NCBI GenBank assembly: GCA_963169045.1
Contig: CAUJDF010000002.1
Span: 1 to 64,000, forward strand
DNA from: Myxococcota bacterium
GTDB lineage: Bacteria > Myxococcota_A > Bradymonadia > UBA7976 > UBA1532
Reading direction: 5' to 3'
DNA: 64,000 bases
The notes below the pieces were generated by a model. The model saw only the letters and a list, made by a program, of their open reading frames with translations, did no database searches and had not been told where the DNA came from. Shown here piece after piece: positions 1-64,000 of the stretch; position 1 is the first letter of the stretch; each line of letters opens with the position of its first letter. The translations under genes and the position numbers were made by a program.

Positions 1-141
1 GGCGGCGACGCCGGCTCCGGCGAGAACGGCGAGTCCGAGGAGTCCGGCTGCGCCTGCGACGCCAGCGGCTCGGCCAACCTCAGCCCGCTGCTCTTCGCGC
101 TCGCCTTCGGCGCGCCCCTCCTCCGCCGCCGCCGCCGCTGA
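1..141 (+). CDS. C-terminal end of a surface protein with a MYXO-CTERM-like sorting tail (5' end outside window)
   Basis: Only the last 46 codons are inside the window. They read as a Gly/Glu/Ser-rich linker, a Cys-x-Cys pair (residues 17-19 of the fragment), a hydrophobic stretch of about 15 residues (roughly 28-41) and a final run of five arginines before the stop. Invariant Cys, single membrane helix and basic end are the layout of MYXO-CTERM signals, which in Myxococcota are cut by CPBP-type myxosortases to leave the protein on the outer surface. The body of the protein is upstream and its function cannot be told. Assignment rests on tail architecture only. Confidence 0.7.
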   Translation, partial: GGDAGSGENGESEESGCACDASGSANLSPLLFALAFGAPLLRRRRR

Positions 142-176
142 CCGCCGCCGCCCGTATCCGCTAGGATGCGGCGCCC

Positions 177-2696
177 GTGCGCGACCCCCTCCCCATCGAC
201 GACGTCCTGCCGGCCCTGCTGGACGCGCTCCGCACCCACGGCTGCGCCGTGCTCGTCGCGCCGCCCGGCGCCGGCAAGACGACGCGCGTGCCCCCGGCCA
301 TCCTGGACGCCGGGCTGGCCGGCGACGGGCGCGTCGTCATGCTGCAGCCGCGTCGCGTGGCGGCGAGAGCGGCGGCGCAACGCATCGCGGCGGAGCGCGG
401 CACGTCTGTGGGCGCAGAGGTCGGCTACAAGATCCGTTTCGAGGACCGCACGAGCGAAAAAACCCGCCTCGAAATTCTGACGGAGGGGCTGCTCACGCGG
501 CGCCTGCAGTCGGACCCGTTCCTCGAAGGCGTCGGGTGCGTGGTGCTCGACGAGTTCCACGAGCGCAGCCTGCACGCCGATCTGGCGCTGGCACTGCTGC
601 GTGAGGTCCGACGCGACGCGCGCCCCGACCTGTCACTGGTGGTGATGTCGGCGACGCTCGAGGCCGCGCCCGTCGCCGCCTTCCTCGACGGCTGCCCGGT
701 GGTCGAGTCGAGAGGGCGCGCGTTCCCCGTGGAGATCGAGCACGCCGAGCGGCCGGACGACGGTCCGCTCGCCCCGCGCTGCGCCGCCGCCGTCCGCCGC
801 GCGTTGCGCCAGGCGGGCGACGTCCTCGCCTTTCTGCCGGGCGTGGGCGACATCGAGCGCACGCGCGACCTGCTGAGCGACCTCGGCCCCTCGGTCGCGG
901 TCCTGCCGCTGCACGGCCGCCTGTCCGACGCCGACCAGGACCGGGCGCTCGCGCCCTCGCCGCTCCGCAAGGTGGTGCTCGCGACGAACGTGGCCGAAAC
1001 GTCGTTGACGATCGAGGGGATACGGACGGTCGTCGACGGTGGCCTGGCGAACGTGCCGCGGTTCGATCCGCGCCTCGGCCTCGAGCGCCTCGAACGGGTG
1101 CGCATCAGCCGCGCCTCGGCCGAGCAGCGCGCCGGCCGCGCCGGCCGCACGGGACCGGGCCGCTGTCTCCGTCTGTGGACAGCGGCGGAGCACCGCGGGC
1201 TGCTCGACGCCGATGTCCCGGAGATCCGCCGCGCGGACCTCGCGCGCACGGTGCTGGAGATCCGTGGCTGGGGCGCCGATCCCCGCGCGTTCGGGTGGTT
1301 CGAGGCGCCGGGCGCGGCGACGATCGACCGCGCCGAGGCGCTGCTGCGGCGCCTCGGCGCGCTCGGACCGTCGGGCGTGACCGCCATCGGGCACGCGCTG
1401 CTGGCGCTGCCCATCGATCCGCGGCCCGCGCGCGTGGTGGTGGCGGGTCATGCGGCCGGCTGCCTGACGGCGGCGGCGACGGCGGCGGCGCTCGCGACCG
1501 AGCGCGACGTGCTGCGGGAGGTGCCGGACCACGCCGACCGCAGCGATCTGGGGCTGCGCCTCGAGGTGCTGCGCGAGGTGGAGCGCTCGGCGTCGGCGCT
1601 GCGGCGCTGGAACGCCGACGGTCGCGCCGTCCGGCAGGTGGCAAAGGTGCGCGACCAGCTCGTCGCCGCCGCGCGCCGCGCGCTCGGCTCGCCGCGCCGC
1701 GATGACCCCGATCCGCCCGAGGAGGCAATCGTCCGCGCCCTGCTGACGGGCTTCCCCGACCGCGTCGCCCGGCGCCGGGCGCCCCGCAGCGATCGCTTCC
1801 GCCTGGCGGATGGCGGCGGCGCGCAGCTCGACCCGAAGAGCGTGGTGCGGGAGGCGGAGCTCGTCCTCGCCGTGGGCCTCGAGGCCGGTCAGCGCGGCGA
1901 GCGGGCCGAGCACCGCGTCCGCATCGCGTGCGCCGTCGACGCCGCCTGGCTGCCGCGCGAGGCGATCGAGGACGTCCTCGAGACGCGGTTCGACGCCGAG
2001 CGCGAGGCGGTCGTCCAGCGGCGCGTCACGCGCTTCTTCGACCTCACGCTCGCCGAACGCCCCGCGGACGAGGACGGCGAGGCGGTGACGGCGGCCCTCG
2101 TCGCCGCGGCGCGGCGGGATCCGCGCCGCGCGCTCGCTCCCGACGCCGAGGTCGACGCGTTCGTCGGCCGACTCCGCTGCCTGGCCGTCTGGATGTCGGA
2201 GCTCGAGCTGCCGACGTTCCCCGAGCTCGAGCCGAGCGAGGACGCGACGCCGACGCCGCTCTGGGAGATGCTCTGCAGCGGCCGCCGCAGCTTCGCCGAG
2301 CTGCGCCGCGCCCCCCTGCTCGACCTGCTGAAGGTCGCCGCCGGGCGTCAGGCTGTCGACGCCGTCGAGCGCCTCGCGCCGACACGCCTGGCGCTGCCGT
2401 ACGGGCCGCCCGGCCAGGTGGTCTACACCCCGGGCGAGCCACCGGTGCTCGAGGCGCGCGTGCAACAGCTGTGGGGGCTGCGTGAAACACCGCGGGTCGG
2501 CGGCGGGCGGGTGCCCGTGATGCTGCACATCCTGGCGCCGAGCCGGCGCCCCGTGCAGATCACGAGTGATCTCGCGAGCTTCTGGACGAACACCTACGCG
2601 GAGGTGCGCAAGCAGCTCCGGGGGCGGTACCCCAAGCACGACTGGCCCGAGGACCCGATCAACTTCACACCATCCCCGCGATCTGGGCGTCGATGA
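177..2696 (+). CDS. hrpB: ATP-dependent helicase HrpB
   Basis: This 839-residue protein has the length and motifs of HrpB, a DEAH-family RNA helicase-like ATPase. The Walker A motif GAGKTT lies at residues 31-36, the Walker B box is DEFH (125-128, followed by ER), and the SAT motif is at 158-160. The Arg-rich motif VI (EQRAGRAGRTGPGRC) lies near residue 320. The second half carries the HrpB-type helicase-associated and C-terminal domains, ending with a conserved-looking SFWTNTYAEVRKQLRGRYPKH segment. The GTG start puts the P-loop at the usual distance from the N terminus. The last 32 bp overlap the end of the convergent uppS gene. The cellular role of HrpB is poorly known even in model species; it is usually dispensable. 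Confidence 0.93.
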   Translation: MRDPLPIDDVLPALLDALRTHGCAVLVAPPGAGKTTRVPPAILDAGLAGDGRVVMLQPRRVAARAAAQRIAAERGTSVGAEVGYKIRFEDRTSEKTRLEILTEGLLTRRLQSDPFLEGVGCVVLDEFHERSLHADLALALLREVRRDARPDLSLVVMSATLEAAPVAAFLDGCPVVESRGRAFPVEIEHAERPDDGPLAPRCAAAVRRALRQAGDVLAFLPGVGDIERTRDLLSDLGPSVAVLPLHGRLSDADQDRALAPSPLRKVVLATNVAETSLTIEGIRTVVDGGLANVPRFDPRLGLERLERVRISRASAEQRAGRAGRTGPGRCLRLWTAAEHRGLLDADVPEIRRADLARTVLEIRGWGADPRAFGWFEAPGAATIDRAEALLRRLGALGPSGVTAIGHALLALPIDPRPARVVVAGHAAGCLTAAATAAALATERDVLREVPDHADRSDLGLRLEVLREVERSASALRRWNADGRAVRQVAKVRDQLVAAARRALGSPRRDDPDPPEEAIVRALLTGFPDRVARRRAPRSDRFRLADGGGAQLDPKSVVREAELVLAVGLEAGQRGERAEHRVRIACAVDAAWLPREAIEDVLETRFDAEREAVVQRRVTRFFDLTLAERPADEDGEAVTAALVAAARRDPRRALAPDAEVDAFVGRLRCLAVWMSELELPTFPELEPSEDATPTPLWEMLCSGRRSFAELRRAPLLDLLKVAAGRQAVDAVERLAPTRLALPYGPPGQVVYTPGEPPVLEARVQQLWGLRETPRVGGGRVPVMLHILAPSRRPVQITSDLASFWTNTYAEVRKQLRGRYPKHDWPEDPINFTPSPRSGRR

Positions 2697-3384
2697 GGCC
2701 GAACCGGCGCTGACGGCGGGCGTAGGTGGCGAGCGCCTCGTCGAGCTGCGCCTCGCCGAAGTCCGGCCAGTGGGTGTCGGTGAAGTAGAGCTCTGCATAA
2801 CACGCCTCGAAGGGCAGGAAGCCCGAGAGGCGGATCTCGCCGGACGTGCGCACGAGCAGGTCCACGTCGGGGATGTGGGCGGTCGAGAGCGAGCGGGCGA
2901 TCAGCTCCTCGGAGACGTCGGCGGGCAGCAGCTCGCCGCGCGACGCGAGGGCCGTGATCTGCCGTACCGCGCGCACGAGGTCGCGGCGACCGTCGTAGCT
3001 CACCGCGAGGACGAGGACCATGTCCTCGCAGTGCGCAGTGACCGCCTCGGTCTCCTCGAGCACCCGCCGCACCTGGGGCGGCAAGAGCTCCCGCTCGCCG
3101 ATCGCCATCAGCCGGATGCCGTTCTCGAGCAGCTCCTCGCGCTCGTCCCGGAGGAAGCTCTCGAGCAACAGCATCAGCTCGTGGACCTCCTCCTGCGGGC
3201 GCGCCCAGTTCAGCGTGCTGAAGGCAAAGAGCGTCAGGTAGCGGATGCCCAGGCGGCGGGCGTGGCGGACGGTGCGCCGTACCGCCTCGGCGCCCTGCTC
3301 ATGGCCCGAGGTGCGCGGCAGCTCGCGGCGCTGCGCCCAGCGCCCGTTGCCGTCCATGATGATCGCGACGTGTTCCGGAAGCAT
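2665..3384 (-). CDS. uppS: Isoprenyl (undecaprenyl) diphosphate synthase
   Basis: The 239-residue protein is a full-length cis-prenyltransferase, which extends farnesyl diphosphate with isopentenyl units to make the C55 lipid carrier for peptidoglycan and other wall polymers. Family motifs are present in order: IIMDGNGRWA with the catalytic Asp11, the FSTLNWARP box (usually FSSENWxRP), and the RTSGEIRLSGFLPF and WPDF motifs near the C terminus. The ATG at 3384 gives the standard MLPEHVAIIMDGNGRW beginning; longer in-frame readings run into the sensor kinase gene on the same strand in another frame and are not credible. It lies 79 bp downstream of the sensor kinase and overlaps convergent hrpB by 32 bp. 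There is no cdsA or dxr neighbour. Confidence 0.93.
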   Translation of the reverse strand: MLPEHVAIIMDGNGRWAQRRELPRTSGHEQGAEAVRRTVRHARRLGIRYLTLFAFSTLNWARPQEEVHELMLLLESFLRDEREELLENGIRLMAIGERELLPPQVRRVLEETEAVTAHCEDMVLVLAVSYDGRRDLVRAVRQITALASRGELLPADVSEELIARSLSTAHIPDVDLLVRTSGEIRLSGFLPFEACYAELYFTDTHWPDFGEAQLDEALATYARRQRRFGLIDAQIAGMV

Positions 3385-3463
3385 GGCCCCTTTTCCCGCA
3401 AGATCTTCTCGTTCATCGGACGCCCCCACGCTCTCAGAAGACGGTGAAACGTCGATGAAGACT

Positions 3464-4621
3464 TCATGAAATCCGAACGCGCAGGACGAATCGCGCGCCG
3501 CCGCCTTCCGGATCCTCGAGCCCGATGTCGCCGCCGTGGTGCTCCGCCACGGAGCGCACGATCGCGAGGCCGAGGCCCGTGCCGCCGGTGTCCGCCCGGT
3601 CGGTGACGAAGCGCTCGAAGATGCGCGCGCGGATCTGCGGGGCGACCCCGGGGCCGTGGTCGCGAACCTTGATGACCGCGAAGCGGTCGTCGCTGGCGAG
3701 GTCGATCTCGACCGCCGAGCCGTCGGGCGCATAGCGAGCGGCGTTCGAGACCAGGTTGTCGATGGCGCGACGCAGCCACCGCTCGCTGCCGCGCACGCGG
3801 AGCGCCTCGAGGCGGGTCTTCGTGGTGAGGCGGCGCGACTCGAGCTTCCCGGCATGGGCGGCGATGGCGGCGCGGACCACGTCGTCGAGCTGGACCATCT
3901 CGCCGGCGCCGACGATGCCCCGGGCCTCGAGCCGCGAGAGCGCGAGCAGGTCGTGCAGCAACACTTCGAGCCGCGTGCTGGCCTCGTCGATGCGACGCAG
4001 GAAGCGTCCGCGCGCGGCCTCGTCGTCGGCGGCCCCCTCGTCGATCAGCACCTCGCACGCCGCACGGATGGCCGAGACCGGGTTCTTGAGCTCATGGGAC
4101 AGATCGGCGACGAACTGCTCGATGGCGTGGCGATCCTCGAGGGCGCGGCGCATGGACTCGAAGGCCGCCGTGAGGCGGCGGACCTCGCGGCCCTGGGGCG
4201 CCGGCAGCACGGCGTGCCGCTGGCCGTGCGCGATGACGTCGGCGGCGTGCGTCAGGCGCTCGAGCGGCTGGGCGACGCCGCGCCCGAGCAGGAAGGCCGA
4301 GAAGGCCGCCGCCGCGCCGAGCAGCACGGCGATGATCGAGAGGCGCGGCCCGAAGTCGCGCACGACCTCGGCCGTCCCCCCCACGATGCCGCGCTCGTCG
4401 AGCAGGTCGGTGATGCGCGCGGTGACCTCGTCGAACAGGAAGAGCCCGAACAGGCCCGTGCACAGGACGCTGGTCAGCGCGATGGCGAAGAACAGCTGCA
4501 GCCGGATGGAGAAGCCGTGCCGCAGCGAGCGCAGGACGCGGCTCGCGACGAAGGCGATGCCGACGAGGGCGAGGCCGCCCGAGACGAGGAAGGCCAGGTC
4601 GCGCCAGTCGAGACCGCCCAC
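3464..4621 (-). CDS. HAMP-domain sensor histidine kinase
   Basis: A 385-residue membrane kinase. Hydrophobic segments lie at about residues 10-30, 40-63 and 95-113, so the sensing loop between the second and third is only about 30 residues. A HAMP linker follows (about 115-165), then the HisKA dimerisation helix with H-box DLSHELKNP (phospho-acceptor His176), and a HATPase_c domain with N box (DNLVSNAARYAPDG), G1 (DHGPG) and G2 (GGTGLGLAI). It starts with GTG 4 bp after the stop of the response regulator gene, so the two form an operon and surely a cognate pair. The small external loop suggests membrane-state or intramembrane sensing rather than a large ligand-binding domain; the signal is unknown. 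Confidence 0.92.
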   Translation of the reverse strand: MGGLDWRDLAFLVSGGLALVGIAFVASRVLRSLRHGFSIRLQLFFAIALTSVLCTGLFGLFLFDEVTARITDLLDERGIVGGTAEVVRDFGPRLSIIAVLLGAAAAFSAFLLGRGVAQPLERLTHAADVIAHGQRHAVLPAPQGREVRRLTAAFESMRRALEDRHAIEQFVADLSHELKNPVSAIRAACEVLIDEGAADDEAARGRFLRRIDEASTRLEVLLHDLLALSRLEARGIVGAGEMVQLDDVVRAAIAAHAGKLESRRLTTKTRLEALRVRGSERWLRRAIDNLVSNAARYAPDGSAVEIDLASDDRFAVIKVRDHGPGVAPQIRARIFERFVTDRADTGGTGLGLAIVRSVAEHHGGDIGLEDPEGGGARFVLRVRIS

Positions 4622-4625
4622 GGCG

Positions 4626-5309
4626 TCACGGCGCCTCGGCGAGCCGGTAGCCCACGCCGCGCACCGTCTCGATGGTCTCCGCCGGCAGGCCGGCCTCGAC
4701 GAGCTTCTTGCGCAGCGTCTTCACGTGCACATCGACCGTGCGCTCCGCCACCACGACGTCGGGACCCCAGACCTTGTCGAGCAGGTGGTCGCGCTCGAAC
4801 ACGCGGCCCGGCGCGCCCACGAAGGCGGCGAGCAGGTCGAACTCCGTGCGCGAAAGTGGGACCTCGCGGCCGTTGGCCCAGGCGCGTCGCGTCTCCGGAT
4901 CGACCGACAGACGCGGCCCGTCGGCGCGCGGACGCTCCCCCGGCGTCGCGCTGCGCCGCAGCACCGCCCGGACGCGGGCGACCACCTCGCGCGGCGAGAA
5001 CGGCTTGCCCACATAGTCGTCGGCGCCCACTTCGAGACCGACGATGTGGTCGACGCTGTCGTCGTGGCTCGAGAGGATGATGACCGGCACGTCGCTGCGC
5101 GTCCGCAAGCTGCGCAGCCAGTCCAGACCGTTCCCGTCGGGCAACATCAGGTCGAGGATGATCAACGCCAGCCCGCCGTCGGCCGCCAGCGCGGCGTCGG
5201 CCGCCGCCAGGCTCGCCGCCGTGCGGGTCTGGTAACCGGCCCGCCCGAGCGCGTAGGCCAGGCTCTCGGTGATGGCCGGCTCGTCGTCGACCAGGAGGAC
5301 CGTCGTCAT
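4626..5309 (-). CDS. OmpR/PhoB-family response regulator
   Basis: A 227-residue two-domain regulator. The receiver has the acidic pair D8/D9, phospho-acceptor D53 in LDLMLPDGNG, and the conserved Lys102 in YVGKPF. A PhoB-type winged-helix DNA-binding domain fills residues about 130-225 and includes LSRTEFDLL and the VDVHVKTLRKKL recognition region, ending in the typical VRGVGYRL. The ATG at 5309 is chosen because receivers begin directly before the first strand; a start six codons upstream at 5327 is possible but adds nothing recognisable. It is the first gene of an operon with the sensor kinase. Targets are unknown. Confidence 0.93.
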   Translation of the reverse strand: MTTVLLVDDEPAITESLAYALGRAGYQTRTAASLAAADAALAADGGLALIILDLMLPDGNGLDWLRSLRTRSDVPVIILSSHDDSVDHIVGLEVGADDYVGKPFSPREVVARVRAVLRRSATPGERPRADGPRLSVDPETRRAWANGREVPLSRTEFDLLAAFVGAPGRVFERDHLLDKVWGPDVVVAERTVDVHVKTLRKKLVEAGLPAETIETVRGVGYRLAEAP

Positions 5310-5342
5310 GGCCGCGGTGTGTACCATGACGGTCGGCGCGCT

Positions 5343-6806
5343 TCACTCGACGTGCTGGTCGGCCCCCACGTCCCGGCGGTCGCCGCGTGCGTCGCCGTCG
5401 ATGTCGTCCGCCGCGCCGTCGGTCGCGACGCCGGCGCCGATGGCGCGACTCCCGGCGCGTAGATGCGGGTCGGACGGCGAGACGAAGTCGCCGTCGCCCG
5501 CGTCCTCGATGTTGCCGCGCGCCTCGAACTGTGCGCCGCCGCGGTTGCGCAGGGGCGCGCTCAACAAGTTGTTATCGAAGCGCAGGTCCCTTCCGTCGCT
5601 GAACTCGATGGCGCCCGGATAGTCGCCCACCCGCACGGTGTTGTGCACGACCGCCACGCCGTTCGCCGAGCGCAGCTCGATGCCGGCGTCTCCCGACCCC
5701 TCGCGGAAGATGAAGTTGTTGCGCACGACACCGCCCTCGTGCCCGCGATCGAGGCCGAGCGCGATGTTGCGGAAGTTGTCGACGAGCATGTTGCGCTCGA
5801 TGCGCGTGCCCCGCGCCCGGTTCCACACGAGAATGGCCGGGCCGCTGAGATATGAGCCGCAGTCGATGTCGACCTCGCAGCCGCTGCCGTCGCCTTGGAT
5901 GTTGTAGATGTAGTTGTCGCGGATCACCCAGTCGACGCCGCCGTGCACGTCGATGGCGTTGACGTAGTCGCCGCGGACCCCGCCGGGCGAGTAGCCGATG
6001 CGCGAGCAGGCCACGACGCCTGCTTCGGCGCCGCCGTTCGGGCCCATGCTGCTCTTGACGTGCTGCGTGCCGATGTCGCGCAGGTCGAGCGCGTAGAGGT
6101 GCGGCGCGCGCGCGCCCGCCTCGGGCTTGATCGAGATCGCATGGTTGCGGATCTGCGTCATCGAGAGGTGGGCGATCGTCACGTTCGCCCCGGTGATCAT
6201 CAGGCCTTCGGACTCGGGGCCGTAACCTCGCCCTCGGATGACCACGTCGCGCGCGTCGTCGGTCTCGCCGCGGACGGTCACGTCGTCGCGGACGGCGACC
6301 GCGTAGGTGTCGCCGAGCAGATATTCGCCGCGGCGCAGCACCACCTCGGTGCCCGGCGCCGCGTCGGCGATGGCCGACTGCCAGTCGTCGCGGGGGCCGA
6401 CGACCACGCGCGCCGCGCGCCGCCGGAACAAGGGCGACTCGTCGTAGGGCGGACAGAAGGCCGCGTCGGCGGGCGCCTCTGGCGGCGGTGCGTCGCCGGG
6501 CGGCGGCTCGCGCGGCTCCGGATCGGGCGGCGGCGCGTCGTCTGGCGGCCCCTCGCCGGGGGGGGCCGCATCGGGGCCGGGCGCCTCTCCCGGCGGGAGG
6601 TCTTCGTCCCAGCCGGGCGAATCGGGCTTCGGCACTCGGACGCCGGGCGCCGCGCCGGGCGCCACGTCGGCATCGTCGCCGGGCGCGCCGCCCTGCCCGC
6701 CGGGGCCGGCGGACGACGACTCGAGCGTACCGTCGGGGGTGAGGCAACCGGTCAGCGCCCACGCCGTGAGCACGGCGGCACAAGGCGCGCGTCGCTTCCT
6801 CTTCAT
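5343..6806 (-). CDS. Secreted right-handed parallel beta-helix lipoprotein
   Basis: The 487-residue product begins with a basic n-region, a short hydrophobic core and a lipobox LTGC, so it should be lipidated at Cys21. Residues about 25-125 are a low-complexity Pro/Gly/Asp/Ala linker. The rest consists of short repeating strands of the pectate-lyase/NosD type (for example VIRDNYIYNIQGDG, RIERNMLVDNFRNIA, VVRNNFIFREGS, VVHNTVRVGD), which build a right-handed beta-helix. Such folds bind or cleave polysaccharides, but no catalytic residues could be assigned. It is divergent from the exonuclease gene with a 152-bp gap in which no convincing promoter was seen. Confidence 0.82.
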   Translation of the reverse strand: MKRKRRAPCAAVLTAWALTGCLTPDGTLESSSAGPGGQGGAPGDDADVAPGAAPGVRVPKPDSPGWDEDLPPGEAPGPDAAPPGEGPPDDAPPPDPEPREPPPGDAPPPEAPADAAFCPPYDESPLFRRRAARVVVGPRDDWQSAIADAAPGTEVVLRRGEYLLGDTYAVAVRDDVTVRGETDDARDVVIRGRGYGPESEGLMITGANVTIAHLSMTQIRNHAISIKPEAGARAPHLYALDLRDIGTQHVKSSMGPNGGAEAGVVACSRIGYSPGGVRGDYVNAIDVHGGVDWVIRDNYIYNIQGDGSGCEVDIDCGSYLSGPAILVWNRARGTRIERNMLVDNFRNIALGLDRGHEGGVVRNNFIFREGSGDAGIELRSANGVAVVHNTVRVGDYPGAIEFSDGRDLRFDNNLLSAPLRNRGGAQFEARGNIEDAGDGDFVSPSDPHLRAGSRAIGAGVATDGAADDIDGDARGDRRDVGADQHVE

Positions 6807-6958
6807 GGCGACTCCCTCGGTCAGACGCAGGACCGGCGGCGTGCCCCCCAGCGCACCGTCGTCCCGGGGATCGTGTCAGCGACGACTCATGATGCACACC
6901 GGCCCGCAGGTTGTCAGCGTCTTTTCACCGAGGCATCCCCGTGGCATGCTGGTCGACC

Positions 6959-7513
6959 ATGTACTCGATCAATCACATTGTAATTCTCGACACCGAGACC
7001 GGCGGGCTCGACCCGCTCGAGCACAGCCTGATGTCGGTGGGGCTCGTCACCGGCGACGGCGAGCGGCGCCTGGAGCTGCACGTCGCCGAGCCCGACATCC
7101 GGACGACCCCGCGCGCGCTCGAAGTGAACCGGCTCGACCCCGCCTGGATCCGGGCGCACGGCTTGCCGCCGGCGGCAGCCGTCGAGGCGATCGAGGGCTT
7201 CCTGAACGCGCTCCCCGTTCCGCGGCCCGTCCTGGTGGCCGGCCACAACGTGGCCTTCGACGTCGCGTTCCTGCGGCGGTTGTACCGTCAAGCCGGGCGG
7301 CCGCTCCCCGAAGACTTCGGCCACCGGACGATCGACACGCACACGCTGCTCTGGGCCCTGACGACCCGCGGGCGCCTGCCGTCCGACGTCCGCGGCTCCG
7401 ACCGCGCCTTCGCGCACTTCGGCATCGCGCCGCCCGACGAGGCGCGCCACACGGCGCTCGGCGACGCGCTGGCGACGCGCGAGCTGCTCCTCCGCCTGCT
7501 CGAGCTGTTCTGA
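6959..7513 (+). CDS. DEDDh-type 3'-5' exonuclease (DnaQ/Pol III epsilon-like)
   Basis: A 184-residue single-domain nuclease. Exo I is ILDTETGGLD (metal ligands D11 and E13), Exo II is GHNVAFDVAFL (D101), and Exo III is HTALGDAL with His164 and Asp169, which makes it the DEDDh subtype. The ATG at 6959 starts just before the first strand as usual; the longer reading from 6911 adds 16 residues that do not look coding. It lacks the C-terminal alpha-subunit-binding tail needed to call it the replicative epsilon subunit, so a stand-alone repair or RNase T-like role is equally possible. It ends 1 bp before the end of a convergent small gene. Confidence 0.85.
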   Translation: MYSINHIVILDTETGGLDPLEHSLMSVGLVTGDGERRLELHVAEPDIRTTPRALEVNRLDPAWIRAHGLPPAAAVEAIEGFLNALPVPRPVLVAGHNVAFDVAFLRRLYRQAGRPLPEDFGHRTIDTHTLLWALTTRGRLPSDVRGSDRAFAHFGIAPPDEARHTALGDALATRELLLRLLELF

Positions 7514-7514
7514 T

Positions 7515-7766
7515 TCAGTTCTTGCCGGTGCCGCGGGCGCGGCGGTACTCGGCGCCGACGAGGCCGGACACCTCGCCGAAGAACGACGGCAGGCCCGGAT
7601 CGAACTCCCAGCGCAGCGCCTCTTCGATGCGGCGCGTGGCGTCGGCCTCGGAGTAGCCGAGGTTGAAGAAGAGGCGCGCGCGCTCGGCGATCGCCCGCTC
7701 GTGCTGCCGCCGGTCGGCGTCGGCCTGCTGCGGGGCGCGCTTCGGGTGCATCCAGTCGAACGGCAT
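7515..7766 (-). CDS. Small conserved-looking protein of unknown function (83 aa)
   Basis: A strong Shine-Dalgarno sequence (GGAGGA, 7 bp before ATG at 7766) and normal GC3 bias support this gene. The 83-residue product is charged and helical with no signal peptide or membrane segment. It contains an Ala/Arg/Gln-rich helix (residues 9-30), then FNLGYSEADATRRIEEALRWEF, which resembles a short UBA/TS-N-like three-helix segment, though this is only an impression. I do not recognise a family. It faces the exonuclease tail-to-tail and is divergent from the epimerase gene by 81 bp. Confidence 0.62.
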   Translation of the reverse strand: MPFDWMHPKRAPQQADADRRQHERAIAERARLFFNLGYSEADATRRIEEALRWEFDPGLPSFFGEVSGLVGAEYRRARGTGKN

Positions 7767-7847
7767 CGGGGGTCCTCCAGCTCCGGGTCGGGCGACGATA
7801 GACCAGGGTGGTGCGGTCCGCCAGCCCCCTGTGGCACCATGCACGGC

Positions 7848-8264
7848 ATGAAGCGCTTCAAGAAGATCGACCACGTCGGCATCGCCGTGCCCCGCCTCGC
7901 CGAGGCCATCCCGCTGTACGAGGCGCTGCTCGGCGCCCTGTGCGAGCACGTCGAGGAGGTGGCCGACCAGAAGGTGCGCACCGCCTTCTTCAGCGTCGGC
8001 GAGAGCCACTTCGAGCTGCTCGAGCCCACGGCGGACGACAGCCCCATCGCCCAGTTCCTGGCGAAGGGGCGGCGCGGCATCCACCACCTGTGTGTCGAGG
8101 TGGACGACCTCGACGCCGTGCTCGCGGAGTACCGGGCGAAGGGCGTGCGCCTCATCGACGAGCAGCCGCGCGTCGGCGCCCACGGCAAGCGCATCGCGTT
8201 CGTCCACCCCGCCGGGACGGGCGGCCTGCTGCTCGAGCTCAGCGAGACCCCGAAGGATCACTGA
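7848..8264 (+). CDS. mce: Methylmalonyl-CoA epimerase
   Basis: The 138-residue protein belongs to the glyoxalase/VOC fold and matches methylmalonyl-CoA epimerases in length. These interconvert (R)- and (S)-methylmalonyl-CoA in propionate and odd-chain or branched-chain catabolism. The first beta-alpha-beta unit begins KIDHVGIAV with metal ligand His9. A second unit contains GIHHLCVEVDDLDAVL, and the C-terminal strand ends FVHPAGTGGLLLELSE with the Glu ligand. ATG at 7848 is preferred over the ATG three codons earlier because it gives the usual short lead to IDHVGIAV. The stop overlaps the end of the convergent hydroxylase gene by 7 bp. No mutase subunit lies nearby. Confidence 0.9.
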   Translation: MKRFKKIDHVGIAVPRLAEAIPLYEALLGALCEHVEEVADQKVRTAFFSVGESHFELLEPTADDSPIAQFLAKGRRGIHHLCVEVDDLDAVLAEYRAKGVRLIDEQPRVGAHGKRIAFVHPAGTGGLLLELSETPKDH

Positions 8265-8794
8265 CGGGCGAGGCGGGCCATCAGGTCGGCGTCGGCGCGC
8301 TGGTCGGGCGTCAGGGCGTCGAACGGGTCGCGGCACAGCTTCGCGAAGGCCTCCGGGTCGCGCTCCCCCTCGACGACCCCGCCCGAGGCGAGCCACGCCT
8401 CGACCGCCGGCGCCGGCGGCAGATCGACGATCAGGTGCCAGCGCGCGGGGCCGTCGTTGATCGCGCCATGGGGGCGGCTGTTGTCGATGGCCCACATGGC
8501 GCCCGCCGCGAGATGCAGGAAGCGGCCCTCGACACACAGGCGCGCCCCGGGCGAGGTCACGAGCGGCACGTGCACGCGGTGATGCTCGTCCCAATGTCTC
8601 GTGTTGTCGACGTGCAGGTGGATCCACGATCCGGGCGGGCTCGACCCGACCCATGCCACGGTCGCCGGCACCGGGAAGGCCGTGTCGAGGAAGGCGCGAA
8701 TCCGCGGCAGCGATGACAGGATGGGTAGATCGCATCCCGTGCCGGTGACGAGCTCGCTGGCCGGATAGGGGCCCGGCGGGCCGCCGCGCAGCAC
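8258..8794 (-). CDS. Aspartyl/asparaginyl beta-hydroxylase-like dioxygenase, 5' end severed by a transposon insertion
   Basis: The frame encodes a double-stranded beta-helix oxygenase of the Asp/Asn beta-hydroxylase family (Fe(II)/2-oxoglutarate). The iron-site region reads HVDN, then HRVHVPLVTSPG and the later NSRPHGAIN. The best start left today is GTG at 8794, giving 178 residues, but the frame stays open and clearly coding upstream (WHVGTDFLVLRGG preceded by RFVRLPGDVAPEPL) to 8940, where it meets a 9-bp target duplication and the left end of a mobile element, then hits a stop. No ATG, GTG or TTG exists in that lost part. The intact gene would have had 235 codons, with its first codons now at 15964-15943. 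It is therefore probably N-terminally truncated and may be inactive. Confidence 0.82.
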   Translation of the reverse strand: MLRGGPPGPYPASELVTGTGCDLPILSSLPRIRAFLDTAFPVPATVAWVGSSPPGSWIHLHVDNTRHWDEHHRVHVPLVTSPGARLCVEGRFLHLAAGAMWAIDNSRPHGAINDGPARWHLIVDLPPAPAVEAWLASGGVVEGERDPEAFAKLCRDPFDALTPDQRADADLMARLARQ

Positions 8795-8940
8795 CAGGAA
8801 GTCGGTGCCGACGTGCCACTTCCACTGGCTCGGCGTCCACGCGGGCGAGGCCGCCCGCAGCTCGGCGGCCAGCGGCTCGGGCGCGACATCGCCGGGCAGG
8901 CGGACGAAGCGGTACCCCTTGACCGCTGGACGCGAACTGC
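8795..8940 (-). pseudogene. In-frame 5' coding remnant of the Asp/Asn hydroxylase, without a start codon
   Basis: This stretch continues the hydroxylase frame upstream of the GTG at 8794 without stops and with host-like codon use. It encodes a segment containing RFVRLPGDVAPEPL and TPSQWKWHVGTDFLVL. It ends exactly at the 9-bp direct repeat (8932-8940) that borders the mobile element, and the next in-frame codons, inside the element, include a TAA. The missing 22 bases of the gene, from ATG, are found on the far side of the element at 15943-15964. Confidence 0.78.
8932..8940. repeat. Left copy of 9-bp target-site duplication (GCGAACTGC)
   Basis: GCGAACTGC here is repeated exactly, in the same orientation, at 15934-15942 just outside the opposite terminal inverted repeat. 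Nine base pairs is a duplication length known for several IS4-family elements such as IS10 and IS50. Confidence 0.85.
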
Positions 8941-8954
8941 TACGACCTTACCCA
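8941..8954 (+). repeat. Left terminal inverted repeat of the mobile element
   Basis: TACGACCTTACCCA. Its reverse complement matches 15920-15933 at 13 of 14 positions. Similarity stops on the inner side after position 14. Confidence 0.82.
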
Positions 8955-8993
8955 TTTCTCCGGCCCGCTCGAACGCGCAATCTCAGGCGACCA

Positions 8994-10148
8994 CTATCGC
9001 GCCCACGAAACATCGATCCGGTCGACGCAGAGGTAGAACTGCCGCTCCCACCAGACGCGAAACGCGATGCGGTGTCCTTGACCTGGACTGTCAAAGGGCA
9101 CGACAAACGGCTGCCACACCTGCGGCGCACCGAACGCGTTCCGGAGGATCGGGTAGCCTCGGCCTTGTAGTTGCTGGTCGTTCTGGTCTGCGTCGATGAT
9201 CTCAAGGCGCCCGTAGTTCGTCTCCGGCGAGAGGCCTGCGTCGTCACCGACGAGCAACCAGAACGTCGCAACGAGCCGACCTTGCGGCAAGCCGGCATAG
9301 GGTCCATGCACGATATGGCCGCCCAGGTCGTTCGGACTTGGGACGCCGCACCAGCGCCCGTCCTCAGGACGACCGGAATTGTGCTGGAACGCCGGTCCTT
9401 CGGCTTCGAAGACGAGCGGCGCCTCCTGGCAGCGTCCCTCGCGACACGCCTCGAAGATCGGGCACGGCGCGTTCTCGTCGACCTGGTCATCGCAGTTCTG
9501 GTCGACGCCGTCGCAGACTTCGGCCGCCTCGATCGGTCCGCACGCGTTGCAGGCGTTCAGCACGCCCTCGTCGCTCTGGCCGTCGCAATCATTGTCTTGG
9601 CCGTCGCACGCTTCGACCGGGACGGCGCCGCAGCTACCGCACGCGTTCTGCACGCCTTCGTCGGTGCGCCCATCGCAGTCGTTGTCCTGACCGTCGCAGA
9701 ACTCGTCGGTACACTGCACAGCGTCGACGCGCGCATCTAGCACGCTCATATCTACCGACACGTTCGTGTCTGTCGACACGTTTGCGTCAGCACTCTGCGA
9801 TCCATCGACTAGCGATCCACTGTCACGGTCGACCGCGCTGTCGGTCTCGTGCGTATTCGTGTCCGCTGCCACGTGGCTTGCGTCGTACGGGCGAACGGCA
9901 TCGCCGGCGCTGACCGCGGCGTCGCGCGGGACGCCGCCATCGCGATCCACTTCGTGTGCGTCGGCGCGGCCGGCATCGAGCTGTCGTGAATCACTTCGTG
10001 CGCAGACGCCGCCGACGGCGCACACCTCGCCGGCGCCGCACTCATCGTTGATCGCGCATTCGTTTGCGACTTCGGGGGAGCAGGCGCCCGCAATCAACGC
10101 CGAAACCAGGGGCAACCAGCGAATGGGGTCCGGTGTACGGGGGCGCAT
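8994..10148 (-). CDS. Lipoprotein with MopE-type DxDxDxDCDG metal-binding repeats (transposon cargo)
   Basis: The 384-residue protein has a signal peptide with a lipobox-like end (AGAC, Cys23) and a Cys-rich segment CAINDECGAGEVCAVGGVC. A Thr/Asp/Val-rich low-complexity linker follows (about 55-160). Then come three copies of the myxobacterial putative metal-binding motif, of the form C-DGQDNDCDGxxDEG-xNACxxCG (about 160-245); the third is CDGVDQNCDDQVDE. The last ~130 residues form a separate domain with beta-strand character (GRLVATFWLLVGDD, HRIAFRVWWERQFYLCVDRIDV), possibly a carbohydrate- or lectin-like module. Such repeats bind Cu or Ca in MopE-like proteins. Its stop lies 39 bp inside the left end of the element. 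It is divergent from the XRE gene. Confidence 0.8.
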   Translation of the reverse strand: MRPRTPDPIRWLPLVSALIAGACSPEVANECAINDECGAGEVCAVGGVCARSDSRQLDAGRADAHEVDRDGGVPRDAAVSAGDAVRPYDASHVAADTNTHETDSAVDRDSGSLVDGSQSADANVSTDTNVSVDMSVLDARVDAVQCTDEFCDGQDNDCDGRTDEGVQNACGSCGAVPVEACDGQDNDCDGQSDEGVLNACNACGPIEAAEVCDGVDQNCDDQVDENAPCPIFEACREGRCQEAPLVFEAEGPAFQHNSGRPEDGRWCGVPSPNDLGGHIVHGPYAGLPQGRLVATFWLLVGDDAGLSPETNYGRLEIIDADQNDQQLQGRGYPILRNAFGAPQVWQPFVVPFDSPGQGHRIAFRVWWERQFYLCVDRIDVSWAR

Positions 10149-10191
10149 GGGGCAAGTCCTCTCCTGCCGCGCACCGACATCTGGCGGTCGC

Positions 10192-10209
10192 AGTCCTCGG
10201 TCCAGGACT
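10192..10209. promoter_or_regulatory. Inverted repeat AGTCCT-N6-AGGACT in the lipoprotein/XRE divergent region
   Basis: A perfect 6+6 bp inverted repeat sits in the 137-bp gap between the divergent lipoprotein and XRE genes, 14 bp from a second near-palindrome, CCTTATAAAGG (10221-10231). XRE repressors often bind such dyads next to their own gene. AT-rich TTATAA could also serve as a -10 element in either direction. Function is inferred from position only. Confidence 0.4.
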
Positions 10210-10285
10210 ACATTCGTATCCCTTATAAAGGAAATCAGGCGCTACTACCACGCCCTACGGTGCGGTCCCCTCGGAGGGGGCCGGC

Positions 10286-10540
10286 GTGGACGACGATCTG
10301 CATCGGCGCGTTGCGGCGCGTATTCGTGAGCTCGCCAAGGCGCGTGGCTTACCGCTGTCGCACTTGGCTGACCGCGCAGGCGTTTCGCGCTCGCACTTCT
10401 GGGAAGTGCTGCGCTGCGGGCGCTCACCGACGCTGTCGTGGCTGAACGAAATCGCGAAAGTGCTCGAGGTGGACGTCGTCGCACTCTTGTCGACGAACGA
10501 GTCCGGCGCTGATGGGCAGCGCAGGCCGGGGAGCGCCTAG
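10286..10540 (+). CDS. XRE-family helix-turn-helix transcriptional regulator
   Basis: An 84-residue single-domain DNA-binding protein. Residues 5-68 form the five-helix Cro/CI fold: RVAARIRELAKARGLPLSHL, then ADRAGVSRSHFWEVLRCG as helix-turn-helix, and SPTLSWLNEIAKVLEVDVVAL. A GTG start follows a good Shine-Dalgarno (GGAGGGGG, about 7 bp away). The polar tail (69-84) looks disordered. As the only obvious regulator in the element and adjacent to dyad-symmetric DNA, it is a good candidate for controlling the cargo or its own divergent promoter. Confidence 0.85.
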   Translation: MDDDLHRRVAARIRELAKARGLPLSHLADRAGVSRSHFWEVLRCGRSPTLSWLNEIAKVLEVDVVALLSTNESGADGQRRPGSA

Positions 10541-10623
10541 GGGACGCTCATCCGCTGAAGCGATCTCGCGCTCGCCAACGTCACCCAGGCGGGGGCCGCA
10601 GCGCCTGCGCGAGCGCTACGGGA

Positions 10624-10845
10624 TCAGCCCTTGTGCGTACAGGTCAGAGACGAGCACTTCACCGGCAACATGTTCGCCTTGCCAGAGGGCACGAGGTTGA
10701 ATCGCTCTTCCTGCAGCATTCCCTTGGCGGTGAGGCGCTCAACGACATCGAGTGCCTTCCGCAAACGTTCTCCCCTTGCGGCCATCTCGCGGCTCTGGAC
10801 TTCCATCGCTGCGCTCTCGATGGAATTTTGGTGCATGGTCGTCAT
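10624..10845 (-). CDS. Small protein (73 aa) translationally coupled to the SDH-type protease
   Basis: The ATG at 10845 overlaps the TGA of the upstream protease gene (ATGA), with GGAG 8 bp before it, so it should be translated by coupling. The 73-residue product is a soluble charged helix (residues 10-45, EVQSREMAARGERLRKALDVVERL), then a short C-terminal part with KGMLQEERFNLV and a CSSLTCTHKG tail whose two Cys and one His could bind a metal. I do not recognise a family. Strict coupling implies a stoichiometric partner, such as adaptor, inhibitor or antitoxin, of the protease. Confidence 0.65.
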   Translation of the reverse strand: MTTMHQNSIESAAMEVQSREMAARGERLRKALDVVERLTAKGMLQEERFNLVPSGKANMLPVKCSSLTCTHKG

Positions 10846-11783
10846 AGGGTACTCCGGTATGCTGAGTGCATGCAGTAGACCTGCTTCATTCGCTGCGCGT
10901 ACTCGAACAGGGTGTCGTAGTACTCGCGAATGAGGCTGTGCTTTTCTGCATCGGCCTGAAAGTCGTCAATTTCCAGTCGCAAGTCGTTCGTCAGGGTCTT
11001 CATACCCAGATAGCGGCCGTGACTCAACCACAGCTTGTTGTCGTTCAGCTTCTTCGCGATCTCCTCCGCTCTTTCCTGTTTCTCTTCGACTGTTACTGGT
11101 TGCCCCTTTTTGAGGGGATCCGTGCGGTGGACGGTCCAGTCCTTAAACTTGTACTCCACGAGCCACTTCTTGAGAAAGTGGATCGACAGGTCGCGAGCCT
11201 GCTCGTATGCACGGATCGTACCAAGATGCTGCCGACTTAGCAACGCAAACTCAGCATCCGAAAGCGTCCCGGCGAGGCTCTTCGTGATCAGCTCGTTCAT
11301 CTTGTCCAGAAACCCGAGGGCCGGGACGAACTGATGCGAATCGCCATCATGGACCTGGACCTGTGGATCAATGGGGCCGAGACTTGACGAGTAGTCCATC
11401 CAAATGCGGTCGCCAGACATGACGAGAATTGTTCCGGCGGACATCGCCGCATCCGGAACAACGAACCACAACTCGTCGTAGTGGTGCCGCATGATCTCGA
11501 CCATCTTCTCCGCCGCCTCTGCACTCCCCCCATCCGTTTGTAGGAACATCGCGAGGCGGCGCCGCCGTCCAGGACGGTTGGCCAAGTGCTCAATGAAATC
11601 CCGGAACTCCCGAAGAAGGGCGTCGTGGATCGGCCCGATGAAGGTCGCCACGTCCGCTTCGAATGACGCCTCAAGCTTGGCGGCCTTCTCCGCCAAGAAT
11701 GCAGCAACCGTAGAATCCAACAGGTGATACGTAGCCACGTTGAACCCGCCCAAGATCCACTTGACGTGCTTGCCCACTAACAC
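10842..11783 (-). CDS. SDH_sah/ClpP-like serine peptidase (serine dehydrogenase proteinase family)
   Basis: The 313-residue protein has a crotonase/ClpP-type core. The strand and oxyanion turn MFLQTDGGSAEAAEKMVEIM (about 79-98) is followed by VVPDAAMSAGTILVMSGDRI with the likely nucleophile Ser115. Then comes SSLGPIDPQV, the arrangement of SDH_protease (PF01972-type) and SppA-like enzymes. No signal peptide or membrane segment is evident, so it should be cytosolic. A helical region (about 150-300) follows and could be an oligomerisation or substrate domain. The GTG at 11783 is the first start in the frame; a second GTG two codons on is possible. It lies 31 bp after the transposase stop on the same strand and is coupled to the 73-aa gene. 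Confidence 0.8.
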   Translation of the reverse strand: MLVGKHVKWILGGFNVATYHLLDSTVAAFLAEKAAKLEASFEADVATFIGPIHDALLREFRDFIEHLANRPGRRRRLAMFLQTDGGSAEAAEKMVEIMRHHYDELWFVVPDAAMSAGTILVMSGDRIWMDYSSSLGPIDPQVQVHDGDSHQFVPALGFLDKMNELITKSLAGTLSDAEFALLSRQHLGTIRAYEQARDLSIHFLKKWLVEYKFKDWTVHRTDPLKKGQPVTVEEKQERAEEIAKKLNDNKLWLSHGRYLGMKTLTNDLRLEIDDFQADAEKHSLIREYYDTLFEYAQRMKQVYCMHSAYRSTL

Positions 11784-11814
11784 GCCAAGGCGGCTGTCTC
11801 AATAGGGTTTCTCA

Positions 11815-13098
11815 TTACCATCTTGGTGGTGACCACCCGTCGTTTCTGCTCCGCCGACGCGCCCAGTGCGTCAGCCGCCTGAGGGCGTCGCCGAGCCCGC
11901 GCACGAGCCGATAGCGGATATCCGCCGGCGGGCGGCCGAATGCTAGCACCGCTTCTGCGACCTTCGCCGCGACGCCTGCTGCCTTGTCGCGGAGCCAAGC
12001 CACGAAGCCGTAGGCGATTGTCGCGAGGAGCACCAGGCGGCGGACGCCCACGAAGGAGAGTGCGCGTAGGTCTTCCATGCGCACGCCCCAGCCGCGGCTG
12101 TCCTTCATGGAGCGGGTGGCCTCCTCGCATTTCCAGCGGCGGATGTACGCCTCGACGGCTTCGGCTGCAGCCGCACCGCTCGCCACATACTCGCTGGCCA
12201 ACAGGACGGTCGGCTCCTTGCCGAAGCCGTGCACGACGAGCAGGCTCAGCACGGGCCCAACAGCGTGCCCTTCGCCGTCAACGAGGCGCACCTTCCGCAC
12301 GCCGATGCCCAGTTTCACGTCACGGAACTTCCGGCGGCGCCCACCCCGGACCGTCATCTGGTGACGTACCGGTGTCCGCCACGCCATCGTCCAGGCCTCG
12401 TTCACGACGCCGTCGACGTCGGCGAGCCGGCGCGGGTAGTCGCCGCCGATCTTCAGGCGCGTGATCCACCGCAGCTGCAGACGCTCGAGGCCCAAGAACA
12501 TCTCGAGCCGGTCGAAGCCGCGGTCCATCACCCACCAGGCCTCGCGGCCGACGTGCGGTGCCGCCGCTTCGATTCCGGCGAGGAACTCTGCCGTCTCGCC
12601 GCCTTTCCCGGCGGTTTTGTACGAGAATGCTCGGTACAGCACTGGGCACTGGTTGCCGTTCGGCAAGTGTGCTTCGACCTGCACGACGGGATACCCGATC
12701 GTCGGCCGGCCCTCGCTTCCGTCATACACCCAGCAAACGTCCTCCATGCCGTGCTCGAGGTTCGCGTACGGCTTCGAGAGGTCGGTACGGTCAACGGCGA
12801 CAACGACACCCCGCCCGTTGTCGCGTGTCGTCATCGTGGCGACTTGCTGCAGGTGCCGTTGGAGGAGCGCCTCCTCATCGAGCCGACCCGAGTTCAGGTT
12901 TCTCGAGAGGCGCTTCTCCGTGTACAGCAGCTGCGTATCCTCGCGCAGCGCACGCCCGATCTCGGAGAGCATGAGCGAACGGGACTCGAAGATCCCGGAG
13001 ACCATGTCCCAGAGCCATTTGCGCTGCGGCCGGTACTGGTCCTGGCCGAGCTGCCCGATGTACTCGCCCAGGAGCCGCAAAGTGGGCTCCACGGGCAC
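11815..13098 (-). CDS. IS4-family DDE transposase
   Basis: A 427-residue transposase. It has the first catalytic Asp in VVVAVDRTDLSKPYA and the second in AWWVMDRGFDRLE. The exact IS4 signature Y-(2)-R-(3)-E-(6)-K lies in YIRRWKCEEATRSMK with the catalytic Glu. Length is normal and the frame intact, so it may be active. GC and codon use are closer to the host than those of the neighbouring cargo. I found no private inverted repeats tightly flanking this gene, whereas the outer 14-bp repeats and 9-bp duplication fit an IS4-type reaction, so it may be the transposase of the whole element. The start codon lies in a hairpin (13093-13115). Confidence 0.9.
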   Translation of the reverse strand: MPVEPTLRLLGEYIGQLGQDQYRPQRKWLWDMVSGIFESRSLMLSEIGRALREDTQLLYTEKRLSRNLNSGRLDEEALLQRHLQQVATMTTRDNGRGVVVAVDRTDLSKPYANLEHGMEDVCWVYDGSEGRPTIGYPVVQVEAHLPNGNQCPVLYRAFSYKTAGKGGETAEFLAGIEAAAPHVGREAWWVMDRGFDRLEMFLGLERLQLRWITRLKIGGDYPRRLADVDGVVNEAWTMAWRTPVRHQMTVRGGRRRKFRDVKLGIGVRKVRLVDGEGHAVGPVLSLLVVHGFGKEPTVLLASEYVASGAAAAEAVEAYIRRWKCEEATRSMKDSRGWGVRMEDLRALSFVGVRRLVLLATIAYGFVAWLRDKAAGVAAKVAEAVLAFGRPPADIRYRLVRGLGDALRRLTHWARRRSRNDGWSPPRW

Positions 13099-13115
13099 AA
13101 CTCCGTGTTGCGCCC
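13093..13115 (-). promoter_or_regulatory. Hairpin sequestering the transposase start codon
   Basis: In the mRNA sense, GGGCGCAAC pairs with GTTGTGCCC (8 of 9 pairs plus a G-U-compatible position), leaving a 5-base loop ACGGA. The GTG start is within the 3' arm and the only Shine-Dalgarno-like bases (CGGAG) span the loop. Such structures are used by IS elements to block translation from read-through transcripts. Confidence 0.45.
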
Positions 13116-13188
13116 CGCGTAGTTCGTGCTATGCTCGGTTTGCCGACGGAGCCTAGCCGACCCGCAAGGGCGGTTGGTTTCTGGCCAG

Positions 13189-13219
13189 CGGGGCTCGGTG
13201 TTGGTAGCACCGAGCCCCG
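13189..13219 (-). terminator. Strong 12-bp hairpin downstream of the winged-helix gene
   Basis: CGGGGCTCGGTG (13189-13200) and CACCGAGCCCCG (13208-13219) pair perfectly around a 7-base loop, 28 bp past the stop of the coiled-coil/winged-helix gene and before the transposase on the same strand. There is no U tract, so it may act as a Rho-independent-like stop or as an mRNA 3' stabiliser. It would also shield the transposase from read-through. Confidence 0.55.
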
Positions 13220-13246
13220 CGGAACTTCGCCTCAGCTGCCGCTTTC

Positions 13247-13831
13247 CTAGTCTTGCTTCTCGCGCACCTCCACATCCGGCGCCAAGCGGTAGCGGCCATT
13301 CTCGAGCACGGCGAACCCCTTCTCGGACGCCCGGCGAAGAGCAATGTCGATCGTCCCACGCGGGAGTCCAAGCGCGGTCGCAACGTCCTTCGACGCCGCG
13401 GCGCCCCGCGCGTACAGGAACCTGAGCGCGCGAACGGTGGCGCTTTCGCCCTCCTTACCTGGTGTTGCGCGCGTAAGGAGCGGCGTCTCGCGAACCCTAT
13501 CGCCTTCGAGGCGTTCGACACGCACGAAGGCGATTTCGCCGTCTACGCCGGGAGGTGACGCGGCGATCGTGCGCTCGTCCCGCAAGACGGGTGCAGTTGC
13601 CGACTGGGCACTTGCGCCGGGGACCGGTGCTGGAACTTCGCGCGCGACCAGCGCCTCGAGTCCCTCGACGACCCTTTCGTACGCCTTGGCCAGCTCCTCC
13701 GCGGCTTGCGCGGCGGCTTGTTCACGCGCCGCGATCGCGTAGTGCTCCTCGGCGCGTGCGCGATACTGCGCCGCGAGCGAGCGACTCCGCTCGACTTCCT
13801 CGCGATGCTGCTTGTGCACGTCCTTGCTCAT
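13247..13831 (-). CDS. Coiled-coil protein with C-terminal winged-helix domain
   Basis: A 194-residue protein in two parts. Residues 1-65 are a long heptad-like helix rich in Glu, Arg and Ala (RSLAAQYRARAEEHYAIAAR, then AAEELAKAYERVVEGLEALV). After a Pro/Ala/Ser linker, residues about 128-190 read as a winged helix: SATVRALRFLYARGAAASKD, then VATALGLPRGTIDIALRRAS, and EKGFAVLENGRYRL as the wing, similar to IclR/MarR-type domains. It may dimerise through the coiled coil and bind DNA, possibly as regulator or accessory factor of the element. The ATG at 13831 has no strong Shine-Dalgarno. I cannot place it in a named family. Confidence 0.65.
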   Translation of the reverse strand: MSKDVHKQHREEVERSRSLAAQYRARAEEHYAIAAREQAAAQAAEELAKAYERVVEGLEALVAREVPAPVPGASAQSATAPVLRDERTIAASPPGVDGEIAFVRVERLEGDRVRETPLLTRATPGKEGESATVRALRFLYARGAAASKDVATALGLPRGTIDIALRRASEKGFAVLENGRYRLAPDVEVREKQD

Positions 13832-14120
13832 GGACGCTCACGTTATTTTATGTAGCGGCCGCCACACAAGAGAAAACGCAAGTGAGTGTAGTGTAGCACC
13901 AAGCCGGAGGGGGTCTCGCCGACGCCCAATCCGATCTGCCCACACGACCTGGCGCTCTAGCGGCAACTACATCCTGATGAGGACGATCTGGCGGGCGCAC
14001 TCGCCGCTACGTTGCAAAGGTGCCGACGATTCCGTTGAGAGTTGCTGATGCGAATGGCGCCGCGTTCAGCAACGGCCTATCCTCACGCCCGGGGTTGATG
14101 AGAGCGGTCGGGGGGAAGGG
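13832..14120. other. Intergenic region between divergent cargo genes
   Basis: This 289-bp stretch separates the divergent winged-helix and HipA-like genes and has lower GC than the chromosome. Next to the winged-helix gene it contains TAAAAT within CATAAAATAACG (minus-strand sense), a plausible -10 element, but no clear -35. Next to the HipA-like gene it contains only the purine-rich Shine-Dalgarno. No repeats, tRNA or open frame with coding character were seen. Confidence 0.4.
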
Positions 14121-14975
14121 GTGAGCGGGTCTACGAGTGGTTGGACGCCCAGAAGTATCGAGACGATCGTCAGGTGCCTCGGCACCAGCACCGAATGCGC
14201 GGTTGTTGAAACGGACGACGGCGCCACCGCATACGCCAAGTTTGTCGGCAACGCCGAGGGGCCACACGTGCTCGCGTGCGAGTGGATCGCGGTGCATCTT
14301 GCGGCCCTGCTGGGGTTGCCTACGCTTCAGTTCGCCATCGTGGACCTGCCCGCCACACTGGCGTTTCGCTTCCCAAGTGGCGGTTTCGCAGAGGCCGGAC
14401 CCGCGTTCGTAACGAAGGAGGCACTGGACGCGATCCCCTGGTCCGGGCAGACCGAGGATCTCCGGAAACTCGAAAACTTGGCCGACATCACCCGTATGGT
14501 GGTCCTGGACACGTGGATCCTGAACTGTGACCGGTACCGTCCATCAGGGCCTTCGCGCCTGGTCCGGCGAAACTGCGACAACGTCCTACTCGTCGGAGAA
14601 GGGGCGCGTGCCGGTCACTTCCGCCTCGTCGCTATGGATCACACTCACAGTTTCACCTGTGGGCGCTCGCTTGACGCGCGAATTGCCAACATTGGGCAGA
14701 TCAAGTCGATGGACATCTTCGGGCTGTTCCCGGAGATCATCGAGTTCGTTCAAAAGGAAGTCGTTCTCGACTGCGCTGCGCGACTGGCGGCGGTCAGTGC
14801 AGGGGCCATTCTACCTGTGGTAGAAAGCGTTCCGAGCGCCTGGGGATTGGACGCAGCGACGCGAACTGCACTGGTGAGGTTTGTACACGAGCGTGCGCAG
14901 TTTCTTTCCACGACGATATTGGACTCACTTGGAACGATTTGCTGGCCGCAGACGACGATGATGGGGGTGTGCTGA
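14121..14975 (+). CDS. HipA-like kinase family protein
   Basis: The 284-residue protein resembles the compact HipA_2-type kinase fold. It has a strand region ECAVVETDDGATAYAKF with a likely ATP-binding Lys, and a helix ACEWIAVHLAALLGLPTLQFAIV. The catalytic-loop-like segment is LDTWILNCDRY followed by NCDNVLLV (an N-D-x-x-N-like arrangement), and the metal-site-like strand is FRLVAMDHTHSF with Asp-His. HipA-related kinases phosphorylate tRNA synthetases or other targets and act as toxins or defence effectors; the substrate here is unknown. GTG start with a strong purine-rich ribosome site (GGGGGGAAGGGG). Its TGA overlaps the ATG of the next gene (TGATG), so the two are coupled. There is no HipB-like antitoxin directly upstream. 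Confidence 0.75.
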   Translation: MSGSTSGWTPRSIETIVRCLGTSTECAVVETDDGATAYAKFVGNAEGPHVLACEWIAVHLAALLGLPTLQFAIVDLPATLAFRFPSGGFAEAGPAFVTKEALDAIPWSGQTEDLRKLENLADITRMVVLDTWILNCDRYRPSGPSRLVRRNCDNVLLVGEGARAGHFRLVAMDHTHSFTCGRSLDARIANIGQIKSMDIFGLFPEIIEFVQKEVVLDCAARLAAVSAGAILPVVESVPSAWGLDAATRTALVRFVHERAQFLSTTILDSLGTICWPQTTMMGVC

Positions 14976-15826
14976 TGCAGGGCTTCTACTGCACTGTTCA
15001 GTTTTGCCCGGACATAGTTCGCGCAGAAGTGGTCAATGTGGGCGTCCTGTTGTTCGTGCCCACTCTCGCATTTCTCGACGTTCGGTTTGATTCGGAACTC
15101 GCGGGCCTTCGCAGGTTCTCGACAGGAGCGGCGTTCGACCTGGAACGTATCCGCTACATGGTCAAGAGCGTTGAGGCGCGGCTGAAGAAGTCCCCGTTAA
15201 CAATCAACACGTTAGAAGACCTTCAGCGTTTTGTGGCGACACGCGGCAATCAACTTCAGCTTGCAGTGCCGCGTCTAGTCGCGGTGGACGAACCTGCATC
15301 GACGCTCAAGAGACTCTACGAGAGATTGGTCGTCACGAACGCACCGGCCCCCCGAACTCGTCCGAGTGCACGCGCGCTACGTAAGCGGCTGAAGGCGCAG
15401 CTCTCCCTCGCGGGTCTCCGCGACCGAATTGAATTCGATCGGCAGATTCGGATTCCTGTCATTGGTCTCGAGCGTACTGTGCCATTCGCGTATAAGAATG
15501 GTCACTGGAACTTGATTGATCCGATCGAGTTCCGTGGAGATCCGGCAATCGTTCTTCGCCGTGCCTTGGAGATATCGGCCGAAGGGCGTCTCTTGCACGA
15601 ACACCCTGCCGAGGCTGAGAACGCGCAGTTGGTTGTTGTGTATCGGTTCGCCACTGACAGGTTGGAAACAGCAGTTGGCGACCGGATCAGAACCGTCTTG
15701 GAGTGCGAGGGAGGGATCCGGGCACTCCCCGAGCAGGAGATTGACACTCTAGTGGAGAGTGTACGTAAGGACGCGCACATCCTCCGCGAGGGGGTTCCTC
15801 TGCATTTACCACTTGGCGGATCCTGA
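14975..15826 (+). CDS. DUF3037-type partner of the HipA-like kinase
   Basis: The 283-residue protein starts MQGFYCTVQFCPDIVRAEVV and continues with NVGVLLF, the characteristic opening of the DUF3037 family (YxVvrYvPdpvReEavNVGVil), which is commonly found next to HipA_2-like kinases. The C-terminal half is a mixed alpha/beta region without motifs I can name. The start overlaps the kinase stop by two bases, ensuring balanced expression. Its role, such as antitoxin, substrate adaptor or co-effector, is not established. It is the last gene of the element, ending 107 bp before the right end, in a gap where nothing else was seen. Confidence 0.75.
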   Translation: MQGFYCTVQFCPDIVRAEVVNVGVLLFVPTLAFLDVRFDSELAGLRRFSTGAAFDLERIRYMVKSVEARLKKSPLTINTLEDLQRFVATRGNQLQLAVPRLVAVDEPASTLKRLYERLVVTNAPAPRTRPSARALRKRLKAQLSLAGLRDRIEFDRQIRIPVIGLERTVPFAYKNGHWNLIDPIEFRGDPAIVLRRALEISAEGRLLHEHPAEAENAQLVVVYRFATDRLETAVGDRIRTVLECEGGIRALPEQEIDTLVESVRKDAHILREGVPLHLPLGGS

Positions 15827-15919
15827 AGAAGCCCTCAACGCAATCTGCGCCCACCATCTTGCTAGCGACGACGGCGTCCTGCGCCAACGAGCAGCGCCGG
15901 TCTGTCAGCGCGTAAATCT

Positions 15920-15933
15920 TGGGTAAGGTCCTA
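15920..15933 (-). repeat. Right terminal inverted repeat of the mobile element
   Basis: TGGGTAAGGTCCTA. Read on the minus strand it is TAGGACCTTACCCA and differs from the left repeat at one position (third base). Confidence 0.82.
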
Positions 15934-15942
15934 GCGAACTGC
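15934..15942. repeat. Right copy of 9-bp target-site duplication (GCGAACTGC)
   Basis: Identical to 8932-8940 in the same orientation. It immediately follows the right terminal repeat and precedes the severed first codons of the hydroxylase. Confidence 0.85.
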
Positions 15943-15964
15943 GTTCATGTTTTCGCTGATACAT
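15943..15964 (-). pseudogene. Severed first codons (ATG onwards) of the Asp/Asn hydroxylase gene
   Basis: On the minus strand these 22 bases read ATG TAT CAG CGA AAA CAT GAA C. Joined to the duplication at 8940-8932 and onward they continue in frame into the hydroxylase: 22 + 683 = 705 bases = 235 codons ending at the TGA at 8258. The restored ATG would lie 29 bp from the halogenase GTG, in divergent orientation. Confidence 0.72.
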
Positions 15965-15993
15965 GTCTCGGCATTCTACGCGGGGAGGGGCAA

Positions 15994-17781
15994 GTGATCG
16001 AGCAGAGAGACTGTGTCGTCATCGGGGGCGGTCCCGCCGGGAGCGCGTTCTCGGCCGTCGTGCGCAAGTACTCGCCGGACGCGACGGTGACCGTCCTCGA
16101 GAAGTCCCGCTTCCCCCGATGGCATATCGGGGAGTCGACGATCCCCGTGGCCAACGCGGTCCTGCGTGACATGGGTGTCTTCGAGCAGCTCGAGAGCGAC
16201 CCATCGGTCATCAAGAAGATGGGTGTCACCTACATCTGGGGCCGCGATCGCAAGCCGTGGAGCGCCGACTATCTGAAGCTGCGCGAGGCGCGCGACGCCG
16301 CGGGCGCGGCGGGCGGACAGACGGTGATCGACGTGTGCGGTCAGGACTTCAGTGAGCTGATGCGTCGCGCCGAGATCCGCGACACGCCGTTCACAGCGTT
16401 CCACGTCCGGCGCGACGAGTTCGATCACCTGCTGCTGAACCGGAGCCGCGAGCTCGGCACCGACGTCCGCGAAGGCACGCGCATGACCGAGGTCCTGCGC
16501 GACGGCGCGGGCGCCGTGTGCGGCGTGCGCTGGGAGGACGACGCCGGCCGGGAGGGCGTGATCGAGACGCCGTTCGTGCTCGACGCGAGCGGTCAGTCGT
16601 TCATGCTGACGCGCCAGCAGCGTGTGTACGACCCGGACATGAACAACTTCGCGGTGTTCGGCTACCTGCGCAACGCCGGCTGGAAGGTGGTGTTCAACGG
16701 CACGCGCGACCGGACGTCCGCCTTCATCAGCGCGGTCGAGAAGGGCTGGATCTGGTACTTCCCCGTCGCCGACGACGTGATGAGCGTCGGCGCCGTCACG
16801 AAGGCCGAACACTTCAAGGATCGCCTGAAGGACGTGGATCTCGAGTCGCTCTTCTGGGAGATGCTGCGCTCGTGTCCGGAGGTGGCCGACCTCGTGAAGG
16901 ACGCCTCGCTGCGCGAAGACATCCTGCCGCGCGGCGAGCGGGTGGGCGCCATCCGCGACTGGTCTTCGTGGGCGCCGGATCCGGTCGGTCCCGGCTGGGC
17001 GGCCGCCGGCGACGCGGCGGTCTTCATCGATCCCATCCTGTCGACGGGGGTGACCATCGCGCTGCAGAGCGCTCACCGCGCGGCCTACACCTACAACACC
17101 GCTCGAAAGCGGCCCGAGATCGCGGGCGCCGACCTCTGGGGCGCCTATCGCGACTACCTGCGCGAGGAGGCGAGCGCCTTCCTGCAGATGGCGCGCTACT
17201 TCTATGGCAACAACAAGGCGGCCGAATCGTGGTGGTGGGAGGCGCATCGCGTGCTCCACGCGCGCGGGCGGCTCGATCTGTCCGACAAGCAGATCGCGTT
17301 CACTCTGGCGACGGCGGGGTTCTTCCCGCGCATGCGTTCGCTGAGCAGCGAGACGATCGCGCCGCTGCTGGCCCGCCTCGCGGGCGACGTCGAGGTGAGC
17401 GACGTCTGTGGCGTGATGCACGAAGACGGCGTGCCGCCCGCCGACCAGCTGCCGGGGCGGAGCTACGCGGTCGAGGCGCCCTTTCGCCTCGCGCTCCGCT
17501 CGCAGCCCGAGGTGGTGGAGGGGCAGCCCACCGGCCGCCTCGACCTGCACCACGACCTGATCAGCGATGATCCGCGCTTTCTGCACCGCCGCGCGGGCGC
17601 CCCGAGCCGCGTGTCGGCGGCGCTCGCGCCGATCGTCGACGCCGTGCCGCGACACCGCACGGTCGACGACCTCGTGGCGGCGGCGCCCGGCCTGCTCGCG
17701 GGCCATGCCCCGGACGCGGTGCGGCAGGCGACGCTGGCCATGCTGCGCGTCGCGGCGCTCAAGGGGTTCGTGACGGTGTGA
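15994..17781 (+). CDS. Flavin-dependent halogenase with C-terminal PqqD-like segment
   Basis: The 595-residue protein is a FAD-dependent halogenase-type enzyme. It has the nucleotide-binding GGGPAGS (11-17), RWHIGESTIP after the first Rossmann unit, and WIWYFP (about 252-257) as the WxWxIP-like halogenase motif. A second FAD contact lies in GDAAVFIDPILSTGV. Such enzymes chlorinate or brominate indole or phenol groups, free or carrier-bound, with FADH2 supplied by a reductase; no reductase is nearby. After the catalytic part, the last ~75 residues (RTVDDLV, then AVRQATLAMLRVAALKGFV) look like a PqqD-type winged helix. GTG at 15994 is chosen (Shine-Dalgarno GGGGAGGGG); the in-frame TTG at 15919 would start in the transposon's end. 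Confidence 0.85.
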   Translation: MIEQRDCVVIGGGPAGSAFSAVVRKYSPDATVTVLEKSRFPRWHIGESTIPVANAVLRDMGVFEQLESDPSVIKKMGVTYIWGRDRKPWSADYLKLREARDAAGAAGGQTVIDVCGQDFSELMRRAEIRDTPFTAFHVRRDEFDHLLLNRSRELGTDVREGTRMTEVLRDGAGAVCGVRWEDDAGREGVIETPFVLDASGQSFMLTRQQRVYDPDMNNFAVFGYLRNAGWKVVFNGTRDRTSAFISAVEKGWIWYFPVADDVMSVGAVTKAEHFKDRLKDVDLESLFWEMLRSCPEVADLVKDASLREDILPRGERVGAIRDWSSWAPDPVGPGWAAAGDAAVFIDPILSTGVTIALQSAHRAAYTYNTARKRPEIAGADLWGAYRDYLREEASAFLQMARYFYGNNKAAESWWWEAHRVLHARGRLDLSDKQIAFTLATAGFFPRMRSLSSETIAPLLARLAGDVEVSDVCGVMHEDGVPPADQLPGRSYAVEAPFRLALRSQPEVVEGQPTGRLDLHHDLISDDPRFLHRRAGAPSRVSAALAPIVDAVPRHRTVDDLVAAAPGLLAGHAPDAVRQATLAMLRVAALKGFVTV

Positions 17782-17802
17782 TGCAGGGTGTAGGTGGGCG
17801 GG

Positions 17803-17970
17803 TCAGAACCCGGGCTCGAAGTCGCTGAGCGGCGCGCGCTCCTGCTCCTGGACCTCGAGGGACTCGGGGCGGGCCGGGCGGGACTCCACGTCGCGGTTGC
17901 GGTCGGAGCGGTGCCGCCGCGCGTTCTCTCGCGGCTCGTTCCGACGGTCGATGTTCTCGCGCTGGCTCAT
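17803..17970 (-). CDS. 55-aa highly charged peptide coupled to the diiron protein gene
   Basis: A very strong Shine-Dalgarno (AGGAGG, 6 bp from the start) and an ATGA overlap with the stop of the upstream diiron-protein gene argue that this short frame is translated. The peptide has 55 residues, is dominated by Arg, Glu, Asp and Asn in its first 45 positions, lacks Cys, Trp and Tyr, and ends APLSDFEPGF. Its shape, a long polar region followed by a short different tail, resembles a leader plus core, and its place beside a halogenase with a PqqD-like end makes a modified-peptide precursor worth testing. Equally, it may be a small regulatory or disordered accessory protein. Confidence 0.6.
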   Translation of the reverse strand: MSQRENIDRRNEPRENARRHRSDRNRDVESRPARPESLEVQEQERAPLSDFEPGF

Positions 17971-18821
17971 GGGCGACCTCCTGCTGTGGCGGCGGCGGGC
18001 CGCAGGTGGCGGGGCGGCGGCAGCGAATGCAGCAGTCGCCCCAGGGACTCGTCGTCGAGATGGCCGCCGGCGGGCGGCGCGCAACACAACACGGCCGTCT
18101 CGTGCGCGGAGACGGCGACGGCGGCGCGCTCGGGTCCGGTGAGGCCGGCGACCAGCTCGATCGTCTCGCGCACGTGCTTCACGTCGCTGCCGACGGCGCT
18201 GTGGACGCGCAGGCAGCGCGTGGCGCGCACGCCGGTCGGGAGAGCGGCCTCGACGCGGGCGATGTAGTCGGCGCCGCGGGCCAGCGCGAGCCGCTCGAGT
18301 GCATAGGCATAGCCGACGCACCCGATGGGATCGTCCGCGGCGACGGCGGCGCGCAGCCGCGCGGCGAGCGCCAGGGCCGTCGGCGGGCGCAGCACGGCGA
18401 GCGCGGCGTCGGCGTCGTAGCCCAACGCCTCGAGGTCACGGCGGGCGAGGACATCGTGGCCGTCCTCCTCGACGGCCTTCGCCCGCGCCCACCCGGCCAG
18501 CGCACAGCGCCCGGCCGCGGCGAACCGATCGGCGGCGGCGGCCATGCAACCGGGCGTGACCGTCGTCGTGTGATGGTAGCCGGCCAGGCGCCACGCCCAG
18601 CGCGCCGGCGTCAGCGCCGGCGGTTCGCCCCCATGCGCGGCGCGCTGACCCAGCGCCACCGCACCGTCGAGGAGACGCGCCGTGGACGCGGGTGTCGCCG
18701 GCCCCTGCATGGGTCCCGCGGGGTCATCGACATCGGTGCCGGCGTGAATCCAGGCGCGTTCGTCGGATGCCATGAGCAGACGACCGTCGGCCAGCCACGC
18801 CCATTGTTGCGTCGCCATCAT
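17967..18821 (-). CDS. Haem-oxygenase-like diiron (HDO) / iron-containing redox enzyme family protein
   Basis: The 284-residue helical protein carries ligands in the spacing of the HDO superfamily. EEDGHDVLARRDLEALG (Glu118/119, His122) is followed by YALERLA with Glu around 176 and VHSAVGSDVKHVRE with His, Asp and His around 209-219. Members of this fold, such as UndA, CADD, BesC and the SznF central domain, perform O2-dependent oxidations on amino- or fatty-acid groups. The first ~90 residues are less conserved. Two ATG codons in tandem (18821, 18818) follow GGGAG. It lies 99 bp downstream of the anthranilate phosphoribosyltransferase-like gene on the same strand and is translationally coupled to the 55-aa peptide gene. 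Substrate unknown. Confidence 0.72.
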   Translation of the reverse strand: MMATQQWAWLADGRLLMASDERAWIHAGTDVDDPAGPMQGPATPASTARLLDGAVALGQRAAHGGEPPALTPARWAWRLAGYHHTTTVTPGCMAAAADRFAAAGRCALAGWARAKAVEEDGHDVLARRDLEALGYDADAALAVLRPPTALALAARLRAAVAADDPIGCVGYAYALERLALARGADYIARVEAALPTGVRATRCLRVHSAVGSDVKHVRETIELVAGLTGPERAAVAVSAHETAVLCCAPPAGGHLDDESLGRLLHSLPPPRHLRPAAATAGGRP

Positions 18822-18920
18822 CCCGCTCCCGAGGGAGGGACTGGGATCGACGGTAACGAGGTGCCTCGGTGAGATCCAGGCCCGATTGAGTGAGTGAATC
18901 TCCCGATAGAGTGATGAGAC

Positions 18921-20036
18921 TCAGAGGAGGGCGTGCAACTGCGCCAGCCCCGCCGCCGGGTCGGGGTTCTGGGTGCGGATCAAGGCTTCGAGCTGGGCGA
19001 GGGCGCGTCCATCGCGGACGGCGGCGCGTGCCATCTCGACCCCGTCGCGCAGCGTCGGCGCCTGGCCCATGAGGCGCAGGCATGCGGCGGCGTTCAGCGC
19101 GAAGAGATCCTGCAGCGGCTCTTCGCCCCGGCCGGCGAGCGCCCGTGCGGCGACGCGGGCGTTCTCCTCGCGGGTGGGTCGCGCGGCGATGGCGGCGAAG
19201 TCGACGGTCTCGAGACCGGCGTCGGCGGGCGTGACGACGTACTCCTCGATGCGGCCATCGGGGTGGAGCTCGGCCACGTGTGTCGGCCCGGCGTTGCTGA
19301 GCTCGTCCATGTAGCCGGCGCGCCCCTCGGCACCGCCGGCCATGCTCATGGCCCGCTCGTAGCCGATGCGCGCCATCAGCTCCACCTCGGTCCGCGCGAG
19401 CTCCGGCCGCGGCGCGCCGACGATCTTGTGGCGCTCGCCGGTGTGGCGGTCGGCGGGGCCGGCGATGTGCAGGCACGTGCCGATGCGGATCTGGCCGAGC
19501 ACACGCAGCAGGCCGGATCCGTGGAGCGCGGCGCCGACCACGGAGGTGAAGCCGAGGCGGCACTCCCGCGTGGCGCTGACGCTGGCGGCGGGCGACACGT
19601 TCGGGTCGACGCCCCAGGCGGCGAACGCGTCGTGGCTGCCGCTGATGCCGGTGAGCGCCGGCGCGCCGACCTTGTGCACGTACAGGCCGCACGCGGCGGC
19701 GATCACCGCGGCGGCGCTGGTGACGTTGGGCGTCTTGAGGGCGTCCATGCCGACGCCGCACAGGCCGAGGTGCGGCACCGGCGCCTCGACGACGGCCGGG
19801 AACCAGCGCTGCCACTCCTCGTGGTGCGCGTCGGCGAGGCCGGCGAGCTCGTCGGGCGTGGCGCCCTTGCACACGTGCGCGGCGATCAGCGCACCTTGAT
19901 GCAGCTCGGGCTGCTCGCCGCGAAAGATCTGGCGGTAGGCCGCCTGGCTCTCCGCCCGCGTGATGTCCTGGCCGTGCTGGAAGCGGACGACCCACTGGCC
20001 GAACGCCCGCAGCGCGCCTTCGTCGAACCCCTGCAT
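18921..20036 (-). CDS. Divergent anthranilate phosphoribosyltransferase (TrpD)-like protein
   Basis: The 371-residue protein has the glycosyltransferase family 3 fold: an N-terminal helical domain (GQDITRAESQAAYRQIF) then the alpha/beta body. The diagnostic GTGGDG/FNIST phosphate loop is changed to GVGMDALKTPNVTSAAA, and the usual KHGN loop to HKVGAPALTGISGSHD. So it may bind a different base or have lost phosphoribosyl transfer. This puts it with TrpD-like paralogues rather than the tryptophan pathway enzyme; no other trp genes are nearby. ATG at 20036 follows GGGAGGGGGAGGG. The downstream genes on this strand are the diiron protein and the 55-aa peptide, which suggests a common biosynthetic role. 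Confidence 0.75.
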   Translation of the reverse strand: MQGFDEGALRAFGQWVVRFQHGQDITRAESQAAYRQIFRGEQPELHQGALIAAHVCKGATPDELAGLADAHHEEWQRWFPAVVEAPVPHLGLCGVGMDALKTPNVTSAAAVIAAACGLYVHKVGAPALTGISGSHDAFAAWGVDPNVSPAASVSATRECRLGFTSVVGAALHGSGLLRVLGQIRIGTCLHIAGPADRHTGERHKIVGAPRPELARTEVELMARIGYERAMSMAGGAEGRAGYMDELSNAGPTHVAELHPDGRIEEYVVTPADAGLETVDFAAIAARPTREENARVAARALAGRGEEPLQDLFALNAAACLRLMGQAPTLRDGVEMARAAVRDGRALAQLEALIRTQNPDPAAGLAQLHALL

Positions 20037-20106
20037 GTTCCCTCCCCCTCCCGACCGACCGTGGGTCGGGCCCTCCTGAATGATGCCGTGCGCCGGCGTC
20101 CGCGCC

Positions 20107-23100
20107 TCAGCGCGGCCGCAGGGCGTCGAGGCGCGCCGCCAGCTCCGGCGCGGCGGCCTCGTCGAGGCGCCCACGGGCGGCGACGGCCACCGCCCCGGCG
20201 CGGGTGCGCTCGCCCCGCGCGACGAGCAGCTCGTGGATGCGCTCGACCGTCGCCACCCACGTGCCCGGCTCGACGCGGCTCTCACGCGCGAGGAACTCGG
20301 CGGCCTCGAGGTGCTCCAGTTCCTCTTCGGGGTGGCCCGCGCGGCGGGCGATCTGCGCCAGCAGCACGCGACACTTCATGGCGCGCACCGGCACGCCGCG
20401 CTCCCGGCACAGCTCGAGGGAGCGCAGCGCCAGCGCTCGGGCCTCGTCGCGGTCGGCCGGGCCGTCGCGGCCGACCCGGTGCGTCGCCAGATGATAGAGG
20501 ATCGCCGCCTCGGCCATGCCGTGGCCGAGCTCCCGGGCGAAGTCCAGCGCGGCCTGCTGGTCGGCGATGGCCTCCTCGAAGCGACCCATCGCCGCCCAGG
20601 TCATGGCCCGGCCGGAGCGCGCCCCGAGGCGGCCGTAGTGCACGTCGCCGCGCTCGCCGCGGGCGTAGAGACGGTCGCCGGCCTCGATGGCGCACCCGAA
20701 GACGACGACCGCCTCGTCGTGCTCGCCGACGTCGCGCAGCAGGTTGCCGAGGTCGTGGCCGGCGCGGGCGATGGCGGCGAGGTCGTCGGTGCCGCGCAAC
20801 ACGGCCCAGCCGGCGCGCGCGTGCCGCAGTCCTTCCTCGAGGCGGCCGCGATCGCGCAGCTGGAAGCCGCGCCGGCTGCGGACCAGCGCCGCCTCGGCGT
20901 GCAGCCCGGCGCTCTCGAGCACCGCCGCGGCGCGGACGAGGTCGGCGTCGGACGCGTCCCAGCGACCGCGGTGGTAGAGCACCTCGCCGCGGACGAGCAG
21001 CGCGCGGCCGAGCAAACGCCTCGCCTCGCGCGGGTCGTCGTCGGCTGCGCCCTCGAGGACCGCGACGGCGGCGCCGAGCTGCTCGCCGGCCTCGTCCAGC
21101 CGGCTGCATTGATGGAGCGCGTACCCGAGCAGGACCAGCGTGCGCGCGGTGACGAGCCGCTCGGACGCCGGCACACGCGCGCGCAGGGCGGCCGCCGTGG
21201 AGAGGGCGTCGACCGCCTCGGCGAACGCGCCGACAGCGCACGCCTGGCGGCCGACGAGGTGCGCGTAGTGGGCGATGCGCTCGTGGTCGTCGGTCTGCGC
21301 GTAGTGCTGCAGGAGCTCCGCCGCGAGGACGCCCTTGCGCGCGGGGTACAGGCGCTCCATCGCCACGGCGGCGAGGCGATGCAGCAGGCGCCGGTTCTCG
21401 CTCAGCACCGTGGCGTACACCGCGTCGCGCACGAGGTTCTGGCGGAAACGGTAGACCGCCTCGCCCTCGCCGGCCTCGAGGACGAGCGCGCCGAGGCGCC
21501 GCAGCTGGTCGAGGTGCGCCCGGGCGGTCGTCGCGTCGGCCAGCGCCGTGCCCGCAAGGCGCGCGGTCACCGCGAAGAAGAGCCGCTCCGTGAAGCGGCC
21601 GCCGAGCACGCTCGCGCAGCGCAGCGCCTCGCGCGACACGGGCTCGAGCCGGTCGACGCGGCTGAGGATGAGGCCGTACAGCGTCGTGGGCAGCCCCAGC
21701 TCGCGCAGCTGGCTCTCGGGGGCGTGCGCGAGGCCGCGCTCGAGCAGCGACAGCGCGAGTTGTTCGACGACCAGCGGGTTGCCGGCGGCCCGATCGCGCA
21801 CGAACTGGAGCAGCGAGGCCCCCGGCGCCGCCGCGCCCGTCAGCCCCTCGAGCAGCGCCGCCACCTCCTCGTCGGCCAGCGGCCCGAGGCGGAAGCGCTC
21901 CGCCCGCAGCGCGTCGGGGAACGCGGGCAGGTCGTGGTCGCGCGCCCCGAGCAGGACCAGCGGCGGCGTCGGCGCGCGCAGGCCGTCGAGCACCGGCGCG
22001 AGCAGCTCGAGGCTCGCGCGGTCGGCCCGCTGCAGATTGTCGAGCAGGATCAACAACTTGTGGCCGCCGTCCGCCGAAGCGCGCCGCGCGGCGGCCTCGA
22101 GGGCCAGCGTGAGGGAGAGGCGGACGCGATCCCGCAGCTCCATCCCGCGCGCGTCGATGCGGTCCTCGGTGGCGGCGCCCAGGAGCACCGCCACCACCGG
22201 GCTCTGCGCCAGCAGCTCGGTCCGCCGCGCCGGCTCGAGCGCGTCGGCGAGCGCCGGCAGCGCGGTCTCCGGCGGATCGCCGCCTTCGTCGTCGAGCAAC
22301 CGTCGCAGCAGCGCGCCCCACAGGCCGAAGGGGCGCAGCGCCGGCGGCTCCACCCGGATGACCGTCACGTCGGGCGGCAGGCGCTGGACGAGCTCCTGCA
22401 GCACGCGCGTCTTGCCGATGCCCGCGGCGCCGGCGACCACGCCGACCCGCGGCAGCGCGCCGCCCGCCGCCGGGGTCTGCTCGACGAACGCCAGGAGCCT
22501 CGCGAGCTCGCCTGTGCGGCCGACGAGGGGCACCGAGGAGGCGGTGCGCGTCCAGGCCTCCGGGTCGTCCTCGCCGAGGCGCAGCACCTCGTACACGGTG
22601 ACCGGGCGCGCGCGGGCGGCGAGCGGCGCCTCGCCCTGGGCGCGCACGATGTAGCGCCGGCCGAGCGGGTCGATCGTCTCGCGGCTCGCGAGGGTGCCAT
22701 TCCGCGGCGCCGCCGCGGCGAGCGCGCGGGCGACGCTGACCGTCTCGCCGTCGAGCGCGCCTGCGCCGTCGGGCGCGTCCGCCCGGATGACGAACCCGGT
22801 GTGGATGCCGGTCCGCGTCATCACGTCGACGCCGACGGTTGCGAGCGCGGCGGCGACGGTCTCGCGGTCGCGCTCGAGGGCCAGCGCCCCGTGCACCGCC
22901 CGCTCCGCGTCGTCCTCGTGCGTGCGCTCGCGGCCGAACGCGGCGAGGACCGTCGCGCCCGGCAGGCGATCGACGTGGCCGCCGGCCTCGGTCAGGCGGT
23001 CCGCGAAGACCGGGACGACCTGCGCGAGGAGGCCGTCGAGCTCGTCGGCGCCGAGCGGCGTGCCGGGCGCGGCCTCGAGGCGCAACTCGAGCGTCACGAC

Positions 23101-24183
23101 GGTGACGTGCCGCCGCTCGCCGGGGCGCAGGCGACCCTCGGGCGGGGCGTCGCCGGCGCGGCTCCGCAGGCCGGCGAGCTGGCGGCGGACGTCGTCGAGG
23201 GCGCGGTGGCCGTCGACGCGGCCGAGCGGCGGCGTGGCGGGCCCCCGTCCGCTGCGCCGCGGGGACAAGGGTCGGACCGCCGGCGTCGGCGTGGCGTGGC
23301 GCTCACGGCCCTGGCGCGCGCCGAACAGCGCGGCCCGCCCCAAAGCGAACGGCTCGAGGGCGTCGGCGAAGGCGGCGGCATCGGGGTGGCGCTCCTCGGG
23401 CCGGATGCGCACCGCGCGCATGACCGCGTCGGCGAGCCCCGGCTCGACATGCGGCGCCGCCTCGCGCAGCGGCCGCGGCGGCGCGCCCTCGGCGAGGCGC
23501 TGCAGGTAGGCGATCGGATCGCGCGCCGTCCACGGGCGCTGGCCGCCGCCGGCGAGACACTCGTAGAGCACGACGCCGGCGGCGAAGACGTCCGTCCACG
23601 GCCCGACCTCGCCGCCCGCCGTCCCCTGCTCCACCGCCATGTACATCGGCGTGCCCGTCAGCTCGCCGGGCCGCGTCCCGGCGCCGCCCGCGAAGTGGGC
23701 CACCCCGAAGTCGAGCAGCTTCGGCACCTCGCCGAGCACGTCGCTGCAGGCCAGGAAGATGTTCTGCGGCTTGATGTCGCGGTGGACGATGCCCAGGCGG
23801 TGCACGCGGTCGAGCACCTCGAGCACCTCGATCATCACCCGGGCCGCGTAGGCGGGCGGCAGCGGCCCGCCGGCAAGCCGCGCGGCGAGGTCCTCGCCCT
23901 CGAGGTACTCCATCACCATGTAGGGGCTGCCGTCGGGCAGGCGATCGACGTCGAAGATGCGCGGCAGGCGGTCGTCGCGCACGCGGCTCGCGGCGAGCGC
24001 CTCGTTGCGGAACCGGTCGGCGACGGACTGCTGGCCGGCGAGCTCGGGCCGCACCGCCTTGACGACGACGCGGCTGCCGAGGACCGGGTGCACCGCCTCG
24101 TACAGGACCCCCATGCCGCCCGTGCTGAGGACCCGCACGATCGGGTACTTGCCGACCGTCGTGCCTGGGGGAAGAATTCTCAC
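20107..24183 (-). CDS. Ser/Thr protein kinase fused to cyclase-like, AAA ATPase and TPR-like regions
   Basis: A 1,358-residue multidomain signalling protein. The kinase domain (about 12-280) has the loop LSTGGMGVLYEA, Lys42, HRDIKPQN (134-141) and DFG (158-160). Residues about 360-560 resemble a class III nucleotidyl cyclase homology domain (RRHVTVVTLELRLEAA, FADRLTEAGGHVDRLPG, TGIHTGFVI) but lack obvious catalytic metal residues. An AAA_16/MalT-like ATPase follows (VPLVGRTGELARLLAF; P-loop GAAGIGKT near 584-591). The last ~500 residues are Ala/Arg-rich helical repeats of TPR type. This PknB-cyclase-ATPase-TPR layout is common in Myxococcota sensory networks. Inputs and targets are unknown. 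It is divergent from the SIS-like gene. Confidence 0.88.
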   Translation of the reverse strand: MRILPPGTTVGKYPIVRVLSTGGMGVLYEAVHPVLGSRVVVKAVRPELAGQQSVADRFRNEALAASRVRDDRLPRIFDVDRLPDGSPYMVMEYLEGEDLAARLAGGPLPPAYAARVMIEVLEVLDRVHRLGIVHRDIKPQNIFLACSDVLGEVPKLLDFGVAHFAGGAGTRPGELTGTPMYMAVEQGTAGGEVGPWTDVFAAGVVLYECLAGGGQRPWTARDPIAYLQRLAEGAPPRPLREAAPHVEPGLADAVMRAVRIRPEERHPDAAAFADALEPFALGRAALFGARQGRERHATPTPAVRPLSPRRSGRGPATPPLGRVDGHRALDDVRRQLAGLRSRAGDAPPEGRLRPGERRHVTVVTLELRLEAAPGTPLGADELDGLLAQVVPVFADRLTEAGGHVDRLPGATVLAAFGRERTHEDDAERAVHGALALERDRETVAAALATVGVDVMTRTGIHTGFVIRADAPDGAGALDGETVSVARALAAAAPRNGTLASRETIDPLGRRYIVRAQGEAPLAARARPVTVYEVLRLGEDDPEAWTRTASSVPLVGRTGELARLLAFVEQTPAAGGALPRVGVVAGAAGIGKTRVLQELVQRLPPDVTVIRVEPPALRPFGLWGALLRRLLDDEGGDPPETALPALADALEPARRTELLAQSPVVAVLLGAATEDRIDARGMELRDRVRLSLTLALEAAARRASADGGHKLLILLDNLQRADRASLELLAPVLDGLRAPTPPLVLLGARDHDLPAFPDALRAERFRLGPLADEEVAALLEGLTGAAAPGASLLQFVRDRAAGNPLVVEQLALSLLERGLAHAPESQLRELGLPTTLYGLILSRVDRLEPVSREALRCASVLGGRFTERLFFAVTARLAGTALADATTARAHLDQLRRLGALVLEAGEGEAVYRFRQNLVRDAVYATVLSENRRLLHRLAAVAMERLYPARKGVLAAELLQHYAQTDDHERIAHYAHLVGRQACAVGAFAEAVDALSTAAALRARVPASERLVTARTLVLLGYALHQCSRLDEAGEQLGAAVAVLEGAADDDPREARRLLGRALLVRGEVLYHRGRWDASDADLVRAAAVLESAGLHAEAALVRSRRGFQLRDRGRLEEGLRHARAGWAVLRGTDDLAAIARAGHDLGNLLRDVGEHDEAVVVFGCAIEAGDRLYARGERGDVHYGRLGARSGRAMTWAAMGRFEEAIADQQAALDFARELGHGMAEAAILYHLATHRVGRDGPADRDEARALALRSLELCRERGVPVRAMKCRVLLAQIARRAGHPEEELEHLEAAEFLARESRVEPGTWVATVERIHELLVARGERTRAGAVAVAARGRLDEAAAPELAARLDALRPR

Positions 24184-24328
24184 CGTCGTCGCGCGCGCTT
24201 TCGCCTACTTTTCGCCCCGAAGGCGAGTGGCTTGCAACCCCACGCGTTCGGGCGCCTCTGGTATCTTGTCACGACTGGGCCGCGACAGGGCGTTCTCCGG
24301 CGGCCGACGGCGCTCAGGGGGCCGAGGC

Positions 24329-25282
24329 GTGGAAGCCGTGCTGACCGAGGGCATCCGCGAGACGGCGGAGAGGACGGAGGCGGCGCTCGTCGGGTGGCGC
24401 CTCGACCGGCTGCGTCGCGCGATCGAAGGGCCGCTGGCGGTCGTCGCCTCCGGCGGCTCGATGACCGCGGCGCGCCTGTGGGTGCTGCTGCATCGGCGCG
24501 CCGGCAACCCGGCCTGGGCGCTCACCCCCGACGGCCTGATCGAAGAGGGCGTCCCGCCCGGGACGAGCGTGCTCATCCTGTCCGCGGCGGGCCGACACCA
24601 CGACGTGCTGCGGGCGGCGCGCCGGACGATCGACCTCGGGGTGCCGACGCACGCCGTCGTCGGCGACGGCGAGGCGCCGCTCGGGGCGCTCTTGCGCGGC
24701 CACGACGACTCGCACCAGGTCTTCGTGCTGCCGCGCCCGGAGCGCCGGGACCAGGTGCTCGCCGTGCACGCCCTCGTGCCGTTCCTCGTGCTCGCCGGAC
24801 AGCTCTACGGCGAAGGCGAGCCCGTCTCGCCCGTATTCCAGGACGCCGAGCCGGCGGACCTGCCCGATCGGCGGCCCGAGATGCTCGTCGCGCTCGGCGC
24901 CGGCGTGGGCGGCCCCGCGGCGTCCGACTTCGCGTGGCGCACCCTCGAGAGCGGCTTCGCGCCGGCGTGGTCCACCGACGTCCGCAACTTCGCGCACGGA
25001 GCGTTCATGCCCTTCGTGCAGCGAGGCGGCGCGGGCATGGTGCTCAGCTTCGCGCCGCGGGCGCAGCGCAACTACCTCGACACCTACTTCCGCGCGTTCG
25101 ACCCCGCCGTGCACGTGGTCCGCGTCGAGACGACGCTCGACGGCGCGCTCGGCGCCCTCGACCTGCTGGCCCGCGGCCTCGCGACCTTCGATCGGCTGTT
25201 GGCGCGGCACCGGGTGACGCCGCGCATCGAGGACCTGCCCGCCTGGGGCACGGCGATCTACTTCCTCGCCCGGCCGGGCTGA
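24329..25282 (+). CDS. SIS-domain-like sugar isomerase/phosphosugar-binding protein
   Basis: The 317-residue protein has two Rossmann-like halves reminiscent of SIS (sugar isomerase) proteins: PLAVVASGGSMTAARLWVLL, then TSVLILSAAGRHHDVLRAAR and VPTHAVVGDG. The second half has GAGVGGPAASDFAWRTLESG followed by RNFAHGAFMPF, matching the paired SIS arrangement of GlmS-like and AgaS-like proteins where Ser and Thr residues hold the phosphate. GTG at 24329 is used; GTG at 24338 is an alternative. It is divergent from the large kinase gene across 145 bp. The sugar or nucleotide-sugar ligand cannot be told. Confidence 0.65.
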   Translation: MEAVLTEGIRETAERTEAALVGWRLDRLRRAIEGPLAVVASGGSMTAARLWVLLHRRAGNPAWALTPDGLIEEGVPPGTSVLILSAAGRHHDVLRAARRTIDLGVPTHAVVGDGEAPLGALLRGHDDSHQVFVLPRPERRDQVLAVHALVPFLVLAGQLYGEGEPVSPVFQDAEPADLPDRRPEMLVALGAGVGGPAASDFAWRTLESGFAPAWSTDVRNFAHGAFMPFVQRGGAGMVLSFAPRAQRNYLDTYFRAFDPAVHVVRVETTLDGALGALDLLARGLATFDRLLARHRVTPRIEDLPAWGTAIYFLARPG

Positions 25283-25290
25283 GACACCGC

Positions 25291-27624
25291 TCACTCGCAG
25301 ACGACGGCGGCGGGCTCTCCCTCGGCGGTGAGCAGCGCCGAGACGTCCCAGGCGACGCACGCGACGCCCTCGACGGTCACCGGGCCGTCGGTGGTGCCGG
25401 CGATGCGGCCCGTGCCGCCGGTGAGGCGGGTGCCGCCGGCGTTGCGCAACAGGCGCGCGCCGCCGAGCGCCGCGTCGCCGCCGAGCGACAGGCCGACGTC
25501 CGCCGAGTCGGCGACGGTAAGCGCGGTGACGGCGCCGAGCGTGACGTCGGCGCGCAGCGCCGGGCCGTCGGCGCCGCCGTCGCGCAGCGTGAAGTGGTCG
25601 ATGGCCGCGGTGGCGCCGGCCTCGATGCGCAGGCCGGCCCAGGTGCCGGGCGCCGCGGCGCCCTCCTCGACCGTCGGATCGGCGGCGAGGACGATCGGCG
25701 CGCCGCCCGCCCCCTGCGCGATGAGGGTGCCGCCCTCGCGGACGTCGATCACGCCGCCGTTCGCGACGCGCGCGCGCAGGCCCGGCGGCAGTGTGAGGGT
25801 GCCGCCGACCTCGATCGGCCCGTCGATGCGCAGCGGCGCCGCCGCGGCCAGCCCGAGCGCGCCGCCGGGCACGACGAGGATCGTGCCGCGCACGCCGTAG
25901 ACGATGCCCGCCGGCTGGTTGGTCAGCGTGACCGCGCCGGTCACCTCGCCGGCGAGGCCGATGCCCTCGTGCGCGTTCTCGGTCCAGTCGTTGCCGGCGC
26001 CGAGCGGCAGGCGCCCGAACTGCACGGGGAACCCGGACAGCGGCCAGGCGGCGCGCCGGATGCGCGTCCCGCTCAGGCGCGCGACGGCGGCCTCGGCGGT
26101 GGCGAGGGCGATGGCGTCGCCGGCGAGATCCGCGAGCTGGCCGTCGACGAAGAGCAGGGCGCCGCCGGAGAGCACGCGCACGCCCTCGCCCGCGCCCTGT
26201 CGCACCACCACCTGCTCGAACGACGTCGCCTGGGCGGTCTCGACGCTGGGCGTCTCGCCGGCGCCCGCGTACTCGATGACGGCGCGGCGCAGCTCGCTGG
26301 CGGCGGCGTTCGCCGGGAAGCGCAGGCCGCCCCAGGCGCCCGCTGCGCGTCCCGCCGCCGAGAACACGACGCGCCCGGTGTCGCCGCCCGCGCGCAGCAC
26401 GCCCGCGACGTTCAGCGTCCGGCCGTCGGCGAGGATGACCGTGCCCGGCGCGACGGTCGCCTCGGTGCCGGCGGGGATCTCGTCGATCTCGAGCCGCCAG
26501 GGGTTGCCGTCGGGGCCGATCGGACCGGCGAGCGCCGCCGCGTCGAGCGCGCGGCCCATCGCCACCGGCGGCGTGCGGACGAGCCCGGCGGTCAGCACGC
26601 CGAACGCGGCGCCCACCTCGACGCGGACGTCGAGCAGATCCCCCCCGTCGCCGGTGGCGGCGCCGCCCGCCCGGAGCGTGCCGCGGATGCGCCCCGCGTC
26701 GACGAGCTCGACGTCGGTCAGGGCGCGGTCGCCGATCCGCACCGCGTCGGGCGCCCGCTCGAACGGGCCGCCGTGGACGACGACCGCGACCTCCTCGTCG
26801 ACGGGCGCCCACGCGGGCTCCACCGCGACGACGGCGAGGTCGCCGCGCGCGACCGCCCGGCCCCGCAACGTGACCTGGAAGTCGCCGGCGTCGGTGCCGA
26901 CGGTGACCACGCGCTCGAAGTCGCCGGCCTCCGCGGGCTCGAACTGGACGAGCACCTGCCCCGTCTGGCCCGGCGCGACCACGGAGGGCACCTGCCCGGC
27001 GGGCACGGTGAACGGATCGCCGAGGTTGTCGACGCGCTGGATGTTCAGCGGCAGCGCCTCGCTCGTGTTCGTGAAGCGGATGAAGTCGGCGTCGGGCGTG
27101 CCCGGCTCCACGTCGCCGAAGTCGACCTCGGGCGTGTCGAGCGTGGCCGTCGGCGCGCCGCCGGTGGCGCGCAGGGTCACCGAGACGGGCGCGGCGGTCG
27201 GCGGCGTCGTCGGGAAGGTGACCGTGGCCTCGGCCACGCCGGCGGCGTCGGGCGCGAAGGTGACGACGAGCGTGCGCGACGCGCCCGGCGGGATGGTGAC
27301 GGGCGGCGTGCGCGAGGCGGAGAACGGCGCGGCGAGCCCCTCGAACGCGACCACGTCGAGCGGCGCCTCGCCGGTGTTCGTCAGCGTCACCTCGGCCTCG
27401 GAGCGGCCGCCGGGGGCCGCGAGCGGGAACTCGACGACCGCCGGCTCGGCGGTGAGCGAGGCCTCGGTCTCGGGCGCGGCGTCGCCGGCCGCGTCCGGCG
27501 CGCCGCCGTCGGGGGCGCCGCCCGCCGCGTCCGGGGCCGGCGGTTCGTCGCCGCCGCCTCCGCCGTCGTCGCATCCGGCCGCGAAGGCCAACAGCATCGC
27601 CACCGCCCACATCCGTCGCATCAC
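25291..27624 (-). CDS. Large lipoprotein with ASH/choice-of-anchor repeats and parallel beta-helix
   Basis: The 777-residue product starts with a signal peptide ending in the lipobox FAAGC (Cys18), then a Gly/Asp/Ala linker. Two immunoglobulin-like choice-of-anchor D (ASH/HYDIN-type) repeats follow (about 55-275), each with TLTNTGEAPL- or FTNTSEALPL-type turns and a GQVLVQFEPAEAGDFER-like strand. The region from about 390 onward is a run of short strands and turns with Gly/Ala-rich spacers that reads as a right-handed beta-helix. Such proteins are usually exposed on the outer surface and are common in Myxococcota. No enzyme motif was seen. It is separated from the downstream SIS-like gene (convergent) by 8 bp. 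Confidence 0.78.
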   Translation of the reverse strand: MMRRMWAVAMLLAFAAGCDDGGGGGDEPPAPDAAGGAPDGGAPDAAGDAAPETEASLTAEPAVVEFPLAAPGGRSEAEVTLTNTGEAPLDVVAFEGLAAPFSASRTPPVTIPPGASRTLVVTFAPDAAGVAEATVTFPTTPPTAAPVSVTLRATGGAPTATLDTPEVDFGDVEPGTPDADFIRFTNTSEALPLNIQRVDNLGDPFTVPAGQVPSVVAPGQTGQVLVQFEPAEAGDFERVVTVGTDAGDFQVTLRGRAVARGDLAVVAVEPAWAPVDEEVAVVVHGGPFERAPDAVRIGDRALTDVELVDAGRIRGTLRAGGAATGDGGDLLDVRVEVGAAFGVLTAGLVRTPPVAMGRALDAAALAGPIGPDGNPWRLEIDEIPAGTEATVAPGTVILADGRTLNVAGVLRAGGDTGRVVFSAAGRAAGAWGGLRFPANAAASELRRAVIEYAGAGETPSVETAQATSFEQVVVRQGAGEGVRVLSGGALLFVDGQLADLAGDAIALATAEAAVARLSGTRIRRAAWPLSGFPVQFGRLPLGAGNDWTENAHEGIGLAGEVTGAVTLTNQPAGIVYGVRGTILVVPGGALGLAAAAPLRIDGPIEVGGTLTLPPGLRARVANGGVIDVREGGTLIAQGAGGAPIVLAADPTVEEGAAAPGTWAGLRIEAGATAAIDHFTLRDGGADGPALRADVTLGAVTALTVADSADVGLSLGGDAALGGARLLRNAGGTRLTGGTGRIAGTTDGPVTVEGVACVAWDVSALLTAEGEPAAVVCE

Positions 27625-27699
27625 GATCGCCTCCCGAGCCGACTCGACGGGGCATCATAGCCGCGGTGCGGTGGGGCGACGCCACCCTGCGGATCGCCG

Positions 27700-28018
27700 G
27701 GCCGCACGTCGCAGATGCGGTCGCGCGGCGTCGCACGGTCTCCGCGACGTGTCGCGGGCCCGGTCCGGAGGGACCGTCCGCCCCCGGCGACGTGCGAAGG
27801 CCCGGTCCGGAGGCGCCGTTCACCCGCCGCGACGTGTCGCGGACACGGTCCGGAGGCGCCGCGCCCCCTCCGCGACACGTCGCGGACGCCGACGCACGGC
27901 GGGCGCCGCCTCCGCGACATGTCGCGGCGAGGATCGGGCGGCGCCGGACCGCCTCCGCGACGTGAGACGAGCGCCGGTGGAGCGCCCGGCGGAACCTCCC
28001 CGCCGCGACAGCGACCGA
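27700..28018. repeat. Array of 16-bp palindromes repeating every 42-43 bp
   Basis: The 507-bp gap between the divergent lipoprotein and phosphodiesterase genes holds a regular array. Core units CCGCGACRYGTCGCGG occur at 27742, 27827, 27870 and 27912; that at 27912 (CCGCGACATGTCGCGG) is a perfect palindrome, and the others differ only in the central two bases. Degenerate or half units sit at about 27700, 27785, 27955 and 28003, keeping the same 42-43-bp step (about four helical turns). A second conserved block, CGGTCCGGAGG, follows the core in units 2-4 and appears inverted after the 27912 core. The step is not a multiple of three and the units shift frame, so the array is not protein repeat coding. 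No gene was seen in this gap. Confidence 0.75.
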
Positions 28019-28131
28019 TCCGGCGGCTTGCGTCGGCGTGCTCGCGCCGCGCCCGCTCCACCCGACGCGCCGCCTGCCGGGAGGACGCGGGGAGGGTGGC
28101 GGCCCGCGGACGCATTCGCTACACGTGCCCC

Positions 28132-29448
28132 ATGCAGGTCTGGCGACGGCTGGTCTGGGCGCTGGCGCTCGTGGCGCTCGCGTGCGGGCTGTACCAGGGG
28201 CGACGCGCGTTCGTCCGGGCGATCTTCGTCGACGGCGCGGGCGCGCCGGCGGTGGCCGACGCAGTGGCGCCGGGCGCGCGCGTCCGCGTGGTGCTGATCG
28301 ACGGCCTCGGCCTCGAGCCGGCGCGGTCGCTGCCGAACCTGAACGCGCTGTGCGCGCGGGGTCTCGACCTCGAGGTGGACGCCGGCTTCCCCACCGTCTC
28401 GCTACCGGTCCAGTCGGTCCTCTGGACGGGGCGGACGCAGCAACAGTCGGGCGTGCAGTACCGGCAGAAGGCCATCGATCCACCGCCGGCGGACGCGCTG
28501 CCGGCGCTCGTCCCAGGCAGCGAGGCGGTCGCGGAGTCGCACGCGTTCATCGTGCGCTCGTTCGGGTTCGCGACGGCGCGGCCCGCGCCCGAGGCGGAGA
28601 CGACGTGGAGTGAAGCGGCCTTCGTGGACGCGGCCGAGGGCCTCGCCGGCGGCGACGCGCCGCTCGGGCTCGTGCACGTGCTGCGGGTCGACGACGCGGG
28701 CCACGCGCACGGCGGCGCCTCGGCGGCCTATCGCGAGGCGGCGGCGTGGTCCGACGCGCTGCTCGGGCGCCTGCTCGCCACGGACCGCGCCGCGCACGGC
28801 GAGGGCACGCGCTGGCTCGTGCTCTCGGATCACGGCCACCTGCCCGAGGGCGGCCACGGCGACGCCGAGCCGGCGCTGCGCCGGGTGCGCGCCTGCCTCG
28901 TCGGCGGCGTCGCGCCGGGGACGGCCGGTCCGGTGCCGCTCGCCTCGCTGGCGCGCGCGCTGCGGTCGGGGGGCGCGCCCGCCGCCGCCGAGACGGCGCT
29001 CCCCTCGCCCGGCGCGGCCCGCTGGACGCTCGCGGTCGCGCTGCTGGTCGCGGGGGTGGCCACCGGCGGGCGCCGCGCGTGGCTCGCGCTCTGGCTGCCG
29101 GTCGCGCTCGCGTCCGTGGTCGCGATCGCCGGCTGGCCGTCGCTCTCGCGGCGCTTCGTGTGGCCGCCGCTCGGCCTCGACGTCGCGAAGGCGGCGCTGC
29201 CGGGCCTCGTCCTGCTCGCCGCGGGGTCGTGGCGCGCGCTGCGGCGCGCGTCCGCCGGACAGGTCGTCGTCGCCGGGCTCGCGCCGGCGCTCGCCCTGGC
29301 CGCCGCCGCGGCCGCGCTCTGCTGGGGCGCGCCGCCGCTGATGCCCGTCTGGACCGCCTGGACCAGCGTCGCGCTCGTCGTCGCCGCCGCCGCGAGCCTC
29401 GCGGTGGCCGTCGCGCTCGTCGTGCCCGGCGGCCGCCGCCCCCGCTGA
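28132..29448 (+). CDS. Membrane alkaline-phosphatase-superfamily phosphodiesterase/sulfatase-like protein
   Basis: The 438-residue protein has an N-terminal membrane anchor (about 5-24) and a periplasmic domain of the alkaline phosphatase superfamily. VVLIDGLGLE holds the first metal Asp, GFPTVSLPVQSVLWTG holds the likely Thr nucleophile as in nucleotide pyrophosphatase/phosphodiesterases, and VDDAGHAHGG and LSDHGH are the metal-binding His/Asp boxes. About six hydrophobic segments follow (about 300-430). The ATG at 28132 is used; the frame is open upstream through the palindrome array but that part has no coding character. It is tail-to-tail with a second superfamily member. Substrate unknown; lipid-linked headgroup transfer or phosphodiester cleavage are possible. 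Confidence 0.72.
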   Translation: MQVWRRLVWALALVALACGLYQGRRAFVRAIFVDGAGAPAVADAVAPGARVRVVLIDGLGLEPARSLPNLNALCARGLDLEVDAGFPTVSLPVQSVLWTGRTQQQSGVQYRQKAIDPPPADALPALVPGSEAVAESHAFIVRSFGFATARPAPEAETTWSEAAFVDAAEGLAGGDAPLGLVHVLRVDDAGHAHGGASAAYREAAAWSDALLGRLLATDRAAHGEGTRWLVLSDHGHLPEGGHGDAEPALRRVRACLVGGVAPGTAGPVPLASLARALRSGGAPAAAETALPSPGAARWTLAVALLVAGVATGGRRAWLALWLPVALASVVAIAGWPSLSRRFVWPPLGLDVAKAALPGLVLLAAGSWRALRRASAGQVVVAGLAPALALAAAAAALCWGAPPLMPVWTAWTSVALVVAAAASLAVAVALVVPGGRRPR

Positions 29449-29449
29449 C

Positions 29450-29465
29450 ACGCCGGAGCCGGCGT
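29450..29465. terminator. Small bidirectional hairpin between convergent genes
   Basis: ACGCCGGAGCCGGCGT is a 7-bp perfect stem with a 2-base loop placed exactly between the two stop codons. There is no T tract on either strand, so terminator function is only positional inference. Confidence 0.35.
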
Positions 29466-31324
29466 CAGGGCGTGCGGGCGGCCTCGTCGCGCTGGCGGCG
29501 CGCCCGGGCGGTGCGGTCGACGCGCAGCGGCGGGAACGCCCGGTAGCGGGCCAGCAGCGCGCGGACGCGCTCGGGCTCGGCGGCGGCGCGGTTGCGCCGC
29601 TCGGCGAAGTCGGTCGAGAGGTCGTACAGCTCGGTCACGTTCTCGGCGCGGCGGACGAGCAGCTTGTCCGGCCACACGACCACGCCGAACTGGTCGCTCT
29701 CGTTCAGCGGGAGAGCGCGATCGGCGGGCCAGGCGTCGGGCGGCGCGCCGGGGAGGAGCAGCGGCAGCAGGTCGAGGCCGTCGCCCGCCCCGCCGGCGCC
29801 GGTGAGCGCGCCGAGCGTCGGGTACAGGTCGATGAGCGAGACCGGAGCGTCGATGGTCGCCGGCGGCACGCCCGGGACGCGGATGGCGAGCGGCACGTGC
29901 ACGAGCGGGTTGTAGACGTACAGGCCGTGGTGGTCCGGCAGGCGCGGATCCTCGCCGAGCGACTCGCCGTGGTCGGCGGCGAGCACGACGATGGTCGAGT
30001 CGTACAGGCCGCGTTCGCGGAGCGCCGCGTCGAGGCGCCCGAGCTCGGCGTCGACGCGGCGGACCTGCGCCCGGTAGCGCCGCCGCTTGCGCGCCGCGGC
30101 GGTCTCCGCCCCGGGCCGTCCCGCGCCGTCGCGCGGATCGGCGTCCTCCGGCAGCTCGGCGTGCTCGTGCACGTCGAAGTAGTGGAGCCACAGGAAGAAC
30201 GGGCGGTCCGTCGGGCGGCGGTCGAGGAACCGCAAGCCGAGGTCGGTGGTCTCCGCCGAGGTGGCGCGGTCGGCGACGTCGCGCCGCACGCGGTCGGCGA
30301 CGACGCGGTCGTGGGCGTCGAACCCACGGCGGAGCAGCGTCTCGCCGGCCCAGCGCAGCACCTCCGCGGGGAACACCGCGTGCGTCGCGCGCCCCGCGTC
30401 GCGCTGCCGCTCCGGCAGCGTCTTGTCGATGCGCTCGAACGGGTTCACGCGCCCGGTGAGCAGCGAGGAGACGGAGACGTCGGTGCCGGCCGACGGGGCG
30501 AACGCGTGGCGGAAGTCGCGCGCCTCCGCGAGGAACTTCGCCAGGTGCGGGAGCTCGCGCGCGTCCTCGCCGCCGGCGCGCGGGACGACGTCGCCGCGCA
30601 GCGTGTCGACGAGCACCAGCACCACGTTGTGGGCGCGCCCGCGCTCGAGGACGGCGCGCACCTCCGGGTCCTCGCGCCAGGCGGTGGCGCTCGGCGGGGG
30701 CGGCGGCGGCGGCGCCGGCGCCACGGCGGCGATCCCGTCGCAGTCCTCGTCGACGGCGTCGCCGGGGTCGTCGATCGCGTCGGGGTGCACGCCCGGATCG
30801 AGGTCGTCGCAGTCCGGGCCGCCGAGGACCGCGGCGTGGCCGTCGCCGTCGAGGTCGACGAGGTCGCGCGCCACGTTCGTCAGGAGGCGGGCGTGGGTGC
30901 CGCGCGTCGCCACCACGAGGCGCGACGCCGGATCGCCCAGGCCGAGCGCGAGCGTGGCCGCGAAGGCCGCGGCGCCGAGCGCGATCGCGGCGCGCCGGGC
31001 CCGCGGCGCGACCCCGAAGCGCAGCGCCAGGCCGGCGGCGGCGGCGGCCACCACGGTCAGGAACGTGTGGACGGCGGGGTACTCGGTCCGCAGGACGTTG
31101 CGGTTCACGGCCTCGGCGACGAGCGCGAGCGCCACGAGGAGCGCCACCCGAAGGCGCGGCCCCAGTCGCGCGCCGAGCGCGATGGCGGCGGCCACCCCGA
31201 GCCAGCCCGCGACCGGCACCCACACCGGCGCCCACGCCGCGCCGGGCAGCGTGCTCGCGAAGCCGCCGTCGAAGAGGTGCCGCCCCACCGGCAGGAACGC
31301 CGGCAAGGCCGCCGCCGCCCGCAC
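29465..31324 (-). CDS. Membrane sulfatase-like enzyme with embedded MopE-type metal-binding motif
   Basis: The 619-residue reading from GTG at 31324 has several hydrophobic segments in its first ~140 residues. Next is a D/C-rich block, DLDGDGHAAVLGGPDCDDLD followed by DAVDEDCDGI, which is the myxobacterial metal-binding motif, and a Pro-rich linker. From about 230 comes a sulfatase/LtaS-type catalytic domain (VVLVLVDTLRGDVV, SAGTDVSVSSLLTGR, FFLWLHYFDVHEH, VVLAADHGESLGED). The C-x-P-x-R formylglycine motif is absent, so Thr or Ser may be the nucleophile. The frame stays open upstream to 31513 and encodes two more membrane-like segments but only CTG codons as starts; the true N terminus may lie there. 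Confidence 0.75.
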   Translation of the reverse strand: MRAAAALPAFLPVGRHLFDGGFASTLPGAAWAPVWVPVAGWLGVAAAIALGARLGPRLRVALLVALALVAEAVNRNVLRTEYPAVHTFLTVVAAAAAGLALRFGVAPRARRAAIALGAAAFAATLALGLGDPASRLVVATRGTHARLLTNVARDLVDLDGDGHAAVLGGPDCDDLDPGVHPDAIDDPGDAVDEDCDGIAAVAPAPPPPPPPSATAWREDPEVRAVLERGRAHNVVLVLVDTLRGDVVPRAGGEDARELPHLAKFLAEARDFRHAFAPSAGTDVSVSSLLTGRVNPFERIDKTLPERQRDAGRATHAVFPAEVLRWAGETLLRRGFDAHDRVVADRVRRDVADRATSAETTDLGLRFLDRRPTDRPFFLWLHYFDVHEHAELPEDADPRDGAGRPGAETAAARKRRRYRAQVRRVDAELGRLDAALRERGLYDSTIVVLAADHGESLGEDPRLPDHHGLYVYNPLVHVPLAIRVPGVPPATIDAPVSLIDLYPTLGALTGAGGAGDGLDLLPLLLPGAPPDAWPADRALPLNESDQFGVVVWPDKLLVRRAENVTELYDLSTDFAERRNRAAAEPERVRALLARYRAFPPLRVDRTARARRQRDEAARTP

Positions 31325-31628
31325 GAGCGCCCGACCGCGCGCCAGCCGCGACGCCAGCGCGTCGGTCGCGCCGACCGCGAGGCCGATCGACAGCCCGAGG
31401 CCCGCGAGCAGACCCGCCGCCGCCAGCGCCGCGCCCGCCGATCCCAGCGCCCACGCCTCGACCGGGAGCAGCAGCAGCGCCCCGAGAAGCCCCGTCAGCA
31501 GACTCGATCCCAGTCGCCTACTCCCGCGCGAGTGCCGGGAGCCTAACGCAGGCGGCGCGCGGCGGTCATTCTCCCCTCATTGCGCGAGCTTCGGACGCCG
31601 CGCGAGTCGTGGTAGAACCGACGGCGCC

Positions 31629-33269
31629 TTGGACGCGATCACGCACCACCCGCGCATCAACCTGCCCGCCGAGCTGCTGCGCCTCGGATACACGCTGCTC
31701 GCGCGGCTCGGCGACGGGGCCACGTCCGAGGTGTTCGAGGCCCGCCACATGGCGACGGGCCGGCGCGTGGCGATCAAGGTGAGCCGCGCCGACGTGCCCG
31801 AGGCCCAGGCCATCGTCCAGCGCATGCAGACGGAGTGGAACGTCGGCCGCGGCCTGCGCCACCCGCACCTCGTCGCCATCCTCGACGGCGGCACGTTCTC
31901 CGACGGCCGCGCCTGGCTGGTCATGGAGCGCCTCGTCGGCCACGACCTGCTGCAGGCGCTCGAGGAGGCGGGCTCGCTCGAGCCGCTGCGCGCGATCCAC
32001 ATCGCGCGGCAGATGTGCGAGGCGCTGCAGGTCCTGCACCGGCGCGGCGCCGTGCACCGCGACGTGAAGCCGGAGAACGTGTTCCTGCACGCCGAGGGGC
32101 GCGTGCCCGACCACGTCAAGCTGATCGACCTCGGCATCGTCTCGCTGCCCGAGGACGCGCCGGAGCGGGCCCACGATCCCACCGGCAGCTTCATCATGGG
32201 CACCCCACTGTACCTGGCGCCCGAGCAGGCGCGCGGCCAGACGCCCGATCCGCGGACGGACCTCTACGCCGTCGGCGGCGTGCTCTACCACATGCTCAGC
32301 GGCGTGCCGCCGTTCGATGGCGCCGATCCGACCGAGATCGTCGCCAAGCACGTCAACGCCGAGGTGGAGCCGCTCGACACGGTGGTGCCGGACCTCCTGC
32401 CGGCGCTGGTGGCGCTCGTGCACCGCTGCCTCGAGAAGGAGCGCGACGACCGGCCGGGGAGCGCCGCCGAGGTCATCGCCGCGCTCGACGCGTGCGCGCG
32501 GACGCTGGCCGGCGAGTTCGCGCCCCTGCCGTCGCTGCGGCGCGCGCCGGTGCCGGAGGTGCCGCCCGCGGGCCACGCCGCCGCCTGGCTGCGGCTCTCG
32601 GAGCACCTCGAGCACTGCGTGGACGCCTACTGGCGCGCCGAGGCGCGGCGCACGCCGCCGCCGCCGGTCCAGGCGGCGATGCGGACGGCGCTGGTGGCCC
32701 GCGGCGACTACGAGCAGGCGCGGGCCGACGCCGAGCAGCGCCGCGAGGTGGCCGACGTCGCCGCGCGCTTCCGCATCGAGCAGCGCGAGCGGCTGCAGCG
32801 CCGCGCGCGCCGCGTGGGGGCCGCGCTCGAGCGGGCGCGCGTCCGGTTCCGCGAGGCCGCGAAGCTCGCCGCCGAGGCGGCCGGGGCCGTCGACACCGTC
32901 GACGAGGGCTACGCACGCGAGCTCGAGGCGCTGCGCGCGCTCACCGCCGACCTGAGCCTGCCCGCGCTCGAGCAGCGCCACCGGCAGATCGAGGCGTGGC
33001 TCCGCCGGCGCGCCCAGTCGGTCGAGACGCTGACCGGGGCGCGCGCCGAGGAGCGCGCCGCCGCCGAGAAGCTCGCCGTGCTCCGCGCCGAGGAGATCGA
33101 CGTCCAGCGCGAGTACGCCGACCAGGAGCTCGAGGAGCAGGACGACGGCTGGCGCCACGAGCAGGCCGCGGGGGACGCCGCCGACGTCGCCCTGGGCGCG
33201 CAGCGCGCGCTCGAACAGGCCTGTCTGAGGTTCTTCGTCGAGTACGTGAGGGCGGTGCAGCGTGAGTGA
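31629..33269 (+). CDS. Ser/Thr protein kinase with C-terminal coiled coil
   Basis: A 546-residue Hanks-type kinase. The glycine loop is RLGDGATSEVFEA (26-38), the ATP Lys is Lys50, the catalytic loop HRDVKPEN is near 142-149, and the metal motif is DLG instead of DFG (about 166). GTPLYLAPEQ closes the activation segment. Residues about 290-545 form long charged helices (heptad-rich, many Glu/Arg/Ala) with no membrane segment, so the protein is cytosolic and probably dimeric. TTG at 31629 is the only start that keeps the glycine loop; the ATG at 31749 would cut through the domain. Its stop overlaps the next gene's GTG by 8 bp. Confidence 0.88.
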   Translation: MDAITHHPRINLPAELLRLGYTLLARLGDGATSEVFEARHMATGRRVAIKVSRADVPEAQAIVQRMQTEWNVGRGLRHPHLVAILDGGTFSDGRAWLVMERLVGHDLLQALEEAGSLEPLRAIHIARQMCEALQVLHRRGAVHRDVKPENVFLHAEGRVPDHVKLIDLGIVSLPEDAPERAHDPTGSFIMGTPLYLAPEQARGQTPDPRTDLYAVGGVLYHMLSGVPPFDGADPTEIVAKHVNAEVEPLDTVVPDLLPALVALVHRCLEKERDDRPGSAAEVIAALDACARTLAGEFAPLPSLRRAPVPEVPPAGHAAAWLRLSEHLEHCVDAYWRAEARRTPPPPVQAAMRTALVARGDYEQARADAEQRREVADVAARFRIEQRERLQRRARRVGAALERARVRFREAAKLAAEAAGAVDTVDEGYARELEALRALTADLSLPALEQRHRQIEAWLRRRAQSVETLTGARAEERAAAEKLAVLRAEEIDVQREYADQELEEQDDGWRHEQAAGDAADVALGAQRALEQACLRFFVEYVRAVQRE

Positions 33270-34326
33270 AGTGCGCAAGATTGCAGTGATTCCGGGGGAC
33301 GGCATCGGGCCCGAGGTCGCCGACGCCGCGGTGCGCGTCCTCGACGCGGTCGCCGAGAAACATGGCCTGCCCGTCGACTTCGTGTGGTTCGATCTCGGCG
33401 CCGAGAAGTACCTGCGCGAAGGCGTCACGATGCCGCAGCCCGTCTTCGAGGCGCTCCGCGACGAGTACGCGGCGATCCTGCTCGGGGCGATGGGCGATCC
33501 GCGGGTGCCCGACAACAAGCACGCCGAGGACATCCTGCTCGGCCTGCGGATGCGGCTCGACCTCTACGTGAACGAGCGGCCGGTGCAGCTGTTCCACCCG
33601 CGCCTGACGCCGCTCAAGGACAAGACGGCGGCGCACCTCGACTTCGTGATCCTGCGGGAGAACACCGAGGACCTGTACGTCGGCATCGGCGGCAACTTCA
33701 AGCGCGACACCCCGGACGAGGTGGCGATCAACGAGATGATCGCCACACGCAAGGGCGTGGAGCGCATCGTGCGGTACGCGTTCGAGCTGTCGCGGACGCG
33801 GCGCCGGCGCGTGTGCATGTCCGACAAGTCCAACGTGCTGCGGGCGTCGCATGGGCTGTGGCGGCGGGTGTTCCAGCAGGTGGCGACCGAGTATCCGGAC
33901 GTGGCGGCCGAGCACCTGTACGCCGACGTGTGCGCGATGGAGATGGTGAAGCGCCCGGAGCGCTTCGACGTGATCGTCACGTCCAACATGCTCGGCGACA
34001 TCCTGAGCGACCTCGGCGCCGAGCTCGTCGGCGGCCTGGGCCTGGCCGCCAGCGCCAACATGCACCCCGGCCGCGTCAGCCTCTTCGAGCCGGTGCACGG
34101 CAGCGCGCCCACGATCGCAGGCAAGGACCAGGCGAACCCGATGGCGATGATCCTGACCGGCGCCCGGATGTTCGCGTACCTCGGCTTCGTCGAGGCGGCG
34201 GCGGGCGTCGAGCGCGCCGTGCGCGAGGCCGTCGCCCGCGAAGTCTGCACGCCCGACCTCGGCGGCAGCCACGGCACGAAGGCCGTCGGCGCCTTCGTCG
34301 GCGAGCTCGTCTCCGGCGACGCCTGA
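33262..34326 (+). CDS. Isopropylmalate/isocitrate dehydrogenase family enzyme
   Basis: The 354-residue protein is a beta-decarboxylating dehydrogenase. It opens IAVIPGDGIGPEV, has the substrate-binding Arg-rich helix GLRMRLDLYVNERPVQLF and the catalytic Tyr in RENTEDLYVGIGG. The Lys is in CMSDKSNVL and metal Asp residues lie in NMLGDILSDLGAELVGGLGL. The cofactor loop EPVHGSAPTIAGKDQANP points to NAD use. These features fit 3-isopropylmalate dehydrogenase, but homoisocitrate- or isocitrate-type activity cannot be excluded, and no leuCD genes are next to it. GTG start overlaps the preceding kinase gene by 8 bp, so they are co-transcribed. Confidence 0.83.
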   Translation: MSEVRKIAVIPGDGIGPEVADAAVRVLDAVAEKHGLPVDFVWFDLGAEKYLREGVTMPQPVFEALRDEYAAILLGAMGDPRVPDNKHAEDILLGLRMRLDLYVNERPVQLFHPRLTPLKDKTAAHLDFVILRENTEDLYVGIGGNFKRDTPDEVAINEMIATRKGVERIVRYAFELSRTRRRRVCMSDKSNVLRASHGLWRRVFQQVATEYPDVAAEHLYADVCAMEMVKRPERFDVIVTSNMLGDILSDLGAELVGGLGLAASANMHPGRVSLFEPVHGSAPTIAGKDQANPMAMILTGARMFAYLGFVEAAAGVERAVREAVAREVCTPDLGGSHGTKAVGAFVGELVSGDA

Positions 34327-34432
34327 CCCCCTCCCCGCTCCCTCCCGATGCCGGCGGCGGGGCCGTGGCGCCCGCCCCCGGAGCCATGCTATCAACTTCG
34401 CCGCATCGGCCGTTTGGTGGGGAGGGAGTGGG

Positions 34433-35053
34433 ATGGCGCTCACGCGCAGGGGGATCTTCACGGTCCTGGTGTTGGTGCTCGTCGCGGGCGCGGCCCAGGC
34501 GGCGCGGCCGCCGAAGAAGGCGGAGCACGAGAAGCGCCTCGGCCAGCTCGTGAACAACGTCAAGCAGTCCCAGGACGTGGCCGCGCTCGGTTACCTCGAC
34601 GGCGACGGCCAGGCGCAGTTCCTGCTCGGCGACGCGTACGAGAAGGGCACGCCCGAGCAGCGCGGCGAGTTCGTCAAGCTGTTCCACCACATCTTCGCGG
34701 GGGTGGCCTTCCCGAAGATGCGCAACAATTTCGAGCACCTGAAGACGATCACGTACGGCCCCGCCGAGGAGAAGGCGGGCCGACTGCACGTGCCGTCGGT
34801 CATCTTCATCCAGGCTGCCGGCGGGCTGAAGGAGCAGGAGATCAGCCTGACCTACGAGCTGGCGGCCGGCGCCGACAAGATGCCGCGGGTGGTCGACGTG
34901 ACCGTCAAGGGCGACAAGTCGATGCTCACCAACATCCGAGACGACCAGATCCAGCCCATCCTGAAGGAAGGCGGCTGGCCGAAGCTCCTCGAGCTGCTGC
35001 GCGCCAAGGCGGCGGAGCTCCCGGCGCCCGCCGACAAGCCCCTCGCGAAGTGA
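34433..35053 (+). CDS. MlaC-like periplasmic phospholipid-binding protein
   Basis: A 206-residue exported protein with a signal peptide ending around AQA-AR (residues 20-24). The rest matches the length and secondary structure of the MlaC/Ttg2D family (a helical lid followed by a strand sheet), with QRGEFVKLFHHIFAGVAFPK resembling the family's RxxFxxxFxxlL helix. These carry phospholipids across the periplasm. A strong ribosome site (GGGGAGGGAG) precedes ATG at 34433. It starts an operon: 10 bp on is an RND-type transporter and then a lipoprotein, suggesting envelope lipid transport rather than the classical MlaFEDB complex, whose other genes are absent. Confidence 0.75.
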   Translation: MALTRRGIFTVLVLVLVAGAAQAARPPKKAEHEKRLGQLVNNVKQSQDVAALGYLDGDGQAQFLLGDAYEKGTPEQRGEFVKLFHHIFAGVAFPKMRNNFEHLKTITYGPAEEKAGRLHVPSVIFIQAAGGLKEQEISLTYELAAGADKMPRVVDVTVKGDKSMLTNIRDDQIQPILKEGGWPKLLELLRAKAAELPAPADKPLAK

Positions 35054-35063
35054 CGCGCGCCCG

Positions 35064-37562
35064 ATGAAGCATCGTGTCGTCGAGGCGTGGACGCGCCTCC
35101 TCCTTCGCCGGCCCGGCGCCGTCGTCCTGGCGCTGCTGGCGCTGGCGATCGCCTCGGGCGTGCTCGCGCAGCGGCTGACGCTCAACACCAACCAGCTCGA
35201 CCTGATCAGCCAGGACCTGCGCCAGGTGAAGGACGTCAAGCGCGTGGTCGACATGGTCGGCGGCGCCGGGCACCTCATCATGGCGCTGCGCGGCAGCGAC
35301 GCCGCGAAGCTGAAGGGCGCCGCCGACGACGTCGCCGCGATGCTGCTCGCCGACAAGGAGCACGTGCGGGCCGTCACCTACAAGGTCGACACGGAGTTCC
35401 TGCGTCAGAACGCCGCCCTCTTCATGGAGACCGCCGACCTCGAGGAGGTCCGCAAGCGGGTCGACCTGAAGCTGAAGGACGCGCTCAAGCGCGCCAGCCC
35501 GTTCTACGTGGAGATCCGGCCGACGCCGCCGTACGAGCTGAAGCTCGACGACATCATCGAGAAGTACAAGCGCGTCGGGAAGAAGAGCATCGCCGACGAT
35601 TACTACATCAGCGACGACCAGCAGATGGTGCTCGTGCTGATCAAGCCGATGTGGGACTCGAATCAGCTCGCCGAGACGGGTGAGCTGGTGGCGTCGATCC
35701 GCCAGCGGATGTCCGACTACTCGAAGAGCAACGCCCACGGGGTGAAGCTGGTCGAGGAGTACAGCGACCTGCCGGATGCCGACGCGTCGGTCATCGAGTA
35801 CGGCTTCACGGGCAGCTACCAGACGAACTGGGACGACTCGTTCCAGATCCAGAACTCCCTGGCGCCGGTGAGCATCATCTCGTTCCTCGGCGTGCTGCTC
35901 AGCCTCGTCCTGTTCTACGGTCGCCACGTCAGCTCGATCCTGCTCATCGTGAGCGGGCTCGGCCTCGGCATCCTGCTGACGTTCGGCTTCACGTGGCTCG
36001 CGGTGGGCCAGCTCAACATGATCACGGCCATCCTGGCCGGCATCCTGATGGGCATCGGCATCGACTTCGGCATCCACTTCACGTTCCGACTGCGGCTCGA
36101 GCTCGGCCTCGGGCACGACCTGCCGACCGCCGTCACGCAGACGATCCGCGCCTCGGGGCCGGCGTCGCTGGCCTCGGCGGCGGGCACCGGCGCCGCCTTC
36201 CTCTCGCTGCTCTTCTCGGAGTTCCGCGGCTTCTCGCAGTTCGGGCTGCTGGCCGGCGTGGGCGTGTTCCTGATCGGCGCGGTGATGTACCTGTGGGTGC
36301 CGGCGCTGCTGTTGCTGCTCGAGCGCGCGAAGCCCGGGCTGCCGGCGCGGCTGATCGGTCGGCGCGCCCCCGCGGCCGAGGCCACGGGCGGGCCGCCGGC
36401 GCGGCTCAAGGCCCCGTGGGCGATGCTGGCCCTCTCCGCGGCGGGCGCGCTCGCCGTGATCGCCTTCGCGCCCCAGGTGAAGTTCGAGTACAACACGCGC
36501 GCGCTGATGGTCGAGGAGCAGCCCTCCGTCCGCCTGCAGGACGAAGTCGCGCGCCGCTTCCAGATCTCCGCCGATCCCGTCGCCGTCTACACGAAGACCA
36601 TCGAAGAGGCGAAGAAGGTCTACGACCTGTTCCACCCGCTGGACCGGGAGAAGTTCAGCACGGTGGACCAGGTCGTCTCGATGTACTCGTTCGTGCCGCC
36701 GGCCGATCGACAGGCGCGCAACGCCGAGGTCCTGAAGGCGTGGCGGACGGACCTGGACCAGATCGACCGCAAGGCGCTCCCCGAAGACATCGAGAAGAAG
36801 TTCGACGAGGGGCTGAAGTACGTCTCGGTCGAGCCCTACGGTCTCGACCACGTGCCCGGCTTCCTGCGGGCGATGTTCACCCACCTGCCGTCGACGCGGC
36901 CGGAGAACCACGGCTTCCTGACGTTCCTGTACCCGGTCGTCGACCTGTGGGACGGCAAGCAGATGCTGAAGTTCGCCGACGAGGTGGAGACGATCCACAC
37001 GCCGGACGGCGCGGAGTACCACGCGGCGGGGCTGCCCATCCTCTTCGCGAAGCTGGCGCGCATCGTGCTGTTCGACGGCAAGCTCACGGTGGCGCTGACC
37101 GGCGTGCTGCTGGTGCTGATCCTGCTGCTCGACTTCCGGTCGGTGCGCAGCACGCTGGCGGCGCTCGTGCCGCTGAGCGTGGGCATGGGCGTGATGCTGG
37201 GGATCATGGCCCTGTTCGACCACCAGCTGAACTTCATGAACGTGGTGTGTTTTCCCATCGTGCTGGGTTATGGCATCAGCCACGGCGTGTACCTGATGCA
37301 CCGGTTCAACGAGGGCGTGAGCCCGATGGAGGCCCTGCGCTCGGTGGGGGCGGCGGTGGCATGCTCGACGCTGACGACGCTCGCGGGCTGGGCGGCGCTG
37401 CTGTGGGCGGCCCACCGCGGGCTGAAGTCGATGGGCGTCATCGCGTGCATCGGCATGAGCGCGACGCTGGTGGTGTCGTTCACGGTGATGCTGGCGCTGC
37501 TGCAGATCCTGCACGATCGGCGCATGCGCCGGGGCGAGGCGGAGGTGCGGCATGCGGCGTAG
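35064..37562 (+). CDS. RND/MMPL-superfamily lipid transporter
   Basis: The 832-residue inner-membrane protein has the RND layout in a single chain. TM1 is at about 14-34, a large periplasmic loop (35-270) follows, then five helices with the signature AGILMGIGIDFGIHFTFR. A second half repeats the pattern: one TM (about 452-470), a loop (471-660), then five helices with VLGYGISHGVYLMHRFNEG. This is the MMPL/HpnN type that moves hopanoids or other lipids using proton flow. With the MlaC-like protein upstream and an overlapping lipoprotein downstream (11 bp), it probably forms a lipid export or maintenance system spanning both membranes. Confidence 0.87.
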   Translation: MKHRVVEAWTRLLLRRPGAVVLALLALAIASGVLAQRLTLNTNQLDLISQDLRQVKDVKRVVDMVGGAGHLIMALRGSDAAKLKGAADDVAAMLLADKEHVRAVTYKVDTEFLRQNAALFMETADLEEVRKRVDLKLKDALKRASPFYVEIRPTPPYELKLDDIIEKYKRVGKKSIADDYYISDDQQMVLVLIKPMWDSNQLAETGELVASIRQRMSDYSKSNAHGVKLVEEYSDLPDADASVIEYGFTGSYQTNWDDSFQIQNSLAPVSIISFLGVLLSLVLFYGRHVSSILLIVSGLGLGILLTFGFTWLAVGQLNMITAILAGILMGIGIDFGIHFTFRLRLELGLGHDLPTAVTQTIRASGPASLASAAGTGAAFLSLLFSEFRGFSQFGLLAGVGVFLIGAVMYLWVPALLLLLERAKPGLPARLIGRRAPAAEATGGPPARLKAPWAMLALSAAGALAVIAFAPQVKFEYNTRALMVEEQPSVRLQDEVARRFQISADPVAVYTKTIEEAKKVYDLFHPLDREKFSTVDQVVSMYSFVPPADRQARNAEVLKAWRTDLDQIDRKALPEDIEKKFDEGLKYVSVEPYGLDHVPGFLRAMFTHLPSTRPENHGFLTFLYPVVDLWDGKQMLKFADEVETIHTPDGAEYHAAGLPILFAKLARIVLFDGKLTVALTGVLLVLILLLDFRSVRSTLAALVPLSVGMGVMLGIMALFDHQLNFMNVVCFPIVLGYGISHGVYLMHRFNEGVSPMEALRSVGAAVACSTLTTLAGWAALLWAAHRGLKSMGVIACIGMSATLVVSFTVMLALLQILHDRRMRRGEAEVRHAA

Positions 37563-38124
37563 CCTGCCCCTGCTGCTGCTCGTCGCGTGCTCGCCGGTGC
37601 AGCAGAGCCGCGTGCGCGACGACTACCCCGCCGTCGACCGCACGCAGACGCTGCGGTTGAAGATCGTCGTGGCGCCGCTCCCTGACGGCAGCCAGGACGT
37701 GGGCGACCTCTGGGCCCTGATGGCGCGCAGCCACGTGAATCAGCACCGGGACTTCATCGCCGTCGAGGACGTGGCCGCCGCCGCGGTGCCGCCGGACGCC
37801 TGCAGCGAGGACATCGAGGGCCTGCTGCTGCTCGCGCCGCAGGTCGCGCGCGACGGCGACGGCGTCGAGGCGGCGGTGAACGCGCGGCTGACGCGGTGCC
37901 GCGACGGCGAGGAGGTCTGGGCGGCCGAGGCGGCGGGCTCGTGGGCCTCCGACGACGACGACCTCGCCGGCGTGCGCGCCCACTGGGTGAAGGCGCTGGG
38001 CGAGCCGGTGTCGGCCTACGTCGTGCCGAGCTTCCGGCTGCTCACCGCGACGCTCGACGAGCTGCCGCGGCCGGCGTTCCCGAACGAGGCATATGCCCGC
38101 GAGAAGATCAACCTGGGGGAGTGA
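37552..38124 (+). CDS. Outer-membrane lipoprotein of the lipid-transport operon
   Basis: A 190-residue lipoprotein with a short signal peptide and lipobox LVAC (Cys13). The mature part begins near DDYPAVDRTQTLRLKIVVAP and may belong to the MXAN_6521/LA_1396-type lipoproteins, though I am not certain. It contains RDFIAVEDV, a Cys pair (PDACSEDI and TRCRDGEEVW) and a C-terminal helix. It overlaps the RND transporter by 11 bp. Presumably it connects the transporter and MlaC-like carrier with the outer membrane; no catalytic feature was seen. Confidence 0.7.
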   Translation: MRRSLPLLLLVACSPVQQSRVRDDYPAVDRTQTLRLKIVVAPLPDGSQDVGDLWALMARSHVNQHRDFIAVEDVAAAAVPPDACSEDIEGLLLLAPQVARDGDGVEAAVNARLTRCRDGEEVWAAEAAGSWASDDDDLAGVRAHWVKALGEPVSAYVVPSFRLLTATLDELPRPAFPNEAYAREKINLGE

Positions 38125-38141
38125 GCGTCACCACGGTGACT

Positions 38142-38160
38142 CCGGGTCAGGATGACCCGG
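38142..38160 (+). terminator. Hairpin pair after the lipoprotein gene
   Basis: CCGGGTCA (38142-38149) pairs perfectly with TGACCCGG (38153-38160) around GGA. Just before it, GTCACC-AC-GGTGAC (38127-38140) forms a second stem. Both sit right after the lipoprotein stop. No T tract follows. The ATG at 38152 is inside this structure, which argues against it as the desaturase start. Confidence 0.45.
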
Positions 38161-38238
38161 CCGCCCGTTTGCGGGTGTCAACCGATCCGCGTTGGTGGCG
38201 GACGCGTACTCGACTACACACGGGAGTCGTTCCACAAG

Positions 38239-39105
38239 ATGGCCGAGTTCAACATCCACCGCTTTCTCGAGCTGGCGGGAGGCGTCCGCATCGACGACCT
38301 CGACTGGGCGCTGTGCCGGCGCATCGGGGTGTCCGACGTCGAGGAGCGCATCCTCAAGTACATGGGCGACACCGAGTCGCACACCATCATCTACATGCGC
38401 GACCTGCTCGCCGGGCACAGCACGCGCGACCCCGAGATCACGTCATTCCTGTCGGCGTGGGTGTACGAGGAGCTCTGCCACGGGCGCGCCATCAGCCGGC
38501 TGCTCGCCGAGTCCGGCCGGCCCGAGGAGGCCGACCGCTACACGCGCGTGACCGAGGGCTCGTCGCTGCGGGAGATCGTCGAGGCGGCGCTGTCGCAGGG
38601 CGCGGCCTACCTCACGCCCCGATTCATCGCGCTCCACATGACCTGGGGCGCCATCAACGAAGCGACGGCGGCGGCGGCGTACCAGACGCTCGAACGGCGG
38701 ACGGCGAACCCGGTGCTCGCGAAGCTGCTCAACCGCATGGCCCGCCAGGAGCGGCGCCACTTCAGCTTCTACTGGCACCAGGCCAAGAAGCGCATGGAGA
38801 ACGACCGCATCGCGCGGGCGCTCGTGAGCTTCGGCATCAAGCACTTCTGGACGCCGGTGGGCTCGGGCGTCGGCGGCGGCGACAACATGGGCTTCCTCGC
38901 CGCGCACCTGTTCCCCGACGAGGAGACGATGGTGCCGCTGAAGCAGGCGGAGCGCTCCATCCAGGATCTGCCCGGCATGGAGTGGTTCACGATGCTGACG
39001 ACCGCCTCGCGGCAGGTCGCCGCGAACTACATCGCCATCCACGGCCCCGCACGCTTCGTCACGAACGACGCGCAGGCCGCCGAGGCCCTCGCCGTCGCGG
39101 GCTGA
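38239..39105 (+). CDS. Soluble acyl-ACP desaturase-like diiron protein
   Basis: The 288-residue product has the ferritin-like fold of type 2 (acyl-acyl carrier protein) desaturases. Iron ligands are seen in DTESHTIIYMRD, AWVYEELCHGRAI (E-E-x-x-H), NEATAAAAYQTLE and ARQERRHFSFY (E-x-x-H). Such enzymes introduce a double bond into carrier-bound fatty acyl chains using ferredoxin electrons. ATG at 38239 is preferred; a frame from ATG at 38152 adds 29 residues but runs through hairpins and has atypical codon use. It is downstream of the lipid-transport operon, separated by hairpins, and no ferredoxin or reductase is adjacent. Confidence 0.78.
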   Translation: MAEFNIHRFLELAGGVRIDDLDWALCRRIGVSDVEERILKYMGDTESHTIIYMRDLLAGHSTRDPEITSFLSAWVYEELCHGRAISRLLAESGRPEEADRYTRVTEGSSLREIVEAALSQGAAYLTPRFIALHMTWGAINEATAAAAYQTLERRTANPVLAKLLNRMARQERRHFSFYWHQAKKRMENDRIARALVSFGIKHFWTPVGSGVGGGDNMGFLAAHLFPDEETMVPLKQAERSIQDLPGMEWFTMLTTASRQVAANYIAIHGPARFVTNDAQAAEALAVAG

Positions 39106-39113
39106 CCCATCGA

Positions 39114-39590
39114 TCAGTTGAGCGAGCCGAAGTCGAGGATGGTGGGCTCGGTGCCGTCCTCGGGCAGGCACACGTGGATCGGCGCCGGGCGGCCGACCGT
39201 GCCTTCCTTGACGTTGATGAAGTACTTGTCGCGGCGGCACTTCTGCGCCGTCTCCTTGAAGCCCACCGTCGACACGTTGCCCTTGTGCACCTCGAAGATG
39301 GTGACGGGCGAGGCGTAGTTCGGCGCGCCCACCGATGCCTTCTTGAACGAGAAGTCCTTGATGTTCCTGGTGAGATCGTCGCCCGCCGCGTTCTTGAGCG
39401 ACTTGTGCACGAGCGGGAGAAGCGCCTTGACACGCGCCGCCTCGTCCTTCTCGTTGAGCGCCGTGAGCGTCTTGTTCACGAGCTCGAGCACCTTCGCGTC
39501 GGGCGGGATCTTCTCGATCGCGTTCGCCGGCGCGATGCCGCACAGCGAGAGCGCACAGAAGGCGAGCAGCCGCTGGATTCCCTGTCGCAT
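39114..39590 (-). CDS. Secreted protein of unknown function (158 aa)
   Basis: A 158-residue exported protein: signal peptide (1-24, ending PANA-IE), then a helical region (VLELVNKTLTALNEKDEAAR), a mixed region and two Cys (QKCRRDKY and HVCLPEDG) that could form a disulfide. A good Shine-Dalgarno (GGGGAGA, 8 bp) supports ATG at 39590. I do not recognise the family; the size and helix-then-sheet pattern recall SnoaL/NTF2-like or MlaC-like folds but no motif confirms it. It is convergent with the desaturase (8-bp gap) and downstream of a Cys-rich lipoprotein on the same strand. Confidence 0.6.
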   Translation of the reverse strand: MRQGIQRLLAFCALSLCGIAPANAIEKIPPDAKVLELVNKTLTALNEKDEAARVKALLPLVHKSLKNAAGDDLTRNIKDFSFKKASVGAPNYASPVTIFEVHKGNVSTVGFKETAQKCRRDKYFINVKEGTVGRPAPIHVCLPEDGTEPTILDFGSLN

Positions 39591-39657
39591 GTAATGTCTC
39601 CCCACGTTGGTGCAGATTTCCATCGGCAGCGGCGTCGCGCGGGTTGAGGGAATCGGC

Positions 39658-40206
39658 TCACGGCCCATAGCAAATGAAGGCGTCCGAGAGGGTGCCCGGA
39701 CAGCCGTCGGTGTACACGCACGAGGCGGGCTCGCGGCCGCAGAGCGCGAGGTCGCACGCCTCGTCGCAGCGCGCCTCCGGGCACTCGGACGTGAGCGGCT
39801 TGCAGAGCGGCCGCCCGCCGCTGCAGCCGCCGTCGAAGGACTGCACGCAGACCTCGTCCGGCCGGCAGGCGGCGCAGGGGTTCGCGGCGAGGCGCTCGCA
39901 GGCGGCCCGGCAACCCTCGGGCGATTGGTAGTCCGGCTGCGACGGGTCGCGTCCGAGCCGGCACAGCGCCGGCGGGATTCGTCCGCTCGGCGCGCATTCG
40001 CCGTCGACGATCCGCGTGCCGTCGTCGCAGACGCACTCGGAGCAGTCGGCGCACTCGACGCCGCCGCCCGACCCATCGGGCCCCGCCGCGTCGCCGGCGG
40101 GCGGCGCCGCGTCGGCGATCTCGCCCGCGTCGGCCTCCGGTGGGTCGTCGCCCGCCTCCTGGCAGCCCGCGAGCAGCGCCACACAGAGCATCCAGATCCG
40201 TCCCAT
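39658..40206 (-). CDS. Cys-rich lipoprotein (182 aa)
   Basis: A signal peptide with lipobox LLAGC (Cys15) is followed by an acidic Asp/Ala/Gly linker and, from about 50, a domain with about 18 cysteines (VECADCSECVCDDG, GCRAACERLAANPCAACRPD, CDEACDLALC). These must form many disulfides outside the cytoplasm. GGGAGG precedes ATG at 40206. Cys-rich lipoproteins of this sort are typical of Myxococcota outer surfaces; no named domain could be assigned. The 139-bp gap to the divergent thiolase holds a TACAAT (-10-like, 40301-40306) but no well-spaced -35. Confidence 0.68.
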   Translation of the reverse strand: MGRIWMLCVALLAGCQEAGDDPPEADAGEIADAAPPAGDAAGPDGSGGGVECADCSECVCDDGTRIVDGECAPSGRIPPALCRLGRDPSQPDYQSPEGCRAACERLAANPCAACRPDEVCVQSFDGGCSGGRPLCKPLTSECPEARCDEACDLALCGREPASCVYTDGCPGTLSDAFICYGP

Positions 40207-40345
40207 CGCGCACCTCCCGCCCGCACCGGACGCGCCGCCGCGGCGTTCTTACACGCGACGGCGCCGCCTTTCCCTGCCCTTGCACGCCGATGCGCGCGTA
40301 CAATGCCCGCGACGTCCCACGAACGCTCGCGAGAGGACCCGCCTG

Positions 40346-41545
40346 ATGAGCAAGAAGCCCCTGTCCACCGAAATCGTCTTCCTGGCCGCGCGCCGCACCG
40401 CGTTCGGCACCTTCAGCGGCGCCCTCAAGGGCCTCACCGCCACCGATCTCGGCGTCCACGCGGCGACCGCGGCGATCGCCCAGTCGGGCGTGCCCGCCGA
40501 CCAGTTCGGCCACGTCTACTTCGGCAATGTGCTCCAGACGTCGAAGGACGCCATCTACCTCGCGCGCCACGTCGGCCTGCGCGCCGGCCTGCCGCACAGC
40601 GTCCCGGCCCTGACGGTCAACCGCCTCTGCGGCTCGGGCTTCGAGGCGATCACCGGCGCCGCGCGCGAGCTGCTGCTCGGCGAGACCCAGGTGGCGCTCG
40701 TCGGCGGCACCGAGTCGATGAGCCAGGCCCCGCACGTCGTCCGCGGCGCGCGCGACGGCCTGCGATTCGGCGCCACGACCGAGTTCGAGGACACGCTGTG
40801 GACGTGCCTCACCGACTCCTACACCGGCCAGCCGATGGCGATCACCGCCGAGAACCTCGCCGAGAAGTACGGCATCAGCCGCCAGGCCTGCGACGAGTAC
40901 GCGCTGCGCAGCCAGCAGACGTGGGCCGCCGCCCAGGCCGCCGGCGCCTTCAAGGACGAGATCGCCCCCATCGAGATGAAGTCCCGCAAGGGCACGGTGG
41001 TCTTCGACCGCGACGAGCACCCGCGCCCCGAGACGACGCTCGAGGGCCTCGCGAAGCTGGGACCCGTCTTCAAGAAGGACGGCACGGTGACCGCCGGCAA
41101 CGCCTCGGGCATCTGCGACGGCGCGGCGGCGCTCGTGCTCGCCACCGGCGACTTCGCGAAGGCCCACGGCCTGAAGCCGCTCGGCCGCCTCGTGCAGTGG
41201 GGCGTCTCGGGCTGCGACCCGACGCTCATGGGCATCGGCCCGGTGCCGGCCTCGAAGATCGCGCTCGAGCGCGCCGGCCTGACCGTCGGCGACATGGACC
41301 TGATCGAGGTCAACGAGGCGTTCGCGCCGCAGTACCTCGCCGTCGAGAAGGCGCTCGAGCTGCCGCGCGACAAGACGAACACGAACGGCGGTGCCATCGC
41401 GCTCGGCCATCCGCTGGCCGCGTCGGGCGCGCGCATCACGTCGCACCTGCTGTACGCGCTCAAGCAGCGCGGCGGCCGCTACGGCCTCGGCACCGCCTGC
41501 ATCGGCGGCGGCCAGGGCATCGCGGTGGTGGTGGAGGCGATCTGA
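40346..41545 (+). CDS. Thiolase (acetyl-CoA C-acetyltransferase family)
   Basis: The 399-residue enzyme has a complete thiolase active site: nucleophile Cys95 in NRLCGSGFEA, NEAF (in DLIEVNEAFAPQ), His in ALGHPLAASGAR and the second Cys in GTACIGGGQG. It may condense two acetyl-CoA or cleave beta-ketoacyl-CoA; chain-length preference cannot be read. The stop overlaps the ATG of the next gene (TGATG), so it is coupled to an HMG-CoA-lyase/isopropylmalate-synthase-like enzyme, suggesting a shared acyl-CoA pathway such as branched-chain or acetoacetyl-CoA metabolism. Confidence 0.92.
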   Translation: MSKKPLSTEIVFLAARRTAFGTFSGALKGLTATDLGVHAATAAIAQSGVPADQFGHVYFGNVLQTSKDAIYLARHVGLRAGLPHSVPALTVNRLCGSGFEAITGAARELLLGETQVALVGGTESMSQAPHVVRGARDGLRFGATTEFEDTLWTCLTDSYTGQPMAITAENLAEKYGISRQACDEYALRSQQTWAAAQAAGAFKDEIAPIEMKSRKGTVVFDRDEHPRPETTLEGLAKLGPVFKKDGTVTAGNASGICDGAAALVLATGDFAKAHGLKPLGRLVQWGVSGCDPTLMGIGPVPASKIALERAGLTVGDMDLIEVNEAFAPQYLAVEKALELPRDKTNTNGGAIALGHPLAASGARITSHLLYALKQRGGRYGLGTACIGGGQGIAVVVEAI

Positions 41546-42795
41546 TGGGCCCGGCCGGACATCCGCCCGAGAGCGAGCTGATCTACGACTGGAACTCCAA
41601 GCGTCGGCGGTCGAGGCTCACCGACGGGCGGGTCCGGTTCTACGACGAGACGCTGCGCGACGGCATCCAGGGCCCGTCGGTCACCGACCCGCCCATCGAG
41701 GCCAAGAAGCGCATCGTGTCGCTGGCCGCCGAGGTCGGCATCGACTGCATCGACATCGGCCTGCCGGGCGCGGGGCCGCGCGCCGTTGACGACGTCACCG
41801 CCCTCGCCCGCCACATCATCGCGGAAAAGCTGAAGATCCTGCCGTCTTGCGCCGCGCGCACCCACGTGAACGACATCCGGCCGGTGGTCGAGATCAGCCA
41901 GAAGACGGGCCTCGAGATCGAGGTGATGGCGTTCCTCGGCACGAGCCCCATCCGGCAGTACGCCGAGGATTGGGACCTCGACCGCCTCGTGCGCCTCAGC
42001 GGCGAGGCGATCGCCTTCGCGGCGAAGGAGGGCCTGCCGGTCACGTTCGTCACCGAGGACACCGTCCGCAGCCGCCCCGACACGCTGCAGAAGCTCTTCC
42101 TGAACGCCATCGAGATGGGGGCGCGGCGCCTCTGCCTGTGCGACACGGTGGGCCACTGCACGCCCGACGGCGTCCGCAACCTCATCGAGTGGACACGGAA
42201 CCTGATCGAGGGCACGGGGCAGACGATCGGCATCGACTGGCACGGCCACAACGATCGCGGCCTGGCGGTCGCCAACACGGTGTTCGCCGCGGAGTACGGC
42301 GCCGACCGTGTGCACGGCACCGCCCTCGGCATCGGCGAGCGCGTGGGCAACGCCGCGCTCGACCAGGTGCTGATCAACATGAAGCTGCTCGGTGAGATCG
42401 ACCGCGACCTGTCCAAGCTCGGCGAGTGGGTCGCGACGGTGGCCGAGGCCTGCAACGTCCCGATTCCGTACAACTATCCGGTCTTCGGGAACGACGCCTT
42501 CCGCACGGCGACCGGCGTGCACGCCGCCGCCGTGATCAAGGCGCGCAAGAAGGGCGAGCACTGGCTGGCGGATCGCATCTACAGCGGCGTGCCCGCAGGC
42601 TGGTTCGGCAAGGAGCAGCGCATCGAGGTGGGCCACATGAGCGGCCTGTCCAACGTGGTGTGCTGGCTCGAGCACCATGGCTACGAGCCGAACGACGCCC
42701 TCGCCCAGCATGTCTTCGCCGCCGCCAAAGCGACGAACCACACCCTCACCGACGACGAGGTCCACACCCTCGTGCGCGACTTCCTCGGCAACTGA
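41545..42795 (+). CDS. HMGL-like (2-isopropylmalate synthase-related) aldolase
   Basis: The 416-residue protein is a TIM-barrel enzyme of the DRE metallolyase family. The catalytic Arg-Asp pair and metal Asp lie in FYDETLRDGIQGPS, the two metal His residues in DWHGHNDRGLA, and the glycine loop in GTALGIGERVGNAALDQ. These fit Claisen-type synthases (isopropylmalate, citramalate, homocitrate) or lyases. The C-terminal regulatory domain of LeuA is missing, and the last ~110 residues (NYPVFGNDAFRTATGVHAAA onward) correspond to the subdomain used by synthases. Coupled to the thiolase by a TGATG overlap, it may act on thiolase-derived acyl-CoA. Exact reaction is unknown. Confidence 0.78.
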   Translation: MGPAGHPPESELIYDWNSKRRRSRLTDGRVRFYDETLRDGIQGPSVTDPPIEAKKRIVSLAAEVGIDCIDIGLPGAGPRAVDDVTALARHIIAEKLKILPSCAARTHVNDIRPVVEISQKTGLEIEVMAFLGTSPIRQYAEDWDLDRLVRLSGEAIAFAAKEGLPVTFVTEDTVRSRPDTLQKLFLNAIEMGARRLCLCDTVGHCTPDGVRNLIEWTRNLIEGTGQTIGIDWHGHNDRGLAVANTVFAAEYGADRVHGTALGIGERVGNAALDQVLINMKLLGEIDRDLSKLGEWVATVAEACNVPIPYNYPVFGNDAFRTATGVHAAAVIKARKKGEHWLADRIYSGVPAGWFGKEQRIEVGHMSGLSNVVCWLEHHGYEPNDALAQHVFAAAKATNHTLTDDEVHTLVRDFLGN

Positions 42796-42820
42796 CCCCT
42801 CGGTCGCTCGTGCCCCGCCG

Positions 42821-44191
42821 TCAGGCGGTGGCCGCCGTCAGCGCGATGCGCTCGAGACGCAGCTCGATCCGCCGGCGCACCAGATCGAGGTGCGTCCGGA
42901 AGGCGTAAAGCTTGTCGGAGTAGGCCAGCGGCGTCGGGATGCGCTTGACGGCGCGGTCGACGTCGTCGAGGCGCTGCAACATGGTGCGGAGGCGCTCGGC
43001 GTCGACGTCCTCCTGCTCAAGCTCGAGCTCGACCTCCTTGAGCCGCGCGTACCAGCGATAGATGCGCGAGCGCACGCGCCACTGGTAGATGGGCGGGACG
43101 AGCCGCATCAGCGGGATGAGCACCGCCAGCAACGGCACGAGCATGACCCACGTGCGGTCGATGAGGTTCGCCGCCCAGAAGGGCAGGTGCCGCTGCAGCA
43201 AGGGCGCGCCCGAGGTGTAGTACCGACGCGCCTCGTCGGACAGCGGGAGGCCGCTCTCGAACGGCGCCGGGAAGGTGCCCGCCGCCGAGACGAGGCGCGC
43301 CTCGTGGTGGATCTCGGTGGCCGCGCGCAGGAGCAGGTAGGCGAGCGCAGGGTGCAGCGAGTCGCGGATGGCCAGGTTGGCCGTCGGCGAGAGCAGCAGC
43401 ACGTCTTGGCCCGGGACGTCGGCCGCCAGGTCGAACACGCCGCGCGGGAGCACGAGCTTCGTCAGGTACGGGAAGCGGCGCGCGTACGCGTCGGCGCGGG
43501 CGACGCTCAGCAGGCGCACGCCCGGCACGGCGGCGAGCTTGTGGATGCGCGGCGAGTTGGCCGTCGACACCAGGAACACCGCGTCGATCGCGCCCGCCGT
43601 GAGCTGCTCGATGCCCTTGTCGCGGCCCAGCGGCAGGAGCTCCGTCGGCGCCGCGTCCGACTTCGTGGCGCCGAGCAGCGCCAGCGCCAGCGACCGCGTG
43701 CCGCTGTTCTCCGGCCCCACGGCGATGCGCCGTCCCCTCAGCCCTGTGAAGTCGTCGATCGGCTCGCCTCGATAGAACACCCAGATCGGCGCGTAGTAGA
43801 GGCTGCCGAGCGATTGGATGTTCGCCGCCTTCTCCGGCGGCACCGGGCCACCCTCGACGAACGTGACGTCGACGCCGGCCTCCGTCTCCCGCAGTGGACC
43901 GAGGCCGTCCGTCGCGCCGTCCCAGTCGCGCACCTCGAGGTTCACGCCGTGCTTCGCGAGGAATGCCTTGTACTTCTTGGCGTAGTGGCCGTAGCCGCCT
44001 TCGTCGCGGCGCACCGACATCACGATCGTCGTCGGCGGCGCCGGCCGCAGGTACAGGAAGGTCAGCGCGAAGGCGCCGGCGACGAGGAGCAGCGCCGGCA
44101 CGAGCGTCAGCCAGAGGTCGCGGCGCTGGGCGCGCCACGAGAGCGGGATCACCGCGTCGACCTGGACGCGCGGTCGGCGAAAGCGGAGCAC
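42821..44191 (-). CDS. TAXI-family TRAP solute-binding-type membrane protein
   Basis: The 456-residue protein has an N-terminal membrane segment (about 28-46), then a periplasmic-binding-protein domain like TAXI/NMT1 proteins (GGYGHYAKKYKAFLAKHGVN, VFYRGEPIDDFTGLRGRRIA, then VGPENSGTRSLALALL). A second membrane segment (about 350-368) and a charged coiled-coil tail (about 385-450) complete it. Tethered binding proteins without adjacent TRAP permease genes are known; here no DctQ/M genes are nearby, so it may be a sensor or orphan binding component. The ATG or GTG beginning is followed directly by the membrane anchor with a basic n-region. Confidence 0.72.
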   Translation of the reverse strand: MLRFRRPRVQVDAVIPLSWRAQRRDLWLTLVPALLLVAGAFALTFLYLRPAPPTTIVMSVRRDEGGYGHYAKKYKAFLAKHGVNLEVRDWDGATDGLGPLRETEAGVDVTFVEGGPVPPEKAANIQSLGSLYYAPIWVFYRGEPIDDFTGLRGRRIAVGPENSGTRSLALALLGATKSDAAPTELLPLGRDKGIEQLTAGAIDAVFLVSTANSPRIHKLAAVPGVRLLSVARADAYARRFPYLTKLVLPRGVFDLAADVPGQDVLLLSPTANLAIRDSLHPALAYLLLRAATEIHHEARLVSAAGTFPAPFESGLPLSDEARRYYTSGAPLLQRHLPFWAANLIDRTWVMLVPLLAVLIPLMRLVPPIYQWRVRSRIYRWYARLKEVELELEQEDVDAERLRTMLQRLDDVDRAVKRIPTPLAYSDKLYAFRTHLDLVRRRIELRLERIALTAATA

Positions 44192-44222
44192 CGCACAATC
44201 TCATGCCGCATCGGGGGGCGCG

Positions 44223-44759
44223 TCAACGTCCCTCGATCGGCTCGACCACCGTGCGCACCACCGACAGGCCCTCGCGCACGTAGCGGCGCAGGCGCGGCCC
44301 GGACGCGCGCACCGGCGCCGGCAGCGCCTGCAGTCCCAGCCGACGGGCGAGCAGCAGCGCGCGCGGCAGGTGCCAGTCGTCGCTGACGATCCAGAACGGA
44401 GCGCCGTCGAGCAGCGCGCTCGAGTACCGGAGGTTCTCGAGCGTGTTGCGCGCGCGGTCCTCAGCGGCGAGCGCGTCGGCGGGCAGCCCCGCGGCGAGCG
44501 CGCGCGCCACCCCGGCCGCCGCCTCCCCGGCGCCGCTCACCACGAGCCGCGAGGCCCGGCCCGCGCGCCACAGCGCGACGGCGCCGTCCACCCGGCGGTC
44601 GAGGCCGGGGCCGGGCCGGCAGCCGAGGACGAGCGCGGGGCGCGCGACGTCTGGGACGACAGGCGCGCGAGGGGGCGCGGCCCGGGTCGCGACCCAGCCG
44701 GCGGCGAGGACCCACGCCGCCCCGCCCGAGCCGGCGAGCACCGCCGCGGTGCGGATCAC
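44223..44759 (-). CDS. DUF218/YdcF-like membrane-anchored protein
   Basis: The 178-residue protein has an N-terminal hydrophobic anchor (about 5-24) and a DUF218 fold. The first strand with loop is ALVLGCRPG, followed by RVDGAVALWRAGRASRLVVS-type helix and strand, EDRARNTLENLRYSSALL (the family's E/D-x-x-S/N-T-x-E-N motif) and IVSDDWHLPRALLLARRLGL. YdcF and SanA proteins bind nucleotides or envelope precursors; function is unproven. The GTG at 44759 overlaps the bioY stop (GTGA), so it is expressed with the biotin transporter gene. Confidence 0.8.
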   Translation of the reverse strand: MIRTAAVLAGSGGAAWVLAAGWVATRAAPPRAPVVPDVARPALVLGCRPGPGLDRRVDGAVALWRAGRASRLVVSGAGEAAAGVARALAAGLPADALAAEDRARNTLENLRYSSALLDGAPFWIVSDDWHLPRALLLARRLGLQALPAPVRASGPRLRRYVREGLSVVRTVVEPIEGR

Positions 44760-45349
44760 GCGCGCGTGAAGCGTTCGACGAGGCGCCAGGCGCTCGGGAA
44801 GAGGCCGGCGGCGAGGGCGGTCTTGAGGAGGTCGCCGGGCACGAACGGCAGCCAGCCGTGCTCGAGGGCCCAGCCGAGCGGCCTGCCGGTGGCGATGGCG
44901 AGGCCGGTCACGCCGAGGGCGAAGACGACCAGGCTGCCCACCTGAAAGGCGAGGAAGGCCGTCCACGGGCGACGGTCGGCGCGGCGCTCGGCGAGGCGGC
45001 CGACGATCCAGGCGGCGGGCACGAAGGCGACGAGGTACCCGGCGGTGGGGCCGAGCAGGTTCGCGACGCCCGCCTCACCGCCCGCGTAGAACGGCAGGCC
45101 GGCGGCCCCGAGCAGCAGGTACAGCGCCAACGACAGCGAGCCGCGGCGGGCGCCGAGCGCGGCGCCCGTCAGGGCCACGCCCAGCGTCTGGCCCGTGATC
45201 GGCACGGGCGTGAACCCGAGCGGGATCTGTACCTGCGCCAGCAGCGCCACGAACAGCGCGCCGCCGAGCACGACCGCCGCGTCACGCCAGCGCGCCGCCG
45301 GCACGATGCGGTCGATGAGCACCGGCGCGGTCAGGGTCCCCGTGGCCAT
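44756..45349 (-). CDS. bioY: Biotin transporter BioY
   Basis: The 197-residue protein is an S component of the ECF-type biotin transporter, with about six hydrophobic helices and the family signatures VQIPLGFTPVPITGQTLGV and LGPTAGYLVAF. The C-terminal GDLLKTALA matches the biotin-contact segment. BioY can transport biotin alone or with EcfAT; no ECF ATPase genes are close. GGAGG 8 bp upstream supports ATG at 45349. No biotin (BirA) operator was seen in the 116-bp upstream gap, which holds nothing else recognisable. It is followed by a coupled DUF218 gene. Confidence 0.93.
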   Translation of the reverse strand: MATGTLTAPVLIDRIVPAARWRDAAVVLGGALFVALLAQVQIPLGFTPVPITGQTLGVALTGAALGARRGSLSLALYLLLGAAGLPFYAGGEAGVANLLGPTAGYLVAFVPAAWIVGRLAERRADRRPWTAFLAFQVGSLVVFALGVTGLAIATGRPLGWALEHGWLPFVPGDLLKTALAAGLFPSAWRLVERFTRA

Positions 45350-45465
45350 GGACTCGCCTCCTCTTTCGCCTCGCGTCCGCGCCGTTCTACGCAGCTTCGC
45401 CCGCTCGCGCAACCCCGCCCCGCGCCCGAGCCCGCGCCGGGTCCCCGGTTCATGGGAACACCCTG

Positions 45466-46560
45466 TCAGTTCGTGGTGGCGGAGGCCTGGCTGGGCGGCG
45501 CCGGGACGGCGTCCTTGATGCGCGCGGTCACGTCGAGCTTCGCGTTCAGCAAGCCGTCGTCGAGCGCCGGGAAGAGGATGGAGAACTGCCGCAGATCGCC
45601 GGGCTCGAGGCGGAGCGCGATCGACGCGTCGCGATCCCGCGCGAAGTGCGGGTGGCGCGGGTCGCTGGCGGCGGCGACGGCGGCCTCGCGCTCGAGCGGC
45701 TCGCAGCACCAGACCTCGCGGCGCCGCTTCGGCACGTCGTCGGCCCGCAGCGTCGCCTCGAGGCGGATGGCCGTCTGGACGCGGTCGGTGCCGTTGAAGA
45801 TCTGGCCGTGCACCACCGCCGCGTGGCGCTCGGGCAGCGGCTCGACCTGCTGGACCTCGACGTCGAGCGTGGTCGTCGCCGGCGGGATGGGCGCGGCGGC
45901 CCCGGGCGCGGCGGCGACGGTGGCGGGCGCCGCAGGCGCTGGGGCGGGGGTCACGGGGTCGACGGGTCGCGTCAGGACGAAGGCGAGCAGCGCCGACGCC
46001 GCGACGGCGCCAGCGCCTGCGAGCGCCATCCCGAGGCGTCGCCGAGTGCGCGGGGCCGGCGCGGCGGAGACCACGGCCACCTCGACCGGCGCGAGCGCCG
46101 GCTCGACCGGCGCCTCATCACCGTGGCGCGGCCTGCCGAACGTGGCGGGGATCGAGATGACGCGCGCCTGCGGACGCCGCGCCCCCGGCGGGAAGCGCGC
46201 GGCCAGCGTCACCTGCCGCCGGCGCACGCGCTGCCTCACGGGCGCGCCGCGCACGTAGAGGTAACCGTCGAGGCTCGGCTCGGCGGCGAGCGCTTCGTCG
46301 GGCGGCGCTTCCGACGCGGCCGGCAGGGGACGCGCCGGCGCGGCCGGTGCGCCGGGCATCGTCCGCGTCCGCGCGAAGATCGCCGCGCTCGGCGCCTCGC
46401 CGGCGGGCGCCCGCCGCTCGCCCGTGGGCACGACCGCCCCGCCCCGCTCGACGCGGAATTCACCGCCGCAACCCGGACACCGCGCCTCGAAGGCGGCGCC
46501 GGCGATGAGCTCTATCGGGAAGTCGTAGCCGGCCTCGCAGCCGGGACAAGCGATGCGCAT
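45466..46560 (-). CDS. Zinc-ribbon membrane protein (MJ0042 / DUF3426-like)
   Basis: A 364-residue protein that begins with an MJ0042-type zinc ribbon (CPGCEAGYDFP, then CPGCGGEFRV; four Cys in CxxC pairs). A low-complexity cytosolic linker follows, then a single membrane helix (about 180-200), a Pro/Ala segment and a C-terminal extracytoplasmic domain (AAVVHGQIFNGTDRVQTAIR) of DUF3426 type. In this domain a Cys pair (EVWCCEPLE) sits between strands. The family is widespread in Myxococcota and Proteobacteria but without known activity. It is divergent from a kinase gene, with an 81-bp gap. Confidence 0.78.
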   Translation of the reverse strand: MRIACPGCEAGYDFPIELIAGAAFEARCPGCGGEFRVERGGAVVPTGERRAPAGEAPSAAIFARTRTMPGAPAAPARPLPAASEAPPDEALAAEPSLDGYLYVRGAPVRQRVRRRQVTLAARFPPGARRPQARVISIPATFGRPRHGDEAPVEPALAPVEVAVVSAAPAPRTRRRLGMALAGAGAVAASALLAFVLTRPVDPVTPAPAPAAPATVAAAPGAAAPIPPATTTLDVEVQQVEPLPERHAAVVHGQIFNGTDRVQTAIRLEATLRADDVPKRRREVWCCEPLEREAAVAAASDPRHPHFARDRDASIALRLEPGDLRQFSILFPALDDGLLNAKLDVTARIKDAVPAPPSQASATTN

Positions 46561-46641
46561 GGACGCCGAATCCTAGCACCCGGGCAAAGCAGCGGTCCGC
46601 TTCTTCGCTCGGCGGACGAACCCCTGTACACTGTCCCGTCG

Positions 46642-49248
46642 ATGTCCACCGTCGACGAACGTCGCCTGCTCGAGCTGCTGCGCGAGCGGCTCGGCGTCCC
46701 CGAATCGCTGCTGCGGGGCCTGCGCCGCAGCGCGTCCGCCGACCTGCCGCTGACCGAGGCGCTCCTCGTCGCCGGCATCGTCTCGCCGGAACAGCTGGCG
46801 ACCTTCGACGCGGAGCTCGCCGCGCACACGGCGGCCGCCGCCGAGGCGCCCGCGCCCGAGCCTCCCCCCGCGCCCGAGCCTCCCCCCGCGCCGGCCGCGC
46901 CCCCCGCCGTTCCGAAGGGCCCGGTCCCGCACCTCGCCGACGGCCCCGAGCGCTTCCACCTCGGCGAGGAGATCGCCCGCGGCGGCATGGGACGCATCGT
47001 CGCGGCCACCGACGGCAACCTCGGGCGCGAGGTCGTCCTCAAGCTGCTGCTGCAGGACGTCGCCGAGCAGACCGGCCTGAAGCTGCGCTTCGTCGAAGAA
47101 GCGCAGATCACCGGGCAGCTGCAGCATCCCAACATCGTCCCCGTCTACGACCTCGGCACCCTCGAAGACGGCCAGCTCTACTTCGCGATGAAGCGCGTGC
47201 GCGGCCGGACGCTGCGCGACGTGCTCCGCGACCTGCGCCACCAGGTGCCCGACGCCGAGCGCACGTTCGGGCGCGCGCGCCTGCTGAACATCTTCCAGCA
47301 GGTGTGCATGGGCATCGCCTATGCCCACAGCCGCGGGGTCGTGCACCGCGACCTGAAGCCGTCGAACGTCATGCTCGGCGACTTCGGCGAGGTCCTGGTC
47401 ATGGACTGGGGCCTCGCCAAGATCCTGTCGCGCGCCGCCGACGACCGCGTGCGCAGCCACCGCGAGGCGCTGCGCGAGTGGCAGACGCGGCACGGCGAGG
47501 TGATCGGCACGCCCGGCTACATGCCGCCGGAGCTGGCGCTCGGCCAGCTGGACGAGGTGGACGAGCGGTCCGACGTCTACAGCCTGGGCGCGATCCTCTA
47601 CGAGATCCTGACGCTGCGGCCGCCGTATGGCGGGCGCGACGGCAAAGCCATCCTGCGCAAGCTGCTGCGCGACCCGGTGGTGCCGCCGCGGGAGCGCGCG
47701 CCGGACCGCGACGTCCCCCTGGCGCTCGAGCAGGTGTGCCTGCGCTGTCTCGCCAAGGACCGCGCCCAGCGCTTCTCCTCCGCGCTCGAGGTGCACGCCG
47801 CCGTCGAGGCGTGGCTCGAGGGCGCGCGCGAGGACGAACGTCGCCGCGCCGCCGCCCAGGTCCGCATCGCCGAGGGCCGCGAGCGCGCCGCCGAGCACCA
47901 GGCGGCCCGGCAGGCGGTGGAGCGGCTGAGCGCGGAGGTCGACGGACGCCGCCTGCTGCTGATGCCGTGGGCCGGCCCGGAACAGCGCCGCCCGCTGTGG
48001 ACGGCCGAGGAGCGCCTCGCGCGCGCCGAGCGCGAGGCCATCGAGTCCTTCACGCGCGCCGTGCAGACGTTTCGCTCGGCGCTGAGCGACGATCCGAAGA
48101 GCGAAGAGGCGCGCGAGGGACTGTGCGGGCTCTACTGGGAGCGCTTCGTCGAGGCCGAGGCCGAGGGCGACCGCGCCGCGCTCATCCACTACGGGACGCT
48201 GCTGCGCGACGTCGACACGGGCGCGTACGCCGCCCGCCTGCGCGGCGACGGCCGGCTGCGCGTCGAGAGCGATCCGCCGGGCGCGCGCGCCATCCTCTTC
48301 AGCTACGAGGCCCGGGACCGGGTGCTCGTGCCCGTCCAGCCGCGGGACCTCGGCCGCACGCCCTGCGAGGTCGACCCGCTGCCCATGGGCAGCTATCTGC
48401 TCGTCCTGCGGGCGCCGGGCCTGCGCGACGCCCAGATGCCCGTCCGCATCGACCGGCTCGGCGACGTGGCGCTGAACGTCCGGCTGCTGCACGACGCGGC
48501 CATCGGCACCGGCTTCGTCTACGTCCCCGCGGGCGACGTGATGCTCGGCGGCGACGCGCAGGCCTCGTCGCCCCTGCCCGGCCAGCGCCAGTGGGTCGAC
48601 GGGTTCTGCATCGCGCGACTGCCGGTGAGCTGCCGCCAGTATCTCGATTTCCTCAATGATCTCGCGAAGTCCGACCGCGAGGCGGCGCGGCGGCGCGCCC
48701 CGAGGCTGTTCAGCGGCGGTGGCGCGCTGTTCCGCGAGGACCACGGACGCTTCCACCTCCCCGCGCGCAGCCCGCAGGGCGATCCGTGGGATCCGAACTG
48801 GCCCGTGTTCGGCGTGAGCGCCCACGACGCCGAAGCCTACAGCGCGTGGCGCGGGGCGCTCGACGGCGTGCGCTACCGGCTGCCGACCGAGGCCGAGTGG
48901 GAGAAGGCCGCGCGCGGCGCCGACGGCCGCCGCTTCCCCTGGGGCGACCTGTGGGAGGCGACGTACTGCAAGTGCGCCCACGCGCGACCGGGTCCGCCGT
49001 CGCTCGAGCCGTGCGGCAGCTACCCGCACGACCGCAGCCCCTACGGGGTGATGGATCTCGCCGGCGGCGTGAAGGACTGGACGGTGGGCGTCGCCGTCCC
49101 CGGCGAGGACGGCGACTCCCTGCGCGTCGCCCGCGGCGGCAGTTGGAACCAGCTCGACCTGCACGCGCGCGCCGCGTCTCGCTACGTCGTCGCCAGCGAC
49201 GGCGTGGCGCCCTCCATCGGCTTCCGGCTCGCGCACGACCTCCCCTGA
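46642..49248 (+). CDS. Ser/Thr protein kinase fused to SUMF1/formylglycine-enzyme-like domain
   Basis: The 868-residue protein has an N-terminal helical part and a Pro/Ala linker (about 70-95, with PEPPPAPEPPPAP repeats). A kinase domain (about 105-395) follows with ARGGMGRIVAAT, Lys134, HRDLKPSN (235-242) and DWG instead of DFG (about 255). After a coiled region comes a PEGA-like segment (RVESDPPGARAILFSYE, about 540) and then a SUMF1/FGE-type domain from about 625 (FVYVPAGDVMLGGDA, YRLPTEAEWEKAARGADGRR, GGSWNQLDLHARAASRY). Such fusions, typical of Myxococcota and Planctomycetota, may have lost oxidase function and use the domain for ligand binding. Catalytic Cys residues of true FGE were not located. 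Confidence 0.88.
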   Translation: MSTVDERRLLELLRERLGVPESLLRGLRRSASADLPLTEALLVAGIVSPEQLATFDAELAAHTAAAAEAPAPEPPPAPEPPPAPAAPPAVPKGPVPHLADGPERFHLGEEIARGGMGRIVAATDGNLGREVVLKLLLQDVAEQTGLKLRFVEEAQITGQLQHPNIVPVYDLGTLEDGQLYFAMKRVRGRTLRDVLRDLRHQVPDAERTFGRARLLNIFQQVCMGIAYAHSRGVVHRDLKPSNVMLGDFGEVLVMDWGLAKILSRAADDRVRSHREALREWQTRHGEVIGTPGYMPPELALGQLDEVDERSDVYSLGAILYEILTLRPPYGGRDGKAILRKLLRDPVVPPRERAPDRDVPLALEQVCLRCLAKDRAQRFSSALEVHAAVEAWLEGAREDERRRAAAQVRIAEGRERAAEHQAARQAVERLSAEVDGRRLLLMPWAGPEQRRPLWTAEERLARAEREAIESFTRAVQTFRSALSDDPKSEEAREGLCGLYWERFVEAEAEGDRAALIHYGTLLRDVDTGAYAARLRGDGRLRVESDPPGARAILFSYEARDRVLVPVQPRDLGRTPCEVDPLPMGSYLLVLRAPGLRDAQMPVRIDRLGDVALNVRLLHDAAIGTGFVYVPAGDVMLGGDAQASSPLPGQRQWVDGFCIARLPVSCRQYLDFLNDLAKSDREAARRRAPRLFSGGGALFREDHGRFHLPARSPQGDPWDPNWPVFGVSAHDAEAYSAWRGALDGVRYRLPTEAEWEKAARGADGRRFPWGDLWEATYCKCAHARPGPPSLEPCGSYPHDRSPYGVMDLAGGVKDWTVGVAVPGEDGDSLRVARGGSWNQLDLHARAASRYVVASDGVAPSIGFRLAHDLP

Positions 49249-49286
49249 AACGCGCCATCGCGCCGCGATTGCGCCAGAATGAGCGC

Positions 49287-49805
49287 GTGCTCCCCGCGTC
49301 CGAACCCCGGTCCGAGCCCGCGCCCGCGCCCCGCCGCCGGCCCTGGGCCGCGCACCTGCTCTGGCCGCTGCTGGCCGCCTGGGCCGGCTTCGTCTTCGTG
49401 CGCGCGCAGCGCGAGCTCACGGCGGACCTCGTCGTCCGCGGGCCGGAGCGCGAGTGGCGGTCTCCCGCCGCGGTCGCCGACGGCTGGATCCTCGACTCGC
49501 GACCGGGCCGCCTCGCGACGGAGCTCCGCGATCGGCTCCGCGCCGGCGCCCCAGTGCCCGCGAGCGACGATCCGCGCGCCGCGCTCGCCGCGCTGGACGT
49601 CGCCTTCACCGAAGGGCGCGGCGTGGGCGAGGGCCGTGAGCCGCGGGTGCTGCTCGCGCCGTCCGGTCCGCTGCTGCTCGTCGGCCTCTACGCGCGCGAT
49701 CCCGTCGTGTTCGACCCGGCGCGGGGCATCGTGCGCCTCCACGCCGGCGTGCTCGCCGACGACGTGCCGGCGCTGGTGCTCGACGCACGCGAGGCGCCCT
49801 GGTGA
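49287..49805 (+). CDS. Membrane-anchored protein of unknown function upstream of lnt
   Basis: A 172-residue protein with a Pro/Arg-rich cytosolic start, one membrane helix (about 22-40) and an extracytoplasmic alpha/beta region (FVRAQRELTADLVVRGPERE, then VLLAPSGPLLLVGLYARDPV). Nothing matches a family I know. GTG at 49287 is the probable start, and its stop overlaps the GTG of the lnt-like gene (GTGA), so the two are translationally coupled and may act together in the envelope. Confidence 0.6.
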   Translation: MLPASEPRSEPAPAPRRRPWAAHLLWPLLAAWAGFVFVRAQRELTADLVVRGPEREWRSPAAVADGWILDSRPGRLATELRDRLRAGAPVPASDDPRAALAALDVAFTEGRGVGEGREPRVLLAPSGPLLLVGLYARDPVVFDPARGIVRLHAGVLADDVPALVLDAREAPW

Positions 49806-51223
49806 CGCGGTCCTTGCGCTGGGCCCTCGCGGCCGCCGCCGGTCTGATCAACGGCGTCGCCTTCGTCTTCTGGGGCCCGGCGGCGCTCGTCGCCAACGTG
49901 CCGCTGCTGCTGGCGCTGCGGCACGCGCCGACGGCCTGGGAGCGGGCGGGGCTCGGCGGCCTCGTCGGCTTCCTCGGCGGCGTCCACATCTACGGCGTGC
50001 TCGATTATGGCTGGCTGCTGTTCTGGGGCTTCGCCGCCTATACCGCCAGCCAGATGGTCGTGTACGCCCTGCTCCTGCGATGGCTGTGGGGCCGCGTGGG
50101 GCCGTGGTTCGACGTGGCGCTGCCGGCGCTCGTGTGGACGCTGACCGAGTGGATGCGCACGGTCGGTCCGCTCTCGATGCCCGCGAGCTACGCCGGTTGC
50201 CTGGCCGACGTGCCGTGGGTCGGCCCGTGGCTGGCGCTCGCCCCCTTCACCGGCGGGCTCGGCGTCAGCACCGTCGTCGCGCTCGTCCAGAGCCTGCTGT
50301 TCCACGCGATCGCCCACCCGCGCACGCACCGCGCGCCCCTGCTGGCGTTTGCGGGCCTGGTCGTGGCGATGGGGGTCTGGGGCGCGCTCTCTCCGCCCGA
50401 CCTGGGCGGACGCGAGGTGACCGTCGCCGGCGTCCAGGGCGGCTTGCCCAACCACCGCTACGACACCGCGCGCGCCGATCCGGCGGCGCACCGCGAGAAC
50501 ATCCGGCTCTACGAGGCGCTGACGAAGCAGGCCTACGACGCCGGCGCCGACCTCGTCGTGTGGCCAGAGACCGCCGTGCGCGCGCCCGTGCTCGAGTCGG
50601 CGGCGCTGCGCGCGCGTCTCTTCCCGCCCGCCGGCGCGCGCAGCACCCTGCTCGCGGGCCTGCCCGTCGAGGAGCGTGGCGGCGTGCGACGCAACGCCGC
50701 CCTCGCCGTGGCCCCCGGCGGCCACGTCACCGGCGCGTACGCCAAGGTGCGCCTCGTCCCCGATCACGAGGCCATCTACACGCCGGGCGACGCCTGGCGG
50801 CCCCTGGATACCCCCGCGGGGCGGGTGGGCGTGCTCATCTGCCTCGAGTCGGTCTACCCGGAAGCCGGCCGCGCCGTCACCCTCGCCGGCGCCGAGCTGC
50901 TGGCGGTCATGAGCAACGACGCCGGCTTCAGGAAGAGCCCCATCGCGCAGCACATGACGAACCGCGCCATCGTGCAGGCCCTCGAGAACGGCCGCTGGCT
51001 CGTGCGCGTGGGACAGGCGGGCATCAGCACCCTGATCGACCCCCGCGGCCGTACGCACGCGCGTCTCGACCTGTTCGAGCACGGCCTGCTGACCGGGAGG
51101 GCGCGGCTGCGGAGCGATCTGACCTTCTACACGCGGTTCGGCGACTGGTGGATGGCCGTCTGCGGCGCGCTGCTCATCGTCGGCGCGCTCAGGCGGCGCG
51201 CCAGGACGTTGCCGACGACGTAG
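49802..51223 (+). CDS. lnt: Apolipoprotein N-acyltransferase-like enzyme
   Basis: The 473-residue protein has about six N-terminal membrane helices and a periplasmic nitrilase domain from about 205 to 440. The catalytic triad is visible: Glu256 in WPETA, Lys315 in YAKVRLVPDHE and Cys347 in LICLES. Lnt adds the third acyl chain to lipoproteins, in keeping with the many lipoproteins in this window. GTG start overlaps the upstream gene's stop. The last 97 bp overlap the end of the convergent exosortase gene, which is long for an overlap and suggests one C terminus may be variable. Confidence 0.85.
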   Translation: MTRSLRWALAAAAGLINGVAFVFWGPAALVANVPLLLALRHAPTAWERAGLGGLVGFLGGVHIYGVLDYGWLLFWGFAAYTASQMVVYALLLRWLWGRVGPWFDVALPALVWTLTEWMRTVGPLSMPASYAGCLADVPWVGPWLALAPFTGGLGVSTVVALVQSLLFHAIAHPRTHRAPLLAFAGLVVAMGVWGALSPPDLGGREVTVAGVQGGLPNHRYDTARADPAAHRENIRLYEALTKQAYDAGADLVVWPETAVRAPVLESAALRARLFPPAGARSTLLAGLPVEERGGVRRNAALAVAPGGHVTGAYAKVRLVPDHEAIYTPGDAWRPLDTPAGRVGVLICLESVYPEAGRAVTLAGAELLAVMSNDAGFRKSPIAQHMTNRAIVQALENGRWLVRVGQAGISTLIDPRGRTHARLDLFEHGLLTGRARLRSDLTFYTRFGDWWMAVCGALLIVGALRRRARTLPTT

Positions 51224-52071
51224 AGGAACCAGAACACGGGCAGGAAGAGCACGTACGCGCTGCCCGTGTGCCAGAAGCCCATCGCCAGGTCGTTCCCGCC
51301 GTAGTAGCCCATGAGGTAGATGGCGGCCACGCGCACGCCGTTGGCGAGCATGCTCACGGGGACGACGAGCAGACACAGCAGGACGCGACCCGCCATGCGC
51401 GGCTGCGTCGCCCAGGCGAAGATCAGCGTGTACATGGTCAGCGTGACGAGCATGTTCATGCCGCTGCAGGTCTCGTTGACCATCACGTAGTACTCGTAGG
51501 TGTAGATCGTCACGTCGTCCCACCACCGGACGGGCCAACCCGCGAGGTTCAGCAGCGTGTAGGCGATGGCCGCCGTCCAGGCCTGCAGCGGGTGATCGAG
51601 GGCGCGGAGGAAGTGCTCCCAGGGGAGCGCGAACCAGCCGAACAGCACCGGGAAGGACAGCGCCGTCGCGCGCTGCCAGCCGTGGGCGCCCCAGATCCAG
51701 GCGAAGACCGCCGGCGGCAGGGCGATGCCGCCGATCATCAGCGCCTCCCACTCGCCCCGAGCCAGGGCGAGCGCGGCGACCTGGACGAGCGCCAGCGCCA
51801 GCAGCGCGACGTCGGCGCCCCGCCGATCCGGGCGCGGCGCCGTCCACGCAGGCCGGCGACTCGCCAGCCACCCCAGCGCGACGCAGATGGGAAAGGTGAG
51901 CAGGCCGGCGGCGGCGCCGCCGAGGAGACCCTCGAGCCAGGTCTCGGCGATGAAAAAAAGCACCGGCAGGAAGGCGAGCGCGCCGAGCGCCGCGGTGGTG
52001 ACGGATTGGACGGACGACCAGCGCAGGCCCCCTTTGCCCGGCATGGCCGTCCCCGTGTCACCGGGGCTCAT
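51127..52071 (-). CDS. Exosortase (exosortase/archaeosortase family)
   Basis: The 314-residue protein has about eight hydrophobic helices and the three conserved catalytic residues of the family: Cys202 in VNETCSGMNML, Arg247 in MLANGVRVAAIYLMGY and His268 in GFWHTGSAY. Exosortases are transpeptidase-like enzymes that cut PEP-CTERM tails of exported proteins and are usually linked to exopolysaccharide genes; no such cluster is seen here. The gene directly upstream encodes a 71-aa PEP-CTERM protein (49-bp gap, same strand), a likely dedicated substrate. The subtype could not be assigned. Confidence 0.9.
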   Translation of the reverse strand: MSPGDTGTAMPGKGGLRWSSVQSVTTAALGALAFLPVLFFIAETWLEGLLGGAAAGLLTFPICVALGWLASRRPAWTAPRPDRRGADVALLALALVQVAALALARGEWEALMIGGIALPPAVFAWIWGAHGWQRATALSFPVLFGWFALPWEHFLRALDHPLQAWTAAIAYTLLNLAGWPVRWWDDVTIYTYEYYVMVNETCSGMNMLVTLTMYTLIFAWATQPRMAGRVLLCLLVVPVSMLANGVRVAAIYLMGYYGGNDLAMGFWHTGSAYVLFLPVFWFLYVVGNVLARRLSAPTMSSAPQTAIHQSPNRV

Positions 52072-52120
52072 GGGGTGCTCACCTCGCCTGCCGGTGTCGG
52101 CCGTTCAGGCGTGCGGGCGC

Positions 52121-52336
52121 TCAGGCCTCTTCGGTCGTCTCGCGACGCGCCGCCAGCGCCCGCCGAGCGAAGAACGCCCCCGGCAGCAGGCTGAACAACA
52201 TGAGCGCGTACACCTCGGGCTCCGGGCCGGCCCCGCCGCCGCCACCGCCGGGCGGGGCCCCACCACCACCGGCCCAGGCCGTCCCGCCGAGCAGCACGAC
52301 CGCGGCCACGGTCAGCCAACCGAGGGTCGATCGCAT
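52121..52336 (-). CDS. Very small PEP-CTERM protein (71 aa), probable exosortase substrate
   Basis: Strong AAGGAGG ribosome site and ATG at 52336. The peptide has a signal peptide (MRSTLGWLTVAAVVLLGGTA and WA, cleavage near 22), a Gly/Pro-only stretch (GGGGAPPGGGGGGAG), and a PEP-CTERM tail: PEPEVYALMLFSLLPGAFFA followed by a basic end RRALAARRE. After signal peptidase and exosortase cleavage the remaining product would be about 15-20 residues, nearly all glycine. It is the first gene of a probable two-gene operon with the exosortase. Confidence 0.82.
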   Translation of the reverse strand: MRSTLGWLTVAAVVLLGGTAWAGGGGAPPGGGGGGAGPEPEVYALMLFSLLPGAFFARRALAARRETTEEA

Positions 52337-52380
52337 CGTTCTGGCCTCCTTCGTCGCTACACCTGTAACGGCTAAGGAGA

Positions 52381-52409
52381 AAGATAACGGAATCCACGGA
52401 GAGTGTAAA
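52381..52409 (-). promoter_or_regulatory. Putative promoter of the PEP-CTERM/exosortase operon
   Basis: On the minus strand TTTACA (52409-52404) and TATCTT (52386-52381) lie 17 bp apart, close to sigma-70 consensus, about 45 bp before the ATG at 52336. The gap is unusually AT-rich for this genome. Confidence 0.45.
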
Positions 52410-52438
52410 CGCACACCAGCGGTGAAATATTCGGCACC

Positions 52439-53332
52439 TCAGGCGGGGCGGTCTCCGACGAGGCGCTCGAGCACCGCGACGATGCGCTCGCCGAGCTCCT
52501 TGACGTCGCCGCCCTCGGCCTTGCGGATGTACTTGGCGTTCTTCAGCTCGGCCAGCAGCGCCTTGAAGGGCTCGTCGCAGAGCACGCCCGAGAAGAAGAG
52601 GATCGGCGTGCGCTTGAGGCCGAAGCCGGCCTCGATGGCGCGCATGGCGAGCGCCGCCTCGCGCCCGTCCATGCCGGGCATGCGCACGTCGAGGACCACG
52701 AGGTCGGGCTTGTGGCCCGCGGCCGCTGAGCGCACGAAGTCCTCGAGGAAGGTGTTGCCGTCGGGCAGGTCGACGACCTCCCGGGCCAGCTTCTTCTCGA
52801 GGAGCAGGTCGCGGGTGACCTCGCGCAGGAACGTCGAGTCCTCGACGACGACCACGCGCCGCATCGCCCGGACGCCGCCGTCGCCGCTGTCGGCCTCGAT
52901 GCTGTCGCCCGGCGTCAGCGTCTCGACGGACTCGATCGGCGCCGGCGCCGACGGCGGCGTGATCAGCAGCGGCGCGATCATCGCCTGCGTCTGGGTGATC
53001 GCCGGCGGCGGCGTCGAGGCCGACGCAGGGCGCTCGGGCGGCGGTGCGGTGCGCTCCACGATGGGCGGCACCGCCATCTCGCGACGCACGACGCCGACGC
53101 GCGCCAGCGCCGGTCCGCCGGGGGCGATCGCCTGCTGCAGCGCGGTGGTCGACATGATCGCCGGCGGCGGCGTGCTGAGGCCCTTCAGACGGCGCTGCTC
53201 CTCGGCGCTCGCCACCTTCAGGCCGAGGCCGAGGCCACACAGTGTGCACGCGGTGAGGATGTAGTCGCCCTCGAGCGCCTGTTCGACGGGCACGTCCTGA
53301 CCGCACCCCGGGCAATAGCGGGTGGTCGCCAT
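52439..53332 (-). CDS. Zinc-ribbon receiver-domain protein
   Basis: The 297-residue protein combines an N-terminal zinc ribbon (YCPGCGQDVP and CTLCGLGLG, four Cys), a Pro/Ala/Thr-rich linker (about 50-155) and a C-terminal receiver domain. The receiver has VVVVEDSTFLREV and the phospho-acceptor Asp215 in VVLDVRMPGMDG. No DNA-binding output domain follows. ATG at 53332 overlaps the stop of the preceding receiver gene (TGATG). The two receivers are clearly paralogous (both contain an AMRAIE helix and PILFF/PILFY strand), but here the Asp is intact. Confidence 0.8.
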   Translation of the reverse strand: MATTRYCPGCGQDVPVEQALEGDYILTACTLCGLGLGLKVASAEEQRRLKGLSTPPPAIMSTTALQQAIAPGGPALARVGVVRREMAVPPIVERTAPPPERPASASTPPPAITQTQAMIAPLLITPPSAPAPIESVETLTPGDSIEADSGDGGVRAMRRVVVVEDSTFLREVTRDLLLEKKLAREVVDLPDGNTFLEDFVRSAAAGHKPDLVVLDVRMPGMDGREAALAMRAIEAGFGLKRTPILFFSGVLCDEPFKALLAELKNAKYIRKAEGGDVKELGERIVAVLERLVGDRPA

Positions 53333-53763
53333 CACGCCCCTCCGAGCTTCGCCAGGAGGCGCTTGACCGCGATCGCCAGGCGCTTCGCCAGCTCCTCGGT
53401 CGGCAGGTCCGCCGCCTTCTGGAGGTGCACGGCGCGCCCGAGGCGCGACAGGAAGCCGCGCAGCTCGTCGTCGGCGGGCGCCGTCGTGTAGAACAGGATC
53501 GGCACCGGCGGCTGGCCGAGGCCCTTCTCGATGGCGCGCATGGCCTGTGCCGCCGCGCGTCCGTCGAGCGGACCGAGCCCCACCTCGAGCACCGACAGCA
53601 CCGGCGGCTTCCTGGCCTTCGCCAGGCGCGCGTACACGCTCACGAGCTTCGTGCCGGAATCGCACCAGACCACCTCGGGCCCGGCCTCGGCACGCAGCGC
53701 CTCGATCGTGCGCTCGCCGAGCTTTGTGTCGGCGTCGGCGAGCAGCATGCGTCCTTCGGCCAC
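53332..53763 (-). CDS. Degenerate receiver-domain protein (phospho-acceptor Asp replaced by Glu)
   Basis: The 143-residue protein is a stand-alone receiver-like domain. Aligned with its downstream paralogue, LDVRMPGMDG corresponds to LEVGLGPLDG, so the phosphorylatable Asp is Glu (about residue 60). This may mimic the phosphorylated state. ADADTK replaces the usual acidic DD pair at the start. GTG at 53763 (GGAGG 7 bp upstream) is used; ATG at 53748 with AAGGA is an equally good start. It sits between the DUF4388-type protein (23-bp gap upstream) and the coupled zinc-ribbon receiver, all on one strand. Confidence 0.72.
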   Translation of the reverse strand: MAEGRMLLADADTKLGERTIEALRAEAGPEVVWCDSGTKLVSVYARLAKARKPPVLSVLEVGLGPLDGRAAAQAMRAIEKGLGQPPVPILFYTTAPADDELRGFLSRLGRAVHLQKAADLPTEELAKRLAIAVKRLLAKLGGA

Positions 53764-53786
53764 TTCCGCCTCCTCGACCGCCCGCC

Positions 53787-56300
53787 TCAGTGGGACTGGT
53801 TCGCGATCGTCCGGATCATCATCGTGCCGTTGACGGCGAGGTGCGCGAGCAACGGCGCGGCCAGCCCGCCGGACCGCCACGCCAGCACGGCGTACGCGCC
53901 GCCCGCGAACGCGCCGATCTGCGCCACGTCGCGCAGGGCGTCGGCGGACGGCTGCCCGAAGATGTGCATGTACGTCAGGTGGTAGACGCCGAACAGCGCC
54001 GCCGTGAGCGCCACGCCGGCCGCCGGCTCGCCCAGGTTGCGCGTCAGCGTCCGGCAGAGGAACCAGATGAAGAACACCTGCTCGGCCAGCACGTGGAAGA
54101 ACGTCATGCCGAGGACGGTGGCCGGCGGCGAGAGCACCACCTGCACCGGTGACAGGAAGCCGACCGCAACGCCGTAGGGGAGCGCGGCGAAGACCCAGCT
54201 CGCGTTCGGCCCGAAGATCTGGAGATCCTTGGGCTTCTGGCGCGCGATCGCGAAGACGCCGATCAGGCCGATGAGCAGGAGCGCGCCGCGCCGGGCCCAC
54301 CACCAGAAGTCGCTCGAGAAGTAGAAGTACTCCTGGTTGCCGATCCGCTGCTGCTCCGGCGGCACCATGCGCGCCTTCGGATCGACCGCCACCTCGCCCG
54401 TGAGCGACCGGGGCACGGAGGCGCCGGCGCTCACCAGGTCGGGGTACTCGGTGGCGCCGCCGGGAACGAAGTTCGCGGCATAGAACAGGCCGCCGATCAA
54501 CAGAAAGGCGACGACGAGCGACTGCAGGACCGGGCCGCCGACGCTGATCGTCACGTTGCTGCGGCGCGACGCGTTGATGTCGCGGGTGAAGATCAGGCGG
54601 AGCTCGCTCTGCGCCTCGCTGTTGTTCGGGTTGAGCTCGACCGCCTTGCGGAGGTTGGCCTCGGCCTCCTGCATGGTGCCGGCGAGCCGGTAGATCTTGC
54701 CGATGGTCAGGTAGGCCTGGTCGAGGTCGCTGGCGAGCTTGAGCGCGCGCTCCGCCTGCCGGACCGCCTCGCGCGCCGCGGTCGTGTCGCGGTTGCTGGC
54801 CAGGAACTGCGCCCAGCCGAGCTGCACGTAGACCATCGGCTCGTCGGCCATGCGCTCGGCGGCGCGCACGAAGCACTCGCGCGCCTCGGCGTACCTCTGG
54901 GCCGTGAGCAGCGCCCGGCCACGGCCGAGGAAGTGGTCGTACTCGAGCCGCTGGCGCGCCTCCGGCTGCTCGAAGTCGAGCCCGAGCATGAGCGCGCGGT
55001 CGTACATCGCCCGCTCGTCGGGATCGGCGAGCGTCTGCGCCGCCTGGTCGAGGAGCTGCTTGATGCGTTCGCGCAGGCGCGTCACCGCGGGGCTGTCGCC
55101 GGGCACGGCGAGCGCGCCGAGCTTGTCCAGACGCTCCTGGTAGGCGGCCTGCACCTTCGCCGTCTCATCGCTCCGGCCGACGCCGAGCACCTGGAAGCGG
55201 TCGAGCCCCTGCAACCGGGCCAGCGTCTCTTCGAGGTCGGCGATCGACTCCTCGCCGACGGCGATGACGCCCAGCTTGAGCAGGGTGAGGAGGCGCAGGC
55301 GCGTCTCCTCGGTCGTCAGCTTCAGCGTGCGCGCGATCTTCGGCAGCACGCCGCCGAGCGGCTGCGGCTGACGCAGCGCCTCGACCACCTGCCGGTCGTC
55401 GTCGGTCAGCGCCCGCGCCCAGTCCTCGTCGAGCGCCCGCGCGCGCGTCTGCAGGACGGGATCGCCGTAGGCCTTCAGCTCCTCGGCCACCTCGGTCGGC
55501 GCGAGCGACGCGTGCAGACCGGCCTCGACGATCTCGCGGGGATCCGCGAAGAGGAGGATGTCCTCCTGGGCGGCCGTGTCGTCGGAGACGAAGTGGAACG
55601 TGCCGGCGTGCTGGCGGAACGCGCGCAGCAGGCGCTCCATCGCCTGCTTCGCCAGCGTGCGGTGCAGGTCGCGCGGCGAGATCGCGTCGATGGCGACGAG
55701 CGCCGAGCCGATGCGCGAGCCCTTCTGCCGGCGGATCTCGACGGCCTGGTCGAACGTGTCGCGGTTGATGAGGCCCTGGTCGATGAGCAGCGCCCCGAGC
55801 TGCTCCTCGGCCACGTTCGACATGGCGTTCACGGGCATGCCGGAACGGAAGATGATGACCTGGTCGCCCTTGCGGTCGGGGCTGGCGAGGAAGAGGCGCC
55901 CGGTGCGCTTCTCTTTGAGGAGCCGGATGAACACCTCGGCGAGCGCGATGCGGTCGAGGGTGCCCGCCAGGTCGGGGCGCGGCCGGATGGGGTTGTGGTC
56001 GACGTGGAACTCGAGCGGCAGCACCTCGCGGAAGACGGCCTCGAACTCGAGGAGCTCGCCGAGCGCCTGAGGGAGCTGGCCGTTCTTGCAGATGCGATCG
56101 GTGCGGAAGAGGCGCCCCTGCCGGATGAGGTTCTGGAGCGTGGCGTAGGGGATCGGCCCCAGCGAGAGGCCTGTGCGGTCGGTCAGCTCGTAGCGATCGT
56201 CGAGGCGTGCCAGCGGTTGGTTCGTCGGATGCGGCGCGAGCCGCTCGGCGGAATCCCCCGGGCGAAATTCTCCGGCCACGCTGACTCCCTCTCCTGCCAT
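53787..56300 (-). CDS. DUF4388/TPR protein with C-terminal CPBP-like intramembrane protease domain
   Basis: The 837-residue protein has a GYF_2-like beginning (YELTDRTGLSLGPIPYATLQ), a DUF4388-type region (TGRLFLASPDRKGDQVIIF, then EEQLGALLIDQGLI) and a J-domain-like segment (FQVLGVGRSDETAKVQAAY). TPR repeats follow (about 470-600), then several membrane helices (from about 608) ending in a CPBP/Abi-type domain. Of the CPBP motifs, FGVYH (F-x-x-x-H) and HLAVN are present, while the first motif reads EQVFFI in place of E-E-x-x-x-R. Proteolytic activity is therefore uncertain. ATG at 56300 is preferred over ATG at 56360, whose added residues look non-coding. Likely co-expressed with the two receivers. 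Confidence 0.78.
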   Translation of the reverse strand: MAGEGVSVAGEFRPGDSAERLAPHPTNQPLARLDDRYELTDRTGLSLGPIPYATLQNLIRQGRLFRTDRICKNGQLPQALGELLEFEAVFREVLPLEFHVDHNPIRPRPDLAGTLDRIALAEVFIRLLKEKRTGRLFLASPDRKGDQVIIFRSGMPVNAMSNVAEEQLGALLIDQGLINRDTFDQAVEIRRQKGSRIGSALVAIDAISPRDLHRTLAKQAMERLLRAFRQHAGTFHFVSDDTAAQEDILLFADPREIVEAGLHASLAPTEVAEELKAYGDPVLQTRARALDEDWARALTDDDRQVVEALRQPQPLGGVLPKIARTLKLTTEETRLRLLTLLKLGVIAVGEESIADLEETLARLQGLDRFQVLGVGRSDETAKVQAAYQERLDKLGALAVPGDSPAVTRLRERIKQLLDQAAQTLADPDERAMYDRALMLGLDFEQPEARQRLEYDHFLGRGRALLTAQRYAEARECFVRAAERMADEPMVYVQLGWAQFLASNRDTTAAREAVRQAERALKLASDLDQAYLTIGKIYRLAGTMQEAEANLRKAVELNPNNSEAQSELRLIFTRDINASRRSNVTISVGGPVLQSLVVAFLLIGGLFYAANFVPGGATEYPDLVSAGASVPRSLTGEVAVDPKARMVPPEQQRIGNQEYFYFSSDFWWWARRGALLLIGLIGVFAIARQKPKDLQIFGPNASWVFAALPYGVAVGFLSPVQVVLSPPATVLGMTFFHVLAEQVFFIWFLCRTLTRNLGEPAAGVALTAALFGVYHLTYMHIFGQPSADALRDVAQIGAFAGGAYAVLAWRSGGLAAPLLAHLAVNGTMMIRTIANQSH

Positions 56301-56414
56301 CCCGCCGCGCGTGGCGCGCGCCGACGGACTGCGGCCCCACTCCGCCGTCCGGCTTGGCATCGTAACCTGAGTCTATGGGCTGACCAATGAATTCGCCATG
56401 ATGGAGGTGGTCCC

Positions 56415-57074
56415 GTGCTCCCCCACGACCCGATCGAACTCACTGTCGAGCTGCCCGGGGGTCCCCTGAGGCTGGCGCGTCCACGTGACCCGAACGCGCT
56501 GGTCGACGCGGTGGCCGACCTCGACGCCGACGAGAAGCTCCCCTACTGGGCGGACGTCTGGCCGTCGGCGCTGGGGTTGGCGGAGGCGATCGCGGCGGGC
56601 GACGTGCCCGTGGCCGGGCGCGCGACGCTCGAGCTCGGGGCGGGCCTCGGCCTGGTGAGCCTCGCCGCGGCGCGCGCGGGCGCGCGGTCGTGCCTCGCCA
56701 CCGACTGGTACGCCGAGGCGCTCGCGTACGCGGCCGAGAGCGCGCGGCGCAACGGCCTGACGGTCGAGACGGCGCCGCTCGATTGGCGCGCGCCGCCGCC
56801 GGGCCTGCGGGCCGACGTGGTGCTGGCCGCGGACGTGCTGTACGAACGCCGCAACGCCGAGCCGGTGGCGCGGGCGCTCGAGGCGCTCGTGGCGGAGGGC
56901 GGCGAGGCCTGGATCGCCGATCCCGGCCGGCGCTACGTGGACGAGTTCTTCGGCGCGCTCGCGGGCTGGGCGGCGACGCGCGCTTCGCGGCGGGTGACGA
57001 GCCCGCACCTGCCGGCGACGATGCGGGCGGGCATGGACGTGCTGCTCTACCGCCTGCGGCGCGTCAGTTCCTAG
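56415..57074 (+). CDS. Class I SAM-dependent methyltransferase (METTL/lysine-methyltransferase-like)
   Basis: The 219-residue protein has the SAM-binding motif I TLELGAGLGLVSLAAARAGA, an acidic loop ATDWY and a post-I region VLAADVLYERRNAEP, in the order seen in family-16 methyltransferases (ETF-beta or VCP lysine methyltransferase-like). The N-terminal PYWADVW segment is also typical of that group. It starts with GTG after GGAGGTGG and converges with the HAMP protein (11-bp overlap). Substrate is unknown, probably a protein. Confidence 0.83.
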   Translation: MLPHDPIELTVELPGGPLRLARPRDPNALVDAVADLDADEKLPYWADVWPSALGLAEAIAAGDVPVAGRATLELGAGLGLVSLAAARAGARSCLATDWYAEALAYAAESARRNGLTVETAPLDWRAPPPGLRADVVLAADVLYERRNAEPVARALEALVAEGGEAWIADPGRRYVDEFFGALAGWAATRASRRVTSPHLPATMRAGMDVLLYRLRRVSS

Positions 57075-57741
57075 CGGTCGGCTCGACGGTGTCTTCGTCG
57101 GGGAGCAGCAGCCAGCCGCGCTTCTTCTCGATGAGGGCGCGGATCGGGGCGAGGTCCTCGTCGAGGGCGGCGGCGAGGTCGGCGCCGTCGGGACGGGCGC
57201 GCAGCGCCTCGAGCCGGACCTCGGCCCGGTTGAGGACGCGCTGCAGCGCCTCGACCTCCGCCGTGCGATCGGCGCGCAGCGTCTCGGCCATCTCGTTGAT
57301 GTGGTTGTAGAGATTCTGGAACTCGTCGCCGCGGCGCAGCGGGCGCGCGTGCACGGCGCGGCCGTCCTTGATGCGGCGGATGTAGCGATCCATCACGTAC
57401 AGCGGGCCGACGATGCGGTGCGTGGCCAGGATGCCCACCACGAACAGCGTCGACACGAGCGCCAGCCAGAAGCCCACCAGGACGAGCAGGACCTTGCGAT
57501 CCTCGGCGAGCAGTTGCGCCTGCATGTCGGCGGCGAAGGCCGGATCCGCGAGCGCCAGCTCGCTGTTCTCCACGAACGCCAGCTCGCTGTTCTGCCGGAC
57601 CTCGTCGTAGAAGAACGCCTCCATCGTGCCGAAGAGCACCCCGCCCGCGAGCACGATCGCCAGCGTGTACTTGAGCTGAAAGCGCCGATCGAGCAGCAGG
57701 TTGCGCAGGCTGCGCTTGTAGCGCGGGCGATCCTGGGACAT
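57064..57741 (-). CDS. HAMP-domain membrane protein
   Basis: A 225-residue protein with two membrane helices (about 25-45 and 85-105) flanking a ~40-residue external loop. A HAMP-like linker follows (RIVGPLYVMDRYIRRIKDGR, then RRGDEFQNLYNHINEMAETL) and a helical tail with no kinase or methyl-accepting domain. It may be a signalling adaptor or a reduced chemoreceptor-like protein. ATG at 57741 starts with a basic cytosolic part (RYKRSLRNLLLDRRF). It lies 35 bp downstream of the HEAT-repeat gene on the same strand. Confidence 0.75.
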   Translation of the reverse strand: MSQDRPRYKRSLRNLLLDRRFQLKYTLAIVLAGGVLFGTMEAFFYDEVRQNSELAFVENSELALADPAFAADMQAQLLAEDRKVLLVLVGFWLALVSTLFVVGILATHRIVGPLYVMDRYIRRIKDGRAVHARPLRRGDEFQNLYNHINEMAETLRADRTAEVEALQRVLNRAEVRLEALRARPDGADLAAALDEDLAPIRALIEKKRGWLLLPDEDTVEPTARN

Positions 57742-57776
57742 CGCGTCACCTCTCCACGGGACCGCCCCGGCCGGCT

Positions 57777-58583
57777 TCAGAGCCGGTCGAGGTAGTCCGA
57801 GAACCCTTCGTAGACCACCGGCACGAGCGCCCCGAGGCACTCGCGCGCGTTCTGATCGGCGGCGGCGGCGCTCGCCGTCGGCGAGCCGAGGTCGATCTCC
57901 GCTCGCTGCGTCGCCGAGCCGCGCAGCGCCCGCAGGCGCAGGTCGTAGACCGACTGGAAGACCTCGCAGCGTACCTTCGTCGTCGTCGGCGAGCGCAGCA
58001 CCGTGCGCGCGACCCGCAGCTTCAGCTCCACGCCCGGCAGCCGGCCGGCCTCGACCTCGGCGCGCGGATCGGGCCCGTCGGACGCCGCCGTCCCCGCGAG
58101 ATCGAGCGCGCGCCCGAGCACGACGCGGCGGTCGCCGGCGCAACGCTCGAGCACGCGCGTCCGCACGAAGCCGGCGGTGGCCGCGTCCTCGCCGGACACC
58201 TCGACGGCGACGAAGACGCGCTTCGCCTCGCACTTCGACGGGCCCCCGAGGCCGGCGAGCGCGCCGTCGGCGGCCTTGCGGACGAAGGCCTCGGCGTCGG
58301 TGCGCAGCCGGCAGAGGTCGGGGATCGTGTCGGCGTTGCGATGCCGCCCGAGCGCGTTGACGGCGGCGGCGCGCACCAGCGGGTGCGGATCGCCGAGCGC
58401 GGCGATCAACGTGCGGAGGGCGTCGGGTCCCTGCACCTGCCCGAGCGCGGTCGCCGCCTTGAGCCGCACCTTGTAGTTCTCGCTGCGGAGGAGCGCGTCG
58501 GCGAGCGCGTCCACGTTGGCGGCGCCGGCGCCGGCCACCCCGAAGGCCAGGGTGGCCAGTACGGTGGCCACGAGGCGCCGCAT
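57777..58583 (-). CDS. Exported HEAT-repeat protein
   Basis: The 268-residue protein has a signal peptide (1-21, AGAGAA) and two to three HEAT repeats of about 32 residues: DALLRSENYKVRLKAATALG, DALRTLIAALGDPHPLVRAA and IPDLCRLRTDAEAFVRKAAD. A second domain (about 120-268) follows with strands and an ending YEGFSDYLDRL. Repeats of this kind mediate protein contacts in the periplasm. The start is ATG at 58583 (GTG directly before it is possible). Downstream is the HAMP protein (35-bp gap). No enzymatic motif was seen. Confidence 0.75.
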   Translation of the reverse strand: MRRLVATVLATLAFGVAGAGAANVDALADALLRSENYKVRLKAATALGQVQGPDALRTLIAALGDPHPLVRAAAVNALGRHRNADTIPDLCRLRTDAEAFVRKAADGALAGLGGPSKCEAKRVFVAVEVSGEDAATAGFVRTRVLERCAGDRRVVLGRALDLAGTAASDGPDPRAEVEAGRLPGVELKLRVARTVLRSPTTTKVRCEVFQSVYDLRLRALRGSATQRAEIDLGSPTASAAAADQNARECLGALVPVVYEGFSDYLDRL

Positions 58584-58623
58584 CACGCGCGCGGCCCGAC
58601 GGCGGGACTTCGGCGGCGGACCA

Positions 58624-59754
58624 CTAGCGGACGGCGAAGACGCACCAGCGGCCCCACACGGGGGCCCGGTCGCGCTCGGCGAGGGCGTCTTCGATCGCGG
58701 GCAGGCGCGCGAAGGACGGCGGGGCGACGGCGTCGATCGCCTCGGGCTCGAGGCTGGCCAGGACGACGCGTCCACCGGGGCGCGTGGCGCGCGCCGCCTC
58801 GAGCAGCAGCCAGCGCCGCGACCCGTCGTCGAGGTAGTCGGGGACGTTGCCCAGGTCGACGCCGTCGAACGCGCCCCCGGGCTCGGAGGCGAGCGCGAGG
58901 CGCGGCGGATCGGCGCGCACCTCGAGGCGATCGAGCTGCGCCCGCAGGCGCTCGTGGCCCGAGGGCAGCAGATGGCGCGGCAGGGTGGCGAGCACGCCCG
59001 CGTCGTTGCAGAAGGCGCGCGACCACACCGGCGAGCCGGGCAGCCCGACGCGGACGAGCCGACGCAGCGCGTCCATCGGATCGCCGCGGGTGAACGTGCC
59101 GATGGCGTCGTCGCCGGGCTCGGCGAGGCGGCCGCGCAGGGCGCAGAGCCGCACGGCGTGGCGCCAGAAGCCCGGCCGGTCGAGCCGCGCGGCGAACGTG
59201 GCCTCGCGCTCGGCGCGGTCGCCGTAGAGCAGCGCGCGGTACGCGTCGCGCGGAAGGTGCGCACGCAAGAGGTCGCGCAGCAGTCTGCCCAGCGCGACCT
59301 CGGCGCCGACGCTGAAGAGGCCGTTGCCGAGCGCCTCGGCGTGGCGGTCCCAGAAGCGGCGGTCCTCGGCGGGGAGCGCGAGCGCGCCGAACAGCGCGAG
59401 ACGCGACGCGAACGACGCGCGCAGGAGGCCGAGGAGACGGAGCGCGTCGAGCCGCGTCAACTGGCGGTGCGCGGCGACCTTCAGGCGCAGGATCGCGCCG
59501 AAAGCGTCCGGATCCTGGGAGCTTGCGACGACGACGCCCGCGGCGCCCGCCGCCAGGTGCGCCAGGGCCGACTCGGCGCCCCCGTGGGCGTCGGCCACGA
59601 AGATGCGGGCGCCCGGGCCGGCCTCCAGCGCCGCCACGGCCACCTCGGGGTCGTGGGTGAACCCCGCGTGCAGCAGGGCGGGCGACGGACGCCACGGCGC
59701 CTCGGGCAGCGGCGTCGTCGCGGCGTCGAAACAGGAATCACCGAGGTCGATCAT
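58624..59754 (-). CDS. BtaA-like (DUF3419) SAM-dependent transferase
   Basis: The 376-residue protein resembles DUF3419/BtaA proteins, which move the 3-amino-3-carboxypropyl group of SAM to diacylglycerol in betaine-lipid synthesis. Order of features: ARIFVADAHGGAESALAHLA as an atypical SAM loop, DAFGAILRLKVAAHRQLTRL, a central helical part (GLFSVGAEVALGRLLRDLLR) and a late GVDLGNVPDYLDD with VLASLEPEAID. The glycine-rich loop is less conserved than in true BtaA, and no BtaB-like N-methyltransferase is adjacent. Function therefore may differ. ATG at 59754 is the first good start. Confidence 0.66.
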   Translation of the reverse strand: MIDLGDSCFDAATTPLPEAPWRPSPALLHAGFTHDPEVAVAALEAGPGARIFVADAHGGAESALAHLAAGAAGVVVASSQDPDAFGAILRLKVAAHRQLTRLDALRLLGLLRASFASRLALFGALALPAEDRRFWDRHAEALGNGLFSVGAEVALGRLLRDLLRAHLPRDAYRALLYGDRAEREATFAARLDRPGFWRHAVRLCALRGRLAEPGDDAIGTFTRGDPMDALRRLVRVGLPGSPVWSRAFCNDAGVLATLPRHLLPSGHERLRAQLDRLEVRADPPRLALASEPGGAFDGVDLGNVPDYLDDGSRRWLLLEAARATRPGGRVVLASLEPEAIDAVAPPSFARLPAIEDALAERDRAPVWGRWCVFAVR

Positions 59755-59877
59755 GCTCGTTCCTCGCGCGGGCGGCGCGGCGGCCGGTGTGCAGGACCCG
59801 CGCCCGCCGCCGCCGGGTCCCCCGAGCCGCCGGGAAAGTTCGCGCGTCCGCCGGGCTCCGCGGGTATCCTGCGCGCC

Positions 59878-60573
59878 GTGTCGGCTTTTCCGCGAATTTT
59901 CCGCCGGGGCGCGCCCTTGCTCGTGCTGGCGTCGGCCTGCGCCGCGCCCCGGCCCCCACCGCTGCTCGCCGATGTGCCCACGGCCAGCGAGGTCCGTGCG
60001 CTCCCCGGCGACGCCGCGCGCGGGGGCCGCCATCTGACGGATCGGGCCTTCGGGCGGACGGGCTTGAGCTGCGGGTCCTGCCACACCCTCCGCCCCGAGG
60101 ACGAAGCGGTCCGGCCGGCACCTCCTCTGGCGGGCGCGGCGGCGCGCGCCGCCCTGTGGAGCGGGCACGCGCCCGATCTTTCGACGGCGGTGGGCATGTG
60201 CGCCGAGCGATACCTGGCGGTGCCGCCGCCCGACGGCGAGGCGCTCGGCGATCTCGTCGCCGCGATCCGCGCGCTGCCCGCCGCCGCGGCGCCGGCGCGC
60301 ACCTTCGCCCACGCGATCCCCGACCCGCTCGAGGGCGGCCGCGCCGAGGCCGGGGCGATGGTCTACCGGCGGGCCTGCGCCGGGTGCCACGAGACCGGCG
60401 CCGCGCCGCCGGCGAAGGACGCCGGCTGGCCCCCCCGCGTGGTGGCCGCCGCCGTGCGGGGGCTCGACCGTCCGCGGCACCCCGGCAGCCTGATGCCCCC
60501 CTTCCCGATCGAAGCGCTCTCCGACGCCGACGTGCGCGACCTCGCCGCCTGGGTTGATGCCGGCGCGCGCTGA
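59878..60573 (+). CDS. Dihaem cytochrome c (probable lipoprotein)
   Basis: A 231-residue exported protein with two CxxCH haem-binding sites: SCGSCHTL (around 62-69) and ACAGCHET (around 170). Methionine axial ligands may lie in AVGMCAERY and GSLMPPFPI. The signal peptide ends in a lipobox-like ASAC, suggesting attachment to the outer membrane. GTG at 59878 is in frame with the signal peptide. Likely an electron carrier or peroxidase-type protein; no oxidoreductase partner is adjacent. It is divergent from the BtaA-like gene by 123 bp. Confidence 0.82.
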   Translation: MSAFPRIFRRGAPLLVLASACAAPRPPPLLADVPTASEVRALPGDAARGGRHLTDRAFGRTGLSCGSCHTLRPEDEAVRPAPPLAGAAARAALWSGHAPDLSTAVGMCAERYLAVPPPDGEALGDLVAAIRALPAAAAPARTFAHAIPDPLEGGRAEAGAMVYRRACAGCHETGAAPPAKDAGWPPRVVAAAVRGLDRPRHPGSLMPPFPIEALSDADVRDLAAWVDAGAR

Positions 60574-60634
60574 CTCGCGCCCGCGCGTCGCCGGTGCTAG
60601 GCTCGCCCCCGAAACGAGCGAGGAACCGCGCCGG

Positions 60635-61879
60635 ATGCAGTGCCCGAGCTGTGCGAACGACATCCCGGAGCAGTCCAATTTCTGCGGCTTCTGCGGTCAC
60701 CGTCTCGAGCGGCCCGCGCCGCCCCCGGCGGAGAGGCCCGCCGCGGCGCCAGCGTCGATCGAGGCGCCCGAATCGCCGGAGCTGACCGACGAGCTGATGC
60801 GGACGTCGATGGGCGCGACCCTGATCGGCGCGCCCGCCTTCCCCCCCGAAGAGCCGCCGGTGGAGAGCGAATCGCCGGGGGACGACATCAACGCGACCCA
60901 GGCGATGACCGCGCTCGGCGCGTTCGACCTCGAGGGGCAGGACACGGCGACGCACGGCACCGTCGAGACCGCCGCCGTCACCGCGCCCGAGCCGGCGGTC
61001 GTCGCCGTCGCGGCGCCGGCGGCTGCGGTGGCCTCCGCGCCCGCGCCGGCTCCGGTGGCCGCCACGCCGGTCGCCGCGGCGCCGGCGCGCGCGACGGGGC
61101 CGGAGCCGATCGCGTACCGCGCGGTGCCGGCAGCGATGCCCAGGCCGCAGCCACGGGTCGAAGAACCCTCGGTTATCGTCGACACGGCGGTCCAGCGGGA
61201 GGCGGCGGCGCTCGAGGAGGCGGTGGTGACGGCCCGCGACCTCGGCGACGGCGCGCCGGCCGCCGACCTCGCGCCCGCGGCGGCGCCGAAGGTCGAGGTC
61301 GCTGCGCCCGCACCCGCCCGCGCCGAACCGCCGAAGGCCGAGGTCGCTGCGCCCGCGCCCGCCCGCGCCGAACCGCCGAAGGCCGAGCCCGCGAAGAGGG
61401 CCGAGCCCGTCCGCGCCGAACCTCCGAAGGCCGAGCGCGCGAAGAAGGCCGAGCCCGCCCGCGCGGAGCCCGCGCAAAGGCCCGCAAGCAGCAGGAAATC
61501 CGAGACGACGCGCGCCGAGGCCTCGAAGAAGCCCGCTGCGGCGCCCGCACCGGCCGGCGGCGGCGACTTCCGCGAGACCGCCTGGTTCATGCAGGCCATC
61601 GATCCGGAGAAGCTCGGCGACATCGAGCGCGACGACCCCTCGGCACGCCAGGATCGCTACAAGGAAGGCAGCGAGATCGTCGACACGCAGCAGCGGCGCC
61701 AGTTCTCGCTCAACGCGAACGCGGCCCCGCCCGTCCGCGAAACCAACGTGCGGCAGGCGCGCCTCGAGCTCGAGAAGGCCGAGGGCGGCGGTGTCAACAA
61801 GGCGCTCGTGCTCGGGATCGTCGTCGCCGTGCTCGGGGGGCTCGGCGGCGCGGCCTGGTTCCTCTTCGCGGGCCGGTAG
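60635..61879 (+). CDS. Zinc-ribbon protein with long Ala/Pro/Glu-rich linker and C-terminal membrane helix
   Basis: The 414-residue protein begins with a double CxxC zinc ribbon (QCPSCANDIPEQSNFCGFCG), continues with about 250 residues of Pro/Ala/Glu/Lys low complexity including tandem PAPARAEPPKAEVAA-type units, and has a more ordered part (DFRETAWFMQAIDPEKLGDI). It ends with one membrane helix (about 392-411) close to the C terminus. Such tail-anchored zinc-ribbon proteins are frequent in Myxococcota and of unknown role. ATG at 60635 follows a GAGGAACC region. Upstream of a lipoprotein and RNase Y on the same strand. Confidence 0.7.
   Translation: MQCPSCANDIPEQSNFCGFCGHRLERPAPPPAERPAAAPASIEAPESPELTDELMRTSMGATLIGAPAFPPEEPPVESESPGDDINATQAMTALGAFDLEGQDTATHGTVETAAVTAPEPAVVAVAAPAAAVASAPAPAPVAATPVAAAPARATGPEPIAYRAVPAAMPRPQPRVEEPSVIVDTAVQREAAALEEAVVTARDLGDGAPAADLAPAAAPKVEVAAPAPARAEPPKAEVAAPAPARAEPPKAEPAKRAEPVRAEPPKAERAKKAEPARAEPAQRPASSRKSETTRAEASKKPAAAPAPAGGGDFRETAWFMQAIDPEKLGDIERDDPSARQDRYKEGSEIVDTQQRRQFSLNANAAPPVRETNVRQARLELEKAEGGGVNKALVLGIVVAVLGGLGGAAWFLFAGR
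61295..61384 (+). repeat. Tandem 45-bp repeat (two copies) within the zinc-ribbon gene linker
   Basis: Units start at 61295 and 61340 and differ at one base (gca/gcg). The 45-bp period keeps the frame and encodes EVAAPAPARAEPPKA twice, a probable recent slippage expansion in the disordered linker. Confidence 0.8.
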
Positions 61880-61883
61880 CGCC

Positions 61884-62324
61884 ATGCGTCTCCGCGTCGT
61901 CGGCTTGCTCTGCGCGGCCCTCCTCGCCGGGTGCCGCGACTCGCCGCGCGAGGTGATGCAGAGCGCGACGGAGGCCGCCGCGCGCCGCGATCTCGTCGCG
62001 CTGCAGGAGTCGTTCAGCGCCGCGACGGTCCAGCGGCTCCAGCGCGCCTGGAACCAGGACCAGGTGCCGCCCGCCGATGGCTGGCAGGCGCTCGCCGAGC
62101 AGCTGCTCTTCCTGGGCAAGGCGCTCGAGGTCAAAGACGAGGAGATCCGCGGCGACTACGCGAAGGTCACGACGTTGGCCGGCGTCGAGCCGCGCGACTA
62201 CTACCTCCGCAAGGAGGACGGCCGCTGGCGCCTCGAGATCGGGGCCGGGCAGCGCTTCGAGCAGGCGGCACCCGCCTCGGCGCCGGCCGAGCCGCCGCCG
62301 CCGGAGAGCAAGGGCGGGACGTGA
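61884..62324 (+). CDS. Small lipoprotein (146 aa)
   Basis: A 146-residue lipoprotein with signal peptide and lipobox LLAGC (Cys17). The mature part begins with a helix (REVMQSATEAAARRDLVALQ) and continues with a mixed region (YAKVTTLAGVEPRDYYLRKE, DGRWRLEIG) that resembles the DUF4878/NTF2-like fold of small envelope lipoproteins, then a Pro/Ala tail. ATG at 61884 is 4 bp after the preceding stop, so the genes are co-transcribed. RNase Y follows 31 bp on. Confidence 0.72.
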   Translation: MRLRVVGLLCAALLAGCRDSPREVMQSATEAAARRDLVALQESFSAATVQRLQRAWNQDQVPPADGWQALAEQLLFLGKALEVKDEEIRGDYAKVTTLAGVEPRDYYLRKEDGRWRLEIGAGQRFEQAAPASAPAEPPPPESKGGT

Positions 62325-62355
62325 CCCTCGCCCGTCGTGCTACAGTCGAGCGACC

Positions 62356-63924
62356 ATGATCGAAGTGGCCATCACCGCCGTCGCCACTGCCACGGCCGCC
62401 GCCCTGAGCACGACCCTCCTGCGTCGCCGCGGCCGCGCCGCCGAGGTCGCCCGCGCCGAGGCCGAGGCGCGCCGCGTGCGCGAGGCGGCGAGCAACGCCG
62501 CTCGGCAGGTTCAGTCCGCCGCCCTCGCCGAGGCCCGCGCCCGCGCCGAGGCGATACGGGCGAGCGTCCAGGCCGACCGGGAGGCGGTCGAAGCCGAGCT
62601 CGTGGCCGTCGAGGAGCGCATCGAGGCCCGCGCCCGCGCGCTCGAGGGCCGCGCCGAGCGCCTGCGGGACCGCGACGCCGAGATCGAGGGTCAGTTCGAC
62701 GCGCTCAAGGCACGACGGGCCGAGCTACAGACGGTCGAGCGCCAGCTCGCCGAGCTCGCGACGCAGGCCGATCAGGCCGTCGAGCGGACGGCGGGCATCA
62801 CCCGCGACACGGCGCGCGACGAGCTCCGACGCGACATGGTCGACGGCGCCCGGCTCGCGGCGCAGCGCGCTGCTCGAGAGATCGAGGAGCTGGCGCTGAG
62901 CGGGGCCGAGGCCGAGGCCCGCCGCGTGATCGACCTCGCCTGCGGCCGCTACGGCATTCCCCTGCCCGCCGAGCGCCTGGTCACCACCGTGACGCTGCCC
63001 ACGGCGGCGGCGGCGCGCGAGCGCCTGCTCGGCGGCGGGCGCGAGGTGCTGCAGGTGGTCACCTCGCTCTCGTCGGTCGAGTTCCTGCCGGTCGACGGCG
63101 ACGACGACACGCTGTACCTGCAGGCGCCCGATCCCTTCACGCGCGAGGTGGGCCGCCTGGCGTTCGAGCGGCTCGCCAAGGCGAAGAAGGCCGACGCAAG
63201 CGCGGCGAAGCGCTTCGTCGACGAGGCGCGGCAAGAGCTCGACCGCATCGCCCACACCGCCGGCAAGCGCGCGGCCGAGGTGCTCGGCCTGAAGGACGTC
63301 CACGCCGACATCCGTTACCTCGTCGGAAAGCTGCTGTATCGCACCAGCTACACACAGAACCAGTGGCAGCACGCGATCGAGACCGCCTTCCTCGCGGGGA
63401 TGATGGCCGAGGACATGGGCATCGACGTGCACCTCGCGCGGCGCGCGGCGCTCCTGCACGACATCGGCAAGGTGCTGTGGGCCGAGACCGAGGCGGTCGG
63501 CAGCCACGCCGTCAGCGGCGCGGCCTTCGCGCGCGATCACGGCGAGCCGCCCGAGGTGGTCCACCCGATCGCCGCGCACCACAACGACGAGAAGCCGGCG
63601 AGCGCGCTTGCGCACCTCGTGGCCGCCGCCGACGCGCTCAGCGGCGCCCGACCCGGGGCCCGCCGCGAGACCGAGGAGGCCTTCAGCACCCGCGTCGAGG
63701 ACCTCGAGCGCATCTGCGGCGACTTCGGCGGTATCGACAAGGCCTACGTCATTCAGGGAGGCCGCGAGGTGCGCGTCGTCGTCGATCCCCACCGGGTCGA
63801 CGACCTCGGCGCCGCGCGCCTCTCCTTCGACATCGCCCGCCGCATCGAGGGCGAGATGGTCTACCCGGGCCAGATCAAGGTGACCGTCATCCGCGCCACG
63901 CGGGCCTCCGCCGTCGTCCGCTGA
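62356..63924 (+). CDS. rny: Ribonuclease Y
   Basis: The 522-residue enzyme has the RNase Y order: N-terminal membrane anchor (about 3-22), long coiled coil (about 25-190), KH-like region (about 205-285) and HD domain. The HD motif ALLHDIGK has His368/Asp369, and the HD region opens with RTSYTQNQWQHAIETAFLAG, close to the family's RTSYGQNVLQHS. RNase Y starts mRNA decay at the membrane. The KH loop is altered: the usual GREGRN reads GGGREV, so RNA contact through it may be weakened. ATG at 62356. A short 76-bp end of the window follows without a gene. Confidence 0.9.
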   Translation: MIEVAITAVATATAAALSTTLLRRRGRAAEVARAEAEARRVREAASNAARQVQSAALAEARARAEAIRASVQADREAVEAELVAVEERIEARARALEGRAERLRDRDAEIEGQFDALKARRAELQTVERQLAELATQADQAVERTAGITRDTARDELRRDMVDGARLAAQRAAREIEELALSGAEAEARRVIDLACGRYGIPLPAERLVTTVTLPTAAAARERLLGGGREVLQVVTSLSSVEFLPVDGDDDTLYLQAPDPFTREVGRLAFERLAKAKKADASAAKRFVDEARQELDRIAHTAGKRAAEVLGLKDVHADIRYLVGKLLYRTSYTQNQWQHAIETAFLAGMMAEDMGIDVHLARRAALLHDIGKVLWAETEAVGSHAVSGAAFARDHGEPPEVVHPIAAHHNDEKPASALAHLVAAADALSGARPGARRETEEAFSTRVEDLERICGDFGGIDKAYVIQGGREVRVVVDPHRVDDLGAARLSFDIARRIEGEMVYPGQIKVTVIRATRASAVVR

Positions 63925-64000
63925 GCGAGTCATTACGGACCCTTCTAGATCCTCCATCCGCTGTCGATCCGTAGGAAGGGTGGTGACGCCTCCACGGAGC

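What the first reader, a model, noticed from the sequence alone, without database searches (positions are those of the whole stretch)
8932..15942. A 7.0-kb cargo transposon with intact terminal repeats and a 9-bp target duplication
TACGACCTTACCCA at 8941-8954 and its 13/14 inverted match at 15920-15933 are flanked directly by identical GCGAACTGC copies. Between them lie accessory genes with visibly lower GC and no host-like bias. The 9-bp duplication and the internal DDE/YREK transposase agree with an IS4-type reaction, but a single-transposase IS4-type unit of 7 kb with seven cargo genes would be unusual: these are normally simple insertion sequences or composite elements.
Basis: partly seen in the sequence, partly recalled or inferred. 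Interest (0 to 1): 0.8.

Follow-up and report, generated by a model that had tools for sequence, protein, structure and literature searches.

The report
Cargo transposon with Tn5-like transposase
A 7-kb jumping DNA element, built around a distant relative of the Tn5 transposase and carrying a probable anti-phage gene pair, has inserted into a gene of a GC-rich bacterium, and it shares accessory genes with a second element in the same genome that uses an unrelated transposase.

Summary
Window 8941-15933 has 14-bp inverted ends (13/14) inside identical GCGAACTGC copies. Ends plus duplication alone are modest evidence: two other such pairs occur in the window by chance. The decisive evidence is the empty site. 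In four relatives the flanking hydroxylase and halogenase genes lie next to each other, and joining the window's flanks with one repeat copy restores a hydroxylase start, MYQRKHERSS..., that aligns with theirs. The element inserted just after codon 7.

Its only transposase (427 aa) has DDE and YREK motifs and a predicted Tn5 fold (Foldseek E 2e-11), but scores far below IS4-family cut-offs, so its subgroup is unassigned. Duplication length is ambiguous (9, 7 or 5 bp). Cargo includes a HipA-like kinase + DUF3037 pair, the validated HipAD/DS-6 anti-phage type.

No second copy with these ends was found, so the proposed shared-end family is not supported. However, a second element in the same genome shares three accessory genes (secreted MopE protein, HTH, coiled-coil wHTH) while its transposase (IS1595) and ends (perfect 21-bp repeats) differ. 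This is a transporter-IS-like unit transposon with accessory modules shared across transposase families: a new variant of a known kind.

The parts
8932..8940 (.). left copy of the target duplication GCGAACTGC (9-bp reading)
8941..8954 (+). left terminal inverted repeat TACGACCTTACCCA
8994..10148 (-). secreted protein with MopE metal-binding motifs; shared with element E2
   Evidence: PF11617 E 2.9e-12; 134/231 aligned positions identical to the E2 copy
10286..10540 (+). Cro/CI-type HTH regulator, divergent from MopE gene; shared with E2 and E3
   Evidence: PF13560 E 2.3e-8; 40/68 and 76/83 identical to the E2 and E3 copies
10624..10845 (-). 73-aa ORF overlapping the protease-fold gene by 4 bp; no family
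10842..11783 (-). SDH/ClpP-like serine protease-fold protein
   Evidence: PF01972 E 9.6e-12
11815..13098 (-). DDE/YREK transposase with predicted Tn5 fold
   Evidence: PF01609; DDE and Y, R conserved; Foldseek Tn5 E 2.3e-11
13188..13220 (-). hairpin of 13 perfect pairs upstream of the transposase gene
13247..13831 (-). coiled-coil plus winged-helix protein; only phylum homologue is in E2 of the same genome
14121..14975 (+). HipA-like kinase (HipA_2), probable toxin/effector of a HipAD-type defence pair
   Evidence: PF20613 E 1.3e-9
14975..15826 (+). DUF3037 protein, probable antitoxin partner (ATG at 14975 overlaps the kinase stop codon)
   Evidence: PF11236 E 5.2e-15; PDC-M66B E 4.5e-11
15920..15933 (-). 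right terminal inverted repeat TAGGACCTTACCCA
15934..15942 (.). right copy of the target duplication GCGAACTGC
8258..8931 (-). body of the interrupted hydroxylase gene
   Evidence: PF05118; relatives intact
15943..15964 (-). severed start of the hydroxylase gene (ATG TAT CAG CGA AAA CAT GAA C)
   Evidence: joined frame MYQRKHERSS

Best explanation
Window 8941-15933 is a single-unit cargo transposon (a transporter-IS-like element). Shown by sequence: it inserted near the 5' end of a hydroxylase gene, duplicated a short target, and separated the first codons from the rest. Inferred: its own Tn5-like DDE transposase (11815-13098) binds the 14-bp inverted ends and moves the whole 7 kb by cut-and-paste, possibly with help or control from the element-borne wHTH protein. 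The cargo is modular: a secreted MopE protein with divergent HTH at the left end, a protease-fold gene pair inside, and at the right end a HipA-kinase/DUF3037 pair that probably acts as a toxin-antitoxin anti-phage system. Some accessory genes are shared with transposons in the same genome that use other transposases.
For: Ends and duplication. Empty site in four relatives, and the joined frame MYQRKHERSSRPAVKGYRFVRLP aligns with MYQRRHLRSPDAAPKLYRFLRLP and others. Foreign composition. The transposase is the only one in the element and single-copy in the genome, with conserved DDE and Tn5 fold. No nested-IS ends with duplication around it. E2 in the same genome has the same left-end layout with an IS1595 transposase and different perfect ends: ends and transposase differ together, as expected if each transposase acts on its own ends. 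HipA_2 + DUF3037 equals PDC-M66/HipAD/DS-6, tested against phage elsewhere (PMC12548924, PMC13092281).
Against: No second copy with these ends in its genome or in 379 phylum genomes, so the transposase-end match is not shown. Transposase homologues in G297 (40% and 33% identity) had no recognisable ends. The protein is shorter at its C terminus than its closest homologues (427 against 487-499 aa), so activity is uncertain. The structure model has low mean confidence (pLDDT 58, pTM 0.62).
Confidence: 0.75

Rival explanations
1. The element is non-autonomous: its ends belong to an unknown transposase acting in trans, and the Tn5-like gene is a passenger or a nested, decayed insertion sequence.
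For: The transposase sits mid-element, with cargo on both sides. In E2 the transposase occupies a different position relative to the wHTH gene. Its ends match no IS4 subgroup consensus (PMC2266710). No second copy links the gene to the ends.
Against: No inverted repeats with a duplication bracket the gene alone. No other copy of the gene or of the ends is in the genome. Duplication of 7-9 bp fits a Tn5-like enzyme. E2's ends and transposase differ together from those of the window element.
Confidence: 0.17
2. A backbone element (MopE-HTH at the left end, wHTH inside) is the lasting unit, and transposase-plus-ends modules are replaced over time; the window element is one such state.
For: E2 shares MopE, HTH and wHTH in the same order and strands with a different transposase and ends. 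A probable E3 shares the HTH at 76/83 with an IS1595-like end remnant. G297 has an 85%-identical HTH-MopE block near two divergent homologues of the transposase.
Against: Only two full elements in one genome. In G297 the block is inverted relative to the transposase and MopE motifs are common there. Plain cargo exchange between elements explains the same data.
Confidence: 0.35
3. The repeats are a chance match and the region is an ordinary low-GC genomic island or recombination patch.
For: Comparable IR plus 9-bp repeat pairs occur by chance in the window.
Against: The boundaries coincide exactly with a restored gene in the joined flanks and with intact, adjacent genes in four relatives, and with the composition change.
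Confidence: 0.02

Closest known systems
IS4 family (IS50/Tn5, IS10, ISPepr1 and IS231 subgroups)
   Same: DDE transposase with YREK signature, predicted Tn5 fold, duplication readable as 7-9 bp, one uninterrupted transposase gene
   Different: Scores far below curated IS4 models; ends match no subgroup consensus; 7 kb against 1.15-1.8 kb for subgroups other than IS231 (PMC2266710)
IS231/MIC231 modular elements of the Bacillus cereus group
   Same: IS4-family elements carrying passenger genes
   Different: IS231 has CAT ends, 10-12 bp duplications, 1.45-5.4 kb and extra DNA between the left end and the transposase; here cargo lies on both sides of an unassigned transposase in another phylum (PMC2266710)
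Transporter ISs (tIS) of the IS1595 and IS1 families
   Same: IS-type ends and transposase plus unrelated passenger genes; E2 in this genome is of IS1595 type and shares three accessory genes
   Different: The window element has a Tn5-like transposase and different ends
HipAD / DS-6 / PDC-M66 anti-phage toxin-antitoxin system
   Same: Adjacent HipA-like kinase and DUF3037 genes
   Different: Divergent sequence (PDC-M66A match weak); here it is transposon cargo; activity untested

Membership tests
IS4 family | YREK signature holding the catalytic glutamate | tested here: met
   Y318, R321, E325, K332; Y, R and E invariant in five homologues; definition from PMC2266710
IS4 family | DDE RNase-H fold with beta insertion as in Tn5 | tested here: met
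   Top PDB matches are all Tn5 transposase, E 2.3e-11 and up; model pLDDT 58
IS4 family | Passes a curated IS4 family model | tested here: not met
   NF033591 52 bits against 152; NF033590 29 against 160; NF033592 22 against 115
IS4 family | Target duplication of about 7-13 bp | tested here: inconclusive
   9, 7 or 5 bp fit the same bases
IS4 family | Subgroup-typical ends (mostly CA or CT first) | tested here: inconclusive
   TA first under the 9-bp reading, CT first under the 7-bp reading; no subgroup consensus of PMC2266710 Table 1 fits well
Transporter IS (tIS) | IS-type ends and transposase plus genes unrelated to transposition in one unit | tested here: met
   Unit bounded by empty-site comparison; cargo by Pfam and PADLOC
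Transporter IS (tIS) | Ends recognised by the encoded transposase | not testable with these tools
   Single copy; needs a second copy or an assay
Composite transposon | Two flanking IS copies | tested here: not met
   One transposase gene, internal; no IS at either end
HipAD / PDC-M66 | Adjacent HipA-like kinase and DUF3037 genes | tested here: met
   PF20613 E 1.3e-9, PF11236 E 5.2e-15, PDC-M66B E 4.5e-11
HipAD / PDC-M66 | Toxic kinase neutralised by the DUF3037 protein, with phage defence | not testable with these tools
   Shown for other members: kinase deletion abolishes defence, DUF3037 deletion is toxic (PMC12548924)

The most novel reading that the evidence does not exclude
In these bacteria a conserved accessory backbone (secreted MopE or Cys-rich protein with divergent HTH at one end, coiled-coil wHTH protein inside) is carried by cargo transposons whose transposase-and-ends module is interchangeable (Tn5-like in the window element, IS1595-like in E2 and probably E3), with defence genes as variable cargo.
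Probability: 0.35. Interest if true: 0.65.

Novelty: new variant of a known kind. Interest (0 to 1): 0.5.

Why it matters
As of 2008 passenger genes in the IS4 family were reported only for IS231 (PMC2266710). A Tn5-like unit with seven other genes, including a probable anti-phage pair, extends that to an unassigned lineage. Two transposons with unrelated transposases in one genome share three accessory genes, which makes a question testable: do cargo transposons swap their mobilisation modules, and are some 'passenger' genes really helpers of the element? It also shows a route by which HipAD-type defence can move without phage, plasmid or integrase.

Tried and rejected
Transposase relatives: none by pattern scan with the single protein; only one MAG, the same genome as G297, with the alignment; none in viral contigs; weak partial hits in Thermus plasmids and one phage record. 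TANGACCTTACCCA in other genomes: four single hits, one at a dnaK-like gene start (my reading of the sequence), none paired. The own-genome hit at C61 lies in what reads as coding sequence. Ends of the G297 homologues: inverted repeat plus duplication scan gave nothing convincing; comparison with genus mates was swamped by MopE repeats. MopE co-occurrence was first taken as a family signature, then discounted because MopE motifs are ubiquitous; only the specific shared genes were reinstated after the wHTH and MopE-domain searches. Nested IS: considered, no ends found. Rfam (8000-17000) and tRNA scans found nothing in the element. Literature searches for myxobacterial passenger-gene ISs found nothing in the held library.

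Full report
The observation. The left repeat TACGACCTTACCCA (8941-8954) and the right repeat TAGGACCTTACCCA (15920-15933, minus strand) match at 13 of 14 positions and are flanked by GCGAACTGC at 8932-8940 and 15934-15942. By themselves such pairs are not rare enough in this GC-rich window: three occur, and a Markov model gives 8 in 30 simulated windows. The inverted repeat also extends two bases into the duplication, so the same bases can be read as a 9-bp duplication with TA ends, 7 bp with CTA ends, or 5 bp with GCTA ends.

The empty site. The neighbour on the right is a tryptophan-halogenase-like gene and on the left an aspartyl/asparaginyl hydroxylase-like gene. In four relatives of the same family (G005-G008) the two genes lie next to each other, divergently. 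When the window's flanks are joined with one copy of the repeat, a hydroxylase reading frame appears, MYQRKHERSSRPAVKGYRFVRLPGDVAPEP..., which aligns with the relatives' MYQRRHLRSPDAAPKLYRFLRLP..., MYQRPHEKSPDAVRKPGTFARLPGSFDP..., MYQRPHERSPNAVRKPRTFARLP... and MYQRPHQRSPRAADKPYGFLRLP.... The insertion therefore lies just after codon 7 and cut the gene from its start. This is the strongest evidence that the boundaries are right and that this was one insertion.

The content. The element has lower GC (0.58-0.67 against 0.70-0.75) and lower GC3 (0.63-0.84 against 0.90-0.98) than its neighbours. A DNA search of 57 genomes of the class listed relatives only for the MopE and HTH genes. Genes in order: MopE-motif secreted protein (-), HTH (+), 73-aa ORF (-), SDH/ClpP-like protease-fold protein (-), transposase (-), coiled-coil wHTH protein (-), HipA-like kinase (+), DUF3037 protein (+). 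The last two match PADLOC candidate PDC-M66. Such a pair has been shown to be a stand-alone anti-phage system in which the kinase behaves as toxin and the DUF3037 protein as antitoxin (PMC12548924; DS-6/HipAD in PMC13092281). That this copy is active is an inference.

The transposase. It carries D103, D192 and E325 and the spaced Y-R-E-K signature; the triad, Y and R are invariant in five homologues. Its predicted structure (pLDDT 58, pTM 0.62) matches Tn5 transposase best, E 2.3e-11, with the next different protein at 3e-3. It scores far below all curated IS4 models, so I call it Tn5/IS4-like and leave the subgroup open. It is single-copy in its genome, was not found in the other 56 class genomes searched, and is rare in the phylum: 4 of 379 genomes including its own. 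No inverted repeats with a duplication bracket the gene alone. A 13-pair hairpin precedes it.

A second and a third element in the same genome. The wHTH protein has one homologue in 379 phylum genomes, and it is in the same genome at C74:1749-2297 (44%). There it sits beside an IS1595-type transposase and a STAND/AAA-type ATPase. The right end of contig C70 and the left end of C74 look like the two sides of an IS1182-like insertion in an HTH gene with CTAG duplicated; joining them gives ...KVAEVLEVDPGALL, parallel to the window HTH ...IAKVLEVDVVALL. The joined locus, E2, is 5.2 kb without that IS. It is bounded by perfect 21-bp inverted repeats CGTGGCTATCCGGTTGACGCC with GATGGAAT duplicated. 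Its left end carries a MopE gene (134/231 aligned positions identical) and an HTH gene (40/68) in the same order and strands as the window element. Contig continuity across the IS is inferred, not sequenced. At the other end of C70 an HTH gene 76/83 identical to the window's lies next to another secreted protein gene and an IS1595-like end remnant (17/21 at L083:2791-2811); I call this E3. A 17/21 match also occurs by chance in the window, so E3's end rests on position and subterminal similarity as well.

Reading. The window element and E2 differ in transposase family and in ends together, which fits each transposase acting on its own ends, while they share three accessory genes. In G297, a genome of another family in the phylum, two divergent homologues of the window transposase also lie near an 85%-identical HTH-MopE block, although MopE motifs are very common there. 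I therefore favour a transporter-IS-like cargo transposon whose accessory modules move between elements, and hold the stronger reading (a standing backbone with interchangeable transposase modules) at 0.35; it is a refinement of, not an alternative to, the main explanation.

Comparison with what is known. IS4-family elements with passenger genes are known from IS231/MIC231, and in 2008 this was stated not to have been observed in other IS4 subgroups or IS families (PMC2266710). Transporter ISs are known in the IS1595 and IS1 families (PMC3129680, PMC8496243; concept also in PMC9330008). Later literature not held here may report others. The window element is of that general kind but outside the described subgroups, so I rate it a new variant of a known kind.

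Noticed in passing
L084:9261-10542 and L087:916-4864 (contigs G000:C70 and C74): Second cargo element (E2) with IS1595-type transposase, perfect 21-bp ends and STAND/AAA-type ATPase cargo, sharing MopE, HTH and wHTH genes with the window element; its HTH gene is interrupted by an IS1182-like IS at CTAG.
   Followed up: yes
L087:1642-1714 (-): tRNA-like gene with a four-base anticodon call (ARAGORN 'tRNA-???', cgca) inside E2, between a 155-aa gene and the wHTH gene.
   Followed up: no
L083:1-2811 (G000:C70 left end): Half of a probable third element (E3): HTH 76/83 identical to the window's, divergent from another secreted protein gene, ending at an IS1595-like inverted repeat remnant.
   Followed up: partly
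L022:3885-5856 and L023:11547-13486 (G297): An HTH-MopE-secreted protein block, 85% identical over 1.46 kb, lies near two divergent homologues of the window transposase; L023 also has a coiled-coil protein gene just upstream of the transposase.
   Followed up: partly
window 8258-8940 and 15943-15964: The insertion cuts the start codon off a hydroxylase gene whose divergent pairing with a halogenase gene is kept in four relatives; the two genes may be functionally linked.
   Followed up: partly
window 13188-13220: Hairpin of 13 perfect pairs just upstream of the transposase gene, without a T-run; it may shield the transposase gene from read-through.
   Followed up: no
L023:13723-13820: A repeat of about 100 bp with several copies (83-85% identical) in G220, some at contig ends; probably an unrelated mobile repeat.
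   Followed up: no
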